Source of the DNA: Gammaproteobacteria bacterium
Lineage (GTDB): Bacteria > Pseudomonadota > Gammaproteobacteria > SpSt-1174
Direction of reading: 5' to 3'
Length of the DNA: 64,000 nucleotides
Assembly (NCBI GenBank): GCA_037388465.1
Contig: JARRKE010000013.1
Location: forward strand, 1 to 64,000
The notes under the pieces were generated by a model. The model had not been told where the DNA came from. It saw only the letters and a list, made by a program, of their open reading frames with translations, and searched no databases. Shown one piece after another: positions 1-64,000 of this stretch (positions within the stretch are counted from its first letter, which is position 1; each line of letters opens with the position of its first letter). The position numbers were made by a program, and so were the translations under genes.

Positions 1-69
1 CGGCAGGTCCACGCGCCGGATGACGGGCGTCAGGCTGGCATCGTCCTTACGGGTTGCCTGTATGCTCAT
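1..69 (-). CDS. ftsW: FtsW, N-terminal fragment (runs off window)
   Basis: Only the first 23 codons are present (MSIQATRKDDASLTPVIRR...), so there is no diagnostic domain. The identity rests on position: it is the gene after murD in a dcw cluster, where the lipid II polymerase FtsW is expected. The ATG overlaps the murD stop in an ATGA, and a strong ribosome binding site (AAGGAGG, 5 bases before the ATG) lies inside the end of murD. A short cytoplasmic tail before the first membrane segment is normal for FtsW. Confidence is limited by the truncation. Confidence 0.6.
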   Translation of the reverse strand, partial: MSIQATRKDDASLTPVIRRVDLP

Positions 70-1408
70 TGCACCCTCCTTCGCACCAGTTCCATGAACA
101 TCTCGCCGCGCTGCTCGTAGCCCCGGAACATGTCGAAGCTCGCGCACGCGGGAGACAGCAACACGGTGTCGCCACGCTGCGCCAGCGATGCCGCGGCATC
201 GACCGCCGCTTCCAGCGACCCGACGTGAACGGTGGGCACCACGCCGTGCACGGCGGCGTCGATCAGTCCCGCATCGCGGCCGAACAACACCAGCGCCCGC
301 CCCTTGCGGCGCAACGCCGACTGCAGCGGCGTGAAGTCCTGCCCCTTCCCCAATCCGCCGGCCAGCAGCACCACCTTGCCCGGCATCCCCGCCAGCGCTG
401 CCAAAGTGGCGCCGAGATTGGTGCCCTTGGAATCGTTGATCCAGTCCACGCCGTCGATTTGCGCCACGCGTTCGCAGCGATGAGGCAGGCCGGCAAAGTC
501 CTTCAGCGTGTCCAGCATGATGGTCCGCGGCAGGCCCGCCGCCTCGCCGAGCGCCAGCGCTGCCAGGGCGTTGGCGAGGTTGTGACGGCCTGCCATACGC
601 AACTCGCGCGCCGGCAGCAGCAGGGTTTCGCCGCAGGCCAGCCAGGATTCTCCGTCGGCCTCCCGAACGCCGTAATTGCCGTCGGTCGGCGCATCGAGGC
701 CGAAGCTCACGGCGGATGCCGGCGCCAACGCGGCGGCGACCTTGTCCTCCCGATTCACGATGGCATGTTCGGCGTGGTGGTAGATGCGGCCCTTGGCGGC
801 CGCATAGGCCGGCACGTCGGCATAACGGTCCAGGTGATCGGGGCTCACGTTCAGCACCACCGCGGCGCGCGGCGCCAGGCTTTGAGTGGTCTCCAACTGG
901 AAGCTGGAAGCTCCAGGACATACAGCTCGATCTCGTCGCTCAGCAGGTCGAGCGCTGGCGTACCCAGGTTGCCGCCCATGCCGACAACCAGATCTGCCTT
1001 GCGCGCCATCTCGCCGACCAGGGTGGTGACCGTGCTCTTGCCGTTCGAGCCCGTGATCGCGATCACGGGCGCCTGTGCCGCCCGGGCGAAGAGCTCGATG
1101 TCGCCCAGCACCTCGGCGCCGGCGCCCGCAGCCGCCCGGATGGCCGGTTCGCTGACCGCCACGCCTGGGCTCACGATCAGTTGTCCGTAGCCGGTGAAGT
1201 TCGCCGCATCGAAATCGCCGCAATAGACGGGTGCATCCGGATACGCCGCTTCGAAACGTTCGAGCAGCGGCGGCACCTGACGCGAGTCGGCCACGGCGAA
1301 CGCCACCCCCTGCCCGGCCAGATAGCGGGCCACCGACAGTCCGGTCTCTCCGAGACCGATGATGAGGGTGTTGATCGCGTGCGTCATGTCGAGTGCCGTC
1401 GCCGTCAT
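66..1408 (-). CDS. murD: UDP-N-acetylmuramoyl-L-alanine--D-glutamate ligase, frameshifted as written
   Basis: Adds D-Glu to UDP-MurNAc-L-Ala in the cytoplasm. Frame one (from 1408) carries the N-terminal Rossmann domain (IIGLGETGLSVARYL) and the ATP loop ITGSNGKSTVT, then reads ELPASSWRPLK and dies. A second frame carries ASSFQLETT, NVSPDHLDRY, GRHNLANALAAL, NDSKGTN and LSPACASFD to the stop at 66. The family motif LELSSFQLETT is rebuilt by adding one T to a minus-strand CTTCC near 908-909. The span is 1343 bases, one short of 448 codons. It sits 4 bases after mraY and overlaps ftsW. Because murD is essential, a one-base sequence error is likelier than a dead gene. Confidence 0.9.
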
Positions 1409-1412
1409 CGCG

Positions 1413-2495
1413 TCACCGCAGTTTCAATGTCGCCAGGCCGAGCAGAACCAGGATCACCGTCACGATCCAGAACCGTACGATGACCCTGGGCTCGGGCCAG
1501 CCCTTGAGTTCGAAGTGGTGATGCAGGGGCGCCATGCGGAATATGCGCCGTCCGGTCAGCTTGAAGGAGGCGACCTGCAGGATGACCGAGACGGTTTCCA
1601 TCACGAACACCCCGCCCATGATCAGCAGCACCAGTTCCTGGCGCACCACCACGGCGACCACGCCGAGCGCGGCGCCCAGCGCCAGCGCCCCGACATCGCC
1701 CATGAAGACCTGGGCCGGATAGGTGTTGAACCACAGAAAACCCAGCCCGGCACCTACCAGCGCACTGCAGAACACCACCACCTCACCCACGCCGGGGACA
1801 TAGGGAATGCCGAGGTAATGGGCGTAATTGAAGTTGCCGGTGGCGTAGGCGAACACGCCCAGAGCGGCCGCCACCATGACGGTGGGCATGATGGCCAGGC
1901 CGTCCAGGCCATCGGTCAGGTTCACCGCATTGCTCGAACCGACGATCACGAAATAGGTCAGCACGATGTATCCCCAGCCGAGCGGCAGCAGCACGTGCTT
2001 GAAAAACGGCACGATCAGCACCGTCTCCGCGGGCACCTGCGCTGTCGCATAAAGAATGAGCGCCGCCGCCAGGGCGATCACCGATTGCCAGAAATATTTG
2101 GCACGCGCCGACAGGCCCCGCGAGTTGCCATAGCGCAGTTTGAGATAGTCGTCCACGCCGCCGACGAGCCCGAACAACAGGGTCACGCCGAACACGATCC
2201 ATACGAAACGGTTCGCGAGGTCGGACCACAGCAGGGTGCTGATGGCCACCGCGATCAGGATCAGGGCACCGCCCATGGTCGGCGTGCCTGCCTTGGAAAG
2301 ATGCGTTTGCGGCCCGTCGGTACGAATCTGCTGTCCGATCTTGTAGCGGGTCAGGCGGCGGATCATGCCCGGTCCGACGATAAAGGCGATCACCAGCGCG
2401 GTCAGGACGCCGAGAATCGCCCGCAATGTCAGATACTGAAAGACATTGAAGGCTCGGTAGTAATGGCCGAGATAGTCGAACAGGCTAAGCAGCAT
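1413..2495 (-). CDS. mraY: Phospho-N-acetylmuramoyl-pentapeptide-transferase
   Basis: Integral membrane enzyme that moves phospho-MurNAc-pentapeptide onto undecaprenyl phosphate to make lipid I. The 360-residue product has the normal family length and about ten hydrophobic segments. Recognisable motifs are TPTMGG, the Asp-rich [18 protein letters not shown] and the cytoplasmic PLHHHFE near the end. I chose the ATG at 2495 (MLLSLFDYL) because it matches the family start; the longer open frame upstream lies in murF. It overlaps the end of murF by 11 bases and is followed closely by murD, so translational coupling is likely. Confidence 0.97.
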
Positions 2496-3849
2496 GGTTA
2501 CGCCCCTGATGGGTTTCTTTGGTGCGTCCCAGCAATGCCTCCACCACCTGTTCCATGCGCATGCTGCGCGAGCCCTTGACCAGCAAGGCCTCACCGGGGG
2601 CAAGCTCCACCTGCAACGCCTCGATCAGTTGCCGGATGTCATCGAAATGTCTGGCGCCGGACCCGAAGGCCTCCACCGCATGGCGGCTGAGGGGACCGAC
2701 TGCATACAAGCGTTCAATGCCTGACTCGCGCGCCGTCTGGCCGACGCGCTGGTGCAGCTGCTCGCCGGCATCACCCAATTCGGCCATATCCCCCAGCGCC
2801 AGGGTACGCGGCCCCGACAGCGCAGCCAGATACTGGATGGCGGCCTGGACCGAGGCGGGATTGGCGTTATAGCTGTCGTCGATCAGCCGCAGGCCGCCGG
2901 GCCCGGCCAGCACCTCCAGTCTGCCGTGCACACTGGTCAGGCCGGACAATCCCGTGCGGACGTTCTCGATCGTGGCGTCCACCGCCAGGGTGGCCGCAGA
3001 TGCCGCAAGCGCGTTCATGGCGTTGTGCCGTCCCGGCAAGGGCAGGCGCACCTCGCAGCCGCCCTGCGCCGTCTCGATATGCAAGGGCATACCGTCTCCC
3101 GCCCAGGCGGCATGCACGTCGGCCGGCCGCGTCAGCCCGAAGCGCACGATCCTGCGGCCCCGGTTCTGCGCCAGCCATTGCTCGGCATAGGCGTCGTCCG
3201 CGTTGATGACCGCCACGCCGTCGCGCGTCAGCCCCTGGAAGATCTCGCCCTTGGCTCGCGCGACGCCGGCCACATCGCCGAACCCCTCGAGATGAGCGGG
3301 TCCGGCATTGGTGATCAGCGCCACGTCCGGCCGTGCGATACGGGTCAGATAGGCGATCTCGCCGAAATGGTTGGCGCCCATTTCCAGCACCACGTAGTCG
3401 TGGAACGGCCGCGCCTCGAGCAGGGTCAGCGGCATGCCGATGTCGTTGTTGAGATTGCCGGCGGTCACCAGCACCCGACCGCGCGTGGCCAGAATAGCGC
3501 CGATCATTTCCTTGACCGTGGTCTTGCCGTTGCTACCGGTAAGCGCAATCACCGGCATATGCAGCCGGCTGCGCCAGCCCGCGGCCAGACGCCCCAGACC
3601 GAGACGGGTGTCGTCAACGACGATTTGCGGCAGATCGGTCTCCACGCGCCGGGCGACCAATACGGCGGCGGCCTGCAGGCCGCCGTCGATGAAGTCGTGG
3701 GCATCAAAACGATCCCCGTGCAGCGCGATGAACAATTGGTGCACCTCGCAACGCCGGCTGTCGGTGGACACGCCGTCGACAGGCACGTCGGCACCCACCA
3801 GCTCACCCTGTGCGAGCGCCGCGATCTCGGCGGTGGTGAGCCAGCTCAT
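2485..3849 (-). CDS. murF: UDP-N-acetylmuramoyl-tripeptide--D-alanyl-D-alanine ligase
   Basis: Adds D-Ala-D-Ala to the UDP-MurNAc-tripeptide. The 454-residue protein shows the three Mur ligase parts: an N-terminal substrate domain (STDSRR), the ATP loop [13 protein letters not shown], then [20 protein letters not shown] and the C-terminal [11 protein letters not shown] and KGSRSMRME. The start at 3849 (MSWLTTAEI) is preferred over one six codons upstream because GGAGG lies 8 bases before it. It overlaps the murE stop in an ATGA and overlaps mraY downstream. Confidence 0.97.
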
Positions 3850-5351
3850 GCGGAGACCTCCAGACACGCACTCACTTGCTCGCGGTCGCTGAACGGCCGT
3901 CGCGTCGCACCGTATTGCTGATAAATCTCGTGCCCCTTGCCGGCCACCAGCACCACATCGCCAGCGCCTGCGTCCGCAACGGCCCGGGCGATCGCCATAG
4001 CCCGGTCGTGCTCAACCTCAACGGGCGTATCGCCCGTGATGCCCGCCAGGATCTCGTCCACGATGAGCTGGGGGGATTCATGGCGTGGATTGTCGTCGGT
4101 GACGATTACCGCATCGGCCAGCCTGGCTGCGACGGCGCCCATCTCGGCCCGCTTGCCGCGATCCCGGTCACCGCCGCAGCCGAACACGCAAATCAGGCGC
4201 CCCTCGGCCAGCGGGCGCAGGCTTTCCAGCACCGCGGCCAATGCACCCGGCGTGTGGGCGTAGTCCACCACCACCAGTGGCTGGCCCGCCCCGCCACCGA
4301 AGGCCTCCATGCGTCCCGGAATGCTGCGCGTGTGCGACAGGCGCTCCAGGGCGTCATTGAGCTCGACCCCCAGCGCCAGCAGGGTCGACAGCACCGCCAG
4401 CAGGTTGTAGACGTTGAAGCGTCCCAGCAGCGGCGCCTGAAATTCGCCAGTGCCCCAGGGCGTCTCCACGCGGCCGCTGAATCCCTGAGGGCCGTAGAGA
4501 ATATCCACGGCACGCACGGCGTTATCGCCGGCGGATGCTTCCAATCCGTAACCCACGCGGTCCACCTGACCGTCGAGCTCCGAATACAGGGCACGCCCGA
4601 AGGCATCGTCGAGATTCAATACGGCATGACGCAGCCCCGGCCAGTGGAACAGCCGGCGCTTGGCATCGGCATAGGCGGCATGGCTGCCGTGATAGTCGAG
4701 GTGATCGCGAGTCAGGTTGCTGAGCAGGGCGATGTCGAAATCCACCCCGCTGACGCGCCCCTGTTCGAGGGCATGCGAGGAAACCTCCATGCTGGTCCAG
4801 CGCGCTCCCCGGTCGACAAACCGGCGCAGTTCATGATGGACGCGCACCGCATCGGGCGTGGTATGCGTTCCGGATTCCAACTCGCCGTAAAGACCGTACC
4901 CCAGGGTACCGATCACGCCGCAGCGCGCCCGCTCGAGATCCAGTGCCTGGGCCAGAAAATGACTGATGGACGACTTGCCGTCGGTACCCGTGATGCCGAT
5001 GACGGTCATCGCCCGCGAGGGATGCTCGAAAAACCGGTCCGCGATCTCACCCACCCGCTGACCGAGCCCCGGTACCGCGATCACGGGAATGTCGGCGGGC
5101 AGCGGCTGCAATCCGTCCACGGCCTCGTACACGATGGCGGCGGCACCGCGCTGAATCGCCTCGGCGGCGAACGTCAGGCCGTGGGCATGTAATCCCTGAC
5201 AGGCCAGGAAAACGTAACCCGGCTCCACACCGCGGCTGTCCAAGGCGAGGCCCGCCACGGCGACATCCTGGTAGCGTGATTCGACCGACGCCACCCCGCG
5301 CAGCAATGCGGCCAGCGTATGCACGGGCCGGGTGGTACGACGCGCGGCCAT
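3846..5351 (-). CDS. murE: UDP-N-acetylmuramoyl-L-alanyl-D-glutamate--meso-diaminopimelate ligase
   Basis: Adds the third stem-peptide residue. The 501-residue protein has the ATP loop GITGTDGKSS, HTTPDAV, SMEVSSHAL, NLTRDHLDYHG and VDYAHTPGAL. The motif DNPR (in TDDNPRHES) is the known signature of MurE enzymes that choose meso-diaminopimelate rather than lysine, so this is a DAP-type wall. The start is fixed by a TGATG overlap with the ftsI stop at 5351. The same frame stays open further upstream, but that stretch is antiparallel-free noise inside ftsI. Confidence 0.97.
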   Translation of the reverse strand: MAARRTTRPVHTLAALLRGVASVESRYQDVAVAGLALDSRGVEPGYVFLACQGLHAHGLTFAAEAIQRGAAAIVYEAVDGLQPLPADIPVIAVPGLGQRVGEIADRFFEHPSRAMTVIGITGTDGKSSISHFLAQALDLERARCGVIGTLGYGLYGELESGTHTTPDAVRVHHELRRFVDRGARWTSMEVSSHALEQGRVSGVDFDIALLSNLTRDHLDYHGSHAAYADAKRRLFHWPGLRHAVLNLDDAFGRALYSELDGQVDRVGYGLEASAGDNAVRAVDILYGPQGFSGRVETPWGTGEFQAPLLGRFNVYNLLAVLSTLLALGVELNDALERLSHTRSIPGRMEAFGGGAGQPLVVVDYAHTPGALAAVLESLRPLAEGRLICVFGCGGDRDRGKRAEMGAVAARLADAVIVTDDNPRHESPQLIVDEILAGITGDTPVEVEHDRAMAIARAVADAGAGDVVLVAGKGHEIYQQYGATRRPFSDREQVSACLEVSA

Positions 5352-7081
5352 CAAGCCGCACCTCCCGGGCCATTCGGATGCGCCTCGACCTTGATGACGT
5401 TCTTGGGCAGATTGTCCGGCGGCACGTTCAGGATGCGCAGCGAGCCGGCCATGATGTGTGAGAACACCGGCGCCGCAACCTGCCCGCCGTAATACTTGCC
5501 CCGGCTCGGCTGATTGATGACCACGACCACGACCAGCCGGGGATCCTCCGCCGGCGCCAGACCGGCGAACACGGCGAAATACCGGTCGCGCGCGTAGCCG
5601 CTCTCGCCCGGTTTGTGCGCCGTGCCGGTCTTGCCGGCCACCCGGTAGCCCTCGACCCGCGCGGCATAGGCCGTGCCGACCGGACTGACGACCGCTTCCA
5701 AGTAACGATCGATGCGCTTCGCGATGCCAGCCCGCATCACCCGCTCGCCGGGATTGGGATGATCCTTGCCCACCGGCAAAAACGTCGCCGGATGGCGCAC
5801 GCCGTCGTCGGCGAGCACGCAATAGGCATCGGCCAGTTGCAGCGCCGTCACCGACAGACCGTAACCGTAAGCGGCCGAGGCACGATCGGCGTCACCCCAG
5901 CGCTGGTAACTGGTCAGCACGCCGCTGCGCTCGCCGGGAAACCCGCTGCCGGTCGTATGGCCGAAGCCGACGCGCGACAGCATGGCCCACTGGTCTTCGG
6001 GCTTCATCATCAACGCCAGCTTCGTGGCCCCGACGTTGCTCGACTTCTCGAGCAGTGTCTTGAGGTCGACCGTGCCGAGATTACGGTCGTCGCGGATGGT
6101 ATAGCCCTGCACGCGGATGTAGCCGGGAGAGGTGTTGATCTTGATCAACGGATTCACCGCCCCGCTTTGCAGCGCGGCCGCCACGGTGAACGGCTTGATG
6201 GTCGAACCCGGCTCGAACACGTCGGTCACCGCACGGTTGCGATAGTATCGGCTGACCAGGTCGTCACGATTGTTGGGATTGAAGGACGGCTGGTTGGCCA
6301 TGGCCAGCACCTCGCCGGTACGCGGGTCCATCACCACCACCGAGCCCGACAGGGCCTGATCGGCCAGCACCGCCTTTTTCAGTTCACGGTAGGCCAGATA
6401 CTGGATACGACGGTCGATGCTGATGCGCAGATCGCGGCCGGGGTGCGGCGCCTTCAGCTGGCGCACCTCCTCGACCACGTGACCCAGCCGATCGCGCACC
6501 ACCTCCTTGGCGCCGGGCGTTCCGCTCAGCCAGTGCTCGTAGGCGAGCTCTAGCCCTTCCTGGCCATGGTCGTCGATATTGGTAAAGCCCAGCACATGGC
6601 CGGCCACCTCACCCAGCGGGTAATAGCGGCGATATTCGCGCTGCAGCGCAACGCCGGGCACGCCCAGATCCATGACCCGGCGGGCGAGATCGGGCGGCAC
6701 CTGCCGCCTGAGATAAACAAATTCGCGAGTCGAGAAATCGCTCAGCCGCCGGTAAAGCTCGCCGTACTTCATGCCGAGCAGCTTGGCGAGCTTCGGCAAC
6801 TGCTTACGGGCGGCGAGCGTTTCCTGGGGGTTGGCCCAGACGGCATCCACGGGCGTGCTGATCGCCAGCGGCTCGCCGTTGCGATCGGTGATCATGCCGC
6901 GGTGCGCCGGCATCGTCACCACGCGCAGATGCCGTGCATCGCCCTGCTGCTGCAGAAAATGCCGTTCCACGACCTGCAGATCGAAGGCGCGCACGATCAA
7001 TGCGACCATCCCGGTCGCAAAGAACACCAGGACCAGCACACGCCGTCCCCGGTAGCTGCTTGTCGCTGCGCCTTGACTCAC
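5351..7081 (-). CDS. ftsI: Septal peptidoglycan transpeptidase (PBP3)
   Basis: Class B penicillin-binding protein that cross-links septal peptidoglycan. It is 576 residues long: a short cytoplasmic tail, one membrane anchor at about residues 14-31, the dimerisation/pedestal region (RGMITDRNGEPLA), then the transpeptidase domain. The catalytic motifs are intact: STIK with Ser293, SSN at 346-348 and KTG at 483-485. The start codon is GTG, overlapping the ftsL stop as GTGA. It sits between ftsL and murE, as in other gammaproteobacteria. Confidence 0.97.
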   Translation of the reverse strand: MSQGAATSSYRGRRVLVLVFFATGMVALIVRAFDLQVVERHFLQQQGDARHLRVVTMPAHRGMITDRNGEPLAISTPVDAVWANPQETLAARKQLPKLAKLLGMKYGELYRRLSDFSTREFVYLRRQVPPDLARRVMDLGVPGVALQREYRRYYPLGEVAGHVLGFTNIDDHGQEGLELAYEHWLSGTPGAKEVVRDRLGHVVEEVRQLKAPHPGRDLRISIDRRIQYLAYRELKKAVLADQALSGSVVVMDPRTGEVLAMANQPSFNPNNRDDLVSRYYRNRAVTDVFEPGSTIKPFTVAAALQSGAVNPLIKINTSPGYIRVQGYTIRDDRNLGTVDLKTLLEKSSNVGATKLALMMKPEDQWAMLSRVGFGHTTGSGFPGERSGVLTSYQRWGDADRASAAYGYGLSVTALQLADAYCVLADDGVRHPATFLPVGKDHPNPGERVMRAGIAKRIDRYLEAVVSPVGTAYAARVEGYRVAGKTGTAHKPGESGYARDRYFAVFAGLAPAEDPRLVVVVVINQPSRGKYYGGQVAAPVFSHIMAGSLRILNVPPDNLPKNVIKVEAHPNGPGGAA

Positions 7082-7353
7082 TGGCTCACCACCACCATCC
7101 GCTTTTGTTTCGGGAGCTCCATGTGCAGCTCCTCACGGGCCCGCTTTTCGATATAACCGTGGGTGGCCCAGGTGCTCTGTTCGAGCAGCAGGCGTCCCCA
7201 TTCCACGTTCAATCGATCACGCGCCTTGTTCAGTTGCTGCAGCTGCGCGAAGGCCTGGCGACTCTCGTACTGACTCACCACCACCCCCAGCGCGCTGGCT
7301 ACGCAGCCGGCGTACAACAAACCGGCGGCGGCCAATTGCCACTTCGGGCTCAT
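7078..7353 (-). CDS. ftsL: Cell division protein FtsL
   Basis: Small bitopic divisome protein of 91 residues. It has one N-terminal membrane segment (about residues 7-27), then a periplasmic heptad-like stretch ([22 protein letters not shown]) that in this family forms a coiled coil with FtsB, ending in the typical REELHMELP. The ATG overlaps the rsmH stop in an ATGA, which decides the start against a longer open frame. Sequence conservation in FtsL is poor, so position and topology carry much of the call. Confidence 0.92.
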
Positions 7354-8282
7354 GCCGCACGCTCCGCGACCCGCAGCACCGCACTGCGGGCACGGGGATT
7401 GCGGGCGATCTCGTCTTCGCTCGCCCGTCGCGCCTTGCCGCACAGACGCAAGGGCACGACCTCTGCGGCCTGCGGCACCGGCAATCCGCGCGGGGCCTGG
7501 GGCGGTCGCGATGCATCGCGCATGAACCGTTTGACGATCCGGTCTTCCAGCGAGTGAAAACTGATCACCGCCAGCCGACCGCCAATGGCCAACACCTCCA
7601 GCGCCTGCGGCAAAGTGGCCTCGAGCGCCTGCAGTTCGGCGTTGATGAATATGCGAATCGCCTGAAAGCTGCGCGTGGCCGGATGCTTGTGCGGGTCCGG
7701 ACGCGGCACTGAACGCCGGATCAGGTCGGCCAGCTGGCGGGTCCGCGTCAGCGGCGTGGTCGTCCGGGCCTGAACCACGTTGCGCGCAATGCGTCGCGAA
7801 TAACGCTCCTCACCGTAACGCCACAGCACATCGGCGATCTCGCGCTCCGGGGCGGTATTAAGCCAGTCCGCCGCACTCGGGCCACGGTCGGGGTCCATGC
7901 GCATGTCGAGCGGGCCGTCCTGAATAAAACTAAAGCCCCGTAGGGGCTCGTCCAGTTGGGGCGAGGAAACCCCCAGGTCGAGGAGAATGCCCGCGACCCT
8001 GCCCAAACAGTCATGTTTTCGCGCCACCCGAGCCAGCATCTCAAACGACCCCCGCTCGATTACAAACCGTTTGTCCTCCGACGCCAGTCGCTCGCCTTCC
8101 GCCACCGCCTCCGGATCCTGGTCGATTCCGATCACCCGGCCCGCCGACCCCAGGCGCTCCAATATCAGCTGCGCATGGCCGCCCCTGCCGAAGGTGCCGT
8201 CGATAAACACCCCGTTCCCTTCCGGCCTCAGTGCTTCCAGCACCTCGGCGGGCATGACCGGCAAATGCGCCTCGCGCGCCAT
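7350..8282 (-). CDS. rsmH: 16S rRNA (cytosine(1402)-N4)-methyltransferase
   Basis: Methylates C1402 of 16S rRNA in the decoding centre, using SAM. The 310-residue protein begins [13 protein letters not shown] and has the SAM motif [10 protein letters not shown], then [14 protein letters not shown], the inserted helical domain and [14 protein letters not shown]. The ATG shares a base with the mraZ stop (TGATG). It is the second gene of the dcw cluster, as in most bacteria. In the same genome region, rsmI at 10034-10891 modifies the 2'-O of the same nucleotide. Confidence 0.97.
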
Positions 8283-8731
8283 CAGATCGATAAGGTCGCG
8301 AGCGCGTCGTTCAGCTCGTCAGCTTCGCTGCCCAGAACCTGCTCACGCTGCGCGTTCCAGGTCTCTTCGTCCCACAACTCAAACTTGTTTCCCTGACCGA
8401 CCAGGACCGCACGCTTCTCCAGGCCGGCGTATTCACGTAGTGCGGCCGGCAACAGGATGCGCCCCTGGGCGTCGAATTCGACCTCGGTCGCATGCCCCTG
8501 CATCAAGCGCTGCAGGGCGCGCACCTGACGGTTCATGTTGGGCAGCGACATGATTTTTTGTTCGATCTGCAGCCACTCGGGAAGCGGATAGATCAGCAGG
8601 CAACGGTCGGGGTCGACCGTCACGACGAGGTTGCCGCCACAGGTGTCGGCCAGCTGCTCACGGTAGCGCGCGGGCATGGCCAGCCGCCCCTTGGCATCCA
8701 GGTTCAGGTTGTTGACGCCGCGAAAAACCAT
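8282..8731 (-). CDS. mraZ: Transcriptional regulator MraZ
   Basis: AbrB-like DNA-binding protein that, in studied gammaproteobacteria, forms a ring and represses its own dcw promoter. The 149-residue protein has the duplicated fold: repeat one [20 protein letters not shown] and repeat two [19 protein letters not shown], both with the DAKGR/DAQGR signature. It is the first gene of the cluster. Three MraZ boxes lie just upstream at 8756-8781, so autoregulation is well supported here. Confidence 0.97.
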
Positions 8732-8755
8732 CGCTCAGCTCACCCGGGGTAATTT

Positions 8756-8781
8756 CCCCACCGATCCCCACTTTTCCCCAC
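8756..8781 (-). promoter_or_regulatory. MraZ operator: three GTGGGG boxes, 10-bp period
   Basis: On the minus strand the hexamer GTGGGG occurs three times, at 8781-8776, 8771-8766 and 8761-8756, each exactly 10 bases from the next. Direct repeats of GTGGG with one helical-turn spacing upstream of mraZ are the published MraZ binding pattern. The boxes lie between the promoter -10 (8790-8795) and the mraZ start (8731), so bound protein would cover the likely transcription start. Confidence 0.9.
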
Positions 8782-8789
8782 TTCGCCAC

Positions 8790-8819
8790 ACTATAGGAAG
8801 CAATTCCCTGCGCTGTCAA
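8790..8819 (-). promoter_or_regulatory. Sigma70-type promoter for the dcw cluster
   Basis: Minus strand: a perfect -35 TTGACA at 8819-8814, an 18-base spacer and a -10 TATAGT at 8795-8790. It is the only good promoter-like sequence I see between rnpB and mraZ. It places the start of transcription near 8783, at the edge of the MraZ boxes. Confidence 0.78.
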
Positions 8820-8965
8820 GGAAGAAATATGTAAAAGTTGTTTGTATGACAACGACTTAGCGAAACATCTACAGGTGGGAAATATCCAGTCCAAACCTGG
8901 CTGAGGGTATTAACAATCAGCGGGTTGAGAGCAGAAGCTAGAAATTACTTGAGGTATAGCCAAGG

Positions 8966-8990
8966 CGCCGGCAGGGAATCCATGCCGGCG
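8966..8990. other. 8-bp perfect hairpin in rnpB-mraZ intergenic region
   Basis: CGCCGGCA and TGCCGGCG pair around a 9-base loop. There is no T run on either side, so this is not a classic terminator. It lies downstream of rnpB on its strand and could trim or stop read-through from rnpB into the dcw promoter. The rest of 8820-9028 shows nothing I can name. Confidence 0.5.
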
Positions 8991-9028
8991 GATTACATAT
9001 ATTCATAAGCAGGTGTACATAAAAAATC

Positions 9029-9376
<348 letters not shown>

Positions 9377-9404
9377 GTGGATAAGTAAGATACCACAGGG
9401 TGGT

Positions 9405-9881
9405 TTACTCGACCTGCCTCTTTTTACGCTGATACCGGTGCCAGCGGAAACTGACCACACCCAGCCATCGGTTCAAGGGATGATCCCGCCTCAGCCAACT
9501 GATGGACAACGGCCGGCGCCGATCATAGCGCTGCAACAGGTCCAGCAGCGGCGGATCGTCGGGATAGGCCGACAAGCCTTCCTCGATCACCCGTAACGCC
9601 TTGCTGACGTTGCCGAACTTGCGTTCGGCACGCGCCAGATTGTGATGCAACTCGGGGCCTGTACCCCCTTCCTTCACCGCAAGGCGGCACAGCACCAACC
9701 CACCCCGGTCATTCTGCATGGCACGGGTAAGCCCCAACCAGGAACGATAAAGCGCCCACCGGGGATCGCCGGGGGCGACCTCCTCGACCAATTCGCTGAA
9801 AAAATCCTCCGCGACCTCAAAATTTCCGAATTCGAAGAACTTGCGCCCTTCCTCGAAATCCTTATCGTGGTTCTCGGCCAT
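9405..9881 (-). CDS. TPR-like protein of unknown function
   Basis: I do not recognise this as a named family. The 158-residue product starts MAENHDKDFEEGRKFFEFG and looks like tandem helical repeats: EVAEDFFSELVEEVAPGDPRWALYRSWLGL, then ELHHNLARAERKFGNVSKALRVIEEGL, followed by DDPPLLDLLQRY. These resemble tetratricopeptide repeats. The C-terminus is very basic (RWHRYQRKKRQ), which could bind RNA or membrane surface. The ATG at 9881 is chosen because GGGAG lies 5 bases upstream; a longer frame opens at 9917. It has no signal peptide. It lies just upstream of rnpB. Confidence 0.7.
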   Translation of the reverse strand: MAENHDKDFEEGRKFFEFGNFEVAEDFFSELVEEVAPGDPRWALYRSWLGLTRAMQNDRGGLVLCRLAVKEGGTGPELHHNLARAERKFGNVSKALRVIEEGLSAYPDDPPLLDLLQRYDRRRPLSISWLRRDHPLNRWLGVVSFRWHRYQRKKRQVE

Positions 9882-9970
9882 GCCTACTCCCGGGAGGTGT
9901 CCTGGTTGTTGTATCAACCCGTCGATTTCCTTGCCTGGGAGACGGGGCTCGCTATAATAGCCAACCCGAC

Positions 9971-10046
9971 GCTCCCTTCGTCTAGTGGTCTAGGACGCTG
10001 CCCTCTCACGGCGGAAACAGGGGTTCGAGTCCCCTAGGGAGCGCCA
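9971..10046 (+). tRNA. tRNA-Glu (anticodon CTC), CCA encoded
   Basis: The cloverleaf is complete: acceptor GCTCCCT pairs with AGGGAGC at 10036-10042, the T arm is AGGGGTTCGAGTCCCCT, and the anticodon loop reads CT-CTC-AC. The body closely resembles tRNA-Glu, with CTC in place of the usual TTC. Discriminator G at 10043 and CCA at 10044-10046 are encoded. The last 13 bases overlap the stop codon and final codons of rsmI on the other strand. Confidence 0.93.
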
Positions 10047-10891
10047 TCCTTCTGCTGCTGCATCTTCAGGGCCCGCTGGTAGAGATCGTTGCGCGCCACG
10101 CTCGTCAGCCTGGCCGCAATACGTACGGCCTGCTTGACCGGCAGTTCGTCCAGCAACGTCGCCAGCACCACATCCGGATCGAGCGCCTCTTCGGCGACGC
10201 CGGCCTCATCCGCCCCTGCGACCAGTATAACGAACTCGCCACGCTGTCGATTGGCGTCGGCCTGGATCCACGCCCCCAGATTTCCCAGCGTATCTCCGTG
10301 AAACTCTTCGTGCAGTTTGGTGAGTTCCCGTGCCAGCACCGCACGCCGCGCCGGTCCCAGCTCCTGCGCCATATCGCCAACACTGGCCAACAGCCGGTGA
10401 GCGGATTCGTAGAACACCAGGGTGCGCTGCTCCCGCGCCAGGCCCTGCAGATGCTGACGGCGCGCCGCCGGCTTGGGCGGCAAAAACCCTTCGAAGACAA
10501 ACCGGTCGGTGGGCAAACCGGCCGCACTCAGCGCGGCCAGCAGCGCGCTCGCCCCGGGGATGGGCACCACCTGGAAGCCCGCCGCACGCGTCGCACGCAC
10601 CAGACGATAACCCGGGTCACTGACCAGAGGCGTACCCGCATCACTGATCAGGGCGATCGATTCGCCTTGCTCCAGACGCCCGAGCAACGCCTCGATCCGG
10701 GCCTGCTCGTTGTGCTCGTGCACCGAGAGCAACGGGGTCTTCACCCCGAAATGCTTCAGCAACCGCCCGCTGACCCGGGTGTCCTCGGCGGCCACCAGAT
10801 CGACGGCTTCGAGCACCTCCAGCGCGCGGGACGTGATATCGCCGAGGTTGCCGATCGGCGTCGCCACGACGTACAAGGTTCCGGACTTCAT
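10034..10891 (-). CDS. rsmI: 16S rRNA (cytidine(1402)-2'-O)-methyltransferase
   Basis: Methylates the ribose of C1402 in 16S rRNA with SAM. The 285-residue protein has the tetrapyrrole methylase fold: GTLYVVATPIGNLGDIT, AAEDTRVSGRLL, LISDAGTPLVSDPG, PGASALLAALSAAGLP and FYESAHRL. The ATG at 10891 is preferred over a GTG two codons upstream. It is divergent from lpoA, the usual arrangement in gammaproteobacteria. Oddly, its TAG stop (10036-10034) lies in the 3' acceptor end of tRNA-Glu on the opposite strand. Confidence 0.96.
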   Translation of the reverse strand: MKSGTLYVVATPIGNLGDITSRALEVLEAVDLVAAEDTRVSGRLLKHFGVKTPLLSVHEHNEQARIEALLGRLEQGESIALISDAGTPLVSDPGYRLVRATRAAGFQVVPIPGASALLAALSAAGLPTDRFVFEGFLPPKPAARRQHLQGLAREQRTLVFYESAHRLLASVGDMAQELGPARRAVLARELTKLHEEFHGDTLGNLGAWIQADANRQRGEFVILVAGADEAGVAEEALDPDVVLATLLDELPVKQAVRIAARLTSVARNDLYQRALKMQQQKDGAP

Positions 10892-10981
10892 TGACACCCC
10901 CGGCGACGTTCAAGATACTGCGTCGTCTCGACGCCGGAACAATCCGTGGCGCTCAACCCGCATGCATACGTATCGATACTT

Positions 10982-12921
10982 ATGATCATCCTCCGTCCGC
11001 TGCAGCGCGGCTTCCTCATTGTCCTGACCTCGTTACTGCTCGCCTCCTGCGCCGGCATGGCGCCGCGCCCGGGCGCCGGGCCCAGCACCGCCGAACAGGC
11101 GCAGCGGCTGGCGGCGCAGGGTTATGCCGAACAGGCCGCAAAAATGTACATGAGCCTCGCCGACCAGGCGCGCTCACCCGAACGCGAGAACCTGCAACTC
11201 AAGGCCGTTTCCGCGGCCCTGACGCCCCAAACCAGCGATCTCGCCCACCTGTATCTGAGCAAGATCGACGAAAAGCGCCTGACGCCAGCGCAGCTGATCG
11301 ACAAACGCCTGCTCGAAGCCGAACTCGAATTGCTCGATCACCATCCCCTGGCGGCTCTCAACGTCATCCCGCAGGTCAGTCCCAACCAGCCTGCCGACAC
11401 GCAAACCCGTATCCTGGATACCACGGCGCGCGCCCAGGCGATGGCCCAGCAGGTGCTGGCCGCGGTACAGACCCGCATCGAACTGGAAAAACGGCTGCCC
11501 GCCGACCAGCTGGAAGCAGACCGCAAGGCTATCTGGAAGCTGCTCGCCGGGGCAACCGCCCAGGACCTGCTCAACTGGACGGCGCAGACGCCCAGCGGTG
11601 AATTGCGCGGCTGGCTGGAACTCGCCTACATCAGCAAGACGGCGCCCCCGCAACTGAGCGCGCTGCAGAAACAGCTGGCGCTGTGGGCGCAGGAAAACCC
11701 CGGTCACCCGGCCAGCCCCCTGATCACGGGCGAGCTCCAGGCACAGTGGAAGGAACTCGAAACCTATCCGCAGCGCATCGCCGTCCTGCTGCCGCTCTCC
11801 GGCAAGTACCAGCATGTGTCGGAAGCCGTACTGGACGGCATTCTGGCCGCCTACTACCGGTCCAACCCCCAGAACAGCAAGCCAGCGATCCAGATCTACG
11901 ACACGGGCAGCGACCCGAGCAACGCCGTCACCAAATACCGGCAAGCCATACAGGACGGCGCCGATTTCGTCATCGGCCCGCTCGACCGCGACGCCGTCGA
12001 TTCCCTCGCCGCCATGGGCACCCTCGACGTACCGGTGCTTTCCCTGAACTACGCCAGCCAGGGTGACACCTCCGGCAGCCCCATATCCAATCTTTATCAG
12101 TTCGGCCTCATGCCGGAGGACGAGGCCCGCCAGGTCGCCGAACGCGCCTCTATCGAAGGACATGACAAGGCGGTGGTCCTCGTACCCCAGACCGAATGGG
12201 GGCAGCGTCTCGCCCAGGCGTTCACCCAACGCTTCGAAGCCCTGGGCGGCTCGGTGCTCGCCACCGAATACTACGACCCGAACAGTGCCGACTATTCCCG
12301 GCAGATCCGCCGCGCGTTCAACATCGACCAGAGCAGAACCCGCTATGCGCAGCTGGTGGCCACCATTCACGTGGCGCCCAAGTTCGAACCGCGTCGGCGC
12401 CAGGATATCGACATGGTCTTCATCGCCGGCGCACCGCGCAACGCCCGCCTGTTGCGCCCCCAGATCAAGTTTCACCACGCCATCGGCCTGCCGGTGTACG
12501 CGACCTCCCACGCCTATGCCGGCGTGCCCGATCCCCAGGCCGACCGCGACCTCAACGGGCTGGAGTTCTGCGACATCCCCTGGGTGCTGCCGGGCCAGAA
12601 TGCCGGCCTGCATGCGTTGCATCAGAAACTGGACAGGCTGCTGCCCCGTGCAGACACTCAGTTCCCGCGCCTAGTGGCGCTCGGTGTCGATGCCTACGAT
12701 GTCATCCCCTATCTGAAACGGCTTGCGAAACAGAACTATGAGCATTTCTCCGGACTGACCGGAAACCTGCACATGGATCCGCAGCATCGCCTGCACCGCG
12801 AACTGCAGTGGGCACATTTCGTCGGCGGTCGCCCCAAGCTGGCCGGTGCCGCCCAGGAACAGCCCGCGCAGGATGAAGAGGACAACGCACCCATTCCAAC
12901 GGACCGCAGCAACGGCCAGCC

Positions 12922-12925
<4 letters not shown>
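10982..12925 (+). CDS. lpoA: LpoA, lipoprotein activator of PBP1A
   Basis: Outer-membrane lipoprotein that, in E. coli, reaches through the periplasm to activate the glycan synthase PBP1A. From the ATG at 10982 the signal is MIILRPLQRGF plus LIVLTSLLLASC, a good lipobox with the modified Cys at residue 23. After it come a helical TPR-like N-domain (about 30-250) and a periplasmic-binding-protein-like C-domain starting near RIAVLLPLSGKYQ, with DFVIGPLDRDAV and DMVFIAGAPRNARLL. A GTG 12 codons upstream is an alternative start. It overlaps yraN by 4 bases. Confidence 0.94.
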
Positions 12926-13895
<970 letters not shown>

Positions 13896-13923
13896 ATCCG
13901 CCGCCACGCGGCGGCACGAAGCG

Positions 13924-14307
13924 CTACTTCACCACCCGAAGTTTCGGCCGGTCGCCGCGATCCTTCCCACCACCCTGTGGCGGATTCGGTTCGTCGTCGC
14001 CGTCCTCGGAAAAGATCATCCCCTGGCCGTTCTCGCGGCTGTAGATCGCCAGCACATGCTGCACCGGGACGATCACCTGCATCGGTTCGCCGCGGAACCG
14101 GGCATTGAAGCTGACTTCGTCGTTACCCAGCGTGAGTCCGTTGACCGCCATGGGTCCGACATTGAGCACGATCTTGCCGTTCTCGACGAATTCCCGCGGT
14201 ACCAGGGTATCCTCGTTGGCTGCGTCGACCAGGAGATAGGGCGTCATTCCGTTATCCACAACCCACTCGTAAATGGCGCGGATAAGATAGGGACGGCTGG
14301 AGGTCAT
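13924..14307 (-). CDS. sspB: ClpXP specificity-enhancing factor SspB
   Basis: Adaptor that hands ssrA-tagged proteins to ClpXP. The 127-residue protein begins MTSSRPYLIRAIYEWVVDN, with the family core VPREFVENGKIVLNVGPMAV and VSFNARFRGEP. A Gly/Asp/Pro-rich linker leads to the C-terminal ClpX-binding tail PKLRVVK, which is conserved in function. It follows sspA in the same direction and converges with diaA. A short GC-rich hairpin lies at 13900-13916 between the two ends, without a T run. Confidence 0.95.
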   Translation of the reverse strand: MTSSRPYLIRAIYEWVVDNGMTPYLLVDAANEDTLVPREFVENGKIVLNVGPMAVNGLTLGNDEVSFNARFRGEPMQVIVPVQHVLAIYSRENGQGMIFSEDGDDEPNPPQGGGKDRGDRPKLRVVK

Positions 14308-14391
14308 CGGCAATTCATCCCGGGAACCGAAACGTTCGTCCCCAGAGTGTAGACGGTAGGCACAAAGCGGTATCAGTATCAGCAGGCGCGG

Positions 14392-15015
14392 TCAGCGCAT
14401 TTCCCGCTCTGCCTCGGAGAGACTGATCTGGAAGGAGCGACGCTTGAACAGCCTGTCGGCATATTCCTCGATGGACTTGGCCTGAGGCGGCAGATCAATA
14501 TTGTAGTGCGGCAGGCGCCACAGAACCGGCGCGATGGTGCAATCCACCAGAGTCAGTTCGTCACTCAGGAAAAACGGCTTGGCGCGGAACACATCCACCG
14601 ACGACAGCAGGCTTTCCTTCATGATCTTGCGCAGCTGCGGCATTTGACGCGCATCCGCCTTGTCCATCTCGTCGAGCATGCCGTACCAGTCACGTTCGAC
14701 ACGGTACAGCGCGAGACGCGCGCGCGCGCGGGATACCGGATCGACGGGCATCAATGGCGGATGCGGAAACCGCTCGTCGAGGTATTCCATGATCACCCGG
14801 GTCTCGTACAGAACGAGGTCGCGATCGACCAGGGTCGGCACGGTGTTGTAGGGATTGAGTTCGACCAGATCCTCGGGTTTGTTGTCCGGGTCGATGTCGA
14901 TGACGTCGGCGGTGATGTCTTTCTCCGCCAGTACAATGCGCGCCCTGTGGCTTTCGGCCGAAAGGGGGTCCGAAAACAGGGTCATCACAGATCTACGATT
15001 GGCGATCAACGCCAT
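14392..15015 (-). CDS. sspA: Stringent starvation protein A
   Basis: Glutathione S-transferase-fold protein that binds RNA polymerase and affects stress transcription in other gammaproteobacteria. The 207-residue product starts MALIANRRSVMTLFSDPLSAESHRARIVLAEK; the usual GST catalytic residue is not evident, as in known SspA. YETRVIMEYLDERFPHP is the typical thioredoxin-domain end. It lies just downstream of petC and upstream of sspB, the standard pet-ssp arrangement. Confidence 0.95.
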   Translation of the reverse strand: MALIANRRSVMTLFSDPLSAESHRARIVLAEKDITADVIDIDPDNKPEDLVELNPYNTVPTLVDRDLVLYETRVIMEYLDERFPHPPLMPVDPVSRARARLALYRVERDWYGMLDEMDKADARQMPQLRKIMKESLLSSVDVFRAKPFFLSDELTLVDCTIAPVLWRLPHYNIDLPPQAKSIEEYADRLFKRRSFQISLSEAEREMR

Positions 15016-15086
15016 GTTCAGCTCCCCTTGTTCTGCTGCTCAGGTATCGGAACGGGAAAGGGGGCGTCCCTGCCCCCCGCGATTCC

Positions 15087-15833
15087 TTAATGCAGGTCTT
15101 TCCAGTATTCCTTCTTCAGCAGATAGGCTACCACGAACAGCAGGCCCAGGAAGAGGAGCACCCAAACACCCATTTCTTTACGCAGCACCTGCCGGGGCTC
15201 GCCCATGTAGGCGAGGTAGGTCACCAGGTCACGCACCATCTGGTCGTACTGCGGCGGCGTCATCTTGCCGGGCGCAACCAGCTTCAGATGATCGATGACC
15301 TGCTCTTTCTGGCCATCCTCAAGCTCCACCGTCTTGTACACCGGCTCCTGCCAGCCCTGCAGTTCCCAGAGCACGTCGGGCATGGCGACCTTGGGGAACA
15401 CAACGTTGTTCACGCCGGTCGGACGCGACGGATCCAGGTAGAAGCTGCGCAGATAGGTGTACAGCCAGTCCGCACCGCGCTGGCGCGCGATCACGCTCAG
15501 ATCGGGCGGCGGGTTGCCGAACCATTTCTTGCCGTCCACGGGACGCAGCGCGACTTCCATCGTCTGGCCGATCTTGCGGTTGGTCATGATCAGGTTCTGC
15601 TTCACCTGCTCGGGCGTCAGATCGAGATCCTTGACCAGCCGGTTGTAGCGCATGTACTTCGCCGAGTGGCAGCTCAGGCAGTAGTTGACGAAGTACTTCG
15701 CGCCCCGCTGCAGCGCGGCCTTGTCGGACACGTCGATGTTGGCCTTGTCGAGGTGAACATTCTCCTCACTGGCACGGCCAAGCGCCGGAAGCAGAAGGGC
15801 GGCCAGCAGTACAGCAATCAGTTTCTTGTTCAT
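15087..15833 (-). CDS. petC: Ubiquinol-cytochrome c reductase, cytochrome c1 subunit
   Basis: Periplasmic haem subunit of the bc1 complex. The 248 residues comprise a Sec signal (MNKKLIAVLLAALLLPALGRA), a CLSCH haem site followed by SAKYMRYNRL, and a C-terminal membrane anchor (GVWVLLFLGLLFVVAYLL). The axial-Met region is likely near KVAMPDVLWELQG. Its ATG overlaps the petB stop by 4 bases. Together with petA and petB it makes a complete three-subunit bacterial bc1 operon. Confidence 0.96.
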   Translation of the reverse strand: MNKKLIAVLLAALLLPALGRASEENVHLDKANIDVSDKAALQRGAKYFVNYCLSCHSAKYMRYNRLVKDLDLTPEQVKQNLIMTNRKIGQTMEVALRPVDGKKWFGNPPPDLSVIARQRGADWLYTYLRSFYLDPSRPTGVNNVVFPKVAMPDVLWELQGWQEPVYKTVELEDGQKEQVIDHLKLVAPGKMTPPQYDQMVRDLVTYLAYMGEPRQVLRKEMGVWVLLFLGLLFVVAYLLKKEYWKDLH

Positions 15834-17227
15834 TTGAAGGTCACCCTCTCCGGTACGGTTTTCTCGGCAGTAACGCGGCTCAACAGTGCCGGTAACAGCA
15901 GGAACACGGTGAGGAAGACGGCTGGGATCAACCAGGCCTTCATCATCAGGTGCAGGGTATCAGGCGTATAGCGCATGAAGTCCCACAGGGTCACGAGGCC
16001 CAGCAGCACGCCCCAGCTGATAATGCCGAAGCCCTTGGAACGCTGCTTGGTATAGGCCCACATCACGAAGAACCAGAGGAAGTAGACCTCGGCCCAGCGC
16101 ACACCCATCTCCTTGAAGAAGGTGGTCACCGGTTTCACGCCGATAATGCCCAGGATGACGAAGTCCAGGACAAAGGCGCCCAGCAGCCACTTGAACATCA
16201 CGTTGCGGTAGCGTACCGACTTGATCGGGTTGCGATCGATCCAGGGCAGCAGCGCGAGCAGCACGATGGCGGCGAACATGGCCACCACGCCCAGGAACTT
16301 GTCAGGCACCGCACGCAGCACGGTGTAGAACGGCGTGAAGTACCACACGGGCGCGATATGCGGCGGGGTCTTCAGCGGGTTGGCCGGGATGAAGTTGTTG
16401 TCTTCAAGGAAGTAGCCGCCGCCGGTGGGGGCGAAGAACACCACGCCGAAGAAGAACATCAGGAACACCACCACGCCGACGATGTCCTTCACCGTGTAAT
16501 ACGGATGGAAGGGGATGCCGTCCAGCGGAATGCCCTTGTCGTCCTTTTTCTTCTTGATTTCCACGCCGTCGGGGTTGTTGGATCCGACTTCGTGCAGGGC
16601 GATGACGTGCGCCACGACCAGCAGCAGCAGAACCAGCGGCACCGCGATGACGTGCAACGCGAAGAAGCGGTTCAGCGTGGCGTCGGCCACGACGAAGTCG
16701 CCGCGAATCCACAGCGCGAGATCGTCACCCACCACGGGAATGGCGCTGAACAGCGAGATGATGACCTGGGCGCCCCAGTAGGACATCTGCCCCCAGGGAA
16801 GCAGGTAGCCCATGAAGGCCTCGGCCATCAGCGCCAGATAGATCAGCATGCCGAAGATCCACACCAGTTCGCGCGGCTTCTTGTACGAGCCGTACATCAG
16901 CCCGCGGAACATGTGCAGGTAGACGACGATGAAGAACGCGGACGCGCCGGTGGAGTGCATGTACCGGATCAGCCAGCCCCAGTTCACATCACGCATGATG
17001 TACTGGACGGAACCGAAGGCCAGAGCACCGTCCGGCTTGTAGTTCATGGTCAGGAAGATACCGGTCACGATCTGGATCACCAGCACCAGCAGTGCCAGCG
17101 AACCGAAGAAGTACCAGAAGTTGAAGTTCTTCGGGGCGTAGTACTTGGAGAGATGCTCTTCCCAGGTCTTGGTCAGCGGGAAGCGCGCATCGATCCAGCC
17201 CAGCAGGGCAGTCAGAGTCTTATTCAT
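15830..17227 (-). CDS. petB: Ubiquinol-cytochrome c reductase, cytochrome b subunit
   Basis: Membrane core of the bc1 complex, holding both b haems and the two quinone sites. The protein is 465 residues, longer than the roughly 400 of many bacterial forms. Family marks are WWLIRYMHSTGASAFF-like helix B, GYLLPWGQMSYWGAQV, HVIAVPLVLLLLVVAHVIALH and the Qo-site PPHIAPVWYF motif (in place of PEWY at the mobile ef loop region). The extra length is a C-terminal part with additional hydrophobic segments after about residue 380. It overlaps petC, and it shares a base with petA. Confidence 0.95.
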   Translation of the reverse strand: MNKTLTALLGWIDARFPLTKTWEEHLSKYYAPKNFNFWYFFGSLALLVLVIQIVTGIFLTMNYKPDGALAFGSVQYIMRDVNWGWLIRYMHSTGASAFFIVVYLHMFRGLMYGSYKKPRELVWIFGMLIYLALMAEAFMGYLLPWGQMSYWGAQVIISLFSAIPVVGDDLALWIRGDFVVADATLNRFFALHVIAVPLVLLLLVVAHVIALHEVGSNNPDGVEIKKKKDDKGIPLDGIPFHPYYTVKDIVGVVVFLMFFFGVVFFAPTGGGYFLEDNNFIPANPLKTPPHIAPVWYFTPFYTVLRAVPDKFLGVVAMFAAIVLLALLPWIDRNPIKSVRYRNVMFKWLLGAFVLDFVILGIIGVKPVTTFFKEMGVRWAEVYFLWFFVMWAYTKQRSKGFGIISWGVLLGLVTLWDFMRYTPDTLHLMMKAWLIPAVFLTVFLLLPALLSRVTAEKTVPERVTFK

Positions 17228-17823
17228 CAGGCAGCTCCTTTAGGATCGACACCCACCTGGATGCGCATATCGGACAGATAGTTGTGCGGCGGAACCACCA
17301 TGTTCAGCGGTGCCGGCACGTCCTGGAAGACGCGGGCCGCCAGATCGTACAGCGAACCATGGCAGGGGCAGAGCCAGCCGCCGAGCCAGTTCGGGCCCAG
17401 GTCCGGCGGGGCGATCTCGGGGCGGTAGGTCGGTGAACACCCGAGATGCGTACAAATACCGATAACCACGAAGTACTCAGGCTTGATGGACCGCTGGTCG
17501 TTCTGGCAGTACTTGGGTTGTTGCGGTTCTTTGGAATGCGGGTCGCGCAGGCGGGGATCATTCTTGGGCAGGTTCTCCAGCATCTGCTTGGTGCGGTTCA
17601 CCACCCAGATGGGCTTGCCGCGCCAGGCTACGCGCAGCAGCTGACCCGGCTCGACCTTGGAGATATCCACCTCGACCGGGGCACCGGCCGCCTTGGCTTT
17701 GGCGCTCGGCTCCATCGAGGATACGAATGGCACCGCAAGCGCCACGACGCCAGCGCCGCCGACGACGCTAGTGGCGGCTATCAGAAACCGACGCCGGCCT
17801 TTATCTACGGCTTGCTCAGACAT
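17227..17823 (-). CDS. petA: Ubiquinol-cytochrome c reductase, Rieske iron-sulfur subunit
   Basis: Carries electrons from quinol to cytochrome c1 on a 2Fe-2S centre. The N-terminal RRRFLIAATSVVGGAGVVAL is a twin-arginine-like signal that stays as the anchor. The cluster-binding motifs CTHLGC and CPCHGS are intact. Two adjacent ATGs (17826, 17823) and a GTG compete as starts; the second ATG sits 7 bases after GGGAG. It is the first gene of petABC. The 276 bases upstream (17830-18105) hold no gene; a TTGACC there could be part of a promoter. Confidence 0.96.
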   Translation of the reverse strand: MSEQAVDKGRRRFLIAATSVVGGAGVVALAVPFVSSMEPSAKAKAAGAPVEVDISKVEPGQLLRVAWRGKPIWVVNRTKQMLENLPKNDPRLRDPHSKEPQQPKYCQNDQRSIKPEYFVVIGICTHLGCSPTYRPEIAPPDLGPNWLGGWLCPCHGSLYDLAARVFQDVPAPLNMVVPPHNYLSDMRIQVGVDPKGAA

Positions 17824-18105
17824 CATCACTCTCCCGAGAGGACTTATTATGGAGGCTGTTGATCTTTCTCAATGCGTTGTAGAGGGCGTTGTTTAAGAAT
17901 GTTGCCCCAGGCGAAACCGCAAGCAGGGCCCGCCAAAAGCCCGGTAGAATCCCCTAACTTCCCATTGAGGTCAAGTTTTGCAGGGTTGTTTTTCCTGGAA
18001 GGACGTCGCGCGCGATACGACAGCCAAATACTCCCCATGTTCCCCATGCAAGGCCGTCGGCCGCTAAGCTATTGATTTACGGTTTGCGCCTTGGAGCGAA
18101 ACCTT

Positions 18106-18855
18106 TTAGACGGGATTGGGGATCTCCACGAACTCCCAGTCCACCCCGAATTCCCCCGCCAGACGCCCTGACAACGCCTGTACGCCGTAACGTTCGGTGG
18201 CATGATGACCGGCTGCAAAGTAGTGGATTCCCGCCTCACGCGCGACATGGACGGTCTGCTCGGAAATCTCGCCGCTGACGAAGGCATCCAGCCCCAGCGC
18301 GACCGCCTGCTCGATGTACCCCTGGGCGGCGCCGGTGCACCAGCCGACGGTGCGGATCGAGGCCGGTCCACCCTCGATATGCAACGGCGTGCGGTCCAGT
18401 GCACCGGCCAGGGTCGACGCGAACCCCTCCGGGGTTACCGCGCCCGGCAAACGGCCGTGGCTGCCCACCCCTTCGGCATTGAGTGTGCCGAGCACCTCCA
18501 GCCCCAGACGCCGGGCCAGCTGGGCGTTGTTGCCCACTTCGGGATGGGCATCCAGCGGCAGATGGTAGGCAATGAGGCTGATGTCGTTGTTCAGCAAAGT
18601 GGCGAGCCGCGCCCGCTTGATGCCCCGCAGGGTCGGGTCCTCGCCGCGCCAGAAATAACCGTGATGCACCAGAACGGCGTCAGCGCCTTCCGCAAGCGCG
18701 GCGTCCAGCAGCGCCTGGCTGGCCGTCACGCCGCACACGATGCGGGCCACCCGCTCGCGCCCTTCGACCTGCAACCCGTTAGGGCAGTAATCCTGAAACC
18801 GCCACGGCTCCAGCAAGGCATCGCAATAGTCAACGATGTCCTGCAGTGCCGCCAT
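18106..18855 (-). CDS. NIF3/YbgI family metal-binding protein
   Basis: About 249 residues from the ATG at 18855: [32 protein letters not shown], then [10 protein letters not shown], the middle insert, [30 protein letters not shown]. The His and Glu residues in VHHGYFW, SGE and GHHATE match the two-metal site of the YbgI (GTP cyclohydrolase I type 2-like) family, whose exact reaction is uncertain. No stop codon separates it from the upstream hisC remains, so as written it could be made as a fusion. A convincing ribosome binding site is lacking at 18855. Confidence 0.88.
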
Positions 18856-19886
18856 CACGCCGCCGATCAGTTCGCCCAGCGCCGCCAGCAGCCGCTCGTT
18901 GGCCTGCGGGGTGCCGATGGTGATGCGCAGGAACTGCGCGATGCGCCCGTCACGAAAATGCCGCACGATCACCCGCCGCTCCCGCAATCCGCTCGCCAGG
19001 GCGCCCGCGTCGTGGCCGGGATGGCGGACAAACACGAAATTGGCCGCCGAGGGCAGGACCTCGAAGCCGAGCGCCTGCAGTCCCGCCGCGACCTGCGCCC
19101 GGCTGTCGATGATGGTCTGCCGGGTCCGTTCGAAATAGTCGCGGTCCTCGAAAGCGGCCACCCCGCCGGCAACGGCCAGCCTGTCGAGCGGATAGGAATT
19201 GAAGCTGTTCTTGACCCGAGCGCCAGGCCGATGCGCAGTCCGGCCAGCGAGCGGGACTTGGACAGGGTCTGCACGACCAGCAGATTGGGATAGCGTTCGA
19301 TCAGCGCCACCGCGCTTTTGCCGCCGAAGTCGATATAGGCCTCGTCGACCACCACCACCGTATCGCGGTTGCGCTCGAGCAGCCATTCGATGTCGGCCAG
19401 CGGCAGCAGGCATCCCGTGGGAGCGTTGGGATTGGGAAAGATCATCCCGCCGTTGGGCTGCAGGTAGTCGGCGACGCGGATCTGGAAATCCCCGGTGAGC
19501 GGTACGGTGCGGTAGTCGATGCCGTACAAGCCGCTGTACACCGGATAAAAGCTGTAGGTGATATCCGGGAACAGCAGCGGCTCGGCATGTTGCAGCAAGC
19601 CATGAAACACATGCGCCAGCACCTCGTCCGAGCCGTTGCCGACGAAGACCTGCCCGGGACGAATGGCGTAGTAGTCGGCCACGGCCTGCTTGAGGCGCTC
19701 GGACTCGGGATCGGGGTACAGCCGCAGCGACTCGCTCACCTCGGCGCGGATGGCCTCGAGCACCCGCGGCGACGGGCCGTAGGGATTTTCATTGGTGTTG
19801 AGCTTGACGAGGTCGTCGACCTTCGGCTGTTCGCCCGGGACGTAGGGCGTCAGGCGCTGCACCACGTCGCTCCAGTAGCGGCTCAT
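18856..19886 (-). pseudogene. hisC: Histidinol-phosphate aminotransferase, broken by internal deletion
   Basis: PLP enzyme of histidine synthesis. Frame one starts [20 protein letters not shown] and runs through [31 protein letters not shown] and the PLP lysine motif [19 protein letters not shown]. At about 19216-19220 the frame changes, and the rest ([49 protein letters not shown]) continues in another frame. About ten residues normally lying between GLALG and [11 protein letters not shown] are absent, so roughly 29-31 bases are missing, not one. The 3' end has no stop before the NIF3 gene. It could be a true mutation or an assembly fault. Confidence 0.88.
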
Positions 19887-19889
19887 GGC

Positions 19890-21203
19890 TCAGTCTTGCA
19901 GACGATACGCTGCGGAAGCTGCGTGTGCGTACAGACCCTCGCCCTCGGCCAGCACGCGCGCCGTCTTGCCCAGGGTGGCGGCACCGGTCGGCGAGCAGCC
20001 GATCAGGCTGGAACGTTTCTGGAAGTCGTATACGCCCAGCGGGGAGGAAAACCGCGCGGTGCGCGAGGTGGGCAGCACGTGATTGGGGCCCGCGCAGTAA
20101 TCGCCCAGCGCCTCGGCGGTGTAGCGGCCCATGAAGATCGCACCGGCGTGGCGGATGCGCCCCGCGACCGCCTCGGCGTCGGCGACCGACAGCTCCAGGT
20201 GTTCGGGCGCGACGTGATTGGCGATCTCGATGGCCTCGTCCATGTCGCGCGCCGTGATGAGCGCAGCCCGCCCTTCCAGGGAGGCACGGATGATGTCCGC
20301 GCGCGGCATGTCGGCCAGCAGGCGCTGCATGCTGGCCAGCACCCGGTCGGCAAAAGCGGCATCGGGCGTCACCAGAATGGACTGGGCGTCCTCGTCGTGC
20401 TCGGCCTGGGAGAACAGGTCCATGGCGATCCAGTCGGGGTCGGTCTGGCCGTCGCAGACCACCAGGATCTCGGAGGGACCGGCAATCATGTCGATGCCGA
20501 CCGCACCGAACACCATGCGCTTGGCCGTGGCTACGTAGATGTTGCCGGGTCCGACGATCTTGTCGACCTGCGGCACCGTCTGCGTCCCGTAGGCGAGCGC
20601 CGCCACCGCCTGGGCGCCACCGACGGTGAACACACGGTCCACCCCGGCCACGGCGGCGGCGGCCAGCACGAGCTCGTTGAGCTCGCCACCGGGCGCGGGC
20701 ACCACCATGATCAGTTCGGGCACCCCGGCCACCTTGGCCGGGATGGCGTTCATCAGCACCGACGAGGGATAGGCCGCCTTGCCGCCCGGCACGTACAGGC
20801 CTGCGCGGTCGAGCGGTGTCACCTGCTGCCCCAGCACCGTGCCGTCCGCCTCGGTGTAGCGCCAGGATTCCAACCGCTGGTGTTCGTGATAGGCGCGCAC
20901 CCGTTCCGCCGCCCGCTCCAGGGCGCTGCGGGTCTCGCCGTCGATCGCGGCCAGCGCCTGTTCCAGGCGCGCGCGCGGCAGCTCAAGCTCCGCCATGGTA
21001 TCCGCCGTCAGGTGGTCGAACCGTTCGGTGTAGTCGAGCACCGCCGCGTCGCCCTCGGCGCGAACCCGGGCGATGATTTCGTTGACCGTCTGCAGCACCG
21101 CGGCATCGGATACGCTTTCCCAGGCCAGCAGGGCGTCGAGCCGGGCGCGGAAATCGGGCGCGCCGGCATCGAGACGGCGAATATTGAGCGTGGCGTCGGT
21201 CAT
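19890..21203 (-). CDS. hisD: Histidinol dehydrogenase
   Basis: Performs the last two oxidations to histidine with NAD and zinc. The 437-residue protein is intact: [69 protein letters not shown], and the zinc and catalytic residues around [10 protein letters not shown] and GPNHVLPT. It ends 3 bases before the hisC start, indicating one transcript. In contrast to hisC, I see no disruption. Confidence 0.97.
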
Positions 21204-21229
21204 TGCGAAAGGCTCCGCTGCGGGTAAGG

Positions 21230-22312
21230 TCAGGCGCTTTCGCGGCCGCCCTTGTTGAGCAGTTCACGGCGCTGGCGTACTCCTTCGGCCAGCTCCATCA
21301 GCAGGGGTTCGGTAGCGTCCCAGCCCAGGCAGGCATCGGTGATGCTCTGGCCGTAGACCAGTTCTTCGCCGGGGGTGTTGTCCTGGCGGCCGGCGACCAG
21401 ATGACTCTCGATCATCACCCCCGTAATCGCCCGCTCGCCGCTGGCCAGCTGGTCGGCGACGTCGCGCCCCACCACCACCTGGCGCTCGTACTGCTTGCGG
21501 CTGTTGGCGTGACTCAGATCGACCATGAGGCGAGGCTCGAGACCGCTGCTGACCAGCTTGGCGGTCGCCGCCTGGACGGACTTGGCGTCGTAATTCGGCT
21601 CACGTCCGCCGCGCAGAATGATGTGGCAGTCGGGATTGCCCGAGGTCGAAAAGATCGCCGAACGGCCTTCCTTGGTCACCGACAGGAAGTGATGCGGCTG
21701 CGAGGCGGAACGGATCGCGTCGATGGCGATCTGCAGCCCGCCGTCGGTACCGTTCTTGAAACCCACCGGACAGGACAGGCCGGAGGCCAGCTCGCGATGC
21801 ACCTGGCTCTCCGTGGTGCGCGCCCCGATCGCGCCCCAGCTGACCAGGTCGGCCACGTACTGGGGACTGATCAGGTCCAGGTATTCGGTCGCCGCCGGCA
21901 TGCCCATGTCGGCGAGGGACAGCAACAGGCCGCGCGCCTTGCGCAGGCCCTGATTGATCTGGAAGCTGCCGTCCAGGTTGGGGTCGTTGATCAGCCCCTT
22001 CCAGCCGACGGTGGTGCGTGGCTTTTCGAAGTACACGCGCATGATCACGAACAGCGAATCCGACAACTGCTCGTTCAGCGCCTTGAGACGCGCGGCGTAA
22101 TCCAGCGCGGCGTCCACGTCGTGAATCGAACAGGGTCCACAGATGACCAGCAGGCGATCGTCCCGCCCATGCAGGATGTCCTGCACCGCCTTGCGGGCGC
22201 TGAATACGGTTTCCGAGGCGGCATCCGTAATCGGCAATTCCTCGTGCAACCGCACCGGCGGCGTCACCTCGAGGATGCCTTGAATGCGCAGATCGTCTGT
22301 GGCGTACCTCAT
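21230..22312 (-). CDS. 3-deoxy-7-phosphoheptulonate (DAHP) synthase, type I
   Basis: First enzyme of the shikimate pathway, condensing phosphoenolpyruvate and erythrose-4-phosphate. The 360-residue protein carries [66 protein letters not shown] and [11 protein letters not shown], and its length and motifs match AroF/AroG/AroH. Which feedback class it is cannot be read reliably, so no symbol is given. It lies between hisG and hisD in the same direction, an unusual place for an aromatic-pathway gene. Confidence 0.95.
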
Positions 22313-22338
22313 GTCTTGGACGTAGTCTAATTTAAGTA

Positions 22339-22980
22339 CTAATTTTTTGATTCTACAGCATCTTTCAACTGACTGAGAAGGTCCTTGATAACCGACGCCT
22401 TCATCTTCATGGCCGCCTTGTTCACGACCAGGCGCGAACTGATGTCGGCGATATGCTCCAGCGGCGCCAGCCCGTTCGCCCGCAGGGTATTGCCGGTGTC
22501 GACCAGGTCGACGATGCGGTCCGCCAGACCGACCAGCGGCGCCAGTTCCATCGAACCGTACAGCTTGATGATCTCGACCTGGCGGCCCTGCTCGGCATAG
22601 TAACGCCGCGTGGTGTTCACGAATTTGGTGGCGATACGCATCCGCCCGCGCGTCGCCGGCGAACCTTCCGGCCCCGCCACCATCAGCTTGCAGCGGGCGA
22701 TACGCAGGTCCAGCGGCTCGTACAGCCCCTCGCCGCCGTGCTCCATCAGCACATCCTTGCCGGCAACGCCGAGGTCCGCCGCGCCGTACTGGACATAGGT
22801 CGGTACATCGGTGGCACGGATAATGACCAGTTTAACTGCTGGCAGGTTGGTGTCGAGGATCAGCTTGCGGCTGGTCTCCGGATCGTCCTGGGGCACGATG
22901 CCCGCGGCCGCCAGCAGCGGCAGGGTTTCCTTGAATATGCGCCCCTTGGACAGGGCAATGGTCAGCGTCGTGTCGCTCAT
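22339..22980 (-). CDS. hisG: ATP phosphoribosyltransferase, catalytic (short form)
   Basis: Commits ATP and PRPP to histidine synthesis. The 213 residues from [15 protein letters not shown] match the short HisG form, which lacks the C-terminal regulatory domain and normally needs HisZ as partner; no hisZ is in this window. Motifs: [17 protein letters not shown] and the PRPP loop [15 protein letters not shown]. The start at 22980, seven bases after the murA stop, is chosen over a longer frame that runs back into murA. Confidence 0.96.
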
Positions 22981-22987
22981 AATCGGC

Positions 22988-24322
<1,335 letters not shown>

Positions 24323-24341
24323 TCAGGGCACCGGCGCGACC

Positions 24342-24656
24342 TCAAGCAATCTGCCGCGGGATGACGGATTCCAGATCGGAGACCTCGATCATGCGCGCCA
24401 GCTGGTCGGGCAAACCGGCGAAAACCAGTTGCCGCCCCGCCCCGCGTGCTTCGCGCATCAGCGCCAGCAGCAGAGCGATGCCGGCGCTGTCGGCGCGGGT
24501 CACACCGCTGAGATCAACCTGCAGGGCGGCGTCGCCGCCCCCCTCGAACAGGCCGGCGGCGTCGAACTGCCGCCAGAACTCAGGGACGGTCTCGAAGCTC
24601 AACGCTCCCACCAGGCGGGACTGGCCGGGCCCGACCTGCTCGAGGCGGATGCTCAT
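24342..24656 (-). CDS. mlaB: MlaB, STAS-domain subunit of the Mla lipid transporter
   Basis: A 104-residue cytoplasmic STAS protein that in E. coli binds and stabilises the MlaF ATPase. The core is LQVDLSGVTRADSAGIALLLALMREAR, with the conserved DSAG loop near the helix that contacts MlaF. It starts with an ATGA overlap with mlaC, so it ends the mlaFEDCB operon. Confidence 0.92.
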   Translation of the reverse strand: MSIRLEQVGPGQSRLVGALSFETVPEFWRQFDAAGLFEGGGDAALQVDLSGVTRADSAGIALLLALMREARGAGRQLVFAGLPDQLARMIEVSDLESVIPRQIA

Positions 24657-25321
24657 TTCTGGGCCGTTGCCGAACCGCCGGAATGACCGGAGTTGCCCTG
24701 TGCCGCCTTTTTGTTGAGCGCCTGAATCTCCTTGATCAGGGCCTCCAGCCCTTCCGTGGCGATCTTCTGCTGATAGGTACTGCGGTAATTGGTTACCAGA
24801 CTCAGGCCGTCGATGACGATATCGTAGACCTTCCAGTCCCCGGAGCGGGTCTTGATCAGACGATAGGTCACCGGCAGATTGGGCTTGCCGCTGCCCTGGA
24901 GGATCTCGGTATCCACCTGAGCGAAACGCGGATTGCTCGACGGCCGCGACGGCAGGTAACGAATGGTCTTGCCGGAATATTCGGCCAACGAGCGGGTGTA
25001 GGTGCGCACCAGCAGGGTCTGGAACGCCGTCTGGAAATCGCTGCGCTGCTGCGGCGTCGCCGAACGCCAGTTCACGCCCAGGATCAGTTTGGACATGGCG
25101 TTGAAGTCGACCACCGGCAGGATCACCTTGTCCACCAGGCCATACAGGAACTGGGGATCGTTCTTGGCCTTGCCGGGGTTGTCGTTGAGGATCTTCAGGA
25201 CCTTGTCCGCGGTCTGCTTGACCAGCGCCTGCGGTGCGCTTGCATCGCCGGCCCAGGCGCTGACCGAAACAAACGCCGCAACCAACCAGACCGCCAGACT
25301 GCGCTTGATCAAAGTCTTCAT
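24653..25321 (-). CDS. mlaC: MlaC, periplasmic phospholipid carrier
   Basis: Shuttles phospholipid between the outer and inner membrane parts of the Mla system. The product is about 222 residues with a Sec signal (MKTLIKRSLAVWLVAAFVSVSAWA). Typical text includes VLPVVDFNAMSKLILG-like, FQTAFQTLLVRTYTRSLAEY, and DWKVYDIVIDGLSLVTNYR. The ATG at 25321 has AAGGAG 8 bases upstream, which rules out the start six codons earlier. The tail is Gly/Ser-rich and probably disordered. Confidence 0.95.
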   Translation of the reverse strand: MKTLIKRSLAVWLVAAFVSVSAWAGDASAPQALVKQTADKVLKILNDNPGKAKNDPQFLYGLVDKVILPVVDFNAMSKLILGVNWRSATPQQRSDFQTAFQTLLVRTYTRSLAEYSGKTIRYLPSRPSSNPRFAQVDTEILQGSGKPNLPVTYRLIKTRSGDWKVYDIVIDGLSLVTNYRSTYQQKIATEGLEALIKEIQALNKKAAQGNSGHSGGSATAQK

Positions 25322-25338
25322 TCCGCTCTCCTTCGGCA

Positions 25339-25800
25339 TTACTTGGACGTGAGGCTGACCAGAATCTTGCCGACGATCTGTTCCAGGATCACGGCGGACT
25401 GGGTGTACATGATCTGGCCACCGTTCTTGAGCACCGCATCCTCGGCCCCGGGCTGAATGGCGATGTACTGCTCGCCCAGCAGACCGGCCGTGTAAATGCT
25501 GGCCTGGCTGTCGGCCGGCAGGAAATTGTAGCGATCCTCGATGTTCATGGTGACCCTGGCCTTGAAGCTCTTGGGATCGAAATTCACCCCGGTCACGCGA
25601 CCGATGGTCACCCCCGCCATGGTCACCGGCGCACGCACCTTGAGTCCGCCGATATTCTGGAATTCCGCCGTTACCGTGTAGCCCTTGGCATCGCCCGGGG
25701 CACTCAGGTTGCTCACCTTCATGGCCAGCATGAAGAGCGCGGCGAAGCCGGCGGCCACGAACAGGCCGACCCAGATTTCTATTTTTCGCTTCGAGTCCAT
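25339..25800 (-). CDS. mlaD: MlaD, MCE-domain subunit of the Mla transporter
   Basis: Membrane-anchored MCE protein that forms a hexameric ring on the MlaFE core and passes lipid through its pore. The 153 residues comprise one N-terminal membrane helix (EIWVGLFVAAGFAALFMLAM) and one MCE domain with FQNIGGLKVRAPVTMAGVTIGRV and GLLGEQYIAIQPG. It sits between mlaE and mlaC. Confidence 0.96.
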   Translation of the reverse strand: MDSKRKIEIWVGLFVAAGFAALFMLAMKVSNLSAPGDAKGYTVTAEFQNIGGLKVRAPVTMAGVTIGRVTGVNFDPKSFKARVTMNIEDRYNFLPADSQASIYTAGLLGEQYIAIQPGAEDAVLKNGGQIMYTQSAVILEQIVGKILVSLTSK

Positions 25801-25810
25801 AAGTCCTCGG

Positions 25811-26590
25811 TCATTTGTTGAACATGAGTCCGGTCAGGACGAAATCCAAGCCCAGGACGGCCAGCGAACTGTTCACTACCGTTCGCGTGGTCGCCCGGCT
25901 CACCCCCTCGGAGGTGGGAATACAGTCATAGCCCTCGAACAGCGCGATCCAGGTCACCACCACGCCGAACACCAGACTCTTTATGACGCCGTTCATGATG
26001 TCCTCGCGCAGGCTCACGTGAGCCTGCATCTGCGACCAGAACGCCCCGTCGTCGACACCCAGCAGGCCGACCCCCACATACCAGCCGCCCAGCACGCCCA
26101 CCGCACTGAACATTGCCGCCAGCAACGGCATCGCCAGCACGCCGCCGAGAAAACGCGGCGCGATGACCCGTTTCATCGGATCGACCGCCATCATTTCCAT
26201 CCCCGACAGCTGTTCGGTGGCCTTCATCAAGCCAATCTCGGCAGTCAGCGCCGAACCGGCCCGCCCGGCGAAGAGCAACGCCGTCACCACCGGCCCGAGT
26301 TCGCGCACCAGGGAAAGCGCCACCACCGTGCCGAGCGACTCCTCGGCATTGAAAGTCACCAGTGTATTGTAACCCTGCAGCCCCAGCACCATGCCCACGA
26401 ACAGTCCGGAGACCACGATGATGACCATGGACAGGACTCCGACCGAATACAGCTCGCGCAGCACCAGGCCGGGGCGCGGCAGCAGGGCCGGCTGGCCACC
26501 CAGGGTAAACAGGAAAAACAGACCGCCCCGCCCGAGGCGTTCGAACGACCCCAGCGCCCAACTGCCCAACCGCTGCAACATATCGACCAT
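25811..26590 (-). CDS. mlaE: MlaE, permease of the Mla phospholipid transporter
   Basis: Inner-membrane permease of 259 residues with about five to six hydrophobic segments. Family marks are VLREL near the first cytoplasmic loop, [43 protein letters not shown] and the Glu-containing [12 protein letters not shown] at the C-terminus. Its ATG shares a base with the mlaF stop (TAATG), indicating coupled translation. Confidence 0.96.
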
Positions 26591-27405
26591 TATTGTGTTG
26601 TCTCCAGACCGAGGTCGCGCTCCAGGCTTTGCGCGGGATAGTGATAGGGAACCGGCCCGTCGGGCAGCCCCTGCATGAACTGCCTCGCCCAGGGCGAACC
26701 GGTCGCATCCAGTTCCTGTGGCGTGCCCTGGGCGATGACGCGCCCGTCCGCGATCAGATAAATGTAATCCGAGATGGAAACCGTCTCCGGCACGTCGTGC
26801 GAGACCACAATGCTGGTCAGGTCCAGGGCGTCGTTCATCTTCTTGATCAGGCTCACGATGGTACCCATGGTGATCGGGTCGAGGCCGGTGAACGGTTCGT
26901 CGTACATGATCATCATGGGATCCAGCGCGATCGCCCGCGCCAGCGCCACCCGACGCGCCATGCCGCCGGACAGCTCGGCCGGCATCATGTCGCGTGCACC
27001 GCGCAGGCCCACCGCCTCCAGTTTGAGCAGCACCAGGTCGCTGATCATCTCCTCCGGCAGGCGGGTGTGCTCTCGCAGCGGAAAGGCCACGTTCTCGAAG
27101 ACGTTCAGGTCCGTGAACAGGGCACCGGTCTGAAACAGCATGCCCATGCGTTTGCGCAACCGGTACAGCTCGCCGGTCTTCAGCCGGTGCACGTCCTGCC
27201 CATCGACCAGCACCCGGCCGCGCTCGGGGCGCAGCTGTCCGCCGATCAGCTTCAGCAACGTGGTCTTGCCGGTCCCGCTCGGCCCCATCACGGCCGTAAG
27301 CTGACCGGCACCGATTTCGAGATCGAGCCCGGCGAAGATCGGTCTTCCGTTACGGCTGAAGTGCAGGTCCTGCACCTCTATCAAGGGCCTGTGTTCTGCT
27401 GACAT
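26590..27405 (-). CDS. mlaF: MlaF, ATPase of the Mla phospholipid transporter
   Basis: ABC ATPase of 271 residues that powers lipid movement at the inner membrane. Walker A is GPSGTGKTT, the signature is [14 protein letters not shown], Walker B is [12 protein letters not shown], and the switch His lies in VSHDV. The variant signature LSGGMA is typical of MlaF. It is the first gene of mlaFEDCB, which leads into murA and the his genes. The 65 bases upstream hold nothing I can name. Confidence 0.96.
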
Positions 27406-27470
27406 AAGACGGTGGGATGACTAAAAGGGAGAGTGTGTGTGGATATCGATAAACCTGTCAACACGCCAGT

Positions 27471-28079
27471 CTACAGACCCAGCAAACGCGCCAGGGTTTC
27501 CAACGACTCCATTACTTCCGGCGGGCCTTCGACAAACAGCACCAGTTGGTCGCCCTGCGCCGAGGCCGCAAAGTCCTCCAGCAGCTGCCGGATGGCGCGC
27601 GGCGGCGGCAACTGATCCAGATGCAGCAGTCCGAGCGGCGCACTCCCCTCGACCAACCCACCCTGCCAGAGACAGTCCGGCGCGCTGCCGACCTCGCGCG
27701 GCACGATCGGCAGCCCCGCGAATTCCCCGCTCAGCCAGGTCCGTCCCTCCAGGGCGCCCGCATCCACCACCAGACCCGCCAGCCGTTCGCCCAATGCCCG
27801 GAGACAGGCCAACGTCCCGGCATGGCCCGCATCCCCTGTTTGCTCTGCATGCAGTTCCACGTAGATGGCGAATCCCTCGCCGGCATCCCCGGCCCATTGG
27901 CGCAGCTGGTCCTCGCCGGCGGCGGCGAATGCCTCAGCGGGCATCAGCACGCTTCTAAAAGCGTTCGCGTAATAGCCCAGGCGCCACTCGGGCGGCAGGT
28001 CTTCCGGATACCAGCGCGCCACCCAGGCGGATTGTTGCCACCCGTAGGCGGCCACTTCCAGGGTACGCACATCGGCCAT
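27471..28079 (-). CDS. Hypothetical protein, possible diverged DUF72 (YecE-like)
   Basis: About 202 residues from the ATG at 28079, which has GAGGAGG 5 bases upstream. The N-terminus, YGWQQSAWVARWYPEDLPPEWRLGYYANAFRSV, looks like the opening of DUF72/YecE proteins (GW..YP..LP..L.YYA..F). The expected downstream DUF72 barrel motifs are weak, and the protein is shorter than a normal member (about 240-290). No signal peptide or membrane segment is seen. It is divergent from the desaturase gene. I would not assign a reaction. Confidence 0.65.
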   Translation of the reverse strand: MADVRTLEVAAYGWQQSAWVARWYPEDLPPEWRLGYYANAFRSVLMPAEAFAAAGEDQLRQWAGDAGEGFAIYVELHAEQTGDAGHAGTLACLRALGERLAGLVVDAGALEGRTWLSGEFAGLPIVPREVGSAPDCLWQGGLVEGSAPLGLLHLDQLPPPRAIRQLLEDFAASAQGDQLVLFVEGPPEVMESLETLARLLGL

Positions 28080-28263
28080 CACTGCCTCCTCGCTTGAACC
28101 GTCGGTTTTCTGGATTATCTTTGGCCACACTACCCCCCTCATGACACCCGCAGGGAATTGCGAATAGTCATGGACTGGGTTCGACCGGATGGCCTATAGT
28201 GGCTTGCAGAGGGGATTCAAAGCCCCCATTGAATAACTGATTATCCCTAACCTGAGTAATTTC

Positions 28264-29448
28264 ATGTCCCTGATTTCCGGCTTTATCCAGCTCCCATGGT
28301 GGGGCTACATCCTCGTTACGCTCGGCCTGACCCATATCACCATCGCCAGCGTGACCCTGTTCCTGCACCGCGCCCAGGCGCACCGCGCCCTGGACCTGCA
28401 CCCCGTCGTCAGCCACTTTTTCCGTTTCTGGCTGTGGCTGACCACCGGCATGGTGACCAAACAGTGGGTCGCCGTGCACCGCAAGCACCACGCCAAATGC
28501 GAAGGCCCGGAAGACCCGCACAGCCCGCATGTGGCGGGTATCGACAAGGTGATGCTCGAGGGTGCCGAACTGTATCGCAAAGAGGCGGACAACGCCGAAA
28601 CCCTGGAACAATACGGGCATGGCACGCCGAACGACTGGCTGGAGCGCCACCTGTATTCCAAGCGCAATTTCTGGGGTGTCTCGCTGCTGGCCGTTATCGA
28701 CTTCCTGCTGTTCGGTTTCTACGGCATCACCATCTGGGCCATCCAGATGCTGTGGATCCCGTTCTGGGCCGCGGGCATCATCAACGGCCTGGGTCACTGG
28801 TGGGGGTATCGCAACTTCGAACCCCGCGACGGCTCGACCAACCTGATCAATATCGGCTTCCTGATCGGCGGCGAGGAGATGCACAACAATCACCATGCCT
28901 TCCCGAGTTCGGCCAAATTCTCGGTCAAGCCCTGGGAATTCGACATCGGCTGGTTCTACATCCGCATCCTGTCCCTGCTCGGCCTGGCCAAGGTGCGGCG
29001 CACCGCACCGCGCCTCGCACACGAGACGAGCAAGGAGCACATCGACCTGGAGACGGCGCGCGCCATCATCTCCGGTCGCATGCACATCATGGCCGATTAC
29101 GCGCGGCAGGTGATCCGGCCCGTGCTGCGCCAGGAAATCGCCCAGACGGAAGACGGCGGCATGAAGGCCCTGCTGGTCCGCGCCCGCCATGCCCTGATCC
29201 GTGAAGAATCGCGCATGACCAGCCGGCTGCGCGAGCGCCTGGACAACGCCCTGCACCACAATGCGATGCTGGAGACGGTTTACAACTATCGCAAACAGCT
29301 GCAGGAAACCTGGGACAAGACCCACGCGAACCAGGAAAAACTGCTGCAGTCCCTACAGGAGTGGTGCCAGCGCGCCGAAGCGAGCGGCATCCAGGCCCTG
29401 CAGGAATTCGCCGCCAGCCTGCGCGGCCTGACCCTCAAGACCGGCTGA
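28264..29448 (+). CDS. Membrane fatty acid (acyl-CoA/acyl-lipid) desaturase
   Basis: Di-iron membrane enzyme that puts a cis double bond into acyl chains, using oxygen. The three His boxes are HRAQAH (35-40), HRKHH (72-76) and HNNHH (207-211), spaced as in delta-9 desaturases such as Pseudomonas DesA. Membrane segments lie around 10-30, 45-60 and 140-175. After about residue 265 there is a charged, helical C-terminal extension of some 130 residues (MTSRLRERLDNALHHNAMLETV) that looks coiled-coil. A TATAGT at 28195-28200 may be its -10. The perfect terminator at 29461-29500 follows. Confidence 0.92.
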   Translation: MSLISGFIQLPWWGYILVTLGLTHITIASVTLFLHRAQAHRALDLHPVVSHFFRFWLWLTTGMVTKQWVAVHRKHHAKCEGPEDPHSPHVAGIDKVMLEGAELYRKEADNAETLEQYGHGTPNDWLERHLYSKRNFWGVSLLAVIDFLLFGFYGITIWAIQMLWIPFWAAGIINGLGHWWGYRNFEPRDGSTNLINIGFLIGGEEMHNNHHAFPSSAKFSVKPWEFDIGWFYIRILSLLGLAKVRRTAPRLAHETSKEHIDLETARAIISGRMHIMADYARQVIRPVLRQEIAQTEDGGMKALLVRARHALIREESRMTSRLRERLDNALHHNAMLETVYNYRKQLQETWDKTHANQEKLLQSLQEWCQRAEASGIQALQEFAASLRGLTLKTG

Positions 29449-29460
29449 GCCGCGCACTCA

Positions 29461-29500
29461 GCCATAAAAAAACCCGGCCAAGGCCGGGTTTTTTTATGGC
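29461..29500. terminator. Bidirectional Rho-independent terminator
   Basis: A perfect 19-bp inverted repeat with a 2-base loop: GCCATAAAAAAACCCGGCC, AA, then its exact complement. The GC core (CCCGGCC/GGCCGGG) is flanked by seven A on one side and seven T on the other, so it can end both the desaturase (plus) and rpmB-rpmG (minus) transcripts. Confidence 0.95.
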
Positions 29501-29518
29501 TACCGCAGAAACGCAGAC

Positions 29519-29686
29519 TTACTTGATCTTCGCTTCCTTGTAGATCACATGCTGGCGAACGACGGGATCGAATTTCTTGATCTCCATCTTTTCCGGCATG
29601 TTGCGCTTGTTCTTGGTGGTCGTGTAGTAGTGACCGGTTCCCGCGGAGGAAACCAGCTTGATCTTGTCACGTGCGCCCTTGGCCAT
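29519..29686 (-). CDS. rpmG: 50S ribosomal protein L33
   Basis: A 55-residue basic protein, [29 protein letters not shown]..., matching L33. It has no Cys pairs, so it is the zinc-independent (C-minus) form. It follows rpmB by 11 bases on the same strand, the usual rpmB-rpmG pair, and is followed by the terminator at 29461-29500. Confidence 0.97.
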
Positions 29687-29697
29687 AATCGTCTACC

Positions 29698-29934
29698 TCA
29701 AACCTTGTCGCCGCGCGCACGGATGTCGCCCAGCACGGCATCGATGCCCTTCTTGTCGATGATACGCATGCCCTTGGAGGACACCCGCAGCTTCACCCAG
29801 CGGTTCTCGCTCTCCACCCAGAAGCGGTGGGTGTGGAGATTCGGCAAAAAGCGACGCCGGGTCTTGTTGTTCGCATGGGATACATTGTTCCCCGTGACCG
29901 GACGCTTGCCCGTCACCTGGCATACTCGAGCCAT
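29698..29934 (-). CDS. rpmB: 50S ribosomal protein L28
   Basis: A 78-residue ribosomal protein beginning [33 protein letters not shown]. Only one Cys is present, so it is the zinc-free form. The ATG at 29934 matches the family start; a longer frame upstream is spurious. It forms an operon with rpmG. Confidence 0.97.
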
Positions 29935-30081
29935 GGTCCTTAACTCCGTGAAATCCAGAGGGTATCGGTGAAAAGGCGCGCAAGATAGCAAACATGTGCC
30001 GTTCTGGCAAGCAGCGCGTCCATGGCGCTTGGCCTGCGCGCCACAGCCGGTATGATAGCGGTTCCTGCCTCGGAGAGCAGC

Positions 30082-30432
30082 ATGGACACCGTTTTTATCC
30101 GCGACCTTCGCGTCAAGACCATCATCGGCATCTACCCCTGGGAGCGCCGCATCCGCCAGAGCGTGCGCATCAACCTGGAAATGGGGATGGACAACCGCCG
30201 CCCCGCCGCCAGCGACGCCATCGAGGACGCGGTCAACTACAAGGCGGTCGCCAAACGGGTGCAGACCTTTACCGAGGAAAACGAGTTCCAGCTGGTCGAG
30301 ACCCTGGCCGAACGCCTCGCCGACCTGCTGCTGAAGGAATTCACCCTGCCCTGGCTGCGCCTGACCGTTTCCAAGCCCGGCGCGGTGCGCGACGCGGCGG
30401 AAGTAGGCGTCGTCATCGAGCGTCAGTCCTGA
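30082..30432 (+). CDS. folB: Dihydroneopterin aldolase
   Basis: Folate-pathway enzyme that cleaves dihydroneopterin to the hydroxymethyl pterin. The 116-residue product starts [26 protein letters not shown], with the family [16 protein letters not shown] and the catalytic-lysine region [18 protein letters not shown]. The ATG at 30082 is chosen for family fit. The next gene starts inside its stop (TGATG), and that gene encodes the next enzyme of the pathway. Confidence 0.95.
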
Positions 30433-30941
30433 TGCCGCGCGTCTACCTGAGCCTGGGCAGCAATATCGACCGCGAGCGCCATCTCCGCTCCGCGGTGGCC
30501 GTTCTGCGCGGCGAGTTCGACGACCTGCGACTCTCCACGGTCTATGAATGTCCAGCGGAAGGCTTTGAAGGGGATCCCTTCCTGAATCTGGCGGCCGGTT
30601 TCGACACCGACCTGACGCCTTCCCAACTCGCCGAATACCTCAAGGCGATAGAAATGAAGCATGGCCGCAGCCCACGGGACCGCGGATTCCGCGCCCGCAC
30701 CCTGGACCTCGATCTGCTGCTGTACGACAACATGGTTTGTGACGAGGCGGGGCTGGTATTGCCGCGTCCGGAAATCCTGCAATACGCCTTCGTGCTCAAG
30801 CCGCTCGCGGAGTTGGCGCCGAACGTCGAACACCCCGTGCTGCGCAAGACCTTCGCCGAACTGTGGTGGCAGGCCGAATTCAACGGCCTGCGCCTGCAGC
30901 CCTATCCGCTGGGCTGGGAAGAAAGCGCGCTTATTGATTGA
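30432..30941 (+). CDS. folK: 6-hydroxymethyl-7,8-dihydropterin pyrophosphokinase
   Basis: Transfers pyrophosphate from ATP to the FolB product. The 169 residues show the HPPK marks: [45 protein letters not shown] and [19 protein letters not shown]. It is coupled to folB by a one-base overlap, and its 3' end overlaps the convergent SDR gene by 11 bases. Confidence 0.96.
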
Positions 30942-31686
30942 GCAGACGGCCGCCATCCACCGGGATCACGTGCCCGGTGACATAGCCGGCATCACGCACC
31001 AGATAAAGCACGGCGCGCGCCACATCGGCCGGCGAACCTTCCCGCCGCAGGGCCGTACGCCGGATCAGTTCCTGATGCATGGCGGCATTGGCGCTGTCCT
31101 CGGGCCACAGGATCGCCCCGGGCGCCACGCCGTTGACGCGCACCTCGGGCCCCAGCTCCCGGGCCAGCGACTGGGTCAGCATGGCCAGCCCCGCCTTGGC
31201 GGCGCAATACACGGGATAGCCCTTGAGCGGACGCAGGGCGTGGATATCGACCAGGTTTACGATGCAGCCGCCGCTTTCGCGCAACCAGGGTGCCGCCGCC
31301 TGGGACAGGAACAGCGGGGCCTTGAGATTGGTGCCGACCAGGTCGTCCCACTGCGCCTCGGTAATCTGCCCCACCGGCGTGGCATAAAAGGTGGATGCGT
31401 TGTTCACCAGCACGTCCAGCCGCCCCCAAACCGCGTGCGCCCGTTCCACCAGGCCGGGCAGTGCCGCGGTATCCAGCAGGTCGCCCTGCAGCAGGCTGAC
31501 CGATTCGGGGCGCTCAGCCTCCAGCGCCGCCTGCAGGATCTGCGCTTCGCTCACCGCCACGCGATGATGCAGCACGATGTTCATGCCGGCGGCATGGAGC
31601 TGGCGCACGATCTCTGCGCCGATACGACGCCCGCCGCCCGTTATCAGGGCGGTTTTGCCAGCCAGAGGGAGTGGGTTATTCTGCAC
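30931..31686 (-). CDS. Pteridine reductase-like short-chain dehydrogenase
   Basis: NADPH-dependent SDR of about 251 residues. The dinucleotide loop TGGGRRIGAEIVRQL with an Arg right after the glycines, the NNAS motif (VLVNNASTFY), the unusual DIHALRPLKGYPVYCAAKAG catalytic stretch (Tyr and Lys present) and GAILWPED match pteridine/dihydrofolate reductases such as PTR1 and FolM. It overlaps the 3' end of folK, another folate gene, which fits. The start is uncertain: GTG at 31686 gives the family-like LAGKTALITGG opening, while an ATG at 31743 would add 19 residues. Confidence 0.9.
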   Translation of the reverse strand: MQNNPLPLAGKTALITGGGRRIGAEIVRQLHAAGMNIVLHHRVAVSEAQILQAALEAERPESVSLLQGDLLDTAALPGLVERAHAVWGRLDVLVNNASTFYATPVGQITEAQWDDLVGTNLKAPLFLSQAAAPWLRESGGCIVNLVDIHALRPLKGYPVYCAAKAGLAMLTQSLARELGPEVRVNGVAPGAILWPEDSANAAMHQELIRRTALRREGSPADVARAVLYLVRDAGYVTGHVIPVDGGRLLNQ

Positions 31687-31758
31687 GGCCTTTGCCCGAT
31701 GGATGGAATACAACGTCGCCGAATTCGTGCGGCAATGTAACACAGCCGGTCCGACCCG

Positions 31759-32928
31759 ATGCCGTTCAGAACCCCGCTAGATCTGCCCGCACCCGACCCG
31801 GACGCCCTGACCGTCAGTGAACGGCTGAAGGCCCGCATTCGCGAGGAAATCCGTACCGCAGGCGGCAGCATCGGCTTTCGCCGCTACATGGAAATGGCCC
31901 TGTACGAACCGGCCCTCGGCTACTACAGCGGCGGCGCGCACAAGTTCGGCGCCGCCGGCGACTTCGTCACCGCCCCCGAGATCTCACCCCTGTTCTCGCG
32001 CGCGCTGGCCCGGCAATGCGCCGAGGTCCTAACGCACACCGGCGGCGACCTGCTGGAATTCGGTGCCGGTTCCGGACGCATGGCGGCCGACCTGCTGACG
32101 GCACTGGAGGCGGAGGACGCCCTGCCCCCGCGCTATCTCATCATGGAGCTCAGCGCCGGCCTGCGCGAGGTGCAGCACCAGACACTGAGTGATCACTGCC
32201 CGCAGCTGCTCGAACGCGTCACCTGGATCGACCGCCTGCCCGAGACCTTCACCGGCATGGCGATCGGCAACGAGGTGCTCGACGCCATGCCGGTCACCTG
32301 CTTTGTCCAACGCGAAAGCGCCCTGATGGAACGGCGCGTATGCCTGAACGGGGACGAACCGGCCTGGTGCGAACAACCAGCCGACGCGGCCATCGCCGAC
32401 TGCGTCAACGCCCTGGGCATGATCCTGCCGCAAGGCTATACGTCGGAGTTCAACCCCAATCTGCCGGGCTGGATGCAAGGCATAGCCGACATGCTGACGC
32501 AGGGCGTGGCGCTGCTGATCGACTACGGCTATCCGCGCCGTGAATACTATTTGCCGGAGCGGCACATGGGCACCCTGCTCTGCCATTACCGCCATCGCGC
32601 GCACGAGGATCCGTTTCTGTATCCGGGCCTGACCGACATCACCGCCAGCGTGGACTTCACCGCCGTGGCGGAGGCCGGCGCCGATGCCGGACTGGATCTG
32701 CTGGGCTACACCAGCCAGGCCTGGTTTCTGCTCGGCTGCAGTCTGGAACAACATTACCAGGCCGCACTGAACGGCGATGCCGCGCACGATTACGCCCTGG
32801 CGCAGCAGATGAAAACCCTCACGCTGCCGGGTGAGATGGGGGAGCGTTTTCAGGCAATCGCGTTCGGCAAAGACTACGCACCTGACCTGGCCGGATTTGC
32901 ATTAAACAACCAGACCTATCGTCTCTAA
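31759..32928 (+). CDS. MidA/NDUFAF7-family SAM methyltransferase
   Basis: A 389-residue SAM-dependent methyltransferase of the family that includes NDUFAF7, which dimethylates an Arg of a complex I subunit in mitochondria. Motifs: FRRYMEMALYEPALGYYSGG, FVTAPEISPLFSRALARQ, LLEFGAGSGRMAADLL, GNEVLDAMPV and LLIDYGYPRREYY. The bacterial substrate is not established. It starts divergently from the SDR gene and lies 15 bases before uppP in the same direction. Confidence 0.92.
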   Translation: MPFRTPLDLPAPDPDALTVSERLKARIREEIRTAGGSIGFRRYMEMALYEPALGYYSGGAHKFGAAGDFVTAPEISPLFSRALARQCAEVLTHTGGDLLEFGAGSGRMAADLLTALEAEDALPPRYLIMELSAGLREVQHQTLSDHCPQLLERVTWIDRLPETFTGMAIGNEVLDAMPVTCFVQRESALMERRVCLNGDEPAWCEQPADAAIADCVNALGMILPQGYTSEFNPNLPGWMQGIADMLTQGVALLIDYGYPRREYYLPERHMGTLLCHYRHRAHEDPFLYPGLTDITASVDFTAVAEAGADAGLDLLGYTSQAWFLLGCSLEQHYQAALNGDAAHDYALAQQMKTLTLPGEMGERFQAIAFGKDYAPDLAGFALNNQTYRL

Positions 32929-32943
32929 ATCAGGGGGATCCAC

Positions 32944-33741
32944 ATGCCGCTGCTGCATATCGTCGTGCTCGCCATCGTCCAGGGCCTGACCGAATTCCTG
33001 CCCATCTCCAGCGACGCCCATCTGGTGCTCATGCCGGAACTCCTGGGCTGGCACTATCAGGGCCTGGCCTTCGACGTCGCCCTGCACGTCGGGACCCTGG
33101 CGGCGGTGGTGATCTATTTCCGGCACGAACTGGTCAGCATGGCGCGGGAATGGACCAGATCGCTGGTCGGCCGGGGCATGACCCCCGACGCGCGACTGGC
33201 CTGGGCCGTGCTGCTCGGCACCATCCCGGTCGGGCTGGCGGGGCTGCTGCTCAAGGACCTGGTCGAGCACCAGCTGCGCACGCCGGTGGTGATCGGTTTC
33301 GCCAGCGTGGGGTTCGGCCTGCTGCTGTGGTGGGCGGACGCCACCGGCAAGCGCGTACGCGACGAACACGGCCTGACCTGGAAGGACGTGCTGATCATCG
33401 GCTGCGCCCAGGCCGTCGCCCTGATCCCGGGGACCTCACGTTCCGGCATCACCATGACCGCCGGGCGCATGCTGGGCCTCAAGCGCGCCGCGGCCGCACG
33501 TTACTCGTTTTTGCTGTCGATCCCGGTGATCGTGCTCGCCGGCAGTCTGGAGATCATCGACCTGGTCCGCCAGCGGGTACCGCCCCAGTGGGGGGAATTC
33601 CTGCTCGGTGCCGTGCTGTCCGCGATCACGGCCTATCTCTGCATCCACTTCTTTTTGCGCTACATCCAGCACGCAAGCATGCTGGTGTTCGTGGTCTACC
33701 GGGTTCTGCTGGGCGCTTTCCTGCTTTACTGGTTCCTGTAG
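32944..33741 (+). CDS. uppP: Undecaprenyl-diphosphatase UppP (BacA)
   Basis: Membrane phosphatase that recycles undecaprenyl pyrophosphate, the wall-lipid carrier. The 265-residue protein has about eight hydrophobic segments and both family signatures: GLTEFLPISSDAHLVL near the N-terminus (a variant of the common SSTGH form) and PGTSRSGITMTAG. It follows the MidA-like gene closely and may share its transcript. GGGGGATCC just upstream holds a plausible ribosome binding site. Confidence 0.96.
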   Translation: MPLLHIVVLAIVQGLTEFLPISSDAHLVLMPELLGWHYQGLAFDVALHVGTLAAVVIYFRHELVSMAREWTRSLVGRGMTPDARLAWAVLLGTIPVGLAGLLLKDLVEHQLRTPVVIGFASVGFGLLLWWADATGKRVRDEHGLTWKDVLIIGCAQAVALIPGTSRSGITMTAGRMLGLKRAAAARYSFLLSIPVIVLAGSLEIIDLVRQRVPPQWGEFLLGAVLSAITAYLCIHFFLRYIQHASMLVFVVYRVLLGAFLLYWFL

Positions 33742-33862
33742 ACACCGGGGTGTTCATACACACCCAAAAGTGCGCTCATTGCCAATTTGCGGCGATTCGT
33801 CAATATTAAGGACAGATAATTAAACGTTAGTACCGCCCCAAAGGCGTACAGGGAGAACCGAC

Positions 33863-35929
33863 TTGGCGGTGACAATCTCCGAGCAGGACGGCGAAGACTT
33901 GGAACAGCTCATCCCTCATTTGCGGGATGTCGTGTTTCGTACCACACACGGGGACGCCCGCTGGGCCTATCTCAGCCCCGCCTGGACAACCCTGACCGGC
34001 TACGGCATTGAAGAATCGCTGGGCCAAAGCATCCTGGCCCTGGTTCACCCGGATGATCGCGTCCGCAACGACAACATCAGGGAAGGCCTTGCAACGGAAC
34101 GCACTCCCGCCTCCCGGCACACCAAGCGCCTGATCCGCAAGGACGGCAGCGTGGCCTGGGTGGAGGTCGACGTTCGCCTGATCTACGACGCCGATGGCAA
34201 CCCCCTGGGCAGCGTGGGCACCCTGCGCGACATCAGCGAGCGCATCCAGCTTCAGGAGACGCTGCAAAAGGAACGCCAGCGGGCCCGCACCGCATTGACC
34301 GCCCTGTCGGACGGCGTCATCACCCTCGATGCCGACCTGCGCATCGAATTCATGAATGCGGCCGCCTTCGAACTGACCGGACTGGACGAGGCGAAAAGCA
34401 TTGGACAGCCGGCAAACGACGTCCTGCGCCTGGATGGCACCGATCTGATGGAAACCATCGCCGACAGCCTCAAGCGGCGGCAAACGCTCACCATCAGCGG
34501 CCATCCCCGCCTGATCCGCGCCGACGGAACACTCACCGACATCGACGTGACGGTTTCGCCGCTGGCGGACGATGACGGCAGGGAAGACGGCGGTTGCGTA
34601 ATCGTGCTGCGCGACGTCCGCGAAGAACGCGCCCTGCAGGCCAAGCTGACCTATCAGGCCAATCACGACCTGCTTACACACCTCAGCAATCGCGCCAGCA
34701 TGCAGGAGGCCCTGGCGCGCGAGCATGCCCGCGCCATGCGGCGCAACGATCCCTATACCCTGCTGCTGATCGATCTCGACCACTTCAAGATCGTCAACGA
34801 CCACTACGGGCACGCCCTCGGCGACGAGGCGCTCAAGGCGGTCGCGCGCGCCATCCGCTCCGACCTGCGTGAAGGCGACTGGCTGTCCCGCTGGGGCGGC
34901 GAGGAATTCCTGTGCCTGTTGCCCGGCACCGGTGGCGACGAAGGGGCGTACATTGCGGAACGCATTCGCTACGCCGTGGAAACGCTCGACATCACCTATC
35001 AGGGTTCCCGGGTATCGCTGAGCGTGAGTATCGGCGTAAGCAGCCTGATGGATCCCCAGGACAATGCGGAGGCCGTGCTGCTGCGCGCGGACGCCGCCCT
35101 TTACGAAGCCAAGCGCTCGGGGCGTAATCAGGTCTGGCGGGAAAGGCAGGCCGGACTGGGCATGATCAGCATGGCGGCCCGTCTCCAGGAGGCCCTGCGC
35201 CTGGGCCGGCTGGGTCTCGCCTTTCAACCCATCGTGGATGTGGCGACGGGCACCCAGGTCGGCAGCGAGGCACTGGCCCGCATGTGGGACGAAAAGGGGC
35301 AGCGCTACCAGGCCGGTTCTTTCATCGACGCCGCCAGGCATCTGCACCTGTTGCATCACATCGACGCCATGATGATCCCGCTGGCGATGGGGCACTGCAC
35401 CGAGGCCCTGCTGTCGGGCACACCGCAGCTGCACTTCGTCAACGTGTCCGCGGACCTGCTGCGCCGCCCCGAACTGGTCCTGAACATGCTCGCCCATGCC
35501 GAGCAGAGCTGCGCACGCTGCGGCGGAGAGGTCGGCTCGCAAAAGCCCCTGGTGATCGAGCTCAGCGAGCGCGAGTTTTTGAACGACACCCTCAAGGCGC
35601 GCGAGGCATTGGCGCCCCTGATCGACTTCGGCATGCAGCTGGCCATCGATCACTTCGGCTCGGGCTATGCCTCGCTGCGCTATCTGGGCGACCTGCCGGT
35701 GAACTACATCAAGGTGGAAGGCGAACTGCTGCGCCGCGCGATCCACGAACCACGCATGCGCCCGGTCATTATCGGTATCCGCCAGATGGCCGAGGACCTC
35801 GGCTTTCATGCCATCGCCGAAAAGGTGGAGGATGCCGAAACCGACGAGCTGGTCCGCGAACTCGACATCCGCTGGGCCCAGGGCAGCTTCTACGGCTCGC
35901 CGCTGGAACCCGCCGTCGGCGTACGCTGA
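33863..35929 (+). CDS. PAS-PAS-GGDEF-EAL c-di-GMP signalling protein
   Basis: A 688-residue soluble protein: PAS one (about 10-130), PAS two (about 140-265), GGDEF (about 270-430) and EAL (about 440-680). The cyclase site is GGEEF (345-349) and a canonical RxxD inhibitory site (REGD) lies five residues before it, so product-inhibited c-di-GMP synthesis is likely. The EAL half keeps SEALARM and NVSADLL but has [10 protein letters not shown] for the usual DDFGTGYSSL, and IKVEGEL for LKIDRSF. Phosphodiesterase activity is therefore doubtful. The start is TTG with GGGAG upstream. Its last 40 bases overlap cca. Confidence 0.93.
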
Positions 35930-37161
35930 CCCGCCTCCGCCTCCCGCTTCTTGTAAGCCTCCAACGCCCGGATACGGGCCGTTCTGATCGCCACGGCGAG
36001 GGCCTCCCCCGCCAGCCCTTCGGCCTGCAAGGGCGCAACCTCGACCCCGTTCACTACCTTCAAGGCGCGCAGCAGATAACCCGCCTGCGGATACGGCCGC
36101 TCTTCGTAACCCGTGCGCCCGCGCGAATCGGCCTCGCAGGCCAGCAGGAACTGCTCGAAACGGGCGGGACGGCGCAGTGCGTCGACCTTTTCCAGCAGTT
36201 CCAGCACGGTGGCGGATTTCAGCTCCAGCGCCCGATGACAAAGACCGTGATGGGCGGCGACCAGCCGCGCCAGGTCGCGATAGGCGTTGGGTACGCGCAG
36301 CCGCTTGCAGACAACCCGCACCAGGGCCACGCCGCGCTCCTCGTGTCCGACATGCCGCGGCAGGATGTCAGCCGGGGTCGTGCCCTTGCCCAGGTCGTGC
36401 ATGAGAGCGGCGAATCGCACCTCGGGGTCCTCGCTCAGGCCCGCGGCCTGGGTCAGGACCATCAGGGTATGCACGCCGGTGTCGACCTCGGGATGGTGTT
36501 CCTGCGGCTGCGGAACGCCGAACAGCGCGTCCAGTTCGGGATAAATCACCCGCAGGGCGCCGCAATCGCGCAGCACCTCGAAAAAAACCGCCGGCTCAGG
36601 TTCGCACAGGGCCCGCTGGGTCTCCTGCCAGACGCGCTCGGGCACCAGCGCATCGACCTCTCCGTCCTCGACCATGGTCCGCATCAGCGCCAGGGTCTCC
36701 GGTGCGATGCGGAAGCCCCGCGAGGCATAACGCGCCGCAAAACGCGCCACCCGCAACACCCGCACCGGATCTTCCACGAAGGCCGGCGAAACATGCCTCA
36801 GCACGCGCTGTTCGAGATCCTGCAGCCCGCCGTAATAATCGATCACCTGGCCCGATTCATCCTCGGCCAGCGCGTTGACGGTCAGGTCACGGCGGCGCAG
36901 GTCCTCCTCAAGCGTGACGTCGGGGTCCGCATGCACCACGAAGCCGTGGTAACCGGCCGCCGTCTTGCGTTCCGTACGCGCCAGCGCGTATTCCTCGCCC
37001 GTTTCGGGATGAATGAAAACGGGAAAATCCCGCCCCACCTGGCGAAACCCCTGCGCACGCATCTGCTCCGGCGTGGCACCCACCACCACCCAGTCGCGCT
37101 CCTTGGGCTCTCGCCCCAGCAACCGGTCGCGTACGGCGCCGCCTACGAGATAGCACTTCAT
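35890..37161 (-). CDS. cca: Multifunctional CCA tRNA nucleotidyltransferase
   Basis: Adds or repairs the 3' CCA of tRNAs. The 423-residue protein begins [16 protein letters not shown], with the catalytic [15 protein letters not shown], the neck [28 protein letters not shown], and an HD domain (HDLGKG near residue 254) that gives phosphatase and phosphodiesterase activity in E. coli. It converges with the GGDEF-EAL gene and overlaps it by 40 bases tail to tail, so both C-termini are constrained. Confidence 0.96.
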
Positions 37162-37189
37162 GCCGCCATTCTAAGTCAGCCGGCCCCGC

Positions 37190-38140
37190 TCAGCGCTTCG
37201 CCTCGCGGCGGTAGGCCTGATATCGCGCATCCCGGCCATGTTTGCCGAGGTAAAGCGGCACCACGGCCTCCACGGCGGTGCGGCAGGTCATCGCACCGTG
37301 GGTGCACACGCTGTCCAGCTTGAGCGAGTTGTAATTGTCCACTGTGAACACCTTGCCGGGCAGGTGTTCCATGACCACCGCCTGGGTGTAGGACAGCCAG
37401 TCCGGCAGGTCGACGATCCAGCGGCGCAGCCCCAGGGTTCGCGCGGTGTACTCGAGCAGGCCGCGCAGCGTATAGGCTCGCGGACCGCACAGGTCGAGAC
37501 GCAACCCGAAGCTGCCGCGATCCTCCAGTGCGCGAACGAAGGCCTCGGCCACGTCGCCGACATACACGGGCGCGAAGCGCGCATCAGGACAGGCCAGCGG
37601 AAACACGAACGGGATACGGCGCATCAGATTGGCAAAGCGGTTGATGAAGCTGTCGCCCGGCCCGAAGATGACCGAAGGTCTGAAGCTCGTCACCGCCAGA
37701 CTCCCCCCCGAAAAGGTATGCACGTGGTTTTCGGCCTCGCCCTTGGTGCGCAGGTAATAACTGGGACCGTTGGCGGCATCGGCGTTGAGCGCGCTCATGT
37801 GCAGCAGGCGCCGTACGCCGCGGCTGCGGCAGGCGGCCACGACCTTCTTGGCGAGCTCGACGTGCGCATGACGGAACCCGCTGCCGTCGAATCCCTTTTC
37901 GTTGAGGATTCCCACCAGGTTGATGACCGCATCCATACCCTGGAAATGCTTTTCGAGTTCGGCCTGCTCATGCACGTCGGCCTCTACCAGCTTCAGCGTC
38001 GGCAGCACCAGCAGGTCACGGTGCAGATCGGGGCGCCGCGTCAGAACCGTTACGCGGTAGCCCGCGTCCACGAGTTGCGCACAAACATGGTGGCCGACGA
38101 AACCGGTGCCACCCAGAACACAAACCGAGTTTATTTTCAT
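37190..38140 (-). CDS. NDUFA9-like NAD(P)-binding Rossmann protein
   Basis: A 316-residue atypical short-chain dehydrogenase. The dinucleotide loop is VLGGTGFVGHHV, then DAVINLVGIL, LLHMSALNADAANGPSYYLRTKGEAE (catalytic-type Tyr and Lys spaced YxxxK) and FGPGDSFINRFANL. These match the complex I NDUFA9-like family seen beside cca in related bacteria. Its substrate is unknown; in mitochondria the homologue is structural. It lies 28 bases upstream of cca in the same direction. Confidence 0.9.
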   Translation of the reverse strand: MKINSVCVLGGTGFVGHHVCAQLVDAGYRVTVLTRRPDLHRDLLVLPTLKLVEADVHEQAELEKHFQGMDAVINLVGILNEKGFDGSGFRHAHVELAKKVVAACRSRGVRRLLHMSALNADAANGPSYYLRTKGEAENHVHTFSGGSLAVTSFRPSVIFGPGDSFINRFANLMRRIPFVFPLACPDARFAPVYVGDVAEAFVRALEDRGSFGLRLDLCGPRAYTLRGLLEYTARTLGLRRWIVDLPDWLSYTQAVVMEHLPGKVFTVDNYNSLKLDSVCTHGAMTCRTAVEAVVPLYLGKHGRDARYQAYRREAKR

Positions 38141-38368
38141 TCTTGACCCGTTCGATCAGACTTGGAGAAATAATGGCTTAGCCTGTCTCATCATACCCTG
38201 CGAACCGCGTTGCCGGGCCAACGACGGCAACGCCGCGGCCGCGCGATATGATGATGCCCTACCCGAAGAACATAGCGGATATGCGGCAAACGGATGACAA
38301 GGACCTGCAACGCGATGCAGGATGTACCTTGCCGCAAAGTCCTGCCCGCTACCCAACGGAGATCACGC

Positions 38369-39733
38369 ATGGCCTTCGAATCGATCAACCCCTACACCGG
38401 TGAAACCCAGGCCACTTACCCGGCATGGGACGAAGCACGCATCGATCAGGCCCTGAATCAGACAGCCGGCAGCCGCAGCGCATGGTGCCGCACCTCGCTG
38501 GAGGAACGCGGGACGCTCATGAAACGCGCTGCCGCTGTATTGCGGGACAACAAGGCCCGCTACGGGCGCCTTATCACGCAGGAGATGGGCAAGCTCAAAC
38601 GCGAGGCCCAGGCCGAGGTGGAAAAATGCGCCTGGGTCTGCGACTACTACGCCGAACAGGCCGCTGCCTTCCTGGCTGATGAGTTCATCGAGACCGACGC
38701 CGACCGCAGCCTGGTCGCCTACCAGCCGCTCGGCACGGTACTCGCCGTCATGCCCTGGAACTTCCCCTTCTGGCAGGTGTTCCGCTTCGCCGCACCGGCC
38801 CTTATGGCGGGCAATAGCGGCCTGCTGAAACACGCTTCCAACGTCCCGCAGTGCGCGCTTGCCATCGAGGAGGTCTTCACCGAAGCGGGCTTCCCCGCCG
38901 GGGTTTTCCAGACCCTCATGATCTCCGCCTCCCAGGTCAAGGCGGTCATCGAGGATGATCGCGTCCACGCGGTCACCCTCACCGGCAGCGAACCGGCCGG
39001 CCGGGCCGTCGCCTCGGCGGCCGCCGCCTGCCTGAAAAAAAGCGTGCTGGAACTGGGTGGCTCCGACCCGTTCGTGATTCTCGAGGACGCCGACCTGGAC
39101 CTGGTGGTGGAACAGGCTGTGACCTCCCGCTACATGAACGCCGGGCAGAGCTGCATCGCGGCCAAACGGTTCGTGGTCGTGGAGGCCGTCGCCGAGGATT
39201 TCCTGTCCCGTTTCCGCGAGGGTGTAGAAGCACTCGTGCCCGGCGATCCGGAAGCCGACGACACGACGCTGGCACCCATGGCGCGCCTCGACCTGCGCGA
39301 TGAACTGCACCGGCAGGTGCAGGATTCCGTCCAGGCCGGCGCCCAGGCCGTAACCGGCTGCGCGCCGCTGGACCGCCCCGGCGCGTTCTACGCCCCTTCG
39401 ATCCTGGATGGGGTGCAGCCGGGAATGCGCGCCTACGAGGAAGAACTGTTCGGCCCCGTGGCCATCGTGCTACGGGCACGCAACGAGACAGAGGCGCTGC
39501 GTCTTGCGAACGACACCCGCTTCGGCCTGGGAGGCAGCGTGTGGACCGCAGACCCTGCGCGCGGCGAACACCTGGCCCGCGCCCTGGAATGCGGCTGCGC
39601 GTTCGTCAATGGGCTGGTGAAAAGCGACCCTCGTCTGCCCTTCGGCGGCGTCAAGGCCTCCGGTTACGGACGTGAACTTTCCCATCATGGAATTCGGGAG
39701 TTCGTCAACGCGAAGACGATCTGGGTCCGCTGA
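38369..39733 (+). CDS. NAD(P)-dependent aldehyde dehydrogenase, succinate-semialdehyde type
   Basis: A 454-residue aldehyde dehydrogenase starting MAFESINPYTGET, with GGAG 8 bases upstream of the ATG. Motifs: MPWNFPFWQVFRF, TLTGSEPAGRAVA, LELGGSDPFVIL with the general-base Glu, the nucleophile in NAGQSCIAAKR, and EELFGPVA. The short length and the N-terminal form resemble the GabD/Sad group that oxidises succinate semialdehyde, but substrate cannot be proved from sequence. The omp85-like gene follows with almost no gap. The 228 bases upstream (38141-38368) hold no gene. Confidence 0.9.
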   Translation: MAFESINPYTGETQATYPAWDEARIDQALNQTAGSRSAWCRTSLEERGTLMKRAAAVLRDNKARYGRLITQEMGKLKREAQAEVEKCAWVCDYYAEQAAAFLADEFIETDADRSLVAYQPLGTVLAVMPWNFPFWQVFRFAAPALMAGNSGLLKHASNVPQCALAIEEVFTEAGFPAGVFQTLMISASQVKAVIEDDRVHAVTLTGSEPAGRAVASAAAACLKKSVLELGGSDPFVILEDADLDLVVEQAVTSRYMNAGQSCIAAKRFVVVEAVAEDFLSRFREGVEALVPGDPEADDTTLAPMARLDLRDELHRQVQDSVQAGAQAVTGCAPLDRPGAFYAPSILDGVQPGMRAYEEELFGPVAIVLRARNETEALRLANDTRFGLGGSVWTADPARGEHLARALECGCAFVNGLVKSDPRLPFGGVKASGYGRELSHHGIREFVNAKTIWVR

Positions 39734-41035
39734 GTGCGGCGAATGCGCACCCACCTGCCCGCACTGCTCCTGGCCCTGTGCTGGGTGTTGCCCGGACATG
39801 CGGCAGACAAAAAGCCGGACTTCAGTGGCCAGAAACTGAGCGAGGTCCGCTTCGTCGGCAACGCTGTCACCAGCCTCAAGCTGCTGGAGGACCAGGGCTG
39901 TCCCGTCGCCGGCGACCCCGTCGACGAAAGCGCCATCGCGCAATGCCAGCAGACCCTGATGAATCTGGGGCTGTTCGAATCGGTGAAGACGCAGCTGCTC
40001 CCGGATCCCAAGGGCCCGATTCTCGAAATCCGCGTCAAGGAAAAAATCTACATCCTGCCGCTGCCGACGGCTTCACGCAGTCCGGACGGCCTGTTCAGCT
40101 ACGGCGGCGAATTCACCTGGGACAACGTCGCCGGGCTCAATCAGCGCCTGCGGTTCAAGGTGGAGAATAAGGAGGAAGCGGACAATCGCACCGTCACCCG
40201 CACACAGTTCGAATACAACGTGCCGCGCTTCGTCGGCACCACCTGGGGCATGAACCTCTCCATCCACCAGGACAGCTCCAAGGAGACCGTTACCAGCGAG
40301 AACGACACCCAGAGCGGCGTCTACAAATACCGCAGCCTGGGCTGGAGTCTCGGTACCTCGCGCTGGATCAGGGAAATCAGGCCCAACCAGGGCCTGCAAT
40401 GGTCGGGCGGCGTCAACTGGGGGCGCACGGAATACAACTACGTGTCCGGCACCCCCGGCCTCGCCGAAGACAAAACCAACATCACCTACAGCACCGGGCT
40501 GACCTTCACCACCGTGGATGACACCGGCTATTCGCGCCAGGGTGGTTATTACGGCATCAACCTGGGGCTCGGCATCCAGCCGCTCGGCTCCCGCTACAAC
40601 AGCCAGACCGTCAACCTGCAGTACATCCGCTACTACCCGATCGGCGCTTACCCGGCGATCAACTGGAACTCCCGGTTCCAGCTCGGCGCCGCTTCGGGCC
40701 CCGACCTGAAGGGCACCAGCTACGCCATCGGCGGTGCGGACAGCCTGCGCGGCTACGACAAAGCCAGCATCGAGGGTGACTGGTATATGCTCTACAACAC
40801 CAACCTGCTGATCCCCATCAACCGGTTCCCGGAATTCCGCTGGGCGTTGTTCGCCGACATCGGCAACGCCTGGCGATACGGCAAAACCAAGCTGGACGAA
40901 CTCAAATACGGCGTCGGGGTCGGTGCCCGCTGGCGCATCCGCTTCCTGGTCAACACCGACCTGCGGCTGGATATCGCCTGGGCGCCGGGACAGAAGGAGG
41001 TCAAGTATTACGCGGGGTCGAATACACAGTTTTAG
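39734..41035 (+). CDS. Short Omp85/BamA-like outer membrane barrel protein
   Basis: A 433-residue secreted protein. The signal is MRTHLPALLLALCWVLPGHA, followed by a single POTRA-like domain (LSEVRFVGNAVTSLKLLEDQGC to ILEIRVKEKIYI) and a C-terminal barrel of alternating strands. The barrel carries the Omp85 hallmarks GGADSLRGYDKASIEGD (the RGY-type lid motif) and a last strand near GVGVGARWRIRF. BamA has five POTRAs and TamA three, so this is a reduced relative. GTG at 39734 and ATG at 39743 are both possible starts. Its function is unknown. It follows the aldehyde dehydrogenase directly. Confidence 0.86.
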   Translation: MRRMRTHLPALLLALCWVLPGHAADKKPDFSGQKLSEVRFVGNAVTSLKLLEDQGCPVAGDPVDESAIAQCQQTLMNLGLFESVKTQLLPDPKGPILEIRVKEKIYILPLPTASRSPDGLFSYGGEFTWDNVAGLNQRLRFKVENKEEADNRTVTRTQFEYNVPRFVGTTWGMNLSIHQDSSKETVTSENDTQSGVYKYRSLGWSLGTSRWIREIRPNQGLQWSGGVNWGRTEYNYVSGTPGLAEDKTNITYSTGLTFTTVDDTGYSRQGGYYGINLGLGIQPLGSRYNSQTVNLQYIRYYPIGAYPAINWNSRFQLGAASGPDLKGTSYAIGGADSLRGYDKASIEGDWYMLYNTNLLIPINRFPEFRWALFADIGNAWRYGKTKLDELKYGVGVGARWRIRFLVNTDLRLDIAWAPGQKEVKYYAGSNTQF

Positions 41036-41537
41036 AAACGTGAGGCGTGAGGGGGAATCATGTTTTATCGCCTCGCCCCTCACTTCTTGCGCCTTACCAC
41101 ATTCCCCCGTTCCGCCTTGCCGAGCAGCCGAGGGCTTGCAGGGTCAGCCCGGCACGGACGCCGGGCTGAGGTTCGCCGCGACACGACTGCATGGATGCAG
41201 GAGGTAGAGCAACGCAGGAGCAGTTGCCGAGGACGTCGTGTCGAACCGACCCGGAGTATGTCCAGGGATGGACAGTATGCCGACGCGCCAGGGAGGTAGC
41301 GCGTCGGCCAAGTCATTGGTTGCGAGGGCAGCCGAAGGCCAAGGCGGTTGGGGTGCCCTTCTCTTTGGGTACTTTCTCTTGGGCACGCAAGAGAAAGTAC
41401 CTCGCGCTGTACGAACGCGTTAGATAAATACTGAAAACCTAAAGAGCGCGAAACCCCAGCATCCACATCTCTAATCAAAACCCGTCAAACGTAGCAGAGA
41501 AACGCAGAATCAGTTCCATCCACGCACATCTCACCCC
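41036..41537. repeat. Intergenic hairpin array (dispersed repeat-type element)
   Basis: No believable gene lies in these 502 bases. The stretch 41144-41400 is a row of perfect stem-loops: 41144-41169 (10 bp), 41179-41243 (9-bp outer stem enclosing two 5-bp stems), 41259-41274 (6 bp), 41280-41307 (8 bp) and 41369-41400 (13-bp stem GTACTTTCTCTTG, loop GGCACG). Several loops carry GGATG or GGGA. Short GTGAGGNGTGAG-type repeats flank both ends, at 41040-41055 and, inverted, 41530-41549. The last copy supplies the TrmO stop codon. It resembles structured intergenic repeats of gammaproteobacteria. Open frames here are short and overlapping. Confidence 0.85.
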
Positions 41538-42242
41538 TCACCCCTCACCAACCACCTCAACCCCAATTACCTCCACCACCTCACCCTCGACCCGCCAACG
41601 CACTTCATGTCCGGCCAGCCGCATGCCGTATTCGCTCCCCGACGGCTCACGGCCCTCGCGGTATGCGGGGCGCGGGTCCTGCGCCAGCACCTGGGTCACC
41701 AGTTCGGCCAGGCCGGGATCGCTTTCACAGGCACGCCGGGCCTGGGGTGTGAACCGCACCTCCAGATAACCCTCGGGACGGTCCTCAGCGAAGCCGCCGT
41801 GCGCATCGGCCACGGCGTCGGCATAAGGCAGGTAGGGCTTGATATCCAGCACCGGGGTGCCGTCCAGCAGGTCGACACCGCTGACATCGATCCACCAGCG
41901 GCGCCCGGCATGGCCGATAGCCTCCAGACGCGCCCGGGTCAGACCGATGGGATTGGGACGATAACCGGAGCGGGAGGCGAACACCCCGACCCGCTTGTTG
42001 CCACCCAGGCGCGGCGGGCGCACCGTGGCACGCCAGGCCGTATCGCGATTGGCGTGAAACACGAACAGGATCCAGACGTGCGAAAAGGTCTCCAGTCCGC
42101 CGAGCGCCTCGGCGCAACCGTAGGGCGGGTCCAGTTCGATCCGCGCCTGTGCCGCCGGCACCAGCCCGCTCTGGCGCGGAATGCCGAATTTCTCGTCGAA
42201 GCACGAACGCACGACACCGATGGATTTGAAGTTGTATTCCAT
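41538..42242 (-). CDS. trmO: tRNA (N6-threonylcarbamoyladenosine(37)-N6)-methyltransferase TrmO
   Basis: Methylates t6A at position 37 of some Thr tRNAs with SAM; formerly TsaA/YaeB. The 234-residue protein starts MEYNFKSIGVVRSCFDEKFGIPRQ and has FSHVWILFVFHAN, GVFASRSGYRPNPIGLTRARLE and LDIKPYLPYADAV, with the C-terminal part of the longer gammaproteobacterial form (DPRPAYR). The stop codon and last residues (EVVGEG) fall in the TGAGGGGTGAG repeat that borders the hairpin array. It is divergent from tatD. Confidence 0.95.
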   Translation of the reverse strand: MEYNFKSIGVVRSCFDEKFGIPRQSGLVPAAQARIELDPPYGCAEALGGLETFSHVWILFVFHANRDTAWRATVRPPRLGGNKRVGVFASRSGYRPNPIGLTRARLEAIGHAGRRWWIDVSGVDLLDGTPVLDIKPYLPYADAVADAHGGFAEDRPEGYLEVRFTPQARRACESDPGLAELVTQVLAQDPRPAYREGREPSGSEYGMRLAGHEVRWRVEGEVVEVIGVEVVGEG

Positions 42243-42341
42243 AGTCTTCCCGTCATTACCGGGCGAATTATATCGTCACCCCTTGCGCCCGACGCCTGAG
42301 TCCGGACAATCGCTTTCCTGCGTCCGCACCATGAATCCGTC

Positions 42342-43142
42342 ATGCACCGACTGATCGACATCTGTTTCAACTTCACCCACAGCTCGTACCGACAGGACGA
42401 GATCCGCACCCTGCAGCGAGCCGTGCTCAGCGGTGTGACGCGCATGCTGGTCACCGGCTCCGACCTGGAAGACAGCGAGTTTGCGGTGGAACTCGCCGAA
42501 CGCTATCCGGAAAACCTTTACGCCACGGTCGGCGTGCATCCCCATCTGGCGCGCACCTGGGACGCTCACACCACGTCACGTTTGCGCGAACTCGCCGCCC
42601 ACCCCAAGGTCCGCGCGATCGGCGAAGCCGGGCTGGATTTCAACCGCAACTATTCCGCGCCCGAACAGCAGCAGCGCGCTTTCGAGACGCAGCTCGAACT
42701 GGCCTGCGAACTGGGGCTGCCGCTTTTCATGCACGAACGCGACGCGCATCAGACCTTCATCGAAACCATACGCCGCTACCGCAGCGATTTCTCGCAGGGC
42801 GTGGTCCACTGCTTTACCGGCACCGAGGCGGAACTCGAGGCCTATCTCGACCTCGACCTGCACATCGGCATCACCGGCTGGATCTGCGACGAGCGGCGCG
42901 GTCATCACCTCAAGGAGTTTCTGCACAAGGTGCCGCCCGATCGCCTGATGATCGAAACCGATGCACCCTACCTTTTACCGCGCGACCTCGATCCCAAGCC
43001 CTCGACACGCCGCAACGAACCGATGTACCTGCCGCACATACTGAAAACCGTGGCCGCCGCCATCGGCCGCCCCGAGGCCGAGGTCGCCGCGGCCACGCGT
43101 GCGACCAGCGAGGCCTTCTACGGCCTGGAATCCGAGGAATGA
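42342..43142 (+). CDS. tatD: TatD-family metal-dependent hydrolase
   Basis: A 266-residue TIM-barrel hydrolase; in E. coli TatD is a 3'-5' exonuclease linked to DNA and RNA turnover, not to Tat export. Metal ligands are visible in IDICFNFTH, GVHPHLAR, IGEAGLDFNRN, FMHERDAH, VVHCFTG and ETDAPYLLPRD. The opening matches TatD rather than YcfH or YjjV. It is followed after 79 bases by bolA. Confidence 0.93.
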   Translation: MHRLIDICFNFTHSSYRQDEIRTLQRAVLSGVTRMLVTGSDLEDSEFAVELAERYPENLYATVGVHPHLARTWDAHTTSRLRELAAHPKVRAIGEAGLDFNRNYSAPEQQQRAFETQLELACELGLPLFMHERDAHQTFIETIRRYRSDFSQGVVHCFTGTEAELEAYLDLDLHIGITGWICDERRGHHLKEFLHKVPPDRLMIETDAPYLLPRDLDPKPSTRRNEPMYLPHILKTVAAAIGRPEAEVAAATRATSEAFYGLESEE

Positions 43143-43221
43143 ATACCCCCAATCCGTCCCGGGTTCCGTTGCCTCACGGCTGTTGTATGCTTACCGGTAA
43201 GAAAATATCGACGACAGCACC

Positions 43222-43539
43222 ATGAACACGCAGCAGCAGATCGAGCAAAAGCTCTCCAGCGGCCTCGCCCCCGAGGTGCTGGAAGTCACCAACGAAAGCC
43301 ACATGCACAACGTGCCGCCCGGCTCGGAATCGCACTTCAAGGTCGTGGTGGTCAGCGGTGAGTTCGAAGGCAAGCGGCTTGTCCAGCGTCATCGCATGGT
43401 GAATGCCCTGCTGGCGGAGGAGCTTGCCGGCGGGGTCCATGCCCTCGCCCTGCATACCATGACGCCCGACGAATACTTCGACAAGGCCGGTCGCGCACCC
43501 GACTCCCCGCCCTGCCTGGGCGGCGGCAAGGGACAATAG
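43222..43539 (+). CDS. bolA: BolA-family protein
   Basis: A 105-residue protein of the BolA fold: IEQKLSSGLAPEVLEVTNES, HFKVVVVSGEFEGKRLVQRHRMVNALLAEEL, GVHALALHTMTPDEY. BolA proteins pair with monothiol glutaredoxins and share an iron-sulfur cluster through a conserved His (in RHRMVN) and a loop His. The C-terminal tail is Gly/Pro-rich. A small Cys-containing gene starts at its last base. Confidence 0.92.
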   Translation: MNTQQQIEQKLSSGLAPEVLEVTNESHMHNVPPGSESHFKVVVVSGEFEGKRLVQRHRMVNALLAEELAGGVHALALHTMTPDEYFDKAGRAPDSPPCLGGGKGQ

Positions 43540-43724
43540 TGGGCGAGGTCCTGCCCTTCAGGCGCAAGACCGCCGCCGAAAAACACAAGGGCAAGACCTT
43601 GTGCCGCAGCGGCTTTCACAAATGGCGGGTCGAAAAGGACAACGTCTTCGACGTGAAGGCAGGGAAGCTGGTGACGATCTACCGCTGCGAGCGCTGCGGG
43701 GCCGTCAAAAACGAAACCCGTTAA
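43539..43724 (+). CDS. Small conserved-looking protein with Cys motifs, function unknown
   Basis: A 61-residue basic protein starting at a GTG that shares one base with the bolA stop. The sequence MGEVLPFRRKTAAEKHKGKTLCRSGFHKW, then IYRCERCGAVKN, has one CxxC pair and an upstream CxxxxxHxW, which could bind zinc or iron as a small ribbon. The coupling to bolA suggests co-expression. Its stop is immediately followed, with no spacer, by the stop of the convergent sucrose-phosphate synthase gene. I do not know a named family. Confidence 0.8.
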   Translation: MGEVLPFRRKTAAEKHKGKTLCRSGFHKWRVEKDNVFDVKAGKLVTIYRCERCGAVKNETR

Positions 43725-45914
43725 TCAATCCTCGTTCCTGTCGCCCTCCCGCCGGCTCCGCTCGGGCAGGTTGCAGCGCCCCAGAAAGTCGTAGTGCTTG
43801 AAGGCCTCGACGATACCGCCGGCATAGGAGCGCCCCGCGAAGAACACCCGCTTGTAGCGACGCAGGTGATCGAGCTCGCCGGAATGATTGCCTACCACCA
43901 CCCCGAGCGTGCTGCCCCGCAGCATGTCTTCGTCGTTGCCCGAATCGCCGGCGACCATCACATGTTCGATGGGGATGCCCCACTTGGAAGCGAAATAACG
44001 TACCGCGTGCCCCTTGGTGGCCCGTTCGGGCAGCAGGTCCAGGAAGGCGTTATGTGAAAAGATCACGTTCGCGTACAGGTCGTGCTTGCGCAGCAAACCA
44101 CGAATCTCATCCATGGGCGGGGCGCGGCCGACATCGACGAAGTAACTCACCTTGAAACGACGCTGGTCGACCTGCGGCTGCAGATCCAGGCCGGGCAACT
44201 CATCCAGTAACTGGCGCAGTCGTTCGGGCTCCCAGCGGTAGTCGATGTGCTGCGCCCACCCCTTGTCCGGGGTCAGATTGGGACCATAGTAGATCTCGGT
44301 GCCCACCGACGTGATCATGACGTCGGGCACCGGCACCGACCATTCCCGCAACGCCTCGAGGGTCAGTTCCACACGCCTGCCCGTCGCCACACCGAAGGAC
44401 ACCTTGTCGCGATGCGCCTTGAGAACCGACAGCAGTTCGCGCAACGAGGCACGATCCCCGATCAGGGTATTGTCGATATCGGAGATCAGCGCGCGGTCGT
44501 TGAACGGGAGACGGCGCCAGAGTTCGGCCGTGCTGCGCCCGCTGCGGCGCGGCCCGATCAGCTTCTTGATGTGGGAGACATAGTTCTCGGCATGTCCCCG
44601 CCATGAAAAATACTGGCGGGCGCCCTTGACCCCGTTGTCCGAAAGTTTCTTCCAGCGCTCCCTGTCGCTCAGCATCTCCACCAGCACCTCGCCCATACGG
44701 GGAATGTCGAGCGGGTCGATGAGCTCGCCGTTCTTGCAGAAATGCACGATATCCTGGGGGCCGCCGTCATGTGTGGCGACGATGGGCAGTCCGCTGGAGG
44801 CCGCTTCGATCAGCGTGAGCCCGAACGGTTCGGTCAGGGCCGGATTGATGAATACACCGCGGGTACTGGCGGCCAACCGATACACACGCGGTACATCCTC
44901 GCTGTCGACATGCTTGGGGTAGGCGACCTGGCCGTACAGGTCGTAATAATCGATCAGCAACAGGACATCGTTGAGCACCTCGCGCGAGCCCTTGTCCATG
45001 TTGACGATGTCGTGACGGGTGCCGGCGACGATGACCAGGTTGCTCATTTCGCGCAGGCGGCGGTTTTCGCCAAAGGCGCGCACCAGGCTGGTGATGTTCT
45101 TGCGCTCGTCCGGCCGCGAGATGGCCAACACGATCGGTTTTTTGGGATTGGCCAGGAAGCGCGACAGCATCGCCTGCAAATCATCAAAGCGTTCGCCGCG
45201 CTGCGGTGGATGAAAACGCTCTATGTCCGTTCCCGGCGGGTTCACGAACATGCGTTCCGGACGGTAATGTTCGTACATGGCGTATTGTTCCTCGACTTCC
45301 TGTCGGGTGCTGGCCAGGACGAGATTCGCCGCCGCCAGCACTGCTTCCTCCGCCTCGACGCGCCGGCCGATGTTGTAGCGCGACTCGATGGCTTGGTCAT
45401 CCAACCCCTTTTCCCGCAGCCGTTCGCGCTTGACGCGCCCCAGCGAATGACCGGTGTGCATCAGCGGCACGCCCAGCAGGCTGGACAAATGCGCGCCGAC
45501 GTAACCAGCGTCGGCGTAGTGGGTATGAATCAGGTCGGGCAACCTGCCGACGCTGCGGAAATGCTTAAGCGTGTTGTCGACGAAACAGTCCAGGTAGGGC
45601 CAGAGCGTTTCCTTGCGCAGGTAGCGGCGCGGGCCGAAAGGGATGCGGACGATGTTGGCGTTTTCGGAGATAGCCTCAACGGGCTGCGCGTAATCCGTGC
45701 CGACCTTGGCATCAAAGATCTGACGGGTCAGCAGGTCGACCCGCCAGACATCGGGGAGAGCGGCCAGTGCCCGGGCGAGTTCGACCACATAGGTCACCTG
45801 CCCGCCGGTATCGGCATCCCGACCGAGTTCGGGTTCACGGCCTCGAATCAGGCCATGAACACTGATCAATACGATGTATAAACCGCCTCTACTGCCGGAT
45901 TTCTTTGCGCTCAC
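43725..45914 (-). CDS. Bifunctional sucrose-phosphate synthase/phosphatase
   Basis: Makes sucrose-6-phosphate from UDP-glucose and fructose-6-phosphate, and probably removes the phosphate itself. The N-terminal 470 residues are a GT4 glycosyltransferase: SVHGLIRGREPELGRDADTGGQVTYV, HTGHSLGRVKRERL, AISRPDERKN and the EX7E-type NPALTEPFGLTLIEAA. From about 475 a HAD domain follows with SDIDNTLIGD (both catalytic Asp), ATGR and GDSGNDEDML, all intact. The GTG start has GGGAG upstream. It lies 42 bases after the GH100 invertase on the same strand. Confidence 0.93.
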   Translation of the reverse strand: MSAKKSGSRGGLYIVLISVHGLIRGREPELGRDADTGGQVTYVVELARALAALPDVWRVDLLTRQIFDAKVGTDYAQPVEAISENANIVRIPFGPRRYLRKETLWPYLDCFVDNTLKHFRSVGRLPDLIHTHYADAGYVGAHLSSLLGVPLMHTGHSLGRVKRERLREKGLDDQAIESRYNIGRRVEAEEAVLAAANLVLASTRQEVEEQYAMYEHYRPERMFVNPPGTDIERFHPPQRGERFDDLQAMLSRFLANPKKPIVLAISRPDERKNITSLVRAFGENRRLREMSNLVIVAGTRHDIVNMDKGSREVLNDVLLLIDYYDLYGQVAYPKHVDSEDVPRVYRLAASTRGVFINPALTEPFGLTLIEAASSGLPIVATHDGGPQDIVHFCKNGELIDPLDIPRMGEVLVEMLSDRERWKKLSDNGVKGARQYFSWRGHAENYVSHIKKLIGPRRSGRSTAELWRRLPFNDRALISDIDNTLIGDRASLRELLSVLKAHRDKVSFGVATGRRVELTLEALREWSVPVPDVMITSVGTEIYYGPNLTPDKGWAQHIDYRWEPERLRQLLDELPGLDLQPQVDQRRFKVSYFVDVGRAPPMDEIRGLLRKHDLYANVIFSHNAFLDLLPERATKGHAVRYFASKWGIPIEHVMVAGDSGNDEDMLRGSTLGVVVGNHSGELDHLRRYKRVFFAGRSYAGGIVEAFKHYDFLGRCNLPERSRREGDRNED

Positions 45915-45956
45915 TCCTTCTCCCGTCGTTTCAACCTTGATACATGCATGACGTCT

Positions 45957-47363
45957 TTATTCTTCTTGTTGTCGACTCCAGCCGAGCTCCATCATGGAGT
46001 CCGGGTTCTTCAGCACCATATCGGCCAGCAGAAATGAGGTGGCCGACCAGACCTGCTGAAAATTCGCACGCCGCCCGATGAGACGGCCGTTGATGCCGTC
46101 GAAATACTCCGGCCAACTGTTATAGGACAAACGGTGCTCGGCGAGCTCAAAGGCCTTCCCGGCCAGACTCCGCCGCCCCCTGCGCAGCGCCGCCGCGACG
46201 AAGGCCCACAGCAGCGCCGGCCAGTTGCCGCCGTTGTGATAGGACCACGGCACGTTCTTGGGGTCGGAGCCGGTAAGCAGGCTCCATTCGGGACCTTCCA
46301 GGGCGGGGTACAGAATCTTCACCGGCATACGCCCGATCAGGTCGTCCCAGCGTCCCTCGAAGACGTCCAGAATACGGTCCGACTGCTCCGGCGTGGCCAG
46401 CCCGAAAATGATCGCGAGCAGGTTGCCGAAGGAAAAGAAGCGAAAATCCATCCGCCCGGGACCCAGGTTACCGACCAGATAGCCCGCATCCTCGGGCAGC
46501 CATTCCAGCACCCAGGTGGGCACGCTGTCCGGATAGATATTCAGGATGTTCTCGCTCTCGTGGCCGAAGATTTCGGTCTCGTAGCGATGTATTTCGTTAA
46601 GCCGCGCAAAATCCACCCAATAGTAGTGGCGTACGTACTCGACAAGCGCTTGGAGACGTTTGTCCAGCGCATCGGACAGATAGCGGTGATGTTCGTTGTC
46701 CTTGTCCAGCAGGAACCGGGCCGCGTTGAGGGCGCCGAAGAACAAGGCCTGGATCTCGAGCGGGTGGCCGTAGACGCCCATGCGCCGGTCGATCATGAAC
46801 GAGCCATCCGGCACCAGCAGCGTCGGGAAGACCTCGAAACGGTCCTGCAGGAAGATGTTGACGATCATGCGGATACCGCGCTGCACCTGGTCCTGCACCA
46901 TGAACTCGGTATCGCCGGTCTTGCTGACATAGGCCTGCAGCAGCAACAGCCACCACATCATGGAGTCCACCGGTGCGACGCGGCCGATGGCGCGGTCGCC
47001 GAAATCCACCGACAGCGTTTCGTTGCCGTTTTCGTCCTCGGTGACCTTGAAACTCGCGGGCATGACGCGCGGCAGATGCCGGTGCCCTTCCAGCTCCTCC
47101 TGCATATCGCGGGTCTGGAGCGTGAGGCTCAGAAAGTTGCGGACGATGTCCGGTTTCCCGTCCTGGAGGTAAAACAGGGCGGAAGGAACGAAATCACGCA
47201 CGAAGCATTCGGCGTAATTCTCCGCGGGGGCGTTACGGTCCAGACTCGCGACCGTTCCTACCGGTTCACCCTGGTAGTAGATCACGGAATCGGCCAGCAG
47301 TTTGTGTGCAGATTGTTTTGCGTCGGACAAGTCAGGATCCTTCAGGTCGGCATACCGGCCCAA
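45957..47363 (-). CDS. GH100 alkaline/neutral invertase
   Basis: Cleaves sucrose to glucose and fructose in the cytoplasm. The 468-residue (alpha/alpha)6-barrel enzyme has SVIYYQGEPVGTVASLDRN, NYAECFVRDFVPSALFYL, GRVAPVDSMMWWLLLLQAY with the likely acid Asp, and PEYFDGINGRLIGRRAN with the second catalytic carboxylate. No signal peptide is seen. The longest frame starts at a TTG (47363) without a clear ribosome binding site; a TTG 11 codons later has AAGGA upstream. A TATAAT lies just before 47363. It is paired with the sucrose synthase gene. Confidence 0.93.
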   Translation of the reverse strand: MGRYADLKDPDLSDAKQSAHKLLADSVIYYQGEPVGTVASLDRNAPAENYAECFVRDFVPSALFYLQDGKPDIVRNFLSLTLQTRDMQEELEGHRHLPRVMPASFKVTEDENGNETLSVDFGDRAIGRVAPVDSMMWWLLLLQAYVSKTGDTEFMVQDQVQRGIRMIVNIFLQDRFEVFPTLLVPDGSFMIDRRMGVYGHPLEIQALFFGALNAARFLLDKDNEHHRYLSDALDKRLQALVEYVRHYYWVDFARLNEIHRYETEIFGHESENILNIYPDSVPTWVLEWLPEDAGYLVGNLGPGRMDFRFFSFGNLLAIIFGLATPEQSDRILDVFEGRWDDLIGRMPVKILYPALEGPEWSLLTGSDPKNVPWSYHNGGNWPALLWAFVAAALRRGRRSLAGKAFELAEHRLSYNSWPEYFDGINGRLIGRRANFQQVWSATSFLLADMVLKNPDSMMELGWSRQQEE

Positions 47364-47411
47364 GATCGGGGGGAATTATAACGTGATCGGGGAAACGGCG
47401 TTGCCCGCGCC

Positions 47412-48554
47412 CTAAAGCGCGGCAAAGAACTCGCCGATTATGCGTCCGAATTGCTCGGTATCCACCAGAAAGGCATCGTGGCCCTGCAGGCAGTCCAGGA
47501 CCCTGACATCGACCTGCGCCCCGGCGCGCCCGAAGGCCTCGCTCAGCCATGCCTGCTGTGACGGCGGAAACAGTGTGTCGGTATGCACGCCGATGATCTG
47601 TACATGACGCGGCGCGGCCCCGGCGAACAACTCGGTGACGTCGCAACCGTCCTCGCACAGATCGAAACGGTCCACCGCACGCGACAGATACAGGTAGCAG
47701 TTGGCATCGAACTGGTCGCAGAACTTCTGCGCCTGATGTTCGAGATAGGATTCCACCTCGAACTCCATGGCGAAGGGTACGGCGCGGCGCCGCAGGGCAT
47801 CGATGCGCTTGTGCCCGAACCGCTGCTCCCACTCCTCGGCGGCGCGGTAGGTCGTCATACCCAGCTTGCGCGCCAGGCACATGCCCTGGCGCGGGCCGGC
47901 ACCCGGCGGGTAGGCCCCTTTCTGCCAGGCCGGGTCGCTGCGCACGATCTCGCGTTGCAGGGAGCGCAGGGCAATGGCGTAGGCCGAAGGCACGGCGGCC
48001 GTGGAGATCAGCGACAGATTGTCGAACCTTTCAGGGTTGGCGCGCGCAAAGGCCAGCGCGCTCATACCCCCCATGGAGGCGCCCATGACGGTATGCAGAT
48101 GTTCGATGCCGAGCACGTCCAGCAGCCGGCGCGCGGCCAGCGCGACATCCTCCAGGGAAAGCTCGGGGAAATCCGTCCCGTAGACCCGGCCGGTCGCCGG
48201 ATCCGGAGACGCGGGACCCGAGGAGCCGAAGCAGCTCCCCAGCGAATTCACGCACACCACATGAAAGCGCCCGGTATCCAGCGCCCGCCCCGGGCCGATC
48301 ATGTCCTCCCACCAGCCGGGCTCCGGATCCTCGGGCGACGAGGCGGCATGGGCGCTCGGCGAAAGCCCGGTGAACAGGAGAACGGTATTGGCGCCGTTCG
48401 GCTCGCCCCACGACTCGTAGGCCATGTCGACCGCCTCCAGCACCCCGCCAAGCTTCATGGGCAAGGGGTCGGGCAGACGCACCACCCGCGTCGCGGAGGG
48501 AATGACAACGGCCGGCGCGGCGGCCAGTGATTGTTCGAATATGGATGCGGACAT
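47412..48554 (-). CDS. MetX-family O-acyltransferase, probably serine/homoserine O-succinyltransferase type
   Basis: Alpha/beta-hydrolase acyltransferase of 380 residues: nucleophile elbow GASMGGM, catalytic His in LQGHDAFL, Asp in HTDTLFPP. It would acylate homoserine or serine for Met or Cys synthesis. The strings FTGLSPSAHA, GWWEDMIGPGRALDT, NSLGSCFGSSGPASP and IALRSLQREIVRSDPAW look, from memory, like the serine O-succinyltransferase subgroup rather than true homoserine O-acetyltransferases (HALTGDxH). Substrate is therefore inferred. A hairpin covers part of its ribosome binding site. Confidence 0.88.
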   Translation of the reverse strand: MSASIFEQSLAAAPAVVIPSATRVVRLPDPLPMKLGGVLEAVDMAYESWGEPNGANTVLLFTGLSPSAHAASSPEDPEPGWWEDMIGPGRALDTGRFHVVCVNSLGSCFGSSGPASPDPATGRVYGTDFPELSLEDVALAARRLLDVLGIEHLHTVMGASMGGMSALAFARANPERFDNLSLISTAAVPSAYAIALRSLQREIVRSDPAWQKGAYPPGAGPRQGMCLARKLGMTTYRAAEEWEQRFGHKRIDALRRRAVPFAMEFEVESYLEHQAQKFCDQFDANCYLYLSRAVDRFDLCEDGCDVTELFAGAAPRHVQIIGVHTDTLFPPSQQAWLSEAFGRAGAQVDVRVLDCLQGHDAFLVDTEQFGRIIGEFFAAL

Positions 48555-48558
48555 GGTA

Positions 48559-48578
48559 TCTCCGAGTACAGGACTCGG
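48559..48578 (-). promoter_or_regulatory. Hairpin overlapping the ribosome binding site of the MetX-like gene
   Basis: In the mRNA, CCGAGT (48578-48573) pairs perfectly with ACTCGG (48567-48562) across a 5-base loop, directly after a run of seven A. The second arm runs into CGGAG, the ribosome binding site 5 bases before the ATG at 48554. Read on the plus strand, the same hairpin is followed by seven T and looks like a terminator. I see no plus-strand gene upstream that it would serve. Confidence 0.6.
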
Positions 48579-48636
48579 TTTTTTTCATTATTTCACCAAG
48601 CCGGACCGGAATGCTACCGCAATGCCTGTAGGGACA

Positions 48637-48993
48637 TCATGCGCGCGGCCCGCGGCTGGGCACGATCACCTCGCCGGCGGGATGATCCAGCCACAACCGT
48701 TCGACCCAGGGACCCAGCATGACCACGCGGCCGGGAAACCGCTGGCGCCCGTCCGGCAGGCAGAACTCGAAGCCGTACACGCGCTGCCACCTCACCGTCC
48801 CCGCCGGGTCGCGCCGCAAACGCAGGCCCACCAGGCCCACCGTCTCGTCCAGGAACTGCAAGTCCATGTCGCGGCACAGGCGCAGGCTGGCCGTGATGGC
48901 GTGTTCGCGCGCACGCAGGCTGTCGTACCAGAACCAGCCCACGGCGGCCAGCGCCAGCACGACTAGCAGCAAGGTCGTCTCACTGCCCGCCAA
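48637..48993 (-). CDS. DUF3301 family single-pass membrane protein
   Basis: A 118-residue protein with one N-terminal membrane segment (TTLLLVVLALAAVGWFWYDSL) followed by REHAITASLRLCRDMDLQFLDETVGLVGLRLRRD, the pattern of DUF3301. The rest is a small basic cytoplasmic or periplasmic domain (RVYGFEFCLPDGRQRFPGRVVMLG). Function is unknown. The start is TTG with GGGGTG upstream. It precedes the MetX-like gene and diverges from the inositol monophosphatase-like gene. Confidence 0.85.
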   Translation of the reverse strand: MAGSETTLLLVVLALAAVGWFWYDSLRAREHAITASLRLCRDMDLQFLDETVGLVGLRLRRDPAGTVRWQRVYGFEFCLPDGRQRFPGRVVMLGPWVERLWLDHPAGEVIVPSRGPRA

Positions 48994-49047
48994 CGATCAC
49001 CCCGGTATACTGAAAACGTGACAACCCCATCGAATCTCCATAGCACC

Positions 49048-49839
49048 ATGCGACCGCCCCCCGAACAACTCGTACCGATCATCCGGGAAGCGGCACGCGA
49101 GCACATCCTGCCACGCTTCATGCGCGTCGGCCACGACGTGAAGGCGGACGGCAGCCTGCTGACCGAGGCCGACCTCGCCACCCAGGCGGCCCTGGAGGAG
49201 ACGCTCAAGGCCCACTGGCCCGATATCGCCTTCCTGGGCGAGGAAATGGAAGCCGCGCAACAGGCACGGCTGCTCGAGGCGGGCGGCCCGCTCTGGTGTC
49301 TCGACCCCCTGGACGGCACCAGCAACTTCGCCGCCGGCCTGCCGCTGTTCGCGGTTTCGCTCGCCCTCATCGAGGCGGGCGCGCCCACCGTGGCGGTCAC
49401 CTACGACCCCCTGCGTGACGAATGTTTCACCGCCACCGCCGACGGCCCCGCCGCGTTGAACGGCAAGCCGCTGCAGGCCACGCCGCGGCGGGCCGAGCTG
49501 TCGCGCTGCACGGCGCTGGTCGACTTCAAGCGCCTGCCGAAAGCCCTGACGGGCCGGCTTGCCGCCGAACCGCCCTACAGCTCGCAACGCAATTTCGGCT
49601 CCTGCGCCCTCGAATGGTGCTGGATCGCGGCCGGGCGCGGACATCTCTACCTGCACGGCGGCATGAAGCTCTGGGACCATGCCGCCGGCACCCTGATCCT
49701 GAATCGCGCCGGCGGTTCATGCTGCACGCTGGACGGCGAACCCGTCTTCAAACCCACGCTGGCACCGCGCTCGGTCATCGCCGCACGCGATGCAGGCCTG
49801 TTCGCGGCCTGGCGCGCGCACCTGCTCGCCCAGGGCTGA
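49048..49839 (+). CDS. Inositol monophosphatase-family phosphatase
   Basis: Mg-dependent, Li-sensitive phosphatase family (IMPase, FBPase, CysQ). The 263-residue product has the metal-site motifs SLLTEADLATQ, FLGEEME, the core LDPLDGTSNFAAGLP and the C-terminal KLWDHAAGTLILNRAGG. The substrate (inositol phosphate, PAP or a sugar phosphate) cannot be told. A TATACT at 49006-49011 would start transcription near 49018, so the ATG at 49048 is preferred over the GTG at 49018. Confidence 0.88.
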   Translation: MRPPPEQLVPIIREAAREHILPRFMRVGHDVKADGSLLTEADLATQAALEETLKAHWPDIAFLGEEMEAAQQARLLEAGGPLWCLDPLDGTSNFAAGLPLFAVSLALIEAGAPTVAVTYDPLRDECFTATADGPAALNGKPLQATPRRAELSRCTALVDFKRLPKALTGRLAAEPPYSSQRNFGSCALEWCWIAAGRGHLYLHGGMKLWDHAAGTLILNRAGGSCCTLDGEPVFKPTLAPRSVIAARDAGLFAAWRAHLLAQG

Positions 49840-49966
49840 ACGGAGATAAGCCTACACGGCCTGGGCTTGATTTCCGCCCGCCGAGCCTGAAGCATTAGGA
49901 ATGTGCCGCGGCGTCCGGTTAAGGCCGGACCGTCAACGCATCCCTATCGGCAACCCTGAGACGAAC

Positions 49967-50725
49967 ATGACTGACTGGGTGGAAGGCAAGGTCATCGAAC
50001 AAAAGCAATGGACGGAGCACCATTATTCGCTGCGCTTCGAAGCCCCCATAGAACCCTTCGAGGCGGGCCAGTTCGTGCGCGTCGCCCTGGATATCGACGG
50101 CCAACGCATCGCCCGTCCCTACTCCTGCGTGAACCCGCCGCAGGACCCCGTGCTCGAGATCTACTACGACATCATTCCCGAAGGCCCGCTGAGCAACCGC
50201 CTGCCGGCGCTTGAACCGGACGATACCCTGTTCGTCGCCTCCAGGGCGCAGGGATTTTTCACCCTCGGCGAAGTACCGGACGGGTCCCAGTTGTGGATGC
50301 TCTCCACCGGGACCGCGCTGGGCGTCTTCCTGTCCATCCTGCGCACCGAGGAACCCTGGCGTCGCTTCGACAGGCTGGTCCTGGTGCATGCCGTACGCCG
50401 CGTCCAGGACCTCGTCTATCGCGATATCATCGACCGGATTGCCGAACGCCATGCCGACCGGTTTCAGTACATTCCTTTCGTAAGCCGTGAGCAAACCGAT
50501 TTCGCCCTGTCCGGCCACATCCCGGACGCGATCCGCGAGGGACAGCTGGAGCAACGCGCCGGACTCGAATTCACGCCGGACGCGCAATTCATGCTGTGCG
50601 GCAATCCGGGCATGCTGAAGGACACCACCGCGGTCCTCGGCGAACGCGGCTTTCGCAAAAACCGCCGCCGCGACCCCGGACACATCACCACCGAACGTTA
50701 CTGGTCGGAGGGCTCTACCCCATGA
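49967..50725 (+). CDS. fpr: Ferredoxin/flavodoxin--NADP reductase
   Basis: FAD enzyme that moves electrons between NADPH and ferredoxin or flavodoxin. The 252-residue protein has the FAD motif RPYSCVNPP, the NADPH-binding [16 protein letters not shown] and CGNPGML, and ends in the aromatic-containing tail HITTERYW typical of the bacterial Fpr class. The ATG at 49967 is chosen over a longer frame by family fit. The msrB start overlaps its stop (ATGA), suggesting joint expression for oxidative-stress repair. Confidence 0.93.
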
Positions 50726-51129
50726 GCGACAAGATCCGCAAATCCGACGAGGAATGGCGTGCCGAACTCACACCGGAACAATTCCAGGTCACCCGCAAGG
50801 CGGGCACCGAACCGCCGTTCACCGGCGTCTACTACGACCATCACGAACCCGGCCTGTATCGCTGCATCTGCTGCAACGCACCGTTATTCCGCTCCGTGGA
50901 AAAATTCGACTCCGGCAGCGGCTGGCCCAGTTACTGGCAACCGGTGACGGAGGACGCCGTCATCCGGCATACCGACCACAGCCACGGCATGACCCGCACC
51001 GAGGTGCGCTGCGCCCGCTGCGACGCCCATCTCGGACACGTCTTCGAAGACGGTCCACAGCCCACCGGCCTGCGCTACTGCATCAATTCTGCCGCGCTGC
51101 GTTTCGAGGGTGACGGGCAGGACACCTGA
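50722..51129 (+). CDS. msrB: Peptide-methionine (R)-S-oxide reductase
   Basis: Repairs Met-R-sulfoxide in proteins. The 135-residue enzyme has two zinc CxxC pairs (CICC and CARC), [20 protein letters not shown] and the catalytic Cys in [11 protein letters not shown]. It has no signal peptide, so it is cytoplasmic. It is coupled to the upstream reductase gene by a 4-base overlap; thioredoxin is the usual electron donor for this family. Confidence 0.97.
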
Positions 51130-51158
51130 AGCCAACCCACGTCTCTGGAGGATTCGCG

Positions 51159-51734
51159 ATGGAAAGCCTGAGCAGCTTGTACGACGCCCTCCCCGATTTC
51201 ATCCGCGCCAGTATTCCCACCATCATCCTGCTCGTCGGCGGGAGCCTGGGCATTGCGGTGATTCAGCGTCTGGTACGCCAATCGCTGGCGCGGCTGCAAC
51301 GGCGCATCCCGCTCTCGCTGGATACCGTACTCGTCCTGCAGCGCCTGAGCGCCGGCGTGCTGTGGACGGTACTGCTGCTGTTTCTGCTGCACCTGTGGGG
51401 CATCAACGTCAGCGGGCTGTGGGCCATGCTGGTCAGCGTGCTGGCCGTGATCGGGGTCGGCCTGCTGGCAGTCTGGACCATGATCAGCAACATCACTGCC
51501 AGCCTGTTCATCTGGATCTGGCGTCCCTACGAACTCGGCCAGCAGATCGAAATCCTGCCCGAGGGCTTCAAGGGCCGGGCGGTGGACCGCAACATGATGT
51601 TCACCGAGGTCAGGGAAGACGACGGCAACATCCTCGCCATCCCCAACAACCTGTTCTTCCAGCGCATCATCCGCCGCTCCCCCGACGGCAGCCAGGAACC
51701 CATCGAACAATGGGAGGCCAGAACCCGGCGCTGA
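51159..51734 (+). CDS. Small MscS-family mechanosensitive channel
   Basis: A 191-residue membrane protein. It has three hydrophobic segments (about 20-38, 65-85, 90-115), the last being the Gly/Ala pore helix region (SVLAVIGVGLLAVW), then the beta domain (RPYELGQQIEILPEGFKGRAV) and AIPNNLFFQRIIRR, as in MscS. It lacks most of the C-terminal vestibule, so it is shorter than E. coli MscS (286). It probably opens on osmotic downshock. A strong terminator follows. Confidence 0.88.
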   Translation: MESLSSLYDALPDFIRASIPTIILLVGGSLGIAVIQRLVRQSLARLQRRIPLSLDTVLVLQRLSAGVLWTVLLLFLLHLWGINVSGLWAMLVSVLAVIGVGLLAVWTMISNITASLFIWIWRPYELGQQIEILPEGFKGRAVDRNMMFTEVREDDGNILAIPNNLFFQRIIRRSPDGSQEPIEQWEARTRR

Positions 51735-51749
51735 CACCCACCAGCCCCA

Positions 51750-51786
51750 TAAAAAAACAGCCCCGCCAAGGCGGGGCTGTTTTTTC
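51750..51786. terminator. Bidirectional Rho-independent terminator
   Basis: Stem ACAGCCCCGCC/GGCGGGGCTGT with an AA loop, seven A before and six T after. It ends the mscS-like transcript on the plus strand and can also stop the cytochrome b561-like gene read from the other side. Confidence 0.95.
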
Positions 51787-51824
51787 AAACGCCGGGGACC
51801 GACCGGGCGGCCCCGGATGCACGA

Positions 51825-52370
51825 CTACCAGAGCTTGATACGCTCCACTACGTCGTTGCCGTCGATATAGCGGTGCTTGATCGCGCCGGCCACGTGCACG
51901 ATCACCAACACCAGCAGACTGTACGCCAGGAAGCTGTGCGCCCCCTCGAAAAACTCGTGCACCCAGCCGACCTTCGGCAGCGCCTCCGGCAGCTGCAGCA
52001 GGCCATAGAAGGGAATCTTGTGCCCCGCGCTGGAAACCATCAGGTATCCCGCAATCGGCACCAGCAGCATACACAGGTACATCAGGCGCTGGATCACCCA
52101 GGCGAGTCGGTGTTCCCAGGGCCAGAGGTTTTCGGCCTCTTTGGGCGGTTTGGTGTACAGATGCCAGCCGGAGCGCAACAGAATCAGGACCAGCAGCACC
52201 ACGCCGGTCGACATATGGAGCGTGAACAGGACGAGCCTCGAGCTGTCGGTCTTGGGCACGTCACCCATAAAGGCCCCCAGCGCGATCATGCCGAGAATCA
52301 ACAGGGCCATCAGCCAGTGCAAAACGCGTGTGACCCAACCGTATTCGGTGGCGGTATTGGTTGCCCGCAT
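51825..52370 (-). CDS. Cytochrome b561-type membrane protein
   Basis: A 181-residue four-helix di-haem membrane protein. His ligands lie in RVLHWLMALLI, LFTLHMSTGVVLL, and HEFFEGAHSFLAYSLLVLVIVHVAGAIKH, at the spacing of bacterial b561 (YodB/YceJ) proteins. It probably passes electrons from quinol, or superoxide to quinone. The ATG at 52370 is chosen because AAGGAG lies 7 bases upstream; a TTG two codons earlier is weaker. The DoxX-type gene is 135 bases upstream on the same strand. Confidence 0.92.
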   Translation of the reverse strand: MRATNTATEYGWVTRVLHWLMALLILGMIALGAFMGDVPKTDSSRLVLFTLHMSTGVVLLVLILLRSGWHLYTKPPKEAENLWPWEHRLAWVIQRLMYLCMLLVPIAGYLMVSSAGHKIPFYGLLQLPEALPKVGWVHEFFEGAHSFLAYSLLVLVIVHVAGAIKHRYIDGNDVVERIKLW

Positions 52371-52505
52371 GTTCAACTCCTTTCGCTCGCAAGATGTTAT
52401 TGGTTATTCAGAAACCCGGCGCCCCCAAAGGGGACGCCGGGCCTATCCTAACCGCTAATTGCTTAACCTTGCCTGAACGATTGACAACGAACAGGCACAA
52501 AGGTG

Positions 52506-52880
52506 TCAGGCCGGACGGCGGTCGAAGCTCCAAGCACCCGGACCGTGCACCGCCAGCGCCATCAGGCCGCCCGCGATGGCGAAGTCCTTCATGAAATTGA
52601 TCATATCCATCTGCTGGGAGAAGTTATGATGAAAAATCGCTGCGGCCACCACGCTGAAGATCGCCAGGGCCCAGGAGATCCACCGGGTCTGCCAGCCGAC
52701 GAGCAGCGCCAGCCCGCCGCCGACCTCGAGCAGGATCACCAGCGGCAGCAGCATGCCGGGGACGCCGAAGGCCTGCATGTAACCCTGGGTGGCCGCATAA
52801 CCGCTGATCTTGCCGATACCGGCGATCAGAAACAGTTGGGACAGTAAAATCCGGCTGACCAGCAAATAATAGGTATTCAT
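52506..52880 (-). CDS. DoxX-family membrane protein
   Basis: A 124-residue protein with four hydrophobic segments: YYLLVSRILLSQLFLIAGIGKI, VPGMLLPLVILLEVGGGLALLVGW, WISWALAIFSVVAAAIF and MKDFAIAGGLMALAVHG. The GKI, E-x-GGGLAL, HNF and FMKD motifs are those of the DoxX/YphA family. Its role is unclear; members are tied to quinone or thiol redox. The start is ATG 52880, with AAGGAG 7 bases upstream. It lies before the b561 gene, fitting a redox role. Confidence 0.9.
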   Translation of the reverse strand: MNTYYLLVSRILLSQLFLIAGIGKISGYAATQGYMQAFGVPGMLLPLVILLEVGGGLALLVGWQTRWISWALAIFSVVAAAIFHHNFSQQMDMINFMKDFAIAGGLMALAVHGPGAWSFDRRPA

Positions 52881-53036
52881 CAATTTTCTCCTTATGCTTC
52901 CTCAGTGGTAGGTGGAATAAATCATGCCCCAGACAGTCATATGTATGATAGACAAGGTTCCTGACCGCCAAGGTCAAACTTTCTGACCGTATTCGTAACG
53001 ATTCATCACCCGGCTCACCCCAAATAACGCATCCCA

Positions 53037-54305
53037 ATGACGCTGCTACGCCTCACCCTGCTCCTGGGCATGGTCTGCCTACCGCTGTATGCCCATGCCG
53101 ACCTCGTCGAACACGATCTCACCGTCCCCAGCGGCGCCAGCATCCCGGTCCATGTCGCCGCGGCTGCCAAAAGCCGGACCACGCTGCTGTGGATTCCCTC
53201 CGAACACGGCCTGCGCACGGGCATGGAACAGGCCGCGACGGGCATCGCGAAACAGGGCTTCACCACCTGGCTGGCGGACCTGCAGACGGGTTATTTCGTT
53301 CCGGCCGACCGCGACAGCGTGAAGGCCTACAAGACCGGAGACATCCTGGCCCTGATGCAGGATGCGCTGGACGCCGGAGCCAAACGCCTGCTGCTGATCA
53401 GCGCCGGACGGGGCGCACGCGCCACCCTGGAGGCGGCGCATGCCTGGCAGGTGAAACACCCCGACCAGGCGGGCGCGCTCCAGGGGGTCATCCTCCTGCA
53501 CCCCTACCTGTACGTGCACCGGCCGGCCCCCGGTACCGAAGTGGCCTACGTGCCGGCCACCTATGCCACCAACCTGCCGGTATTCCTGATCCAGCCGGAA
53601 AACTCCTCGCGTTACTGGCGCCTGTCCTCACTGCAGGCCAGCCTGCGCCAGGGAGGCGCCGCGGTGTATACCAAGGTCATCCCGGGAATCGAGGACGGCT
53701 TCATCTCCCGCCCCGACGGCATGCTCACGACCGGGGACCGCCAGGCGCGCAAGGACTTCCCGACCGTGATCCATCAGGCGGCATTCCTGCTCGAGCACAC
53801 CCCGCGATCGGCCCATCCGCCGCAGCTGCGCCCGATGGTGAGGCCCACAGGCGAACAGCAGGCCCACGCCGACGACCTCAATACAGCCGGCCAGCCCGCC
53901 CCGCCGCTTAAACTCAAGGACCTGCAGGGACAGCCCGTGGACCTCGCGGCACTGCGCGGCAAGGTGGTGCTGGTCAGTTTCTGGGCCAAATGGTGTCCGC
54001 CGTGTCGCGAGGAACTGCCCACCCTGATCAATCTCTACCAGCAACTGAGCGGCGAGAACTTCACCATCGTGTCGGTGGAAGTGGGCGGCAAGGCCGATGT
54101 GGTCCGCGACTTCGTGGACCAGGAAGGCATCAACTTCCCCGTCCTGCACGACACGGACGGACACGCCGTACGCACCTGGAGTGTCTACGCCTATCCCACG
54201 AACTTCCTGATCGGCCCCGACGGCAGGATTCGCTACGCCCATTTCGGTGCCCGCGACTGGAACTCGCCGGCGTCGATGGCGATGATCCGCAAACTCATGC
54301 CTTGA
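53037..54305 (+). CDS. Fusion: degenerate alpha/beta-hydrolase plus TlpA-type thioredoxin, periplasmic
   Basis: A 422-residue secreted protein: Sec signal MTLLRLTLLLGMVCLPLYAHA, an alpha/beta-hydrolase-like region (about 40-260), a linker, and a thioredoxin domain (about 285-420). The hydrolase part has TTLLWIPSEHGLRTGM and LLLISAGRGARATLEAA, but the elbow reads SAGRGA rather than GxSxG, so the nucleophile appears lost. The C-domain has FWAKWCPPCREELP (C320, C323) and the cis-Pro region YAYPTNFLIGPDG, typical of TlpA/ResA thiol-disulfide proteins. It resembles no single family I can name as a whole. Confidence 0.85.
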   Translation: MTLLRLTLLLGMVCLPLYAHADLVEHDLTVPSGASIPVHVAAAAKSRTTLLWIPSEHGLRTGMEQAATGIAKQGFTTWLADLQTGYFVPADRDSVKAYKTGDILALMQDALDAGAKRLLLISAGRGARATLEAAHAWQVKHPDQAGALQGVILLHPYLYVHRPAPGTEVAYVPATYATNLPVFLIQPENSSRYWRLSSLQASLRQGGAAVYTKVIPGIEDGFISRPDGMLTTGDRQARKDFPTVIHQAAFLLEHTPRSAHPPQLRPMVRPTGEQQAHADDLNTAGQPAPPLKLKDLQGQPVDLAALRGKVVLVSFWAKWCPPCREELPTLINLYQQLSGENFTIVSVEVGGKADVVRDFVDQEGINFPVLHDTDGHAVRTWSVYAYPTNFLIGPDGRIRYAHFGARDWNSPASMAMIRKLMP

Positions 54306-54399
54306 ATGGCTCGATTGCAGCGCATGGATGCGCCCTCTACACTGCTAGCGCACGCCGCCGGCTGTTCGGCGCAACGGCACCATTGTCCCGGCCCGCCGC

Positions 54400-55281
54400 A
54401 TGACATCACTGCTCGAAGTCCATGACCTGGTAAAGACCTACCGCGGCGTACGGGCCGTGGACGGGATCAGCTTCCGCATCCCCGAAGGGAACTGCTTCGG
54501 GCTGCTCGGCCCCAACGGGGCCGGTAAGACCACCACCGTCGAGATCCTCGAAGGCATCACGCCCTACGACAGCGGGCAGATCCTGTATCGCGGCGCTCCG
54601 CCGGGGCGGGCATTCCGCAACGAGGCAGGCATCATGTTCCAGCACACCGCCCTGCAGGAACACGTTACGGTGCGCGAGGTGCTGCACATGTTCGCCAGCC
54701 TGTATCCGCGCACCATGCCGCTGGAAGAGCTGGTCGAGGTCTGCGACCTGCAGGAATTCCTGGATCGCGACACGCACCGGGTATCCGGCGGCCAACGCCA
54801 GCGCGTGCTGCTAGCCGTGGCGTTGATCAACGATCCGTGCATCCTGTTCATGGACGAGCCCACCACCGGGCTGGACCCGCAGGCGCGCCATCGCTTCTGG
54901 GAGCTGGTGGAGCGCATCAAGGCGCAGGGGCGCACCCTGGTCCTGACCACCCACTACATGGAAGAAGCCTATCGCCTGTGCGATGAACTCATCATCCTCG
55001 ACCACGGGCACATCATCGCGGAAGGCACACCCGACGCCCTGCTCGCCGCCCATTACCAGGACACCATCCTGCGCCTGCCGGCCGCCTCCATCGACGGAGT
55101 AAGAAACAACCTGAAGGAAACGGTGCTCGACTGCGGCGAACACGTGGAGATCCTCACCCCGGACGTCGACGATACGCTGCGCGAGCTGCAGCACGCCGGC
55201 GTCCGCCTCAACCGGCTGGAGATACGCGAGCGCACGCTGGAGGACCTGTTTCTGGAACTCACCGAAAGGCGGGACACATGA
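54400..55281 (+). CDS. ABC-2 type transporter, ATP-binding protein
   Basis: A 293-residue ABC ATPase: Walker A GPNGAGKTT, signature VSGGQRQRV, Walker B ILFMDEPTTGLD, switch His in TTHYMEEA. After about residue 220 a DrrA-like C-terminal domain follows. It overlaps the permease gene by 4 bases. The substrate is unknown; the family (CcmA/NodI/DrrA-like) exports lipids, drugs or polysaccharides. Confidence 0.95.
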   Translation: MTSLLEVHDLVKTYRGVRAVDGISFRIPEGNCFGLLGPNGAGKTTTVEILEGITPYDSGQILYRGAPPGRAFRNEAGIMFQHTALQEHVTVREVLHMFASLYPRTMPLEELVEVCDLQEFLDRDTHRVSGGQRQRVLLAVALINDPCILFMDEPTTGLDPQARHRFWELVERIKAQGRTLVLTTHYMEEAYRLCDELIILDHGHIIAEGTPDALLAAHYQDTILRLPAASIDGVRNNLKETVLDCGEHVEILTPDVDDTLRELQHAGVRLNRLEIRERTLEDLFLELTERRDT

Positions 55282-56285
55282 AGCTGCGTCATGTCATGGC
55301 GGTACTGCGGACGCGCAATCTCGAATTCTGGCGCGACCGTGCGGCGCTGGGCTGGAATCTGGCATTCCCGGTGCTGGTCATCGCCGGTTTCGCCTTCGCC
55401 TTCAGCGGCAAGGGTCCCGACCTCTACCAGGTCGGCGTGCTGGACGGCATGCCCGGCAAGGCGCAGCAGATCGCGTTCGCGGACACGCAATACGTGAAGT
55501 TCGTTACCGAACCGAACCGCAAGCTGGCGCTCAGCAAACTGTCCCATCACGAACTCGACATGCTCGTCGACTTCAGGGCGCGCACGTTCTGGGTGAACGA
55601 CAGCTCACCGCGCGGCTATCTGCTGGAACGGGTGTTGCGCGGCAGCGGCGGCACCGATTTCCAAAAGCAAACGGTCACGGGACGCCAGATTCGCTACGTG
55701 GACTGGCTGATCCCAGGCATCCTGGCACTGAACATGATGTTCAGCGCCCTGTACGGCGTGGGCTACGTCCTGGTGCGCTACCGCAAGAACGGCGTGCTGC
55801 GGCGACTCAAGGCCACCCCGCTCACCGCGCTGGAGTTTCTCACCGCCCAGGTCATCTCGCGGTTGTGGATCATCCTCGCCGTCGGCATCGCCGTTTACAT
55901 CGGCACCGACCTGCTGGTCGGCTTCACCATGCGCGGCAGCTATCTGAACCTGTTTCTGGTTTACCTGGTCGGCGCGGTCACGCTGACCAGCCTCGGCCTG
56001 CTGGTCGCCGCACGCCCGGCGAGCGAGGAATTCGCCGAGGGCGTGCTCAACCTGATCACCTGGCCGATGATGTTTTTGTCAGGCGTGTGGTTCTCGGTCG
56101 GTGCACTCTCGCCCTGGGTGCAGAAACTCGCCGTGCTGTTCCCGCTGACGCACATCATTTCCGCCGCGCGCGCGGTCATGCTCGACGGGGCCGGACTCAC
56201 CACCGTGCTGCCGCAACTGCTCATTCTGCTGGTGATGGCGCTGGTGTTCCTGCTGCTCGGCGCCCTGACCTTCCGCTGGGAATAG
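55278..56285 (+). CDS. ABC-2 type transporter, permease protein
   Basis: A 335-residue permease with the ABC-2 layout: an N-terminal membrane helix (LGWNLAFPVLVIAGFAFAF), a large external domain to about residue 140, then five hydrophobic segments. DWLIPGILALNMMFSALYGVGYVLVRYRKNGVLRRLKATPLTALEFL is the conserved ABC-2 core, and LITWPMMFLSGVWFSVGALSPW is the next segment. It begins inside the ATPase stop, so the two form one exporter. Confidence 0.94.
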   Translation: MKLRHVMAVLRTRNLEFWRDRAALGWNLAFPVLVIAGFAFAFSGKGPDLYQVGVLDGMPGKAQQIAFADTQYVKFVTEPNRKLALSKLSHHELDMLVDFRARTFWVNDSSPRGYLLERVLRGSGGTDFQKQTVTGRQIRYVDWLIPGILALNMMFSALYGVGYVLVRYRKNGVLRRLKATPLTALEFLTAQVISRLWIILAVGIAVYIGTDLLVGFTMRGSYLNLFLVYLVGAVTLTSLGLLVAARPASEEFAEGVLNLITWPMMFLSGVWFSVGALSPWVQKLAVLFPLTHIISAARAVMLDGAGLTTVLPQLLILLVMALVFLLLGALTFRWE

Positions 56286-56300
56286 GCCGGTTCGCCCGCC

Positions 56301-57875
56301 TTACGGCTGGGCGAAATAATTCGTCAGGAACTCGTCGAAACGCTGGGTATTGCCTGCTTCCAGGGCAAGCTGGGCGGCCAGCGACTCCTCCGCTTCGCGC
56401 CGGAAAAAGTCTTCGCGCTCCGCAGACAGTTTGCGCGCCAGAAAATAACGCTGGTGCTTGAGGGACATGCGCTTGGCGAAGTGATAAAAGCTCTCGCCGT
56501 TCGCGCGCATCTCGTTGAGCATGCGCGCCGACGGCGTGCGTTCCGGATCGTCAACGGCCGCGCACTGCTCGTCCAGCGCCTGGCTGTACAACGGTGCGTC
56601 CTGCGCGCCGTCCAGGAACTCGGCAAACGGCCGCATGGCCTCGCACAACTCGGATGCCCACCGGCGCAGTTCGACCTCGTCGCCGTTGCGGCGCAGCCTG
56701 AGTCCCGGTTTGCGCCCCTGGTGGGCCACCTCGACCAGGTTGCGGTCGACGGACTCGCGTTCGACCTGGCTGATCGCAGGACTGTCCTGCAACAGGCTGA
56801 ACAGCATGAACACCTCGAGAAAGCGCAGCTGCATTTCATTAATGCCCAGCGGATCGAACGCGTTCACGTCCAGTGAGCGCAGCTCCACGTAGCGGATGCC
56901 GCGTTCGCGCAATGCATGGGTGGGCTTTTCATTATCCAGCAGAATCTGCTTCGGCCGCACGCTGCTGTAGTACTCGTTCTCGATCTGCAGAATGTTGCTG
57001 TTCAGCTGACGGTATTCGCCGTCCACCTCGACCCCGATCGCCTCGTACTCGCGGCACGGTGTGCTGATCGCGCAGACCAGGCTGTCCACGTACGACCCGA
57101 GCGAGTCGTAATTGGCCTTGATGCCGGTTTCACCTTCGCGGGTATTGGTGTAGCCGATATCGCCCATGCGCAACGAGGTGGCGTAGGGCTCGAAACAGGT
57201 GTTCGCGTCGAACTCGGACAGATCGCTTTCATGGCCGTGCAGATACGACTTGCAGATGGCGGGCGAAGCGCCGAACAGATACGGGATCAGCCAGCCGAAA
57301 CGCTGCAGGTTGCGCAGCAGGCCCATGTAGCCCGCATCGACGATGGGGCGCAGCGGCTGCCCGGGCGCCTCCACCTCGCGCATGCACTCCCAGAAGGATT
57401 CGCCCCAGGAGTAATTGAAATGCACCCCGGCGATGACCTGCATCGTGCGGCCGTAGCGATATCCCAGCCCGCGCCGGTAAATGGTCTTCATCAGCCCCTG
57501 GTTGGAGGTGCCGTACTGCGCGATGGGGATGTTCTGCTCGCCGGCCAGCACGCAGGGCATGCTGGTGGCCCACAGGACCTCGTTGTCCAGGTTCTGATAG
57601 ACAAAACTCTGGGTGTCGGCGAGAAACGCCAGTGCATCGTCGATGCTCGTGCAGGGCGGCGTGATGAACTCGCACAGCGCCTCGGAGTAATCGGTGGTGA
57701 TCCAGGGATGGGTCAGGGTCGAACCGAGCGTCCGGGGATGGGGCTTTTGCGAAATGCCGCCCTCGGGATTGACGCGCAGACTCTCCTTTTCCAGCCCCAT
57801 CAGGCGGCTGTGAAGTACATCCTCGGCATTTTGGTGACAGAGTCGGGCCAGACGTTCGCTTGCCAGGTGATACAC
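56301..57875 (-). CDS. gshA: Glutamate--cysteine ligase
   Basis: First step of glutathione synthesis. The 524-residue protein is the gammaproteobacterial type: GLEKESLRVNPEGGIS, TDYSEALCEFITPP, MPCVLAGEQNIPIAQYG, AGVHFNYSW, DIGYTN and RYVELRSLDVNAFDPLGI. The start is GTG (57875), with few alternatives. gshB is not in this window. Its 3' end faces the ABC permease gene 15 bases away. Confidence 0.96.
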   Translation of the reverse strand: MYHLASERLARLCHQNAEDVLHSRLMGLEKESLRVNPEGGISQKPHPRTLGSTLTHPWITTDYSEALCEFITPPCTSIDDALAFLADTQSFVYQNLDNEVLWATSMPCVLAGEQNIPIAQYGTSNQGLMKTIYRRGLGYRYGRTMQVIAGVHFNYSWGESFWECMREVEAPGQPLRPIVDAGYMGLLRNLQRFGWLIPYLFGASPAICKSYLHGHESDLSEFDANTCFEPYATSLRMGDIGYTNTREGETGIKANYDSLGSYVDSLVCAISTPCREYEAIGVEVDGEYRQLNSNILQIENEYYSSVRPKQILLDNEKPTHALRERGIRYVELRSLDVNAFDPLGINEMQLRFLEVFMLFSLLQDSPAISQVERESVDRNLVEVAHQGRKPGLRLRRNGDEVELRRWASELCEAMRPFAEFLDGAQDAPLYSQALDEQCAAVDDPERTPSARMLNEMRANGESFYHFAKRMSLKHQRYFLARKLSAEREDFFRREAEESLAAQLALEAGNTQRFDEFLTNYFAQP

Positions 57876-57912
57876 GCGCGGTCCTTTGTTATCGAAAAGT
57901 CAGACAATTGTC

Positions 57913-58923
57913 TCAGTTAAGACCGCAAACTTCAAAAGCGGTTGCGAACGCCGCCCGGTCTTCAGGCAGCATGCGTTCGTACAGGTAGCGCCGCGCCGCG
58001 CAGACCCGCTTGGTGTACGGGTCATGCGCACGCAGGCCGGCGCGGATATCGCGTCGGCCTGCCGGGACGCGGTAGTTCGGGCACCAATAACGCCGCGAAT
58101 CGTCGGACTGCTGGACCTGCGCCGGCGCGCTGCCGCAACGCACCGTCACGTAAGGATCGTGGATGTTGTTGTCCTTCGGGCGCTCGTGAGTCGCCGGCTG
58201 CCAGTCTTCCAGCACCGAAAGCGGCACGAACAATCCCGACGCGTCGGTTGCCCGCGGCGGCCGAATGGTGCGGTTGTACCAGGCCTCCGAGGGCATATTC
58301 GGTATGTGGCACAGCGCACACTGGTTCAGTCGCCGGAACCGGTCCAGCTCCTCCCCTTTCAGGGGCGGCTCACCCAGCGGGCCCGGTGTGGCGGCGACGA
58401 TGCCCACCAGGCGCCCGGTGGCTTCGGCCTGGGCCTGCGGGTCGCCGGCGGGCCAGCTCCAGCCGGTCAGTTCGGCATCGGGCTTGCCCGACGCCGGCTC
58501 CAGTACGCTGTAACGCACGGGAAGGCCGTCCGAGCCGATCGTCGCCATGCGCACATCGCCCTGGGATTCCGCCCACGAGCCGTCGGCCGCGCGGTAACGC
58601 ACCGCCTCGACCCGTGCGATTCGGGTCCCGTCGGGGAAACGCAGCGTATAACGCTGTTGCTGGGGAAGGTACTGCGTCGTGATATGACCGCCGGCAGGCA
58701 CCTTGACCCAGATGTGCAGAGCATCATCGCGGTCCAGGCGGGTGGGCAGACGGACGGGCGGGACAAGCTCGGCAAACCCCGCGCGGCGCCAATGGTCCCG
58801 CGGCGACTTGATCGTGACCGCCTGCACTGCCGAAGTCGTTGCCTCCTGCGTTTCGCCGGATTTGCGCTCACAACCCGTCAGCAGCAATCCGAACACCAGA
58901 CAAACGCAGAGTGCTGTTTTCAT
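57913..58923 (-). CDS. Predicted lipoprotein with one c-type haem site, function unknown
   Basis: A 336-residue exported lipoprotein: MKTALCVCLVFGLLLTGC gives a lipobox with Cys18. A single CALCH haem-attachment motif lies at residues 202-206, in QCALCHIPNMPSEAW. The N-terminal half is beta-rich; the C-terminal part holds four further Cys (VRC, YWC, RVC and EVC) that could form disulfides. Family not recognised. It could be a mono-haem electron carrier or sensor at the cell surface. It lies 37 bases upstream of gshA on the same strand. Confidence 0.78.
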   Translation of the reverse strand: MKTALCVCLVFGLLLTGCERKSGETQEATTSAVQAVTIKSPRDHWRRAGFAELVPPVRLPTRLDRDDALHIWVKVPAGGHITTQYLPQQQRYTLRFPDGTRIARVEAVRYRAADGSWAESQGDVRMATIGSDGLPVRYSVLEPASGKPDAELTGWSWPAGDPQAQAEATGRLVGIVAATPGPLGEPPLKGEELDRFRRLNQCALCHIPNMPSEAWYNRTIRPPRATDASGLFVPLSVLEDWQPATHERPKDNNIHDPYVTVRCGSAPAQVQQSDDSRRYWCPNYRVPAGRRDIRAGLRAHDPYTKRVCAARRYLYERMLPEDRAAFATAFEVCGLN

Positions 58924-59034
58924 CGGCGCATTCTACTACGCACGCGCATCTGCATGACGTCCGCCCGCATTCGGACGCAATTCAGGGCGAATAACGGAAT
59001 TCAATAAAACTCTTGAGCGTTCAACAAAGTGTCA

Positions 59035-59063
59035 TTGAGCAACCGCAAACAAAGTCCTAAACT
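59035..59063 (+). promoter_or_regulatory. Candidate sigma70 promoter of the cold-shock gene
   Basis: TTGAGC at 59035-59040, a 17-base spacer and TAAACT at 59058-59063. It would give a leader of about 77 bases before the ATG at 59147; long leaders are usual for cold-shock genes. Each box has two mismatches, so this is a moderate call. The rest of 58924-59146 shows nothing I can name. Confidence 0.45.
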
Positions 59064-59146
59064 CAACTGTCGCTGTGGGCAGCCACCGCAGATTGCATCA
59101 TGTTGTCTGCAGCTACAGTCTTGACACATGCTTGAGGTACGTCTTT

Positions 59147-59359
59147 ATGAATAAGAACGGTATCGTGAAGTGGTTTAACAACGCAAAAGGATACGGCTTC
59201 ATCGAGCCCACCGACGGCGGCGAAGACATCTTCGTTCATTTCTCGGCCATACAGAGTGACGGCTATAGAAGTCTGAATGAAGGGCAGTCCGTTTCCTTCG
59301 AAGTACAGCAGGGCCCCAAAGGTTTGCAGGCGACCAACGTCGTACCCGTACCTGCCTGA
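59147..59359 (+). CDS. Cold-shock domain protein
   Basis: A 70-residue single-stranded nucleic-acid-binding protein, [21 protein letters not shown], with RNP1 (KGYGFIEP) and RNP2 (DIFVHFSAI). It resembles the CspD-like subgroup as much as CspA, so no symbol is given. The ATG at 59147 follows GAGG by 10 bases; a longer frame upstream is in the leader. A GC-rich inverted repeat at 59401-59418 lies after it, without a T run. Confidence 0.95.
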
Positions 59360-59438
59360 GTACAAACGTCTACATCGACATTACCACCAGCTCTGTTATT
59401 CCCCCCGGCCGCTGCCGGGGGCGGCACACAATGTCGGC

Positions 59439-60146
59439 ATGGATCTTCCCGAATACCGCCTGCGGGTTAGCCCGCGGGCCAAATATCTGCGCATCACGGT
59501 GACGGAACGCGACGGGGTCGTCGTGGTGCTGCCGCGCGGCATGAGCCCCCGCCACGTGGAGCCCTTCGTGCGCGAAAAACGCGCCTGGATCGAGCGCGCC
59601 CTGTTGCAGATCGAATCCCACCGTCCGGCGCCGGAAAGCCTCACCCTGCCCGACCGGATTTACCTGCCGGCCATCGACGAAAGCTGGGGAGTCGATTATC
59701 TGGACGGCACCGCTGACCGCACTTCCCTGCGCGAAACCTACGAGGGGCGACTGCGCGTGCATGGAGACACGGCCGACCGGCAGGCCGTGGAGGCAACCCT
59801 GAAACGCTGGCTGATGCGCCACGCGCAGCGCACGCTGCCGCCCTGGCTCACGGCACTGGCCCGGATGCACGGCCTGCAGCACGGCCGGATCAGCGTTCGC
59901 GCACAACGGACCCGTTGGGGCAGCTGCAACCAGCGCGGGGATATCAGCCTCAACTTCCGGTTGTTGTTCCTGGCTCCGGAACTGGTCTGCTACGTGCTGC
60001 TGCACGAACTCGCTCACACCCGGCACCTGAACCATTCCAAACGGTTCTGGGCCCTGGTGGAACGCATGGAGCCCGAGTATCGGGCACGGGAAAAGACCTT
60101 GCGCGCCGCGGCGCATGAACTGCCGCGCTGGGTCGAACGCCTCTAG
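59439..60146 (+). CDS. YgjP-like (M48/SprT-type) zinc metallopeptidase family protein
   Basis: A 235-residue protein of the DUF45/YgjP family: a beta-rich N-terminal part (YRLRVSPRAKYLRITVTERDGVVVVLP), WIERAL, then RWGSCNQRGDISLNFRLLFLAPELVCYVLLHELAHTRHLNHSKRFW. The zinc motif is HELAHTRHLNHSKRFW: HExxH plus a third His. The peptide substrate is unknown. The start at 59439 is chosen because the longer frame covers the cold-shock gene. Its stop codon TAG is the first part of the inverted repeat of the 60143-60271 element. Confidence 0.92.
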   Translation: MDLPEYRLRVSPRAKYLRITVTERDGVVVVLPRGMSPRHVEPFVREKRAWIERALLQIESHRPAPESLTLPDRIYLPAIDESWGVDYLDGTADRTSLRETYEGRLRVHGDTADRQAVEATLKRWLMRHAQRTLPPWLTALARMHGLQHGRISVRAQRTRWGSCNQRGDISLNFRLLFLAPELVCYVLLHELAHTRHLNHSKRFWALVERMEPEYRAREKTLRAAAHELPRWVERL

Positions 60147-60271
60147 CAGGCTGCTGTTGTCTACTCATGCGGCACGATAGGGCGTCAAAACCAGGCTCAA
60201 AATGCTCGTTTACACATCGCCCAATTTTTCCTTCTCTCGCACTCGCCTGAGCGACAACAACAACCCGCTAG
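60143..60271. repeat. 129-bp element with terminal inverted repeats (MITE-like)
   Basis: The left end CTAGCAGGCTGCTGTTGTC and the complement of the right end GACAACAACAACCCGCTAG match at 16 of 19 positions. Inside is CAGGCTCAAAATGCTCGTTTACA, a string I recall from intergenic repeats near CTAGCAGGCTGTTGAAAAA ends in other proteobacteria. No coding capacity is seen. The left end begins on the last bases of the metallopeptidase gene and provides its stop codon. The following 60272-60315 holds nothing I can name. Confidence 0.7.
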
Positions 60272-60315
60272 GATTACCTGAGTAGCTTGCGGGGCCGGCC
60301 GGAACCGCCGGATCG

Positions 60316-60522
60316 TTATGCGTCGAGGTCAGGGATCAGCTTGCTCTCGATCCGCGCAATCATGTCCTTGAGCTGAAGCTTGCGCTTCTTGAGACGCCGC
60401 AGCTTGAGCTGATCGACATAGGCCGTCGATTGCAGGGCATCGATGGCTTCGTCCAGGCCGCGGTGCTCAATCCTGAGCTCCGCGAGCTGCTGCCGCAGCG
60501 CGTCCTCGTCGTTACCGAACAT
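60316..60522 (-). CDS. DUF465/YdcH-family small protein
   Basis: A 68-residue, highly charged all-helical protein: LRQQLAELRIEHRGLDEAIDALQSTAYVDQLKLRRLKKRKLQLKDMIARIESKLIPDLDA. The ELRxEHRxLDxxI and LKKRKLQLKDxI blocks are the hallmarks of DUF465 (YdcH), predicted to form an antiparallel coiled coil. Function is unknown. It lies 29 bases after the GlcG/HbpS-like gene on the same strand. Confidence 0.93.
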   Translation of the reverse strand: MFGNDEDALRQQLAELRIEHRGLDEAIDALQSTAYVDQLKLRRLKKRKLQLKDMIARIESKLIPDLDA

Positions 60523-60551
60523 TCGCCATCATCCTGCAGCTCCCGATCGGG

Positions 60552-61049
60552 TCACATACTCATCTCCAGGTCGTCGGCCACCGACTTGATGCCGGCCGCC
60601 GCGCAACTCTCGTCAGTCTTGCCCGAAGGCGCACCGCTCACGCCGACAGCCCCGAGCACGTAGCCGCCCGCCTGGATCGGCAGACCGCCGGCGGAAAACA
60701 ACAGCCCTTTGACGTTTGCCAGCGGCGAGTTGGCACGGTCCGACATCTGCGAGGTCGCGACGTTGAAATTCGCCGCGGTATAGGCCTTGAGACGGCTGAT
60801 CTTCACCGACACCGGCGGCGCCTTGGTGTCGCGCAGCACGGCCTGGACGCTGCCGCCCCGGTCCACCACCGTCGCGGTGACGGAGATCCCCTGCTTGCGG
60901 CAGGCCAGCACCGCCTCGTGGGCAATCTTTTCCGCCGTCTCCATGCTCAGCCTTTTGATCGAGACCGCCATCGGCTCCTCGGCCTGCGCCAGACCGGCCG
61001 CCCCCAGGCCGATCAACGTTGCGGTCAGTGTGGTTGCCAGCTTATTCAT
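60552..61049 (-). CDS. Exported GlcG/HbpS-family protein
   Basis: A 165-residue periplasmic protein. The signal is MNKLATTLTATLIGLGAAGLAQA; the rest is a single GlcG/HbpS domain: AHEAVLACRKQGISVTATVVDRGGSVQAVLRDTKAPPVSVKISRLKAYTAANF and GGLPIQAGGYVLGAVGVSGAPSGKTDESCAAAGI. HbpS members bind haem or act as stress sensors, while the GlcG role is unclear. The ATG at 61049 has GGGAGGAGG upstream, deciding the start. Confidence 0.92.
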   Translation of the reverse strand: MNKLATTLTATLIGLGAAGLAQAEEPMAVSIKRLSMETAEKIAHEAVLACRKQGISVTATVVDRGGSVQAVLRDTKAPPVSVKISRLKAYTAANFNVATSQMSDRANSPLANVKGLLFSAGGLPIQAGGYVLGAVGVSGAPSGKTDESCAAAGIKSVADDLEMSM

Positions 61050-61198
61050 GATCCATCCTCCTCCCGTTGCATGCTTGTTCGAAACCCTGCTCATCTTACC
61101 TCGCGCTCACGACGGTTGTGTTGCCGATCCAACCTTGCCGTGCGGCGGGTCTTTGCGAGACAGGCGTCGATCAATCCTCGCGCCGCCCGCGGGACGGG

Positions 61199-63178
61199 TC
61201 AAGCACTCATCCCCTGCAGCAGACGCCGCTCCGCCAGCTCGATCGCCTCGCGCGTGCCCTGCAGCACCAGCGCATCCCCTTCCTGCAGCTGAACCTCGCC
61301 GTTGGGCGAATCGCCCCGGATTGCGCCGCGGCGCAGGGCATTTACCCGCACATCAAGCTCCGCCAGCTGGAATTCTCCCAGGCGCTTGTTCACCGCGTCC
61401 GCATCGGCGGGCAACACCACGGTATGCAAAAAGGTCTTGTCCTCGCGCTCCACGTCCGCTTCGGTGGGATGGAAGAAACCGCGCAGCGCCTGGTAATGGC
61501 CGTGGCGCGCCTTTTCCACCAGGAACATGACCTCGTCCAGCGGTACGCCGAGATGGGTCAGCAGATGCTGCGCCAGCATCATGCTGGCCTCCAGCGTCTC
61601 GGGCACCACCACGGTCGCCCCCGCCGCCATCAGGTGCTCCAGGTGGCTGTCGTCGCGCGAACGCACCAGGATCGGGATCTCCGAACTGCGCCGCCGCACG
61701 CTGTGAATGATCTTTTCGGCGGCATGCGCGTCGTCGGTCGCGATCACCAGCATGCGCGCCCGGTGCACGCCCGCGGCGCGCAGGATCTCGGTATGCGTGG
61801 CGTCGCCGTAGAACACGCGCTCGCCCGCTTCCCAGGCCTCGCGGATCAGCTTCGGGTTCAGATCCAGGGCGATGTATTCGATGTCTTCCTCGCGCAGAAA
61901 ACGCGCCAGGTTCTGGCCGATGCGTCCGAATCCGCAGATCACCACATGATCGCGCAGCTCGCGCGTCGCCGCCCCGATCTCGCGCGCCTGCGCGTAGCGT
62001 CCCTTGAGGTAGGTGCCGGAAAACAACCGCTTGGCCACAACGCCGTTGTAGCGGATGAGGATGGGCGCCAGCAGCATGGAGATCAGAATCGAGGCGATGA
62101 CCGCCTGGCTGTCCATGGGATCGATCAGGCCGCGGTTCAGCGCCAGCGCCAGCAGGGCGAATCCGAACTCACCGCCCTGGGCCAGCACGATACCGGTACG
62201 CAGCGCCACGCCGTTCTCGTAACCGGCCAGACGCGTCAGCAGCGCCACCACCAGCCCTTTGCCGATCACGATGCCGGTTACCAGCACGGCCACCTTGTGC
62301 CAGATCTGGGGCAGGACGGCGATATTGAATTGCAGGCCGATGGCGATGAAAAACAGCCCCATCAGCATGTCCCGGAAGGGCCGCACGTCGGCCTCGATCT
62401 GATGACGGTATTCCGTCTCGCTAAGCATCATGCCGGCCAGAAAGGCGCCCAATGCCAGGGACAGGCCGAGCTGCGAGGTCACCCAGGCGGCGGCCAGCGC
62501 CACCAGCAGGACGGTCAGGGTGAACAGCTCCGCCGAATGAGCGGAGGCCACGCCGTGAAACAGCGGACGCAACACCCAGCGTCCCATCGCCAGCATGACC
62601 AGAAAGGCCACCAGCCCCTTGATCAGCGCCAGCCCCAGCGGCATCCAGAGCCCGTCGGTGGAACCCTCGGCGAGAATCGGAATAATCACCAGCAGCGGCA
62701 CCACCGCGAGATCCTGGAACAGCAGTACGCCGATCGCCAGGTTGCCGTGACGCGACTGCAGTTCGAGCTGCTCGCTGAGCTGCTTGACCACCATGGCCGT
62801 GGAGGACAAGGCCATCGCACTGCCCGCGACCAGCGCCGCCTGCCAGCCCAACCCGTAGAACCAGACGATCAATCCGCCCGCGGCGGTGGACACCGCCACC
62901 TGCGCGCCGCCCAGTCCGAGCACGGCGTAACGCATGGACATGAACTTGGCGATCGAGAACTCCAGCCCGATCGCGAACAGCAGGAACACCACCCCGATCT
63001 CGGCGAGCAGATGTATGACCTCGCTCTCCGAGATCCAGCCCAGCATGTACGGCCCGGCGAGAATGCCCACCGCCAGATAACCGAGAATAGGCGGCAGGCC
63101 GACGCGGCGCAGCACCACCACGGCCAGCACCGACAAGGCAAGCAGAATGAGAACAGCGGAAAGTGCGCTGTGTTCCAC
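61199..63178 (-). CDS. CPA2-family monovalent cation/proton antiporter with RCK domains (KefB/YbaL-like)
   Basis: A 659-residue inner-membrane protein. About twelve to thirteen hydrophobic segments fill residues 1-385, including PILGYLAVGILAGP, LLFAIGLEFS, SSTAMVVKQLSEQ, QDLAVVPLL and LAQGGEFGFALLALAL. A TrkA-N (RCK) domain starts with VVICGFGRIGQNLARFL near residue 410, and a TrkA-C domain ends the protein. K+ efflux gated by NAD(H) or glutathione is known for Kef; no kefF/kefG subunit gene is adjacent, so YbaL/RosB-like function is possible. It stands alone. Confidence 0.93.
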   Translation of the reverse strand: MEHSALSAVLILLALSVLAVVVLRRVGLPPILGYLAVGILAGPYMLGWISESEVIHLLAEIGVVFLLFAIGLEFSIAKFMSMRYAVLGLGGAQVAVSTAAGGLIVWFYGLGWQAALVAGSAMALSSTAMVVKQLSEQLELQSRHGNLAIGVLLFQDLAVVPLLVIIPILAEGSTDGLWMPLGLALIKGLVAFLVMLAMGRWVLRPLFHGVASAHSAELFTLTVLLVALAAAWVTSQLGLSLALGAFLAGMMLSETEYRHQIEADVRPFRDMLMGLFFIAIGLQFNIAVLPQIWHKVAVLVTGIVIGKGLVVALLTRLAGYENGVALRTGIVLAQGGEFGFALLALALNRGLIDPMDSQAVIASILISMLLAPILIRYNGVVAKRLFSGTYLKGRYAQAREIGAATRELRDHVVICGFGRIGQNLARFLREEDIEYIALDLNPKLIREAWEAGERVFYGDATHTEILRAAGVHRARMLVIATDDAHAAEKIIHSVRRRSSEIPILVRSRDDSHLEHLMAAGATVVVPETLEASMMLAQHLLTHLGVPLDEVMFLVEKARHGHYQALRGFFHPTEADVEREDKTFLHTVVLPADADAVNKRLGEFQLAELDVRVNALRRGAIRGDSPNGEVQLQEGDALVLQGTREAIELAERRLLQGMSA

Positions 63179-63300
63179 GGAATCGATTTCTTATCGCAAA
63201 AGAAGTCAAGCCATTGTACACGGCCCGTCATCGTTCACAGCGCGTTAAAATCCCGGTAAAACATGCACGACCCTTCAACCTCATCCCGCGGAGAAACAAC

Positions 63301-63774
63301 ATGCTTGCAAGCGGAGACAAGGCGCCGTCCTTCGAACTGCCCGACGACGAAATGCACCGCTACAAACTCGGCCAGGAACGCGGCCAGCACAACGTGGTGC
63401 TGTATTTCTATCCCAAGGACGACACCCCCGGCTGCACCATCGAGGCGCTCGACTTCACCGCCATGCAGGACCAGTTCGCGGCGCTGGACACCGTAATCCT
63501 CGGCATCAGCCGCGACGACTGCATCAGCCACGCCGCCTTCCGCGACAAGCACGGACTGACCGTCCGTCTGCTGGCCGACACCGACGGCAAGGTCTGTCAG
63601 AAATACGGCGTGTGGCAGGAGAAGGAAAAAAACGGCGTGAAGAAGATGGGCATCGTGCGCTCCACCTTCATCATCGACAAGCAAGGCGTCATCCGCGAGG
63701 CCATGTACAGTGTCGGCGCCAAGGGACACGCGGCCGAGGTACTGGAAAAGATCAAGGCGCTGGCCGGCGCCTGA
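63301..63774 (+). CDS. Peroxiredoxin, Bcp/PrxQ family
   Basis: Thiol peroxidase of 157 residues. The peroxidatic Cys45 is in FYPKDDTPGCTIEA and the catalytic Arg lies in RSTFIID. The second Cys five residues on, found in E. coli Bcp, is replaced by Leu50, so this is either one-Cys or uses Cys74 or Cys99 as the resolving residue. The ATG at 63301 has GGAG 9 bases upstream; the longer frame is untranslated leader. It is divergent from the antiporter gene. Confidence 0.93.
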   Translation: MLASGDKAPSFELPDDEMHRYKLGQERGQHNVVLYFYPKDDTPGCTIEALDFTAMQDQFAALDTVILGISRDDCISHAAFRDKHGLTVRLLADTDGKVCQKYGVWQEKEKNGVKKMGIVRSTFIIDKQGVIREAMYSVGAKGHAAEVLEKIKALAGA

Positions 63775-63778
63775 ACCG

Positions 63779-64000
63779 GTGCACCAGCCGCCCCGCCCAT
63801 CGCATTGCGAGCTATGCGGCCGGCATGGACTGCCGCTGACGCGGCATCACCTGATTCCACGTACCCGGCACAGCAACCGGCGCAACAAACGCGACTTCGA
63901 CCGCAACGAAGTGCACACCCGCATCCTCTGGGTGTGCCGGCCCTGCCACAGCCAGATCCACGCCACGTTCACGGAAAAGGAACTCGAAAGGGAATACAAC
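63779..64000 (+). CDS. HNH-type nuclease-fold protein, partial (runs off window)
   Basis: 74 codons are present from a GTG start, 5 bases after the peroxiredoxin gene. The sequence has CELCGRHGLPLTRHHLIPR and CRPCHSQIH, two CxxC zinc pairs around an HH...H core, as in HNH endonucleases. The stretch RHHLIPRTRHSNRRN is like small conserved HNH proteins of cyanobacteria and proteobacteria, from memory. The start is uncertain and the C-terminus is missing. Whether it cuts DNA cannot be judged. Confidence 0.75.
   Translation, partial: MHQPPRPSHCELCGRHGLPLTRHHLIPRTRHSNRRNKRDFDRNEVHTRILWVCRPCHSQIHATFTEKELEREYN

Follow-up and report, generated by a model that had tools for sequence, protein, structure and literature searches.

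A gammaproteobacterial family joining a TlpA/ResA-type thioredoxin domain to a predicted non-hydrolytic, dienelactone hydrolase-like domain

Introduction

What might a hydrolase-like domain that seems to have lost its catalytic residues do in front of a periplasmic thioredoxin? The question is raised by one gene in a 64,000-nucleotide stretch of a gammaproteobacterial contig (JARRKE010000013.1, positions 1 to 64,000; hereafter the window). The original prediction, made from the letters of this stretch, described a single signal peptide, an alpha/beta-hydrolase-like domain with the nucleophile elbow SAGRGA instead of GxSxG, and a thioredoxin domain with an intact CPPC. It proposed that a dead hydrolase serves as a binding platform that targets reduction, for example in cytochrome maturation or envelope repair, in an architecture that it did not recognise as a named family. 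Periplasmic reductases are numerous, and the substrates of most are unknown.

Results

The gene and its parts

The coordinates, frame and length first assigned to the open reading frame are correct (ATG, stop and 422 residues checked), and its parts run from a signal peptide through a degenerate alpha/beta-hydrolase domain, resembling dienelactone hydrolase (DLH), to a TlpA/ResA thioredoxin domain:

53037..54305, + strand: complete gene of 422 aa, with ATG at 53037 and the stop ending at 54305 (ORF reading)
53037..53099, + strand: signal peptide, residues 1-21, MTLLRLTLLLGMVCLPLYAHA, with an SPase I-like site, AHA-D (by eye)
53100..53798, + strand: N-domain, predicted DLH-like alpha/beta-hydrolase fold without the triad (hhalign, AF2 strand/helix order, Foldseek)
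53400..53417, + strand: degenerate nucleophile elbow SAGRGA, residues 122-127, with Gly124 at the nucleophile position (family column)
53682..53705, + strand: loop PGIEDGFI, residues 216-223, at the place of the DLH catalytic His, here Asp220 (family column 220)
53799..53885, + strand: Pro-rich interdomain linker (by eye)
53886..54302, + strand: C-domain, TlpA/ResA-type thioredoxin, about residues 282-422 (Pfam AhpC-TSA, PDB)
53991..54014, + strand: active site WCPPCREE, residues 319-326, with Cys320, Cys323 and Glu326 (the position of ResA Glu80)

The single signal peptide agrees with the hydrophobic N-terminal segment, read by eye, that ends at AHA-D. Such a segment is found in 92 of the 97 family members defined below, with a lipobox-like sequence in 5, and on this basis the family is predicted to be exported across the inner membrane and to be periplasmic. 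Across the family, a median of 61 residues separates the end of the N-domain match from the Trp of WxxWCxxC.

Extent of the family

A search of 37 relatives gave full-length fused homologues, with identities of 31-43%, in about ten genomes, and a search of genome contigs for related loci returned a single named relative, a Thiotrichales MAG. We then ran a profile of 14 N-domains (A1) against 369 genomes of the Gammaproteobacteria, the window's class, at E <= 1e-6. It matched 78 genomes, 76 of which were counted as carriers; the other two (G108 and G311) gave weak, DLH-like matches only and were left out. A sample of the whole phylum held one further clear member, of the same class, so the family looks restricted to Gammaproteobacteria; viral contigs gave matches to the TlpA domain only, and plasmids gave none. 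The 97 family ORFs comprise 88 intact WCxxC fusions, one fusion broken by masked Ns (L010) and 8 stand-alone N-domains.

No Pfam or NCBIfam model covers the N-domain or the fusion architecture, and a literature search found no description of a fusion between a hydrolase-like domain and TlpA. The statement that this is no named family thus holds for the name and has to be qualified for the family itself, which recurs lineage-wide (76 of the 369 genomes) and comes close to an established one, though uncharacterised. The fusion is a variant of the TlpA-type reductase with an uncatalogued N-domain. Several genomes hold two or three copies, among them a pair of diverged fusions that are convergent neighbours (L095:6330-7691, + strand, and 7761-9206, - strand); given these multiple copies, the family seems to include paralogues with separate roles.

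The thiol centre and its electron source

The C-domain matches Pfam AhpC-TSA with E values of 2.9e-29 and 2.5e-30, and its nearest PDB entries are 3kcm (9.6e-27) and Bacillus subtilis ResA (1st9, 2.1e-26). Among NCBIfam models ResA is nearest (102 bits, cut-off 170); the scores for TlpA (71 bits, cut-off 230) and DsbE (64 bits, cut-off 123) also fall below threshold. The CPPC first described as intact reads W-A-K-W-C-P-P-C in the window protein, and CxxC is present in 88/88 intact fusions, with the ResA-type Glu (CxxCxxE) in 87 of them. All 88 also have the cis-Pro (67 by pattern, 21 by eye). Fold, WCxxC, Glu and cis-Pro together assign the C-domain, by prediction, to the TlpA/ResA-type thiol-disulfide oxidoreductases. 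One fused member (L133:6357-7652, + strand) carries an altered redox motif, WPEWCNSC, with the Glu absent, and has possibly changed its redox function.

Such reductases usually receive their electrons from the membrane protein DsbD/CcdA (PMC3884852, PMC9145763, ResA/CcdA). DsbD/CcdA is present in 59 of the 60 carriers tested and in 49/49 good-quality genomes, and the host genome encodes one full-length DsbD, which adjoins another TlpA. We infer that electron flow through the C-domain would run in the reductase direction.

Relation to cytochrome maturation

A reductase of this type could belong to cytochrome biogenesis (CcmG/ResA/CcsX, or a TlpA acting at the CuA site), with an N-domain that recognises apocytochrome, oxidase subunit II or heme. 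ResA is the closest characterised protein to the C-domain. The host genome (G000) has ResB and no CcmF, which indicates System II cytochrome c maturation, and System II needs a ResA-like reductant. In addition, a class-I cytochrome c gene lies upstream, in divergent orientation, at five split loci (L132, L135, L136, L139 and L141). These five loci, however, come from related lineages, and carriage of the family across the 369 genomes is independent of CcmF (55 of 76 carriers versus 225 of 293 non-carriers, p = 0.45), on which ground a tie to System I maturation was rejected. A System I CcmG would occur together with the Ccm system, yet CcmF is absent from the host and likewise from 21 of the 76 carriers; ResB is present in 18 of these 21, and carriers thus comprise both System I and ResB genomes. 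A detectable CuA subunit (COX2) is absent from 18 of 60 carriers (11 of 49 good-quality genomes), and exclusive service of CuA by the family is unlikely. The host also has other TlpA-like genes, and the pooled neighbour scan found no cytochrome c gene beside the fused versions. Because carriage is CcmF-independent, some carriers are CuA-less and the fusions have no cytochrome c neighbours, the family is unlikely to serve a single cytochrome pathway only, although some members may do so. We therefore regard a cytochrome-biogenesis reductase as an unlikely description of the family; with no System I correlation, a System II host and carriers that lack the CuA subunit, cytochrome maturation as its specific role, the example first offered, is not borne out.

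Fold of the N-domain

Residues 22-280 had no Pfam or NCBIfam match even at E <= 1, and sequence searches of the N-domain against Pfam, NCBIfam and the PDB yielded nothing useful. Weak PDB matches to dihydrodipicolinate synthase, a protein of unrelated fold, spanned 50-100 residues, look like chance and were rejected. Six distant stand-alone relatives from the same class match Pfam DLH (PF01738) at about 1e-14 to 1e-15, and the N-domain profile aligns with the profile of these DLH-like relatives over 215 columns (hhalign, probability 98.3, E 1.8e-14). This alignment pairs SAGRGA with SHTRGG, and PGIEDGF with PGVGRGF, the loop in which true dienelactone hydrolases have their catalytic His (GHGF); the DLH-like comparison family itself lacks Ser and His.

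An AF2 model from two input sequences, of low confidence (mean pLDDT 51.9), has a strand and helix order that fits the alpha/beta-hydrolase fold and puts strand 97-104 before the elbow and helix 106-120 after it (mature numbering). Foldseek with this low-confidence model returned ResA/TlpA first and then lipases and esterases (3rli and 4fbl, TMt about 0.5; 3rli over 253 columns). The alpha/beta-hydrolase-like assignment, weak from a single sequence, is thus backed by the profile-profile comparison and by the Foldseek matches of the low-confidence model, and the predicted fold is homologous to DLH indirectly, by way of proteins that match PF01738. Conservation within the N-domain is low: in a 14-member alignment, identity to the window protein is 24-40%. 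The near-invariant residues (W52, D81, F87, G150, G166 and G207) are few, so a specific conserved binding site is not obvious.

Pairing of the two halves

Directly downstream of each of the nine stand-alone N-domains lies a separate TlpA gene in the same orientation, and in most cases only a few bases separate the two genes or are shared by them. Of these nine split loci, 8 were drawn from the class sample and L149/L175 from the phylum sample; they represent several families and are not independent of one another. The host genome has about nine matches to the TlpA-type domain, and with so few per genome chance adjacency would be rare at any one locus. In a maximum-likelihood tree (midpoint-rooted, with weak deep support), the partner TlpAs of 8 of the 9 split loci group with 36 fused TlpA domains, and that of L140 lies inside the wider family. 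The two halves are obligately paired, fused or as adjacent genes, and by this Rosetta-stone evidence they almost certainly work together.

Other genes around the fusions are not retained. A Pfam scan of their pooled neighbours gave no recurring partner (at most 4 of 56), so the neighbour survey proposed at the outset turned up no conserved gene besides TlpA itself and suggests no substrate. In the window, positions 50599-52883, upstream of the fusion, hold MsrB-like, MscS-like channel, cytochrome b561-like (- strand) and DoxX (- strand) genes; the DoxX gene is divergent from the fusion and was confirmed with Pfam, and the other three were assigned by eye. Two of these genes, msrB and b561, are redox-related, in an arrangement not seen conserved at other loci. 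Elsewhere in the window, near gshA, a lipoprotein-like exported ORF at 57913-58923 (- strand) carries a CxxCH heme-binding motif (CALCH).

The pairing bears on whether the N-domain is a mere structural spacer or oligomerisation domain in a general periplasmic reductase. Partner genes that are not conserved, low sequence conservation, and D81 as the only conserved polar pocket residue all suit such a protein, and with so poorly conserved an N-domain and no obvious binding site a purely structural role fits equally well. Against it, a domain of about 230 residues has been kept with its TlpA partner across many families, also where unfused (9/9), and the unfused copies indicate that covalent spacing is not essential. 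We consider a mere spacer improbable.

Loss of the catalytic residues

In the window protein, Gly124 and Asp220 replace the nucleophile Cys/Ser and the catalytic His. The SAGRGA elbow was confirmed at residues 122-127, and it is not an individual mutation, since the elbow is degenerate family-wide: among the 97 members, the nucleophile column holds Gly in 46, Asp in 16, Ser in 15, Glu in 6 and Asn in 4, plus others. The catalytic-His column (220) holds Asp in 55, Ser in 16 and Gly in 15, plus others, and His in none. When every N-domain column was checked for a conserved His, the highest count was 26 of 97; among acidic residues D81 is the best conserved (85 of 97). Where the elbow keeps a Ser (15 members), it often reads SGSYG, which is GxSxG-like. 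None of these members has His at the expected position, and in 2 of them a His stands elsewhere in that loop, displaced by a few residues.

Judged by these columns, neither a canonical nor a displaced triad is kept as a family trait, and the N-domain is predicted to be non-hydrolytic family-wide. The dead-hydrolase claim therefore extends, as a prediction, from one protein to all 97 members, and a Ser-His-Asp triad elsewhere in the N-domain, which would have told against it, is not kept as a family feature. The notion that the N-domain is instead catalytic through an unconventional active site, built for example on the conserved D81 or on Ser124 in the SGSYG minority, is very unlikely, since no column has a conserved His and the elbow residue is freely Gly, Asp, Glu, Asn or Ser.

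Discussion

The reading that we favour, at a probability of roughly 60%, is a DsbD-fed periplasmic thiol reductase in which a repurposed hydrolase domain would act as a docking module. The exported protein would be a periplasmic thiol-disulfide reductase whose chemistry is carried out by the C-terminal TlpA/ResA-type domain, presumably kept reduced by DsbD/CcdA. The N-domain would have lost its triad at the base of the family and may now dock or bind a ligand so as to give the reductase a particular substrate. A lost triad, a kept thiol centre and a 9/9 pairing upstream of TlpA are what a binding or targeting module predicts. In this respect the proposal of a binding platform that targets reduction gains support, although its link to cytochrome maturation does not.

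A broader version, which we advance only tentatively and consider doubtful as it stands, is that the family constitutes a gammaproteobacterial envelope redox module, encoded as one fused gene or as an operon of two, whose hydrolase fold steers DsbD electrons to an unrecognised class of periplasmic targets. If true, this would be a reductive branch apart from DsbC/DsbG, CcmG/ResA and CuA-TlpA. An N-domain of about 230 residues, kept beside one type of TlpA in many families, would offer a handle for fishing out the substrate. It would also be an addition to what Pfam and NCBIfam cover, and, for bacteria, a clear example of catalysis being lost, by prediction, from an alpha/beta-hydrolase fold across a whole family.

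The fusion shares with TlpA, ResA and CcmG (B. subtilis ResA, 1st9; Bradyrhizobium TlpA, 1jfu) the C-domain fold, a CPPC-type site, the Glu three residues past the second Cys, the cis-Pro and predicted export. In contrast to the fusion, those proteins are single-domain, membrane-anchored or soluble, and without a hydrolase-like domain, and the fusion family scores far under the NCBIfam cut-offs of ResA, TlpA and DsbE. The N-domain resembles the dienelactone hydrolase family (PF01738) in predicted fold and, through same-class DLH-like proteins, in profile; unlike PF01738 enzymes, it is missing the pair of nucleophile Ser/Cys and catalytic His family-wide, and the domain in the window has no direct PF01738 match.

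DipZ of Mycobacterium tuberculosis (2hyx/5cyy) is another envelope protein that unites a TlpA-like thioredoxin domain with an accessory domain of binding type. In DipZ, by contrast, the accessory domain follows the thioredoxin domain and is a beta-sandwich resembling a carbohydrate-binding module, and the protein has its own CcdA-like membrane part. Neuroligin and thyroglobulin provide a precedent for alpha/beta-hydrolase folds that lack the triad and serve protein binding, although they are eukaryotic, cholinesterase-like rather than DLH-like, and have no link to thiol redox chemistry.

A separate, strongly conserved exported DLH-like family was also encountered (L025:5148-6014, - strand; L026:4700-5578, + strand; L027:4740-5591, + strand; L146-L148), with 63% mean column identity. 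Its SxTRGGY elbow is invariant, with Thr for Ser/Cys, and in YPGxGR an Arg takes the place of the DLH catalytic His; WW and HGRRG motifs are conserved as well. By these motifs, this family also looks non-hydrolytic or catalytically unusual.
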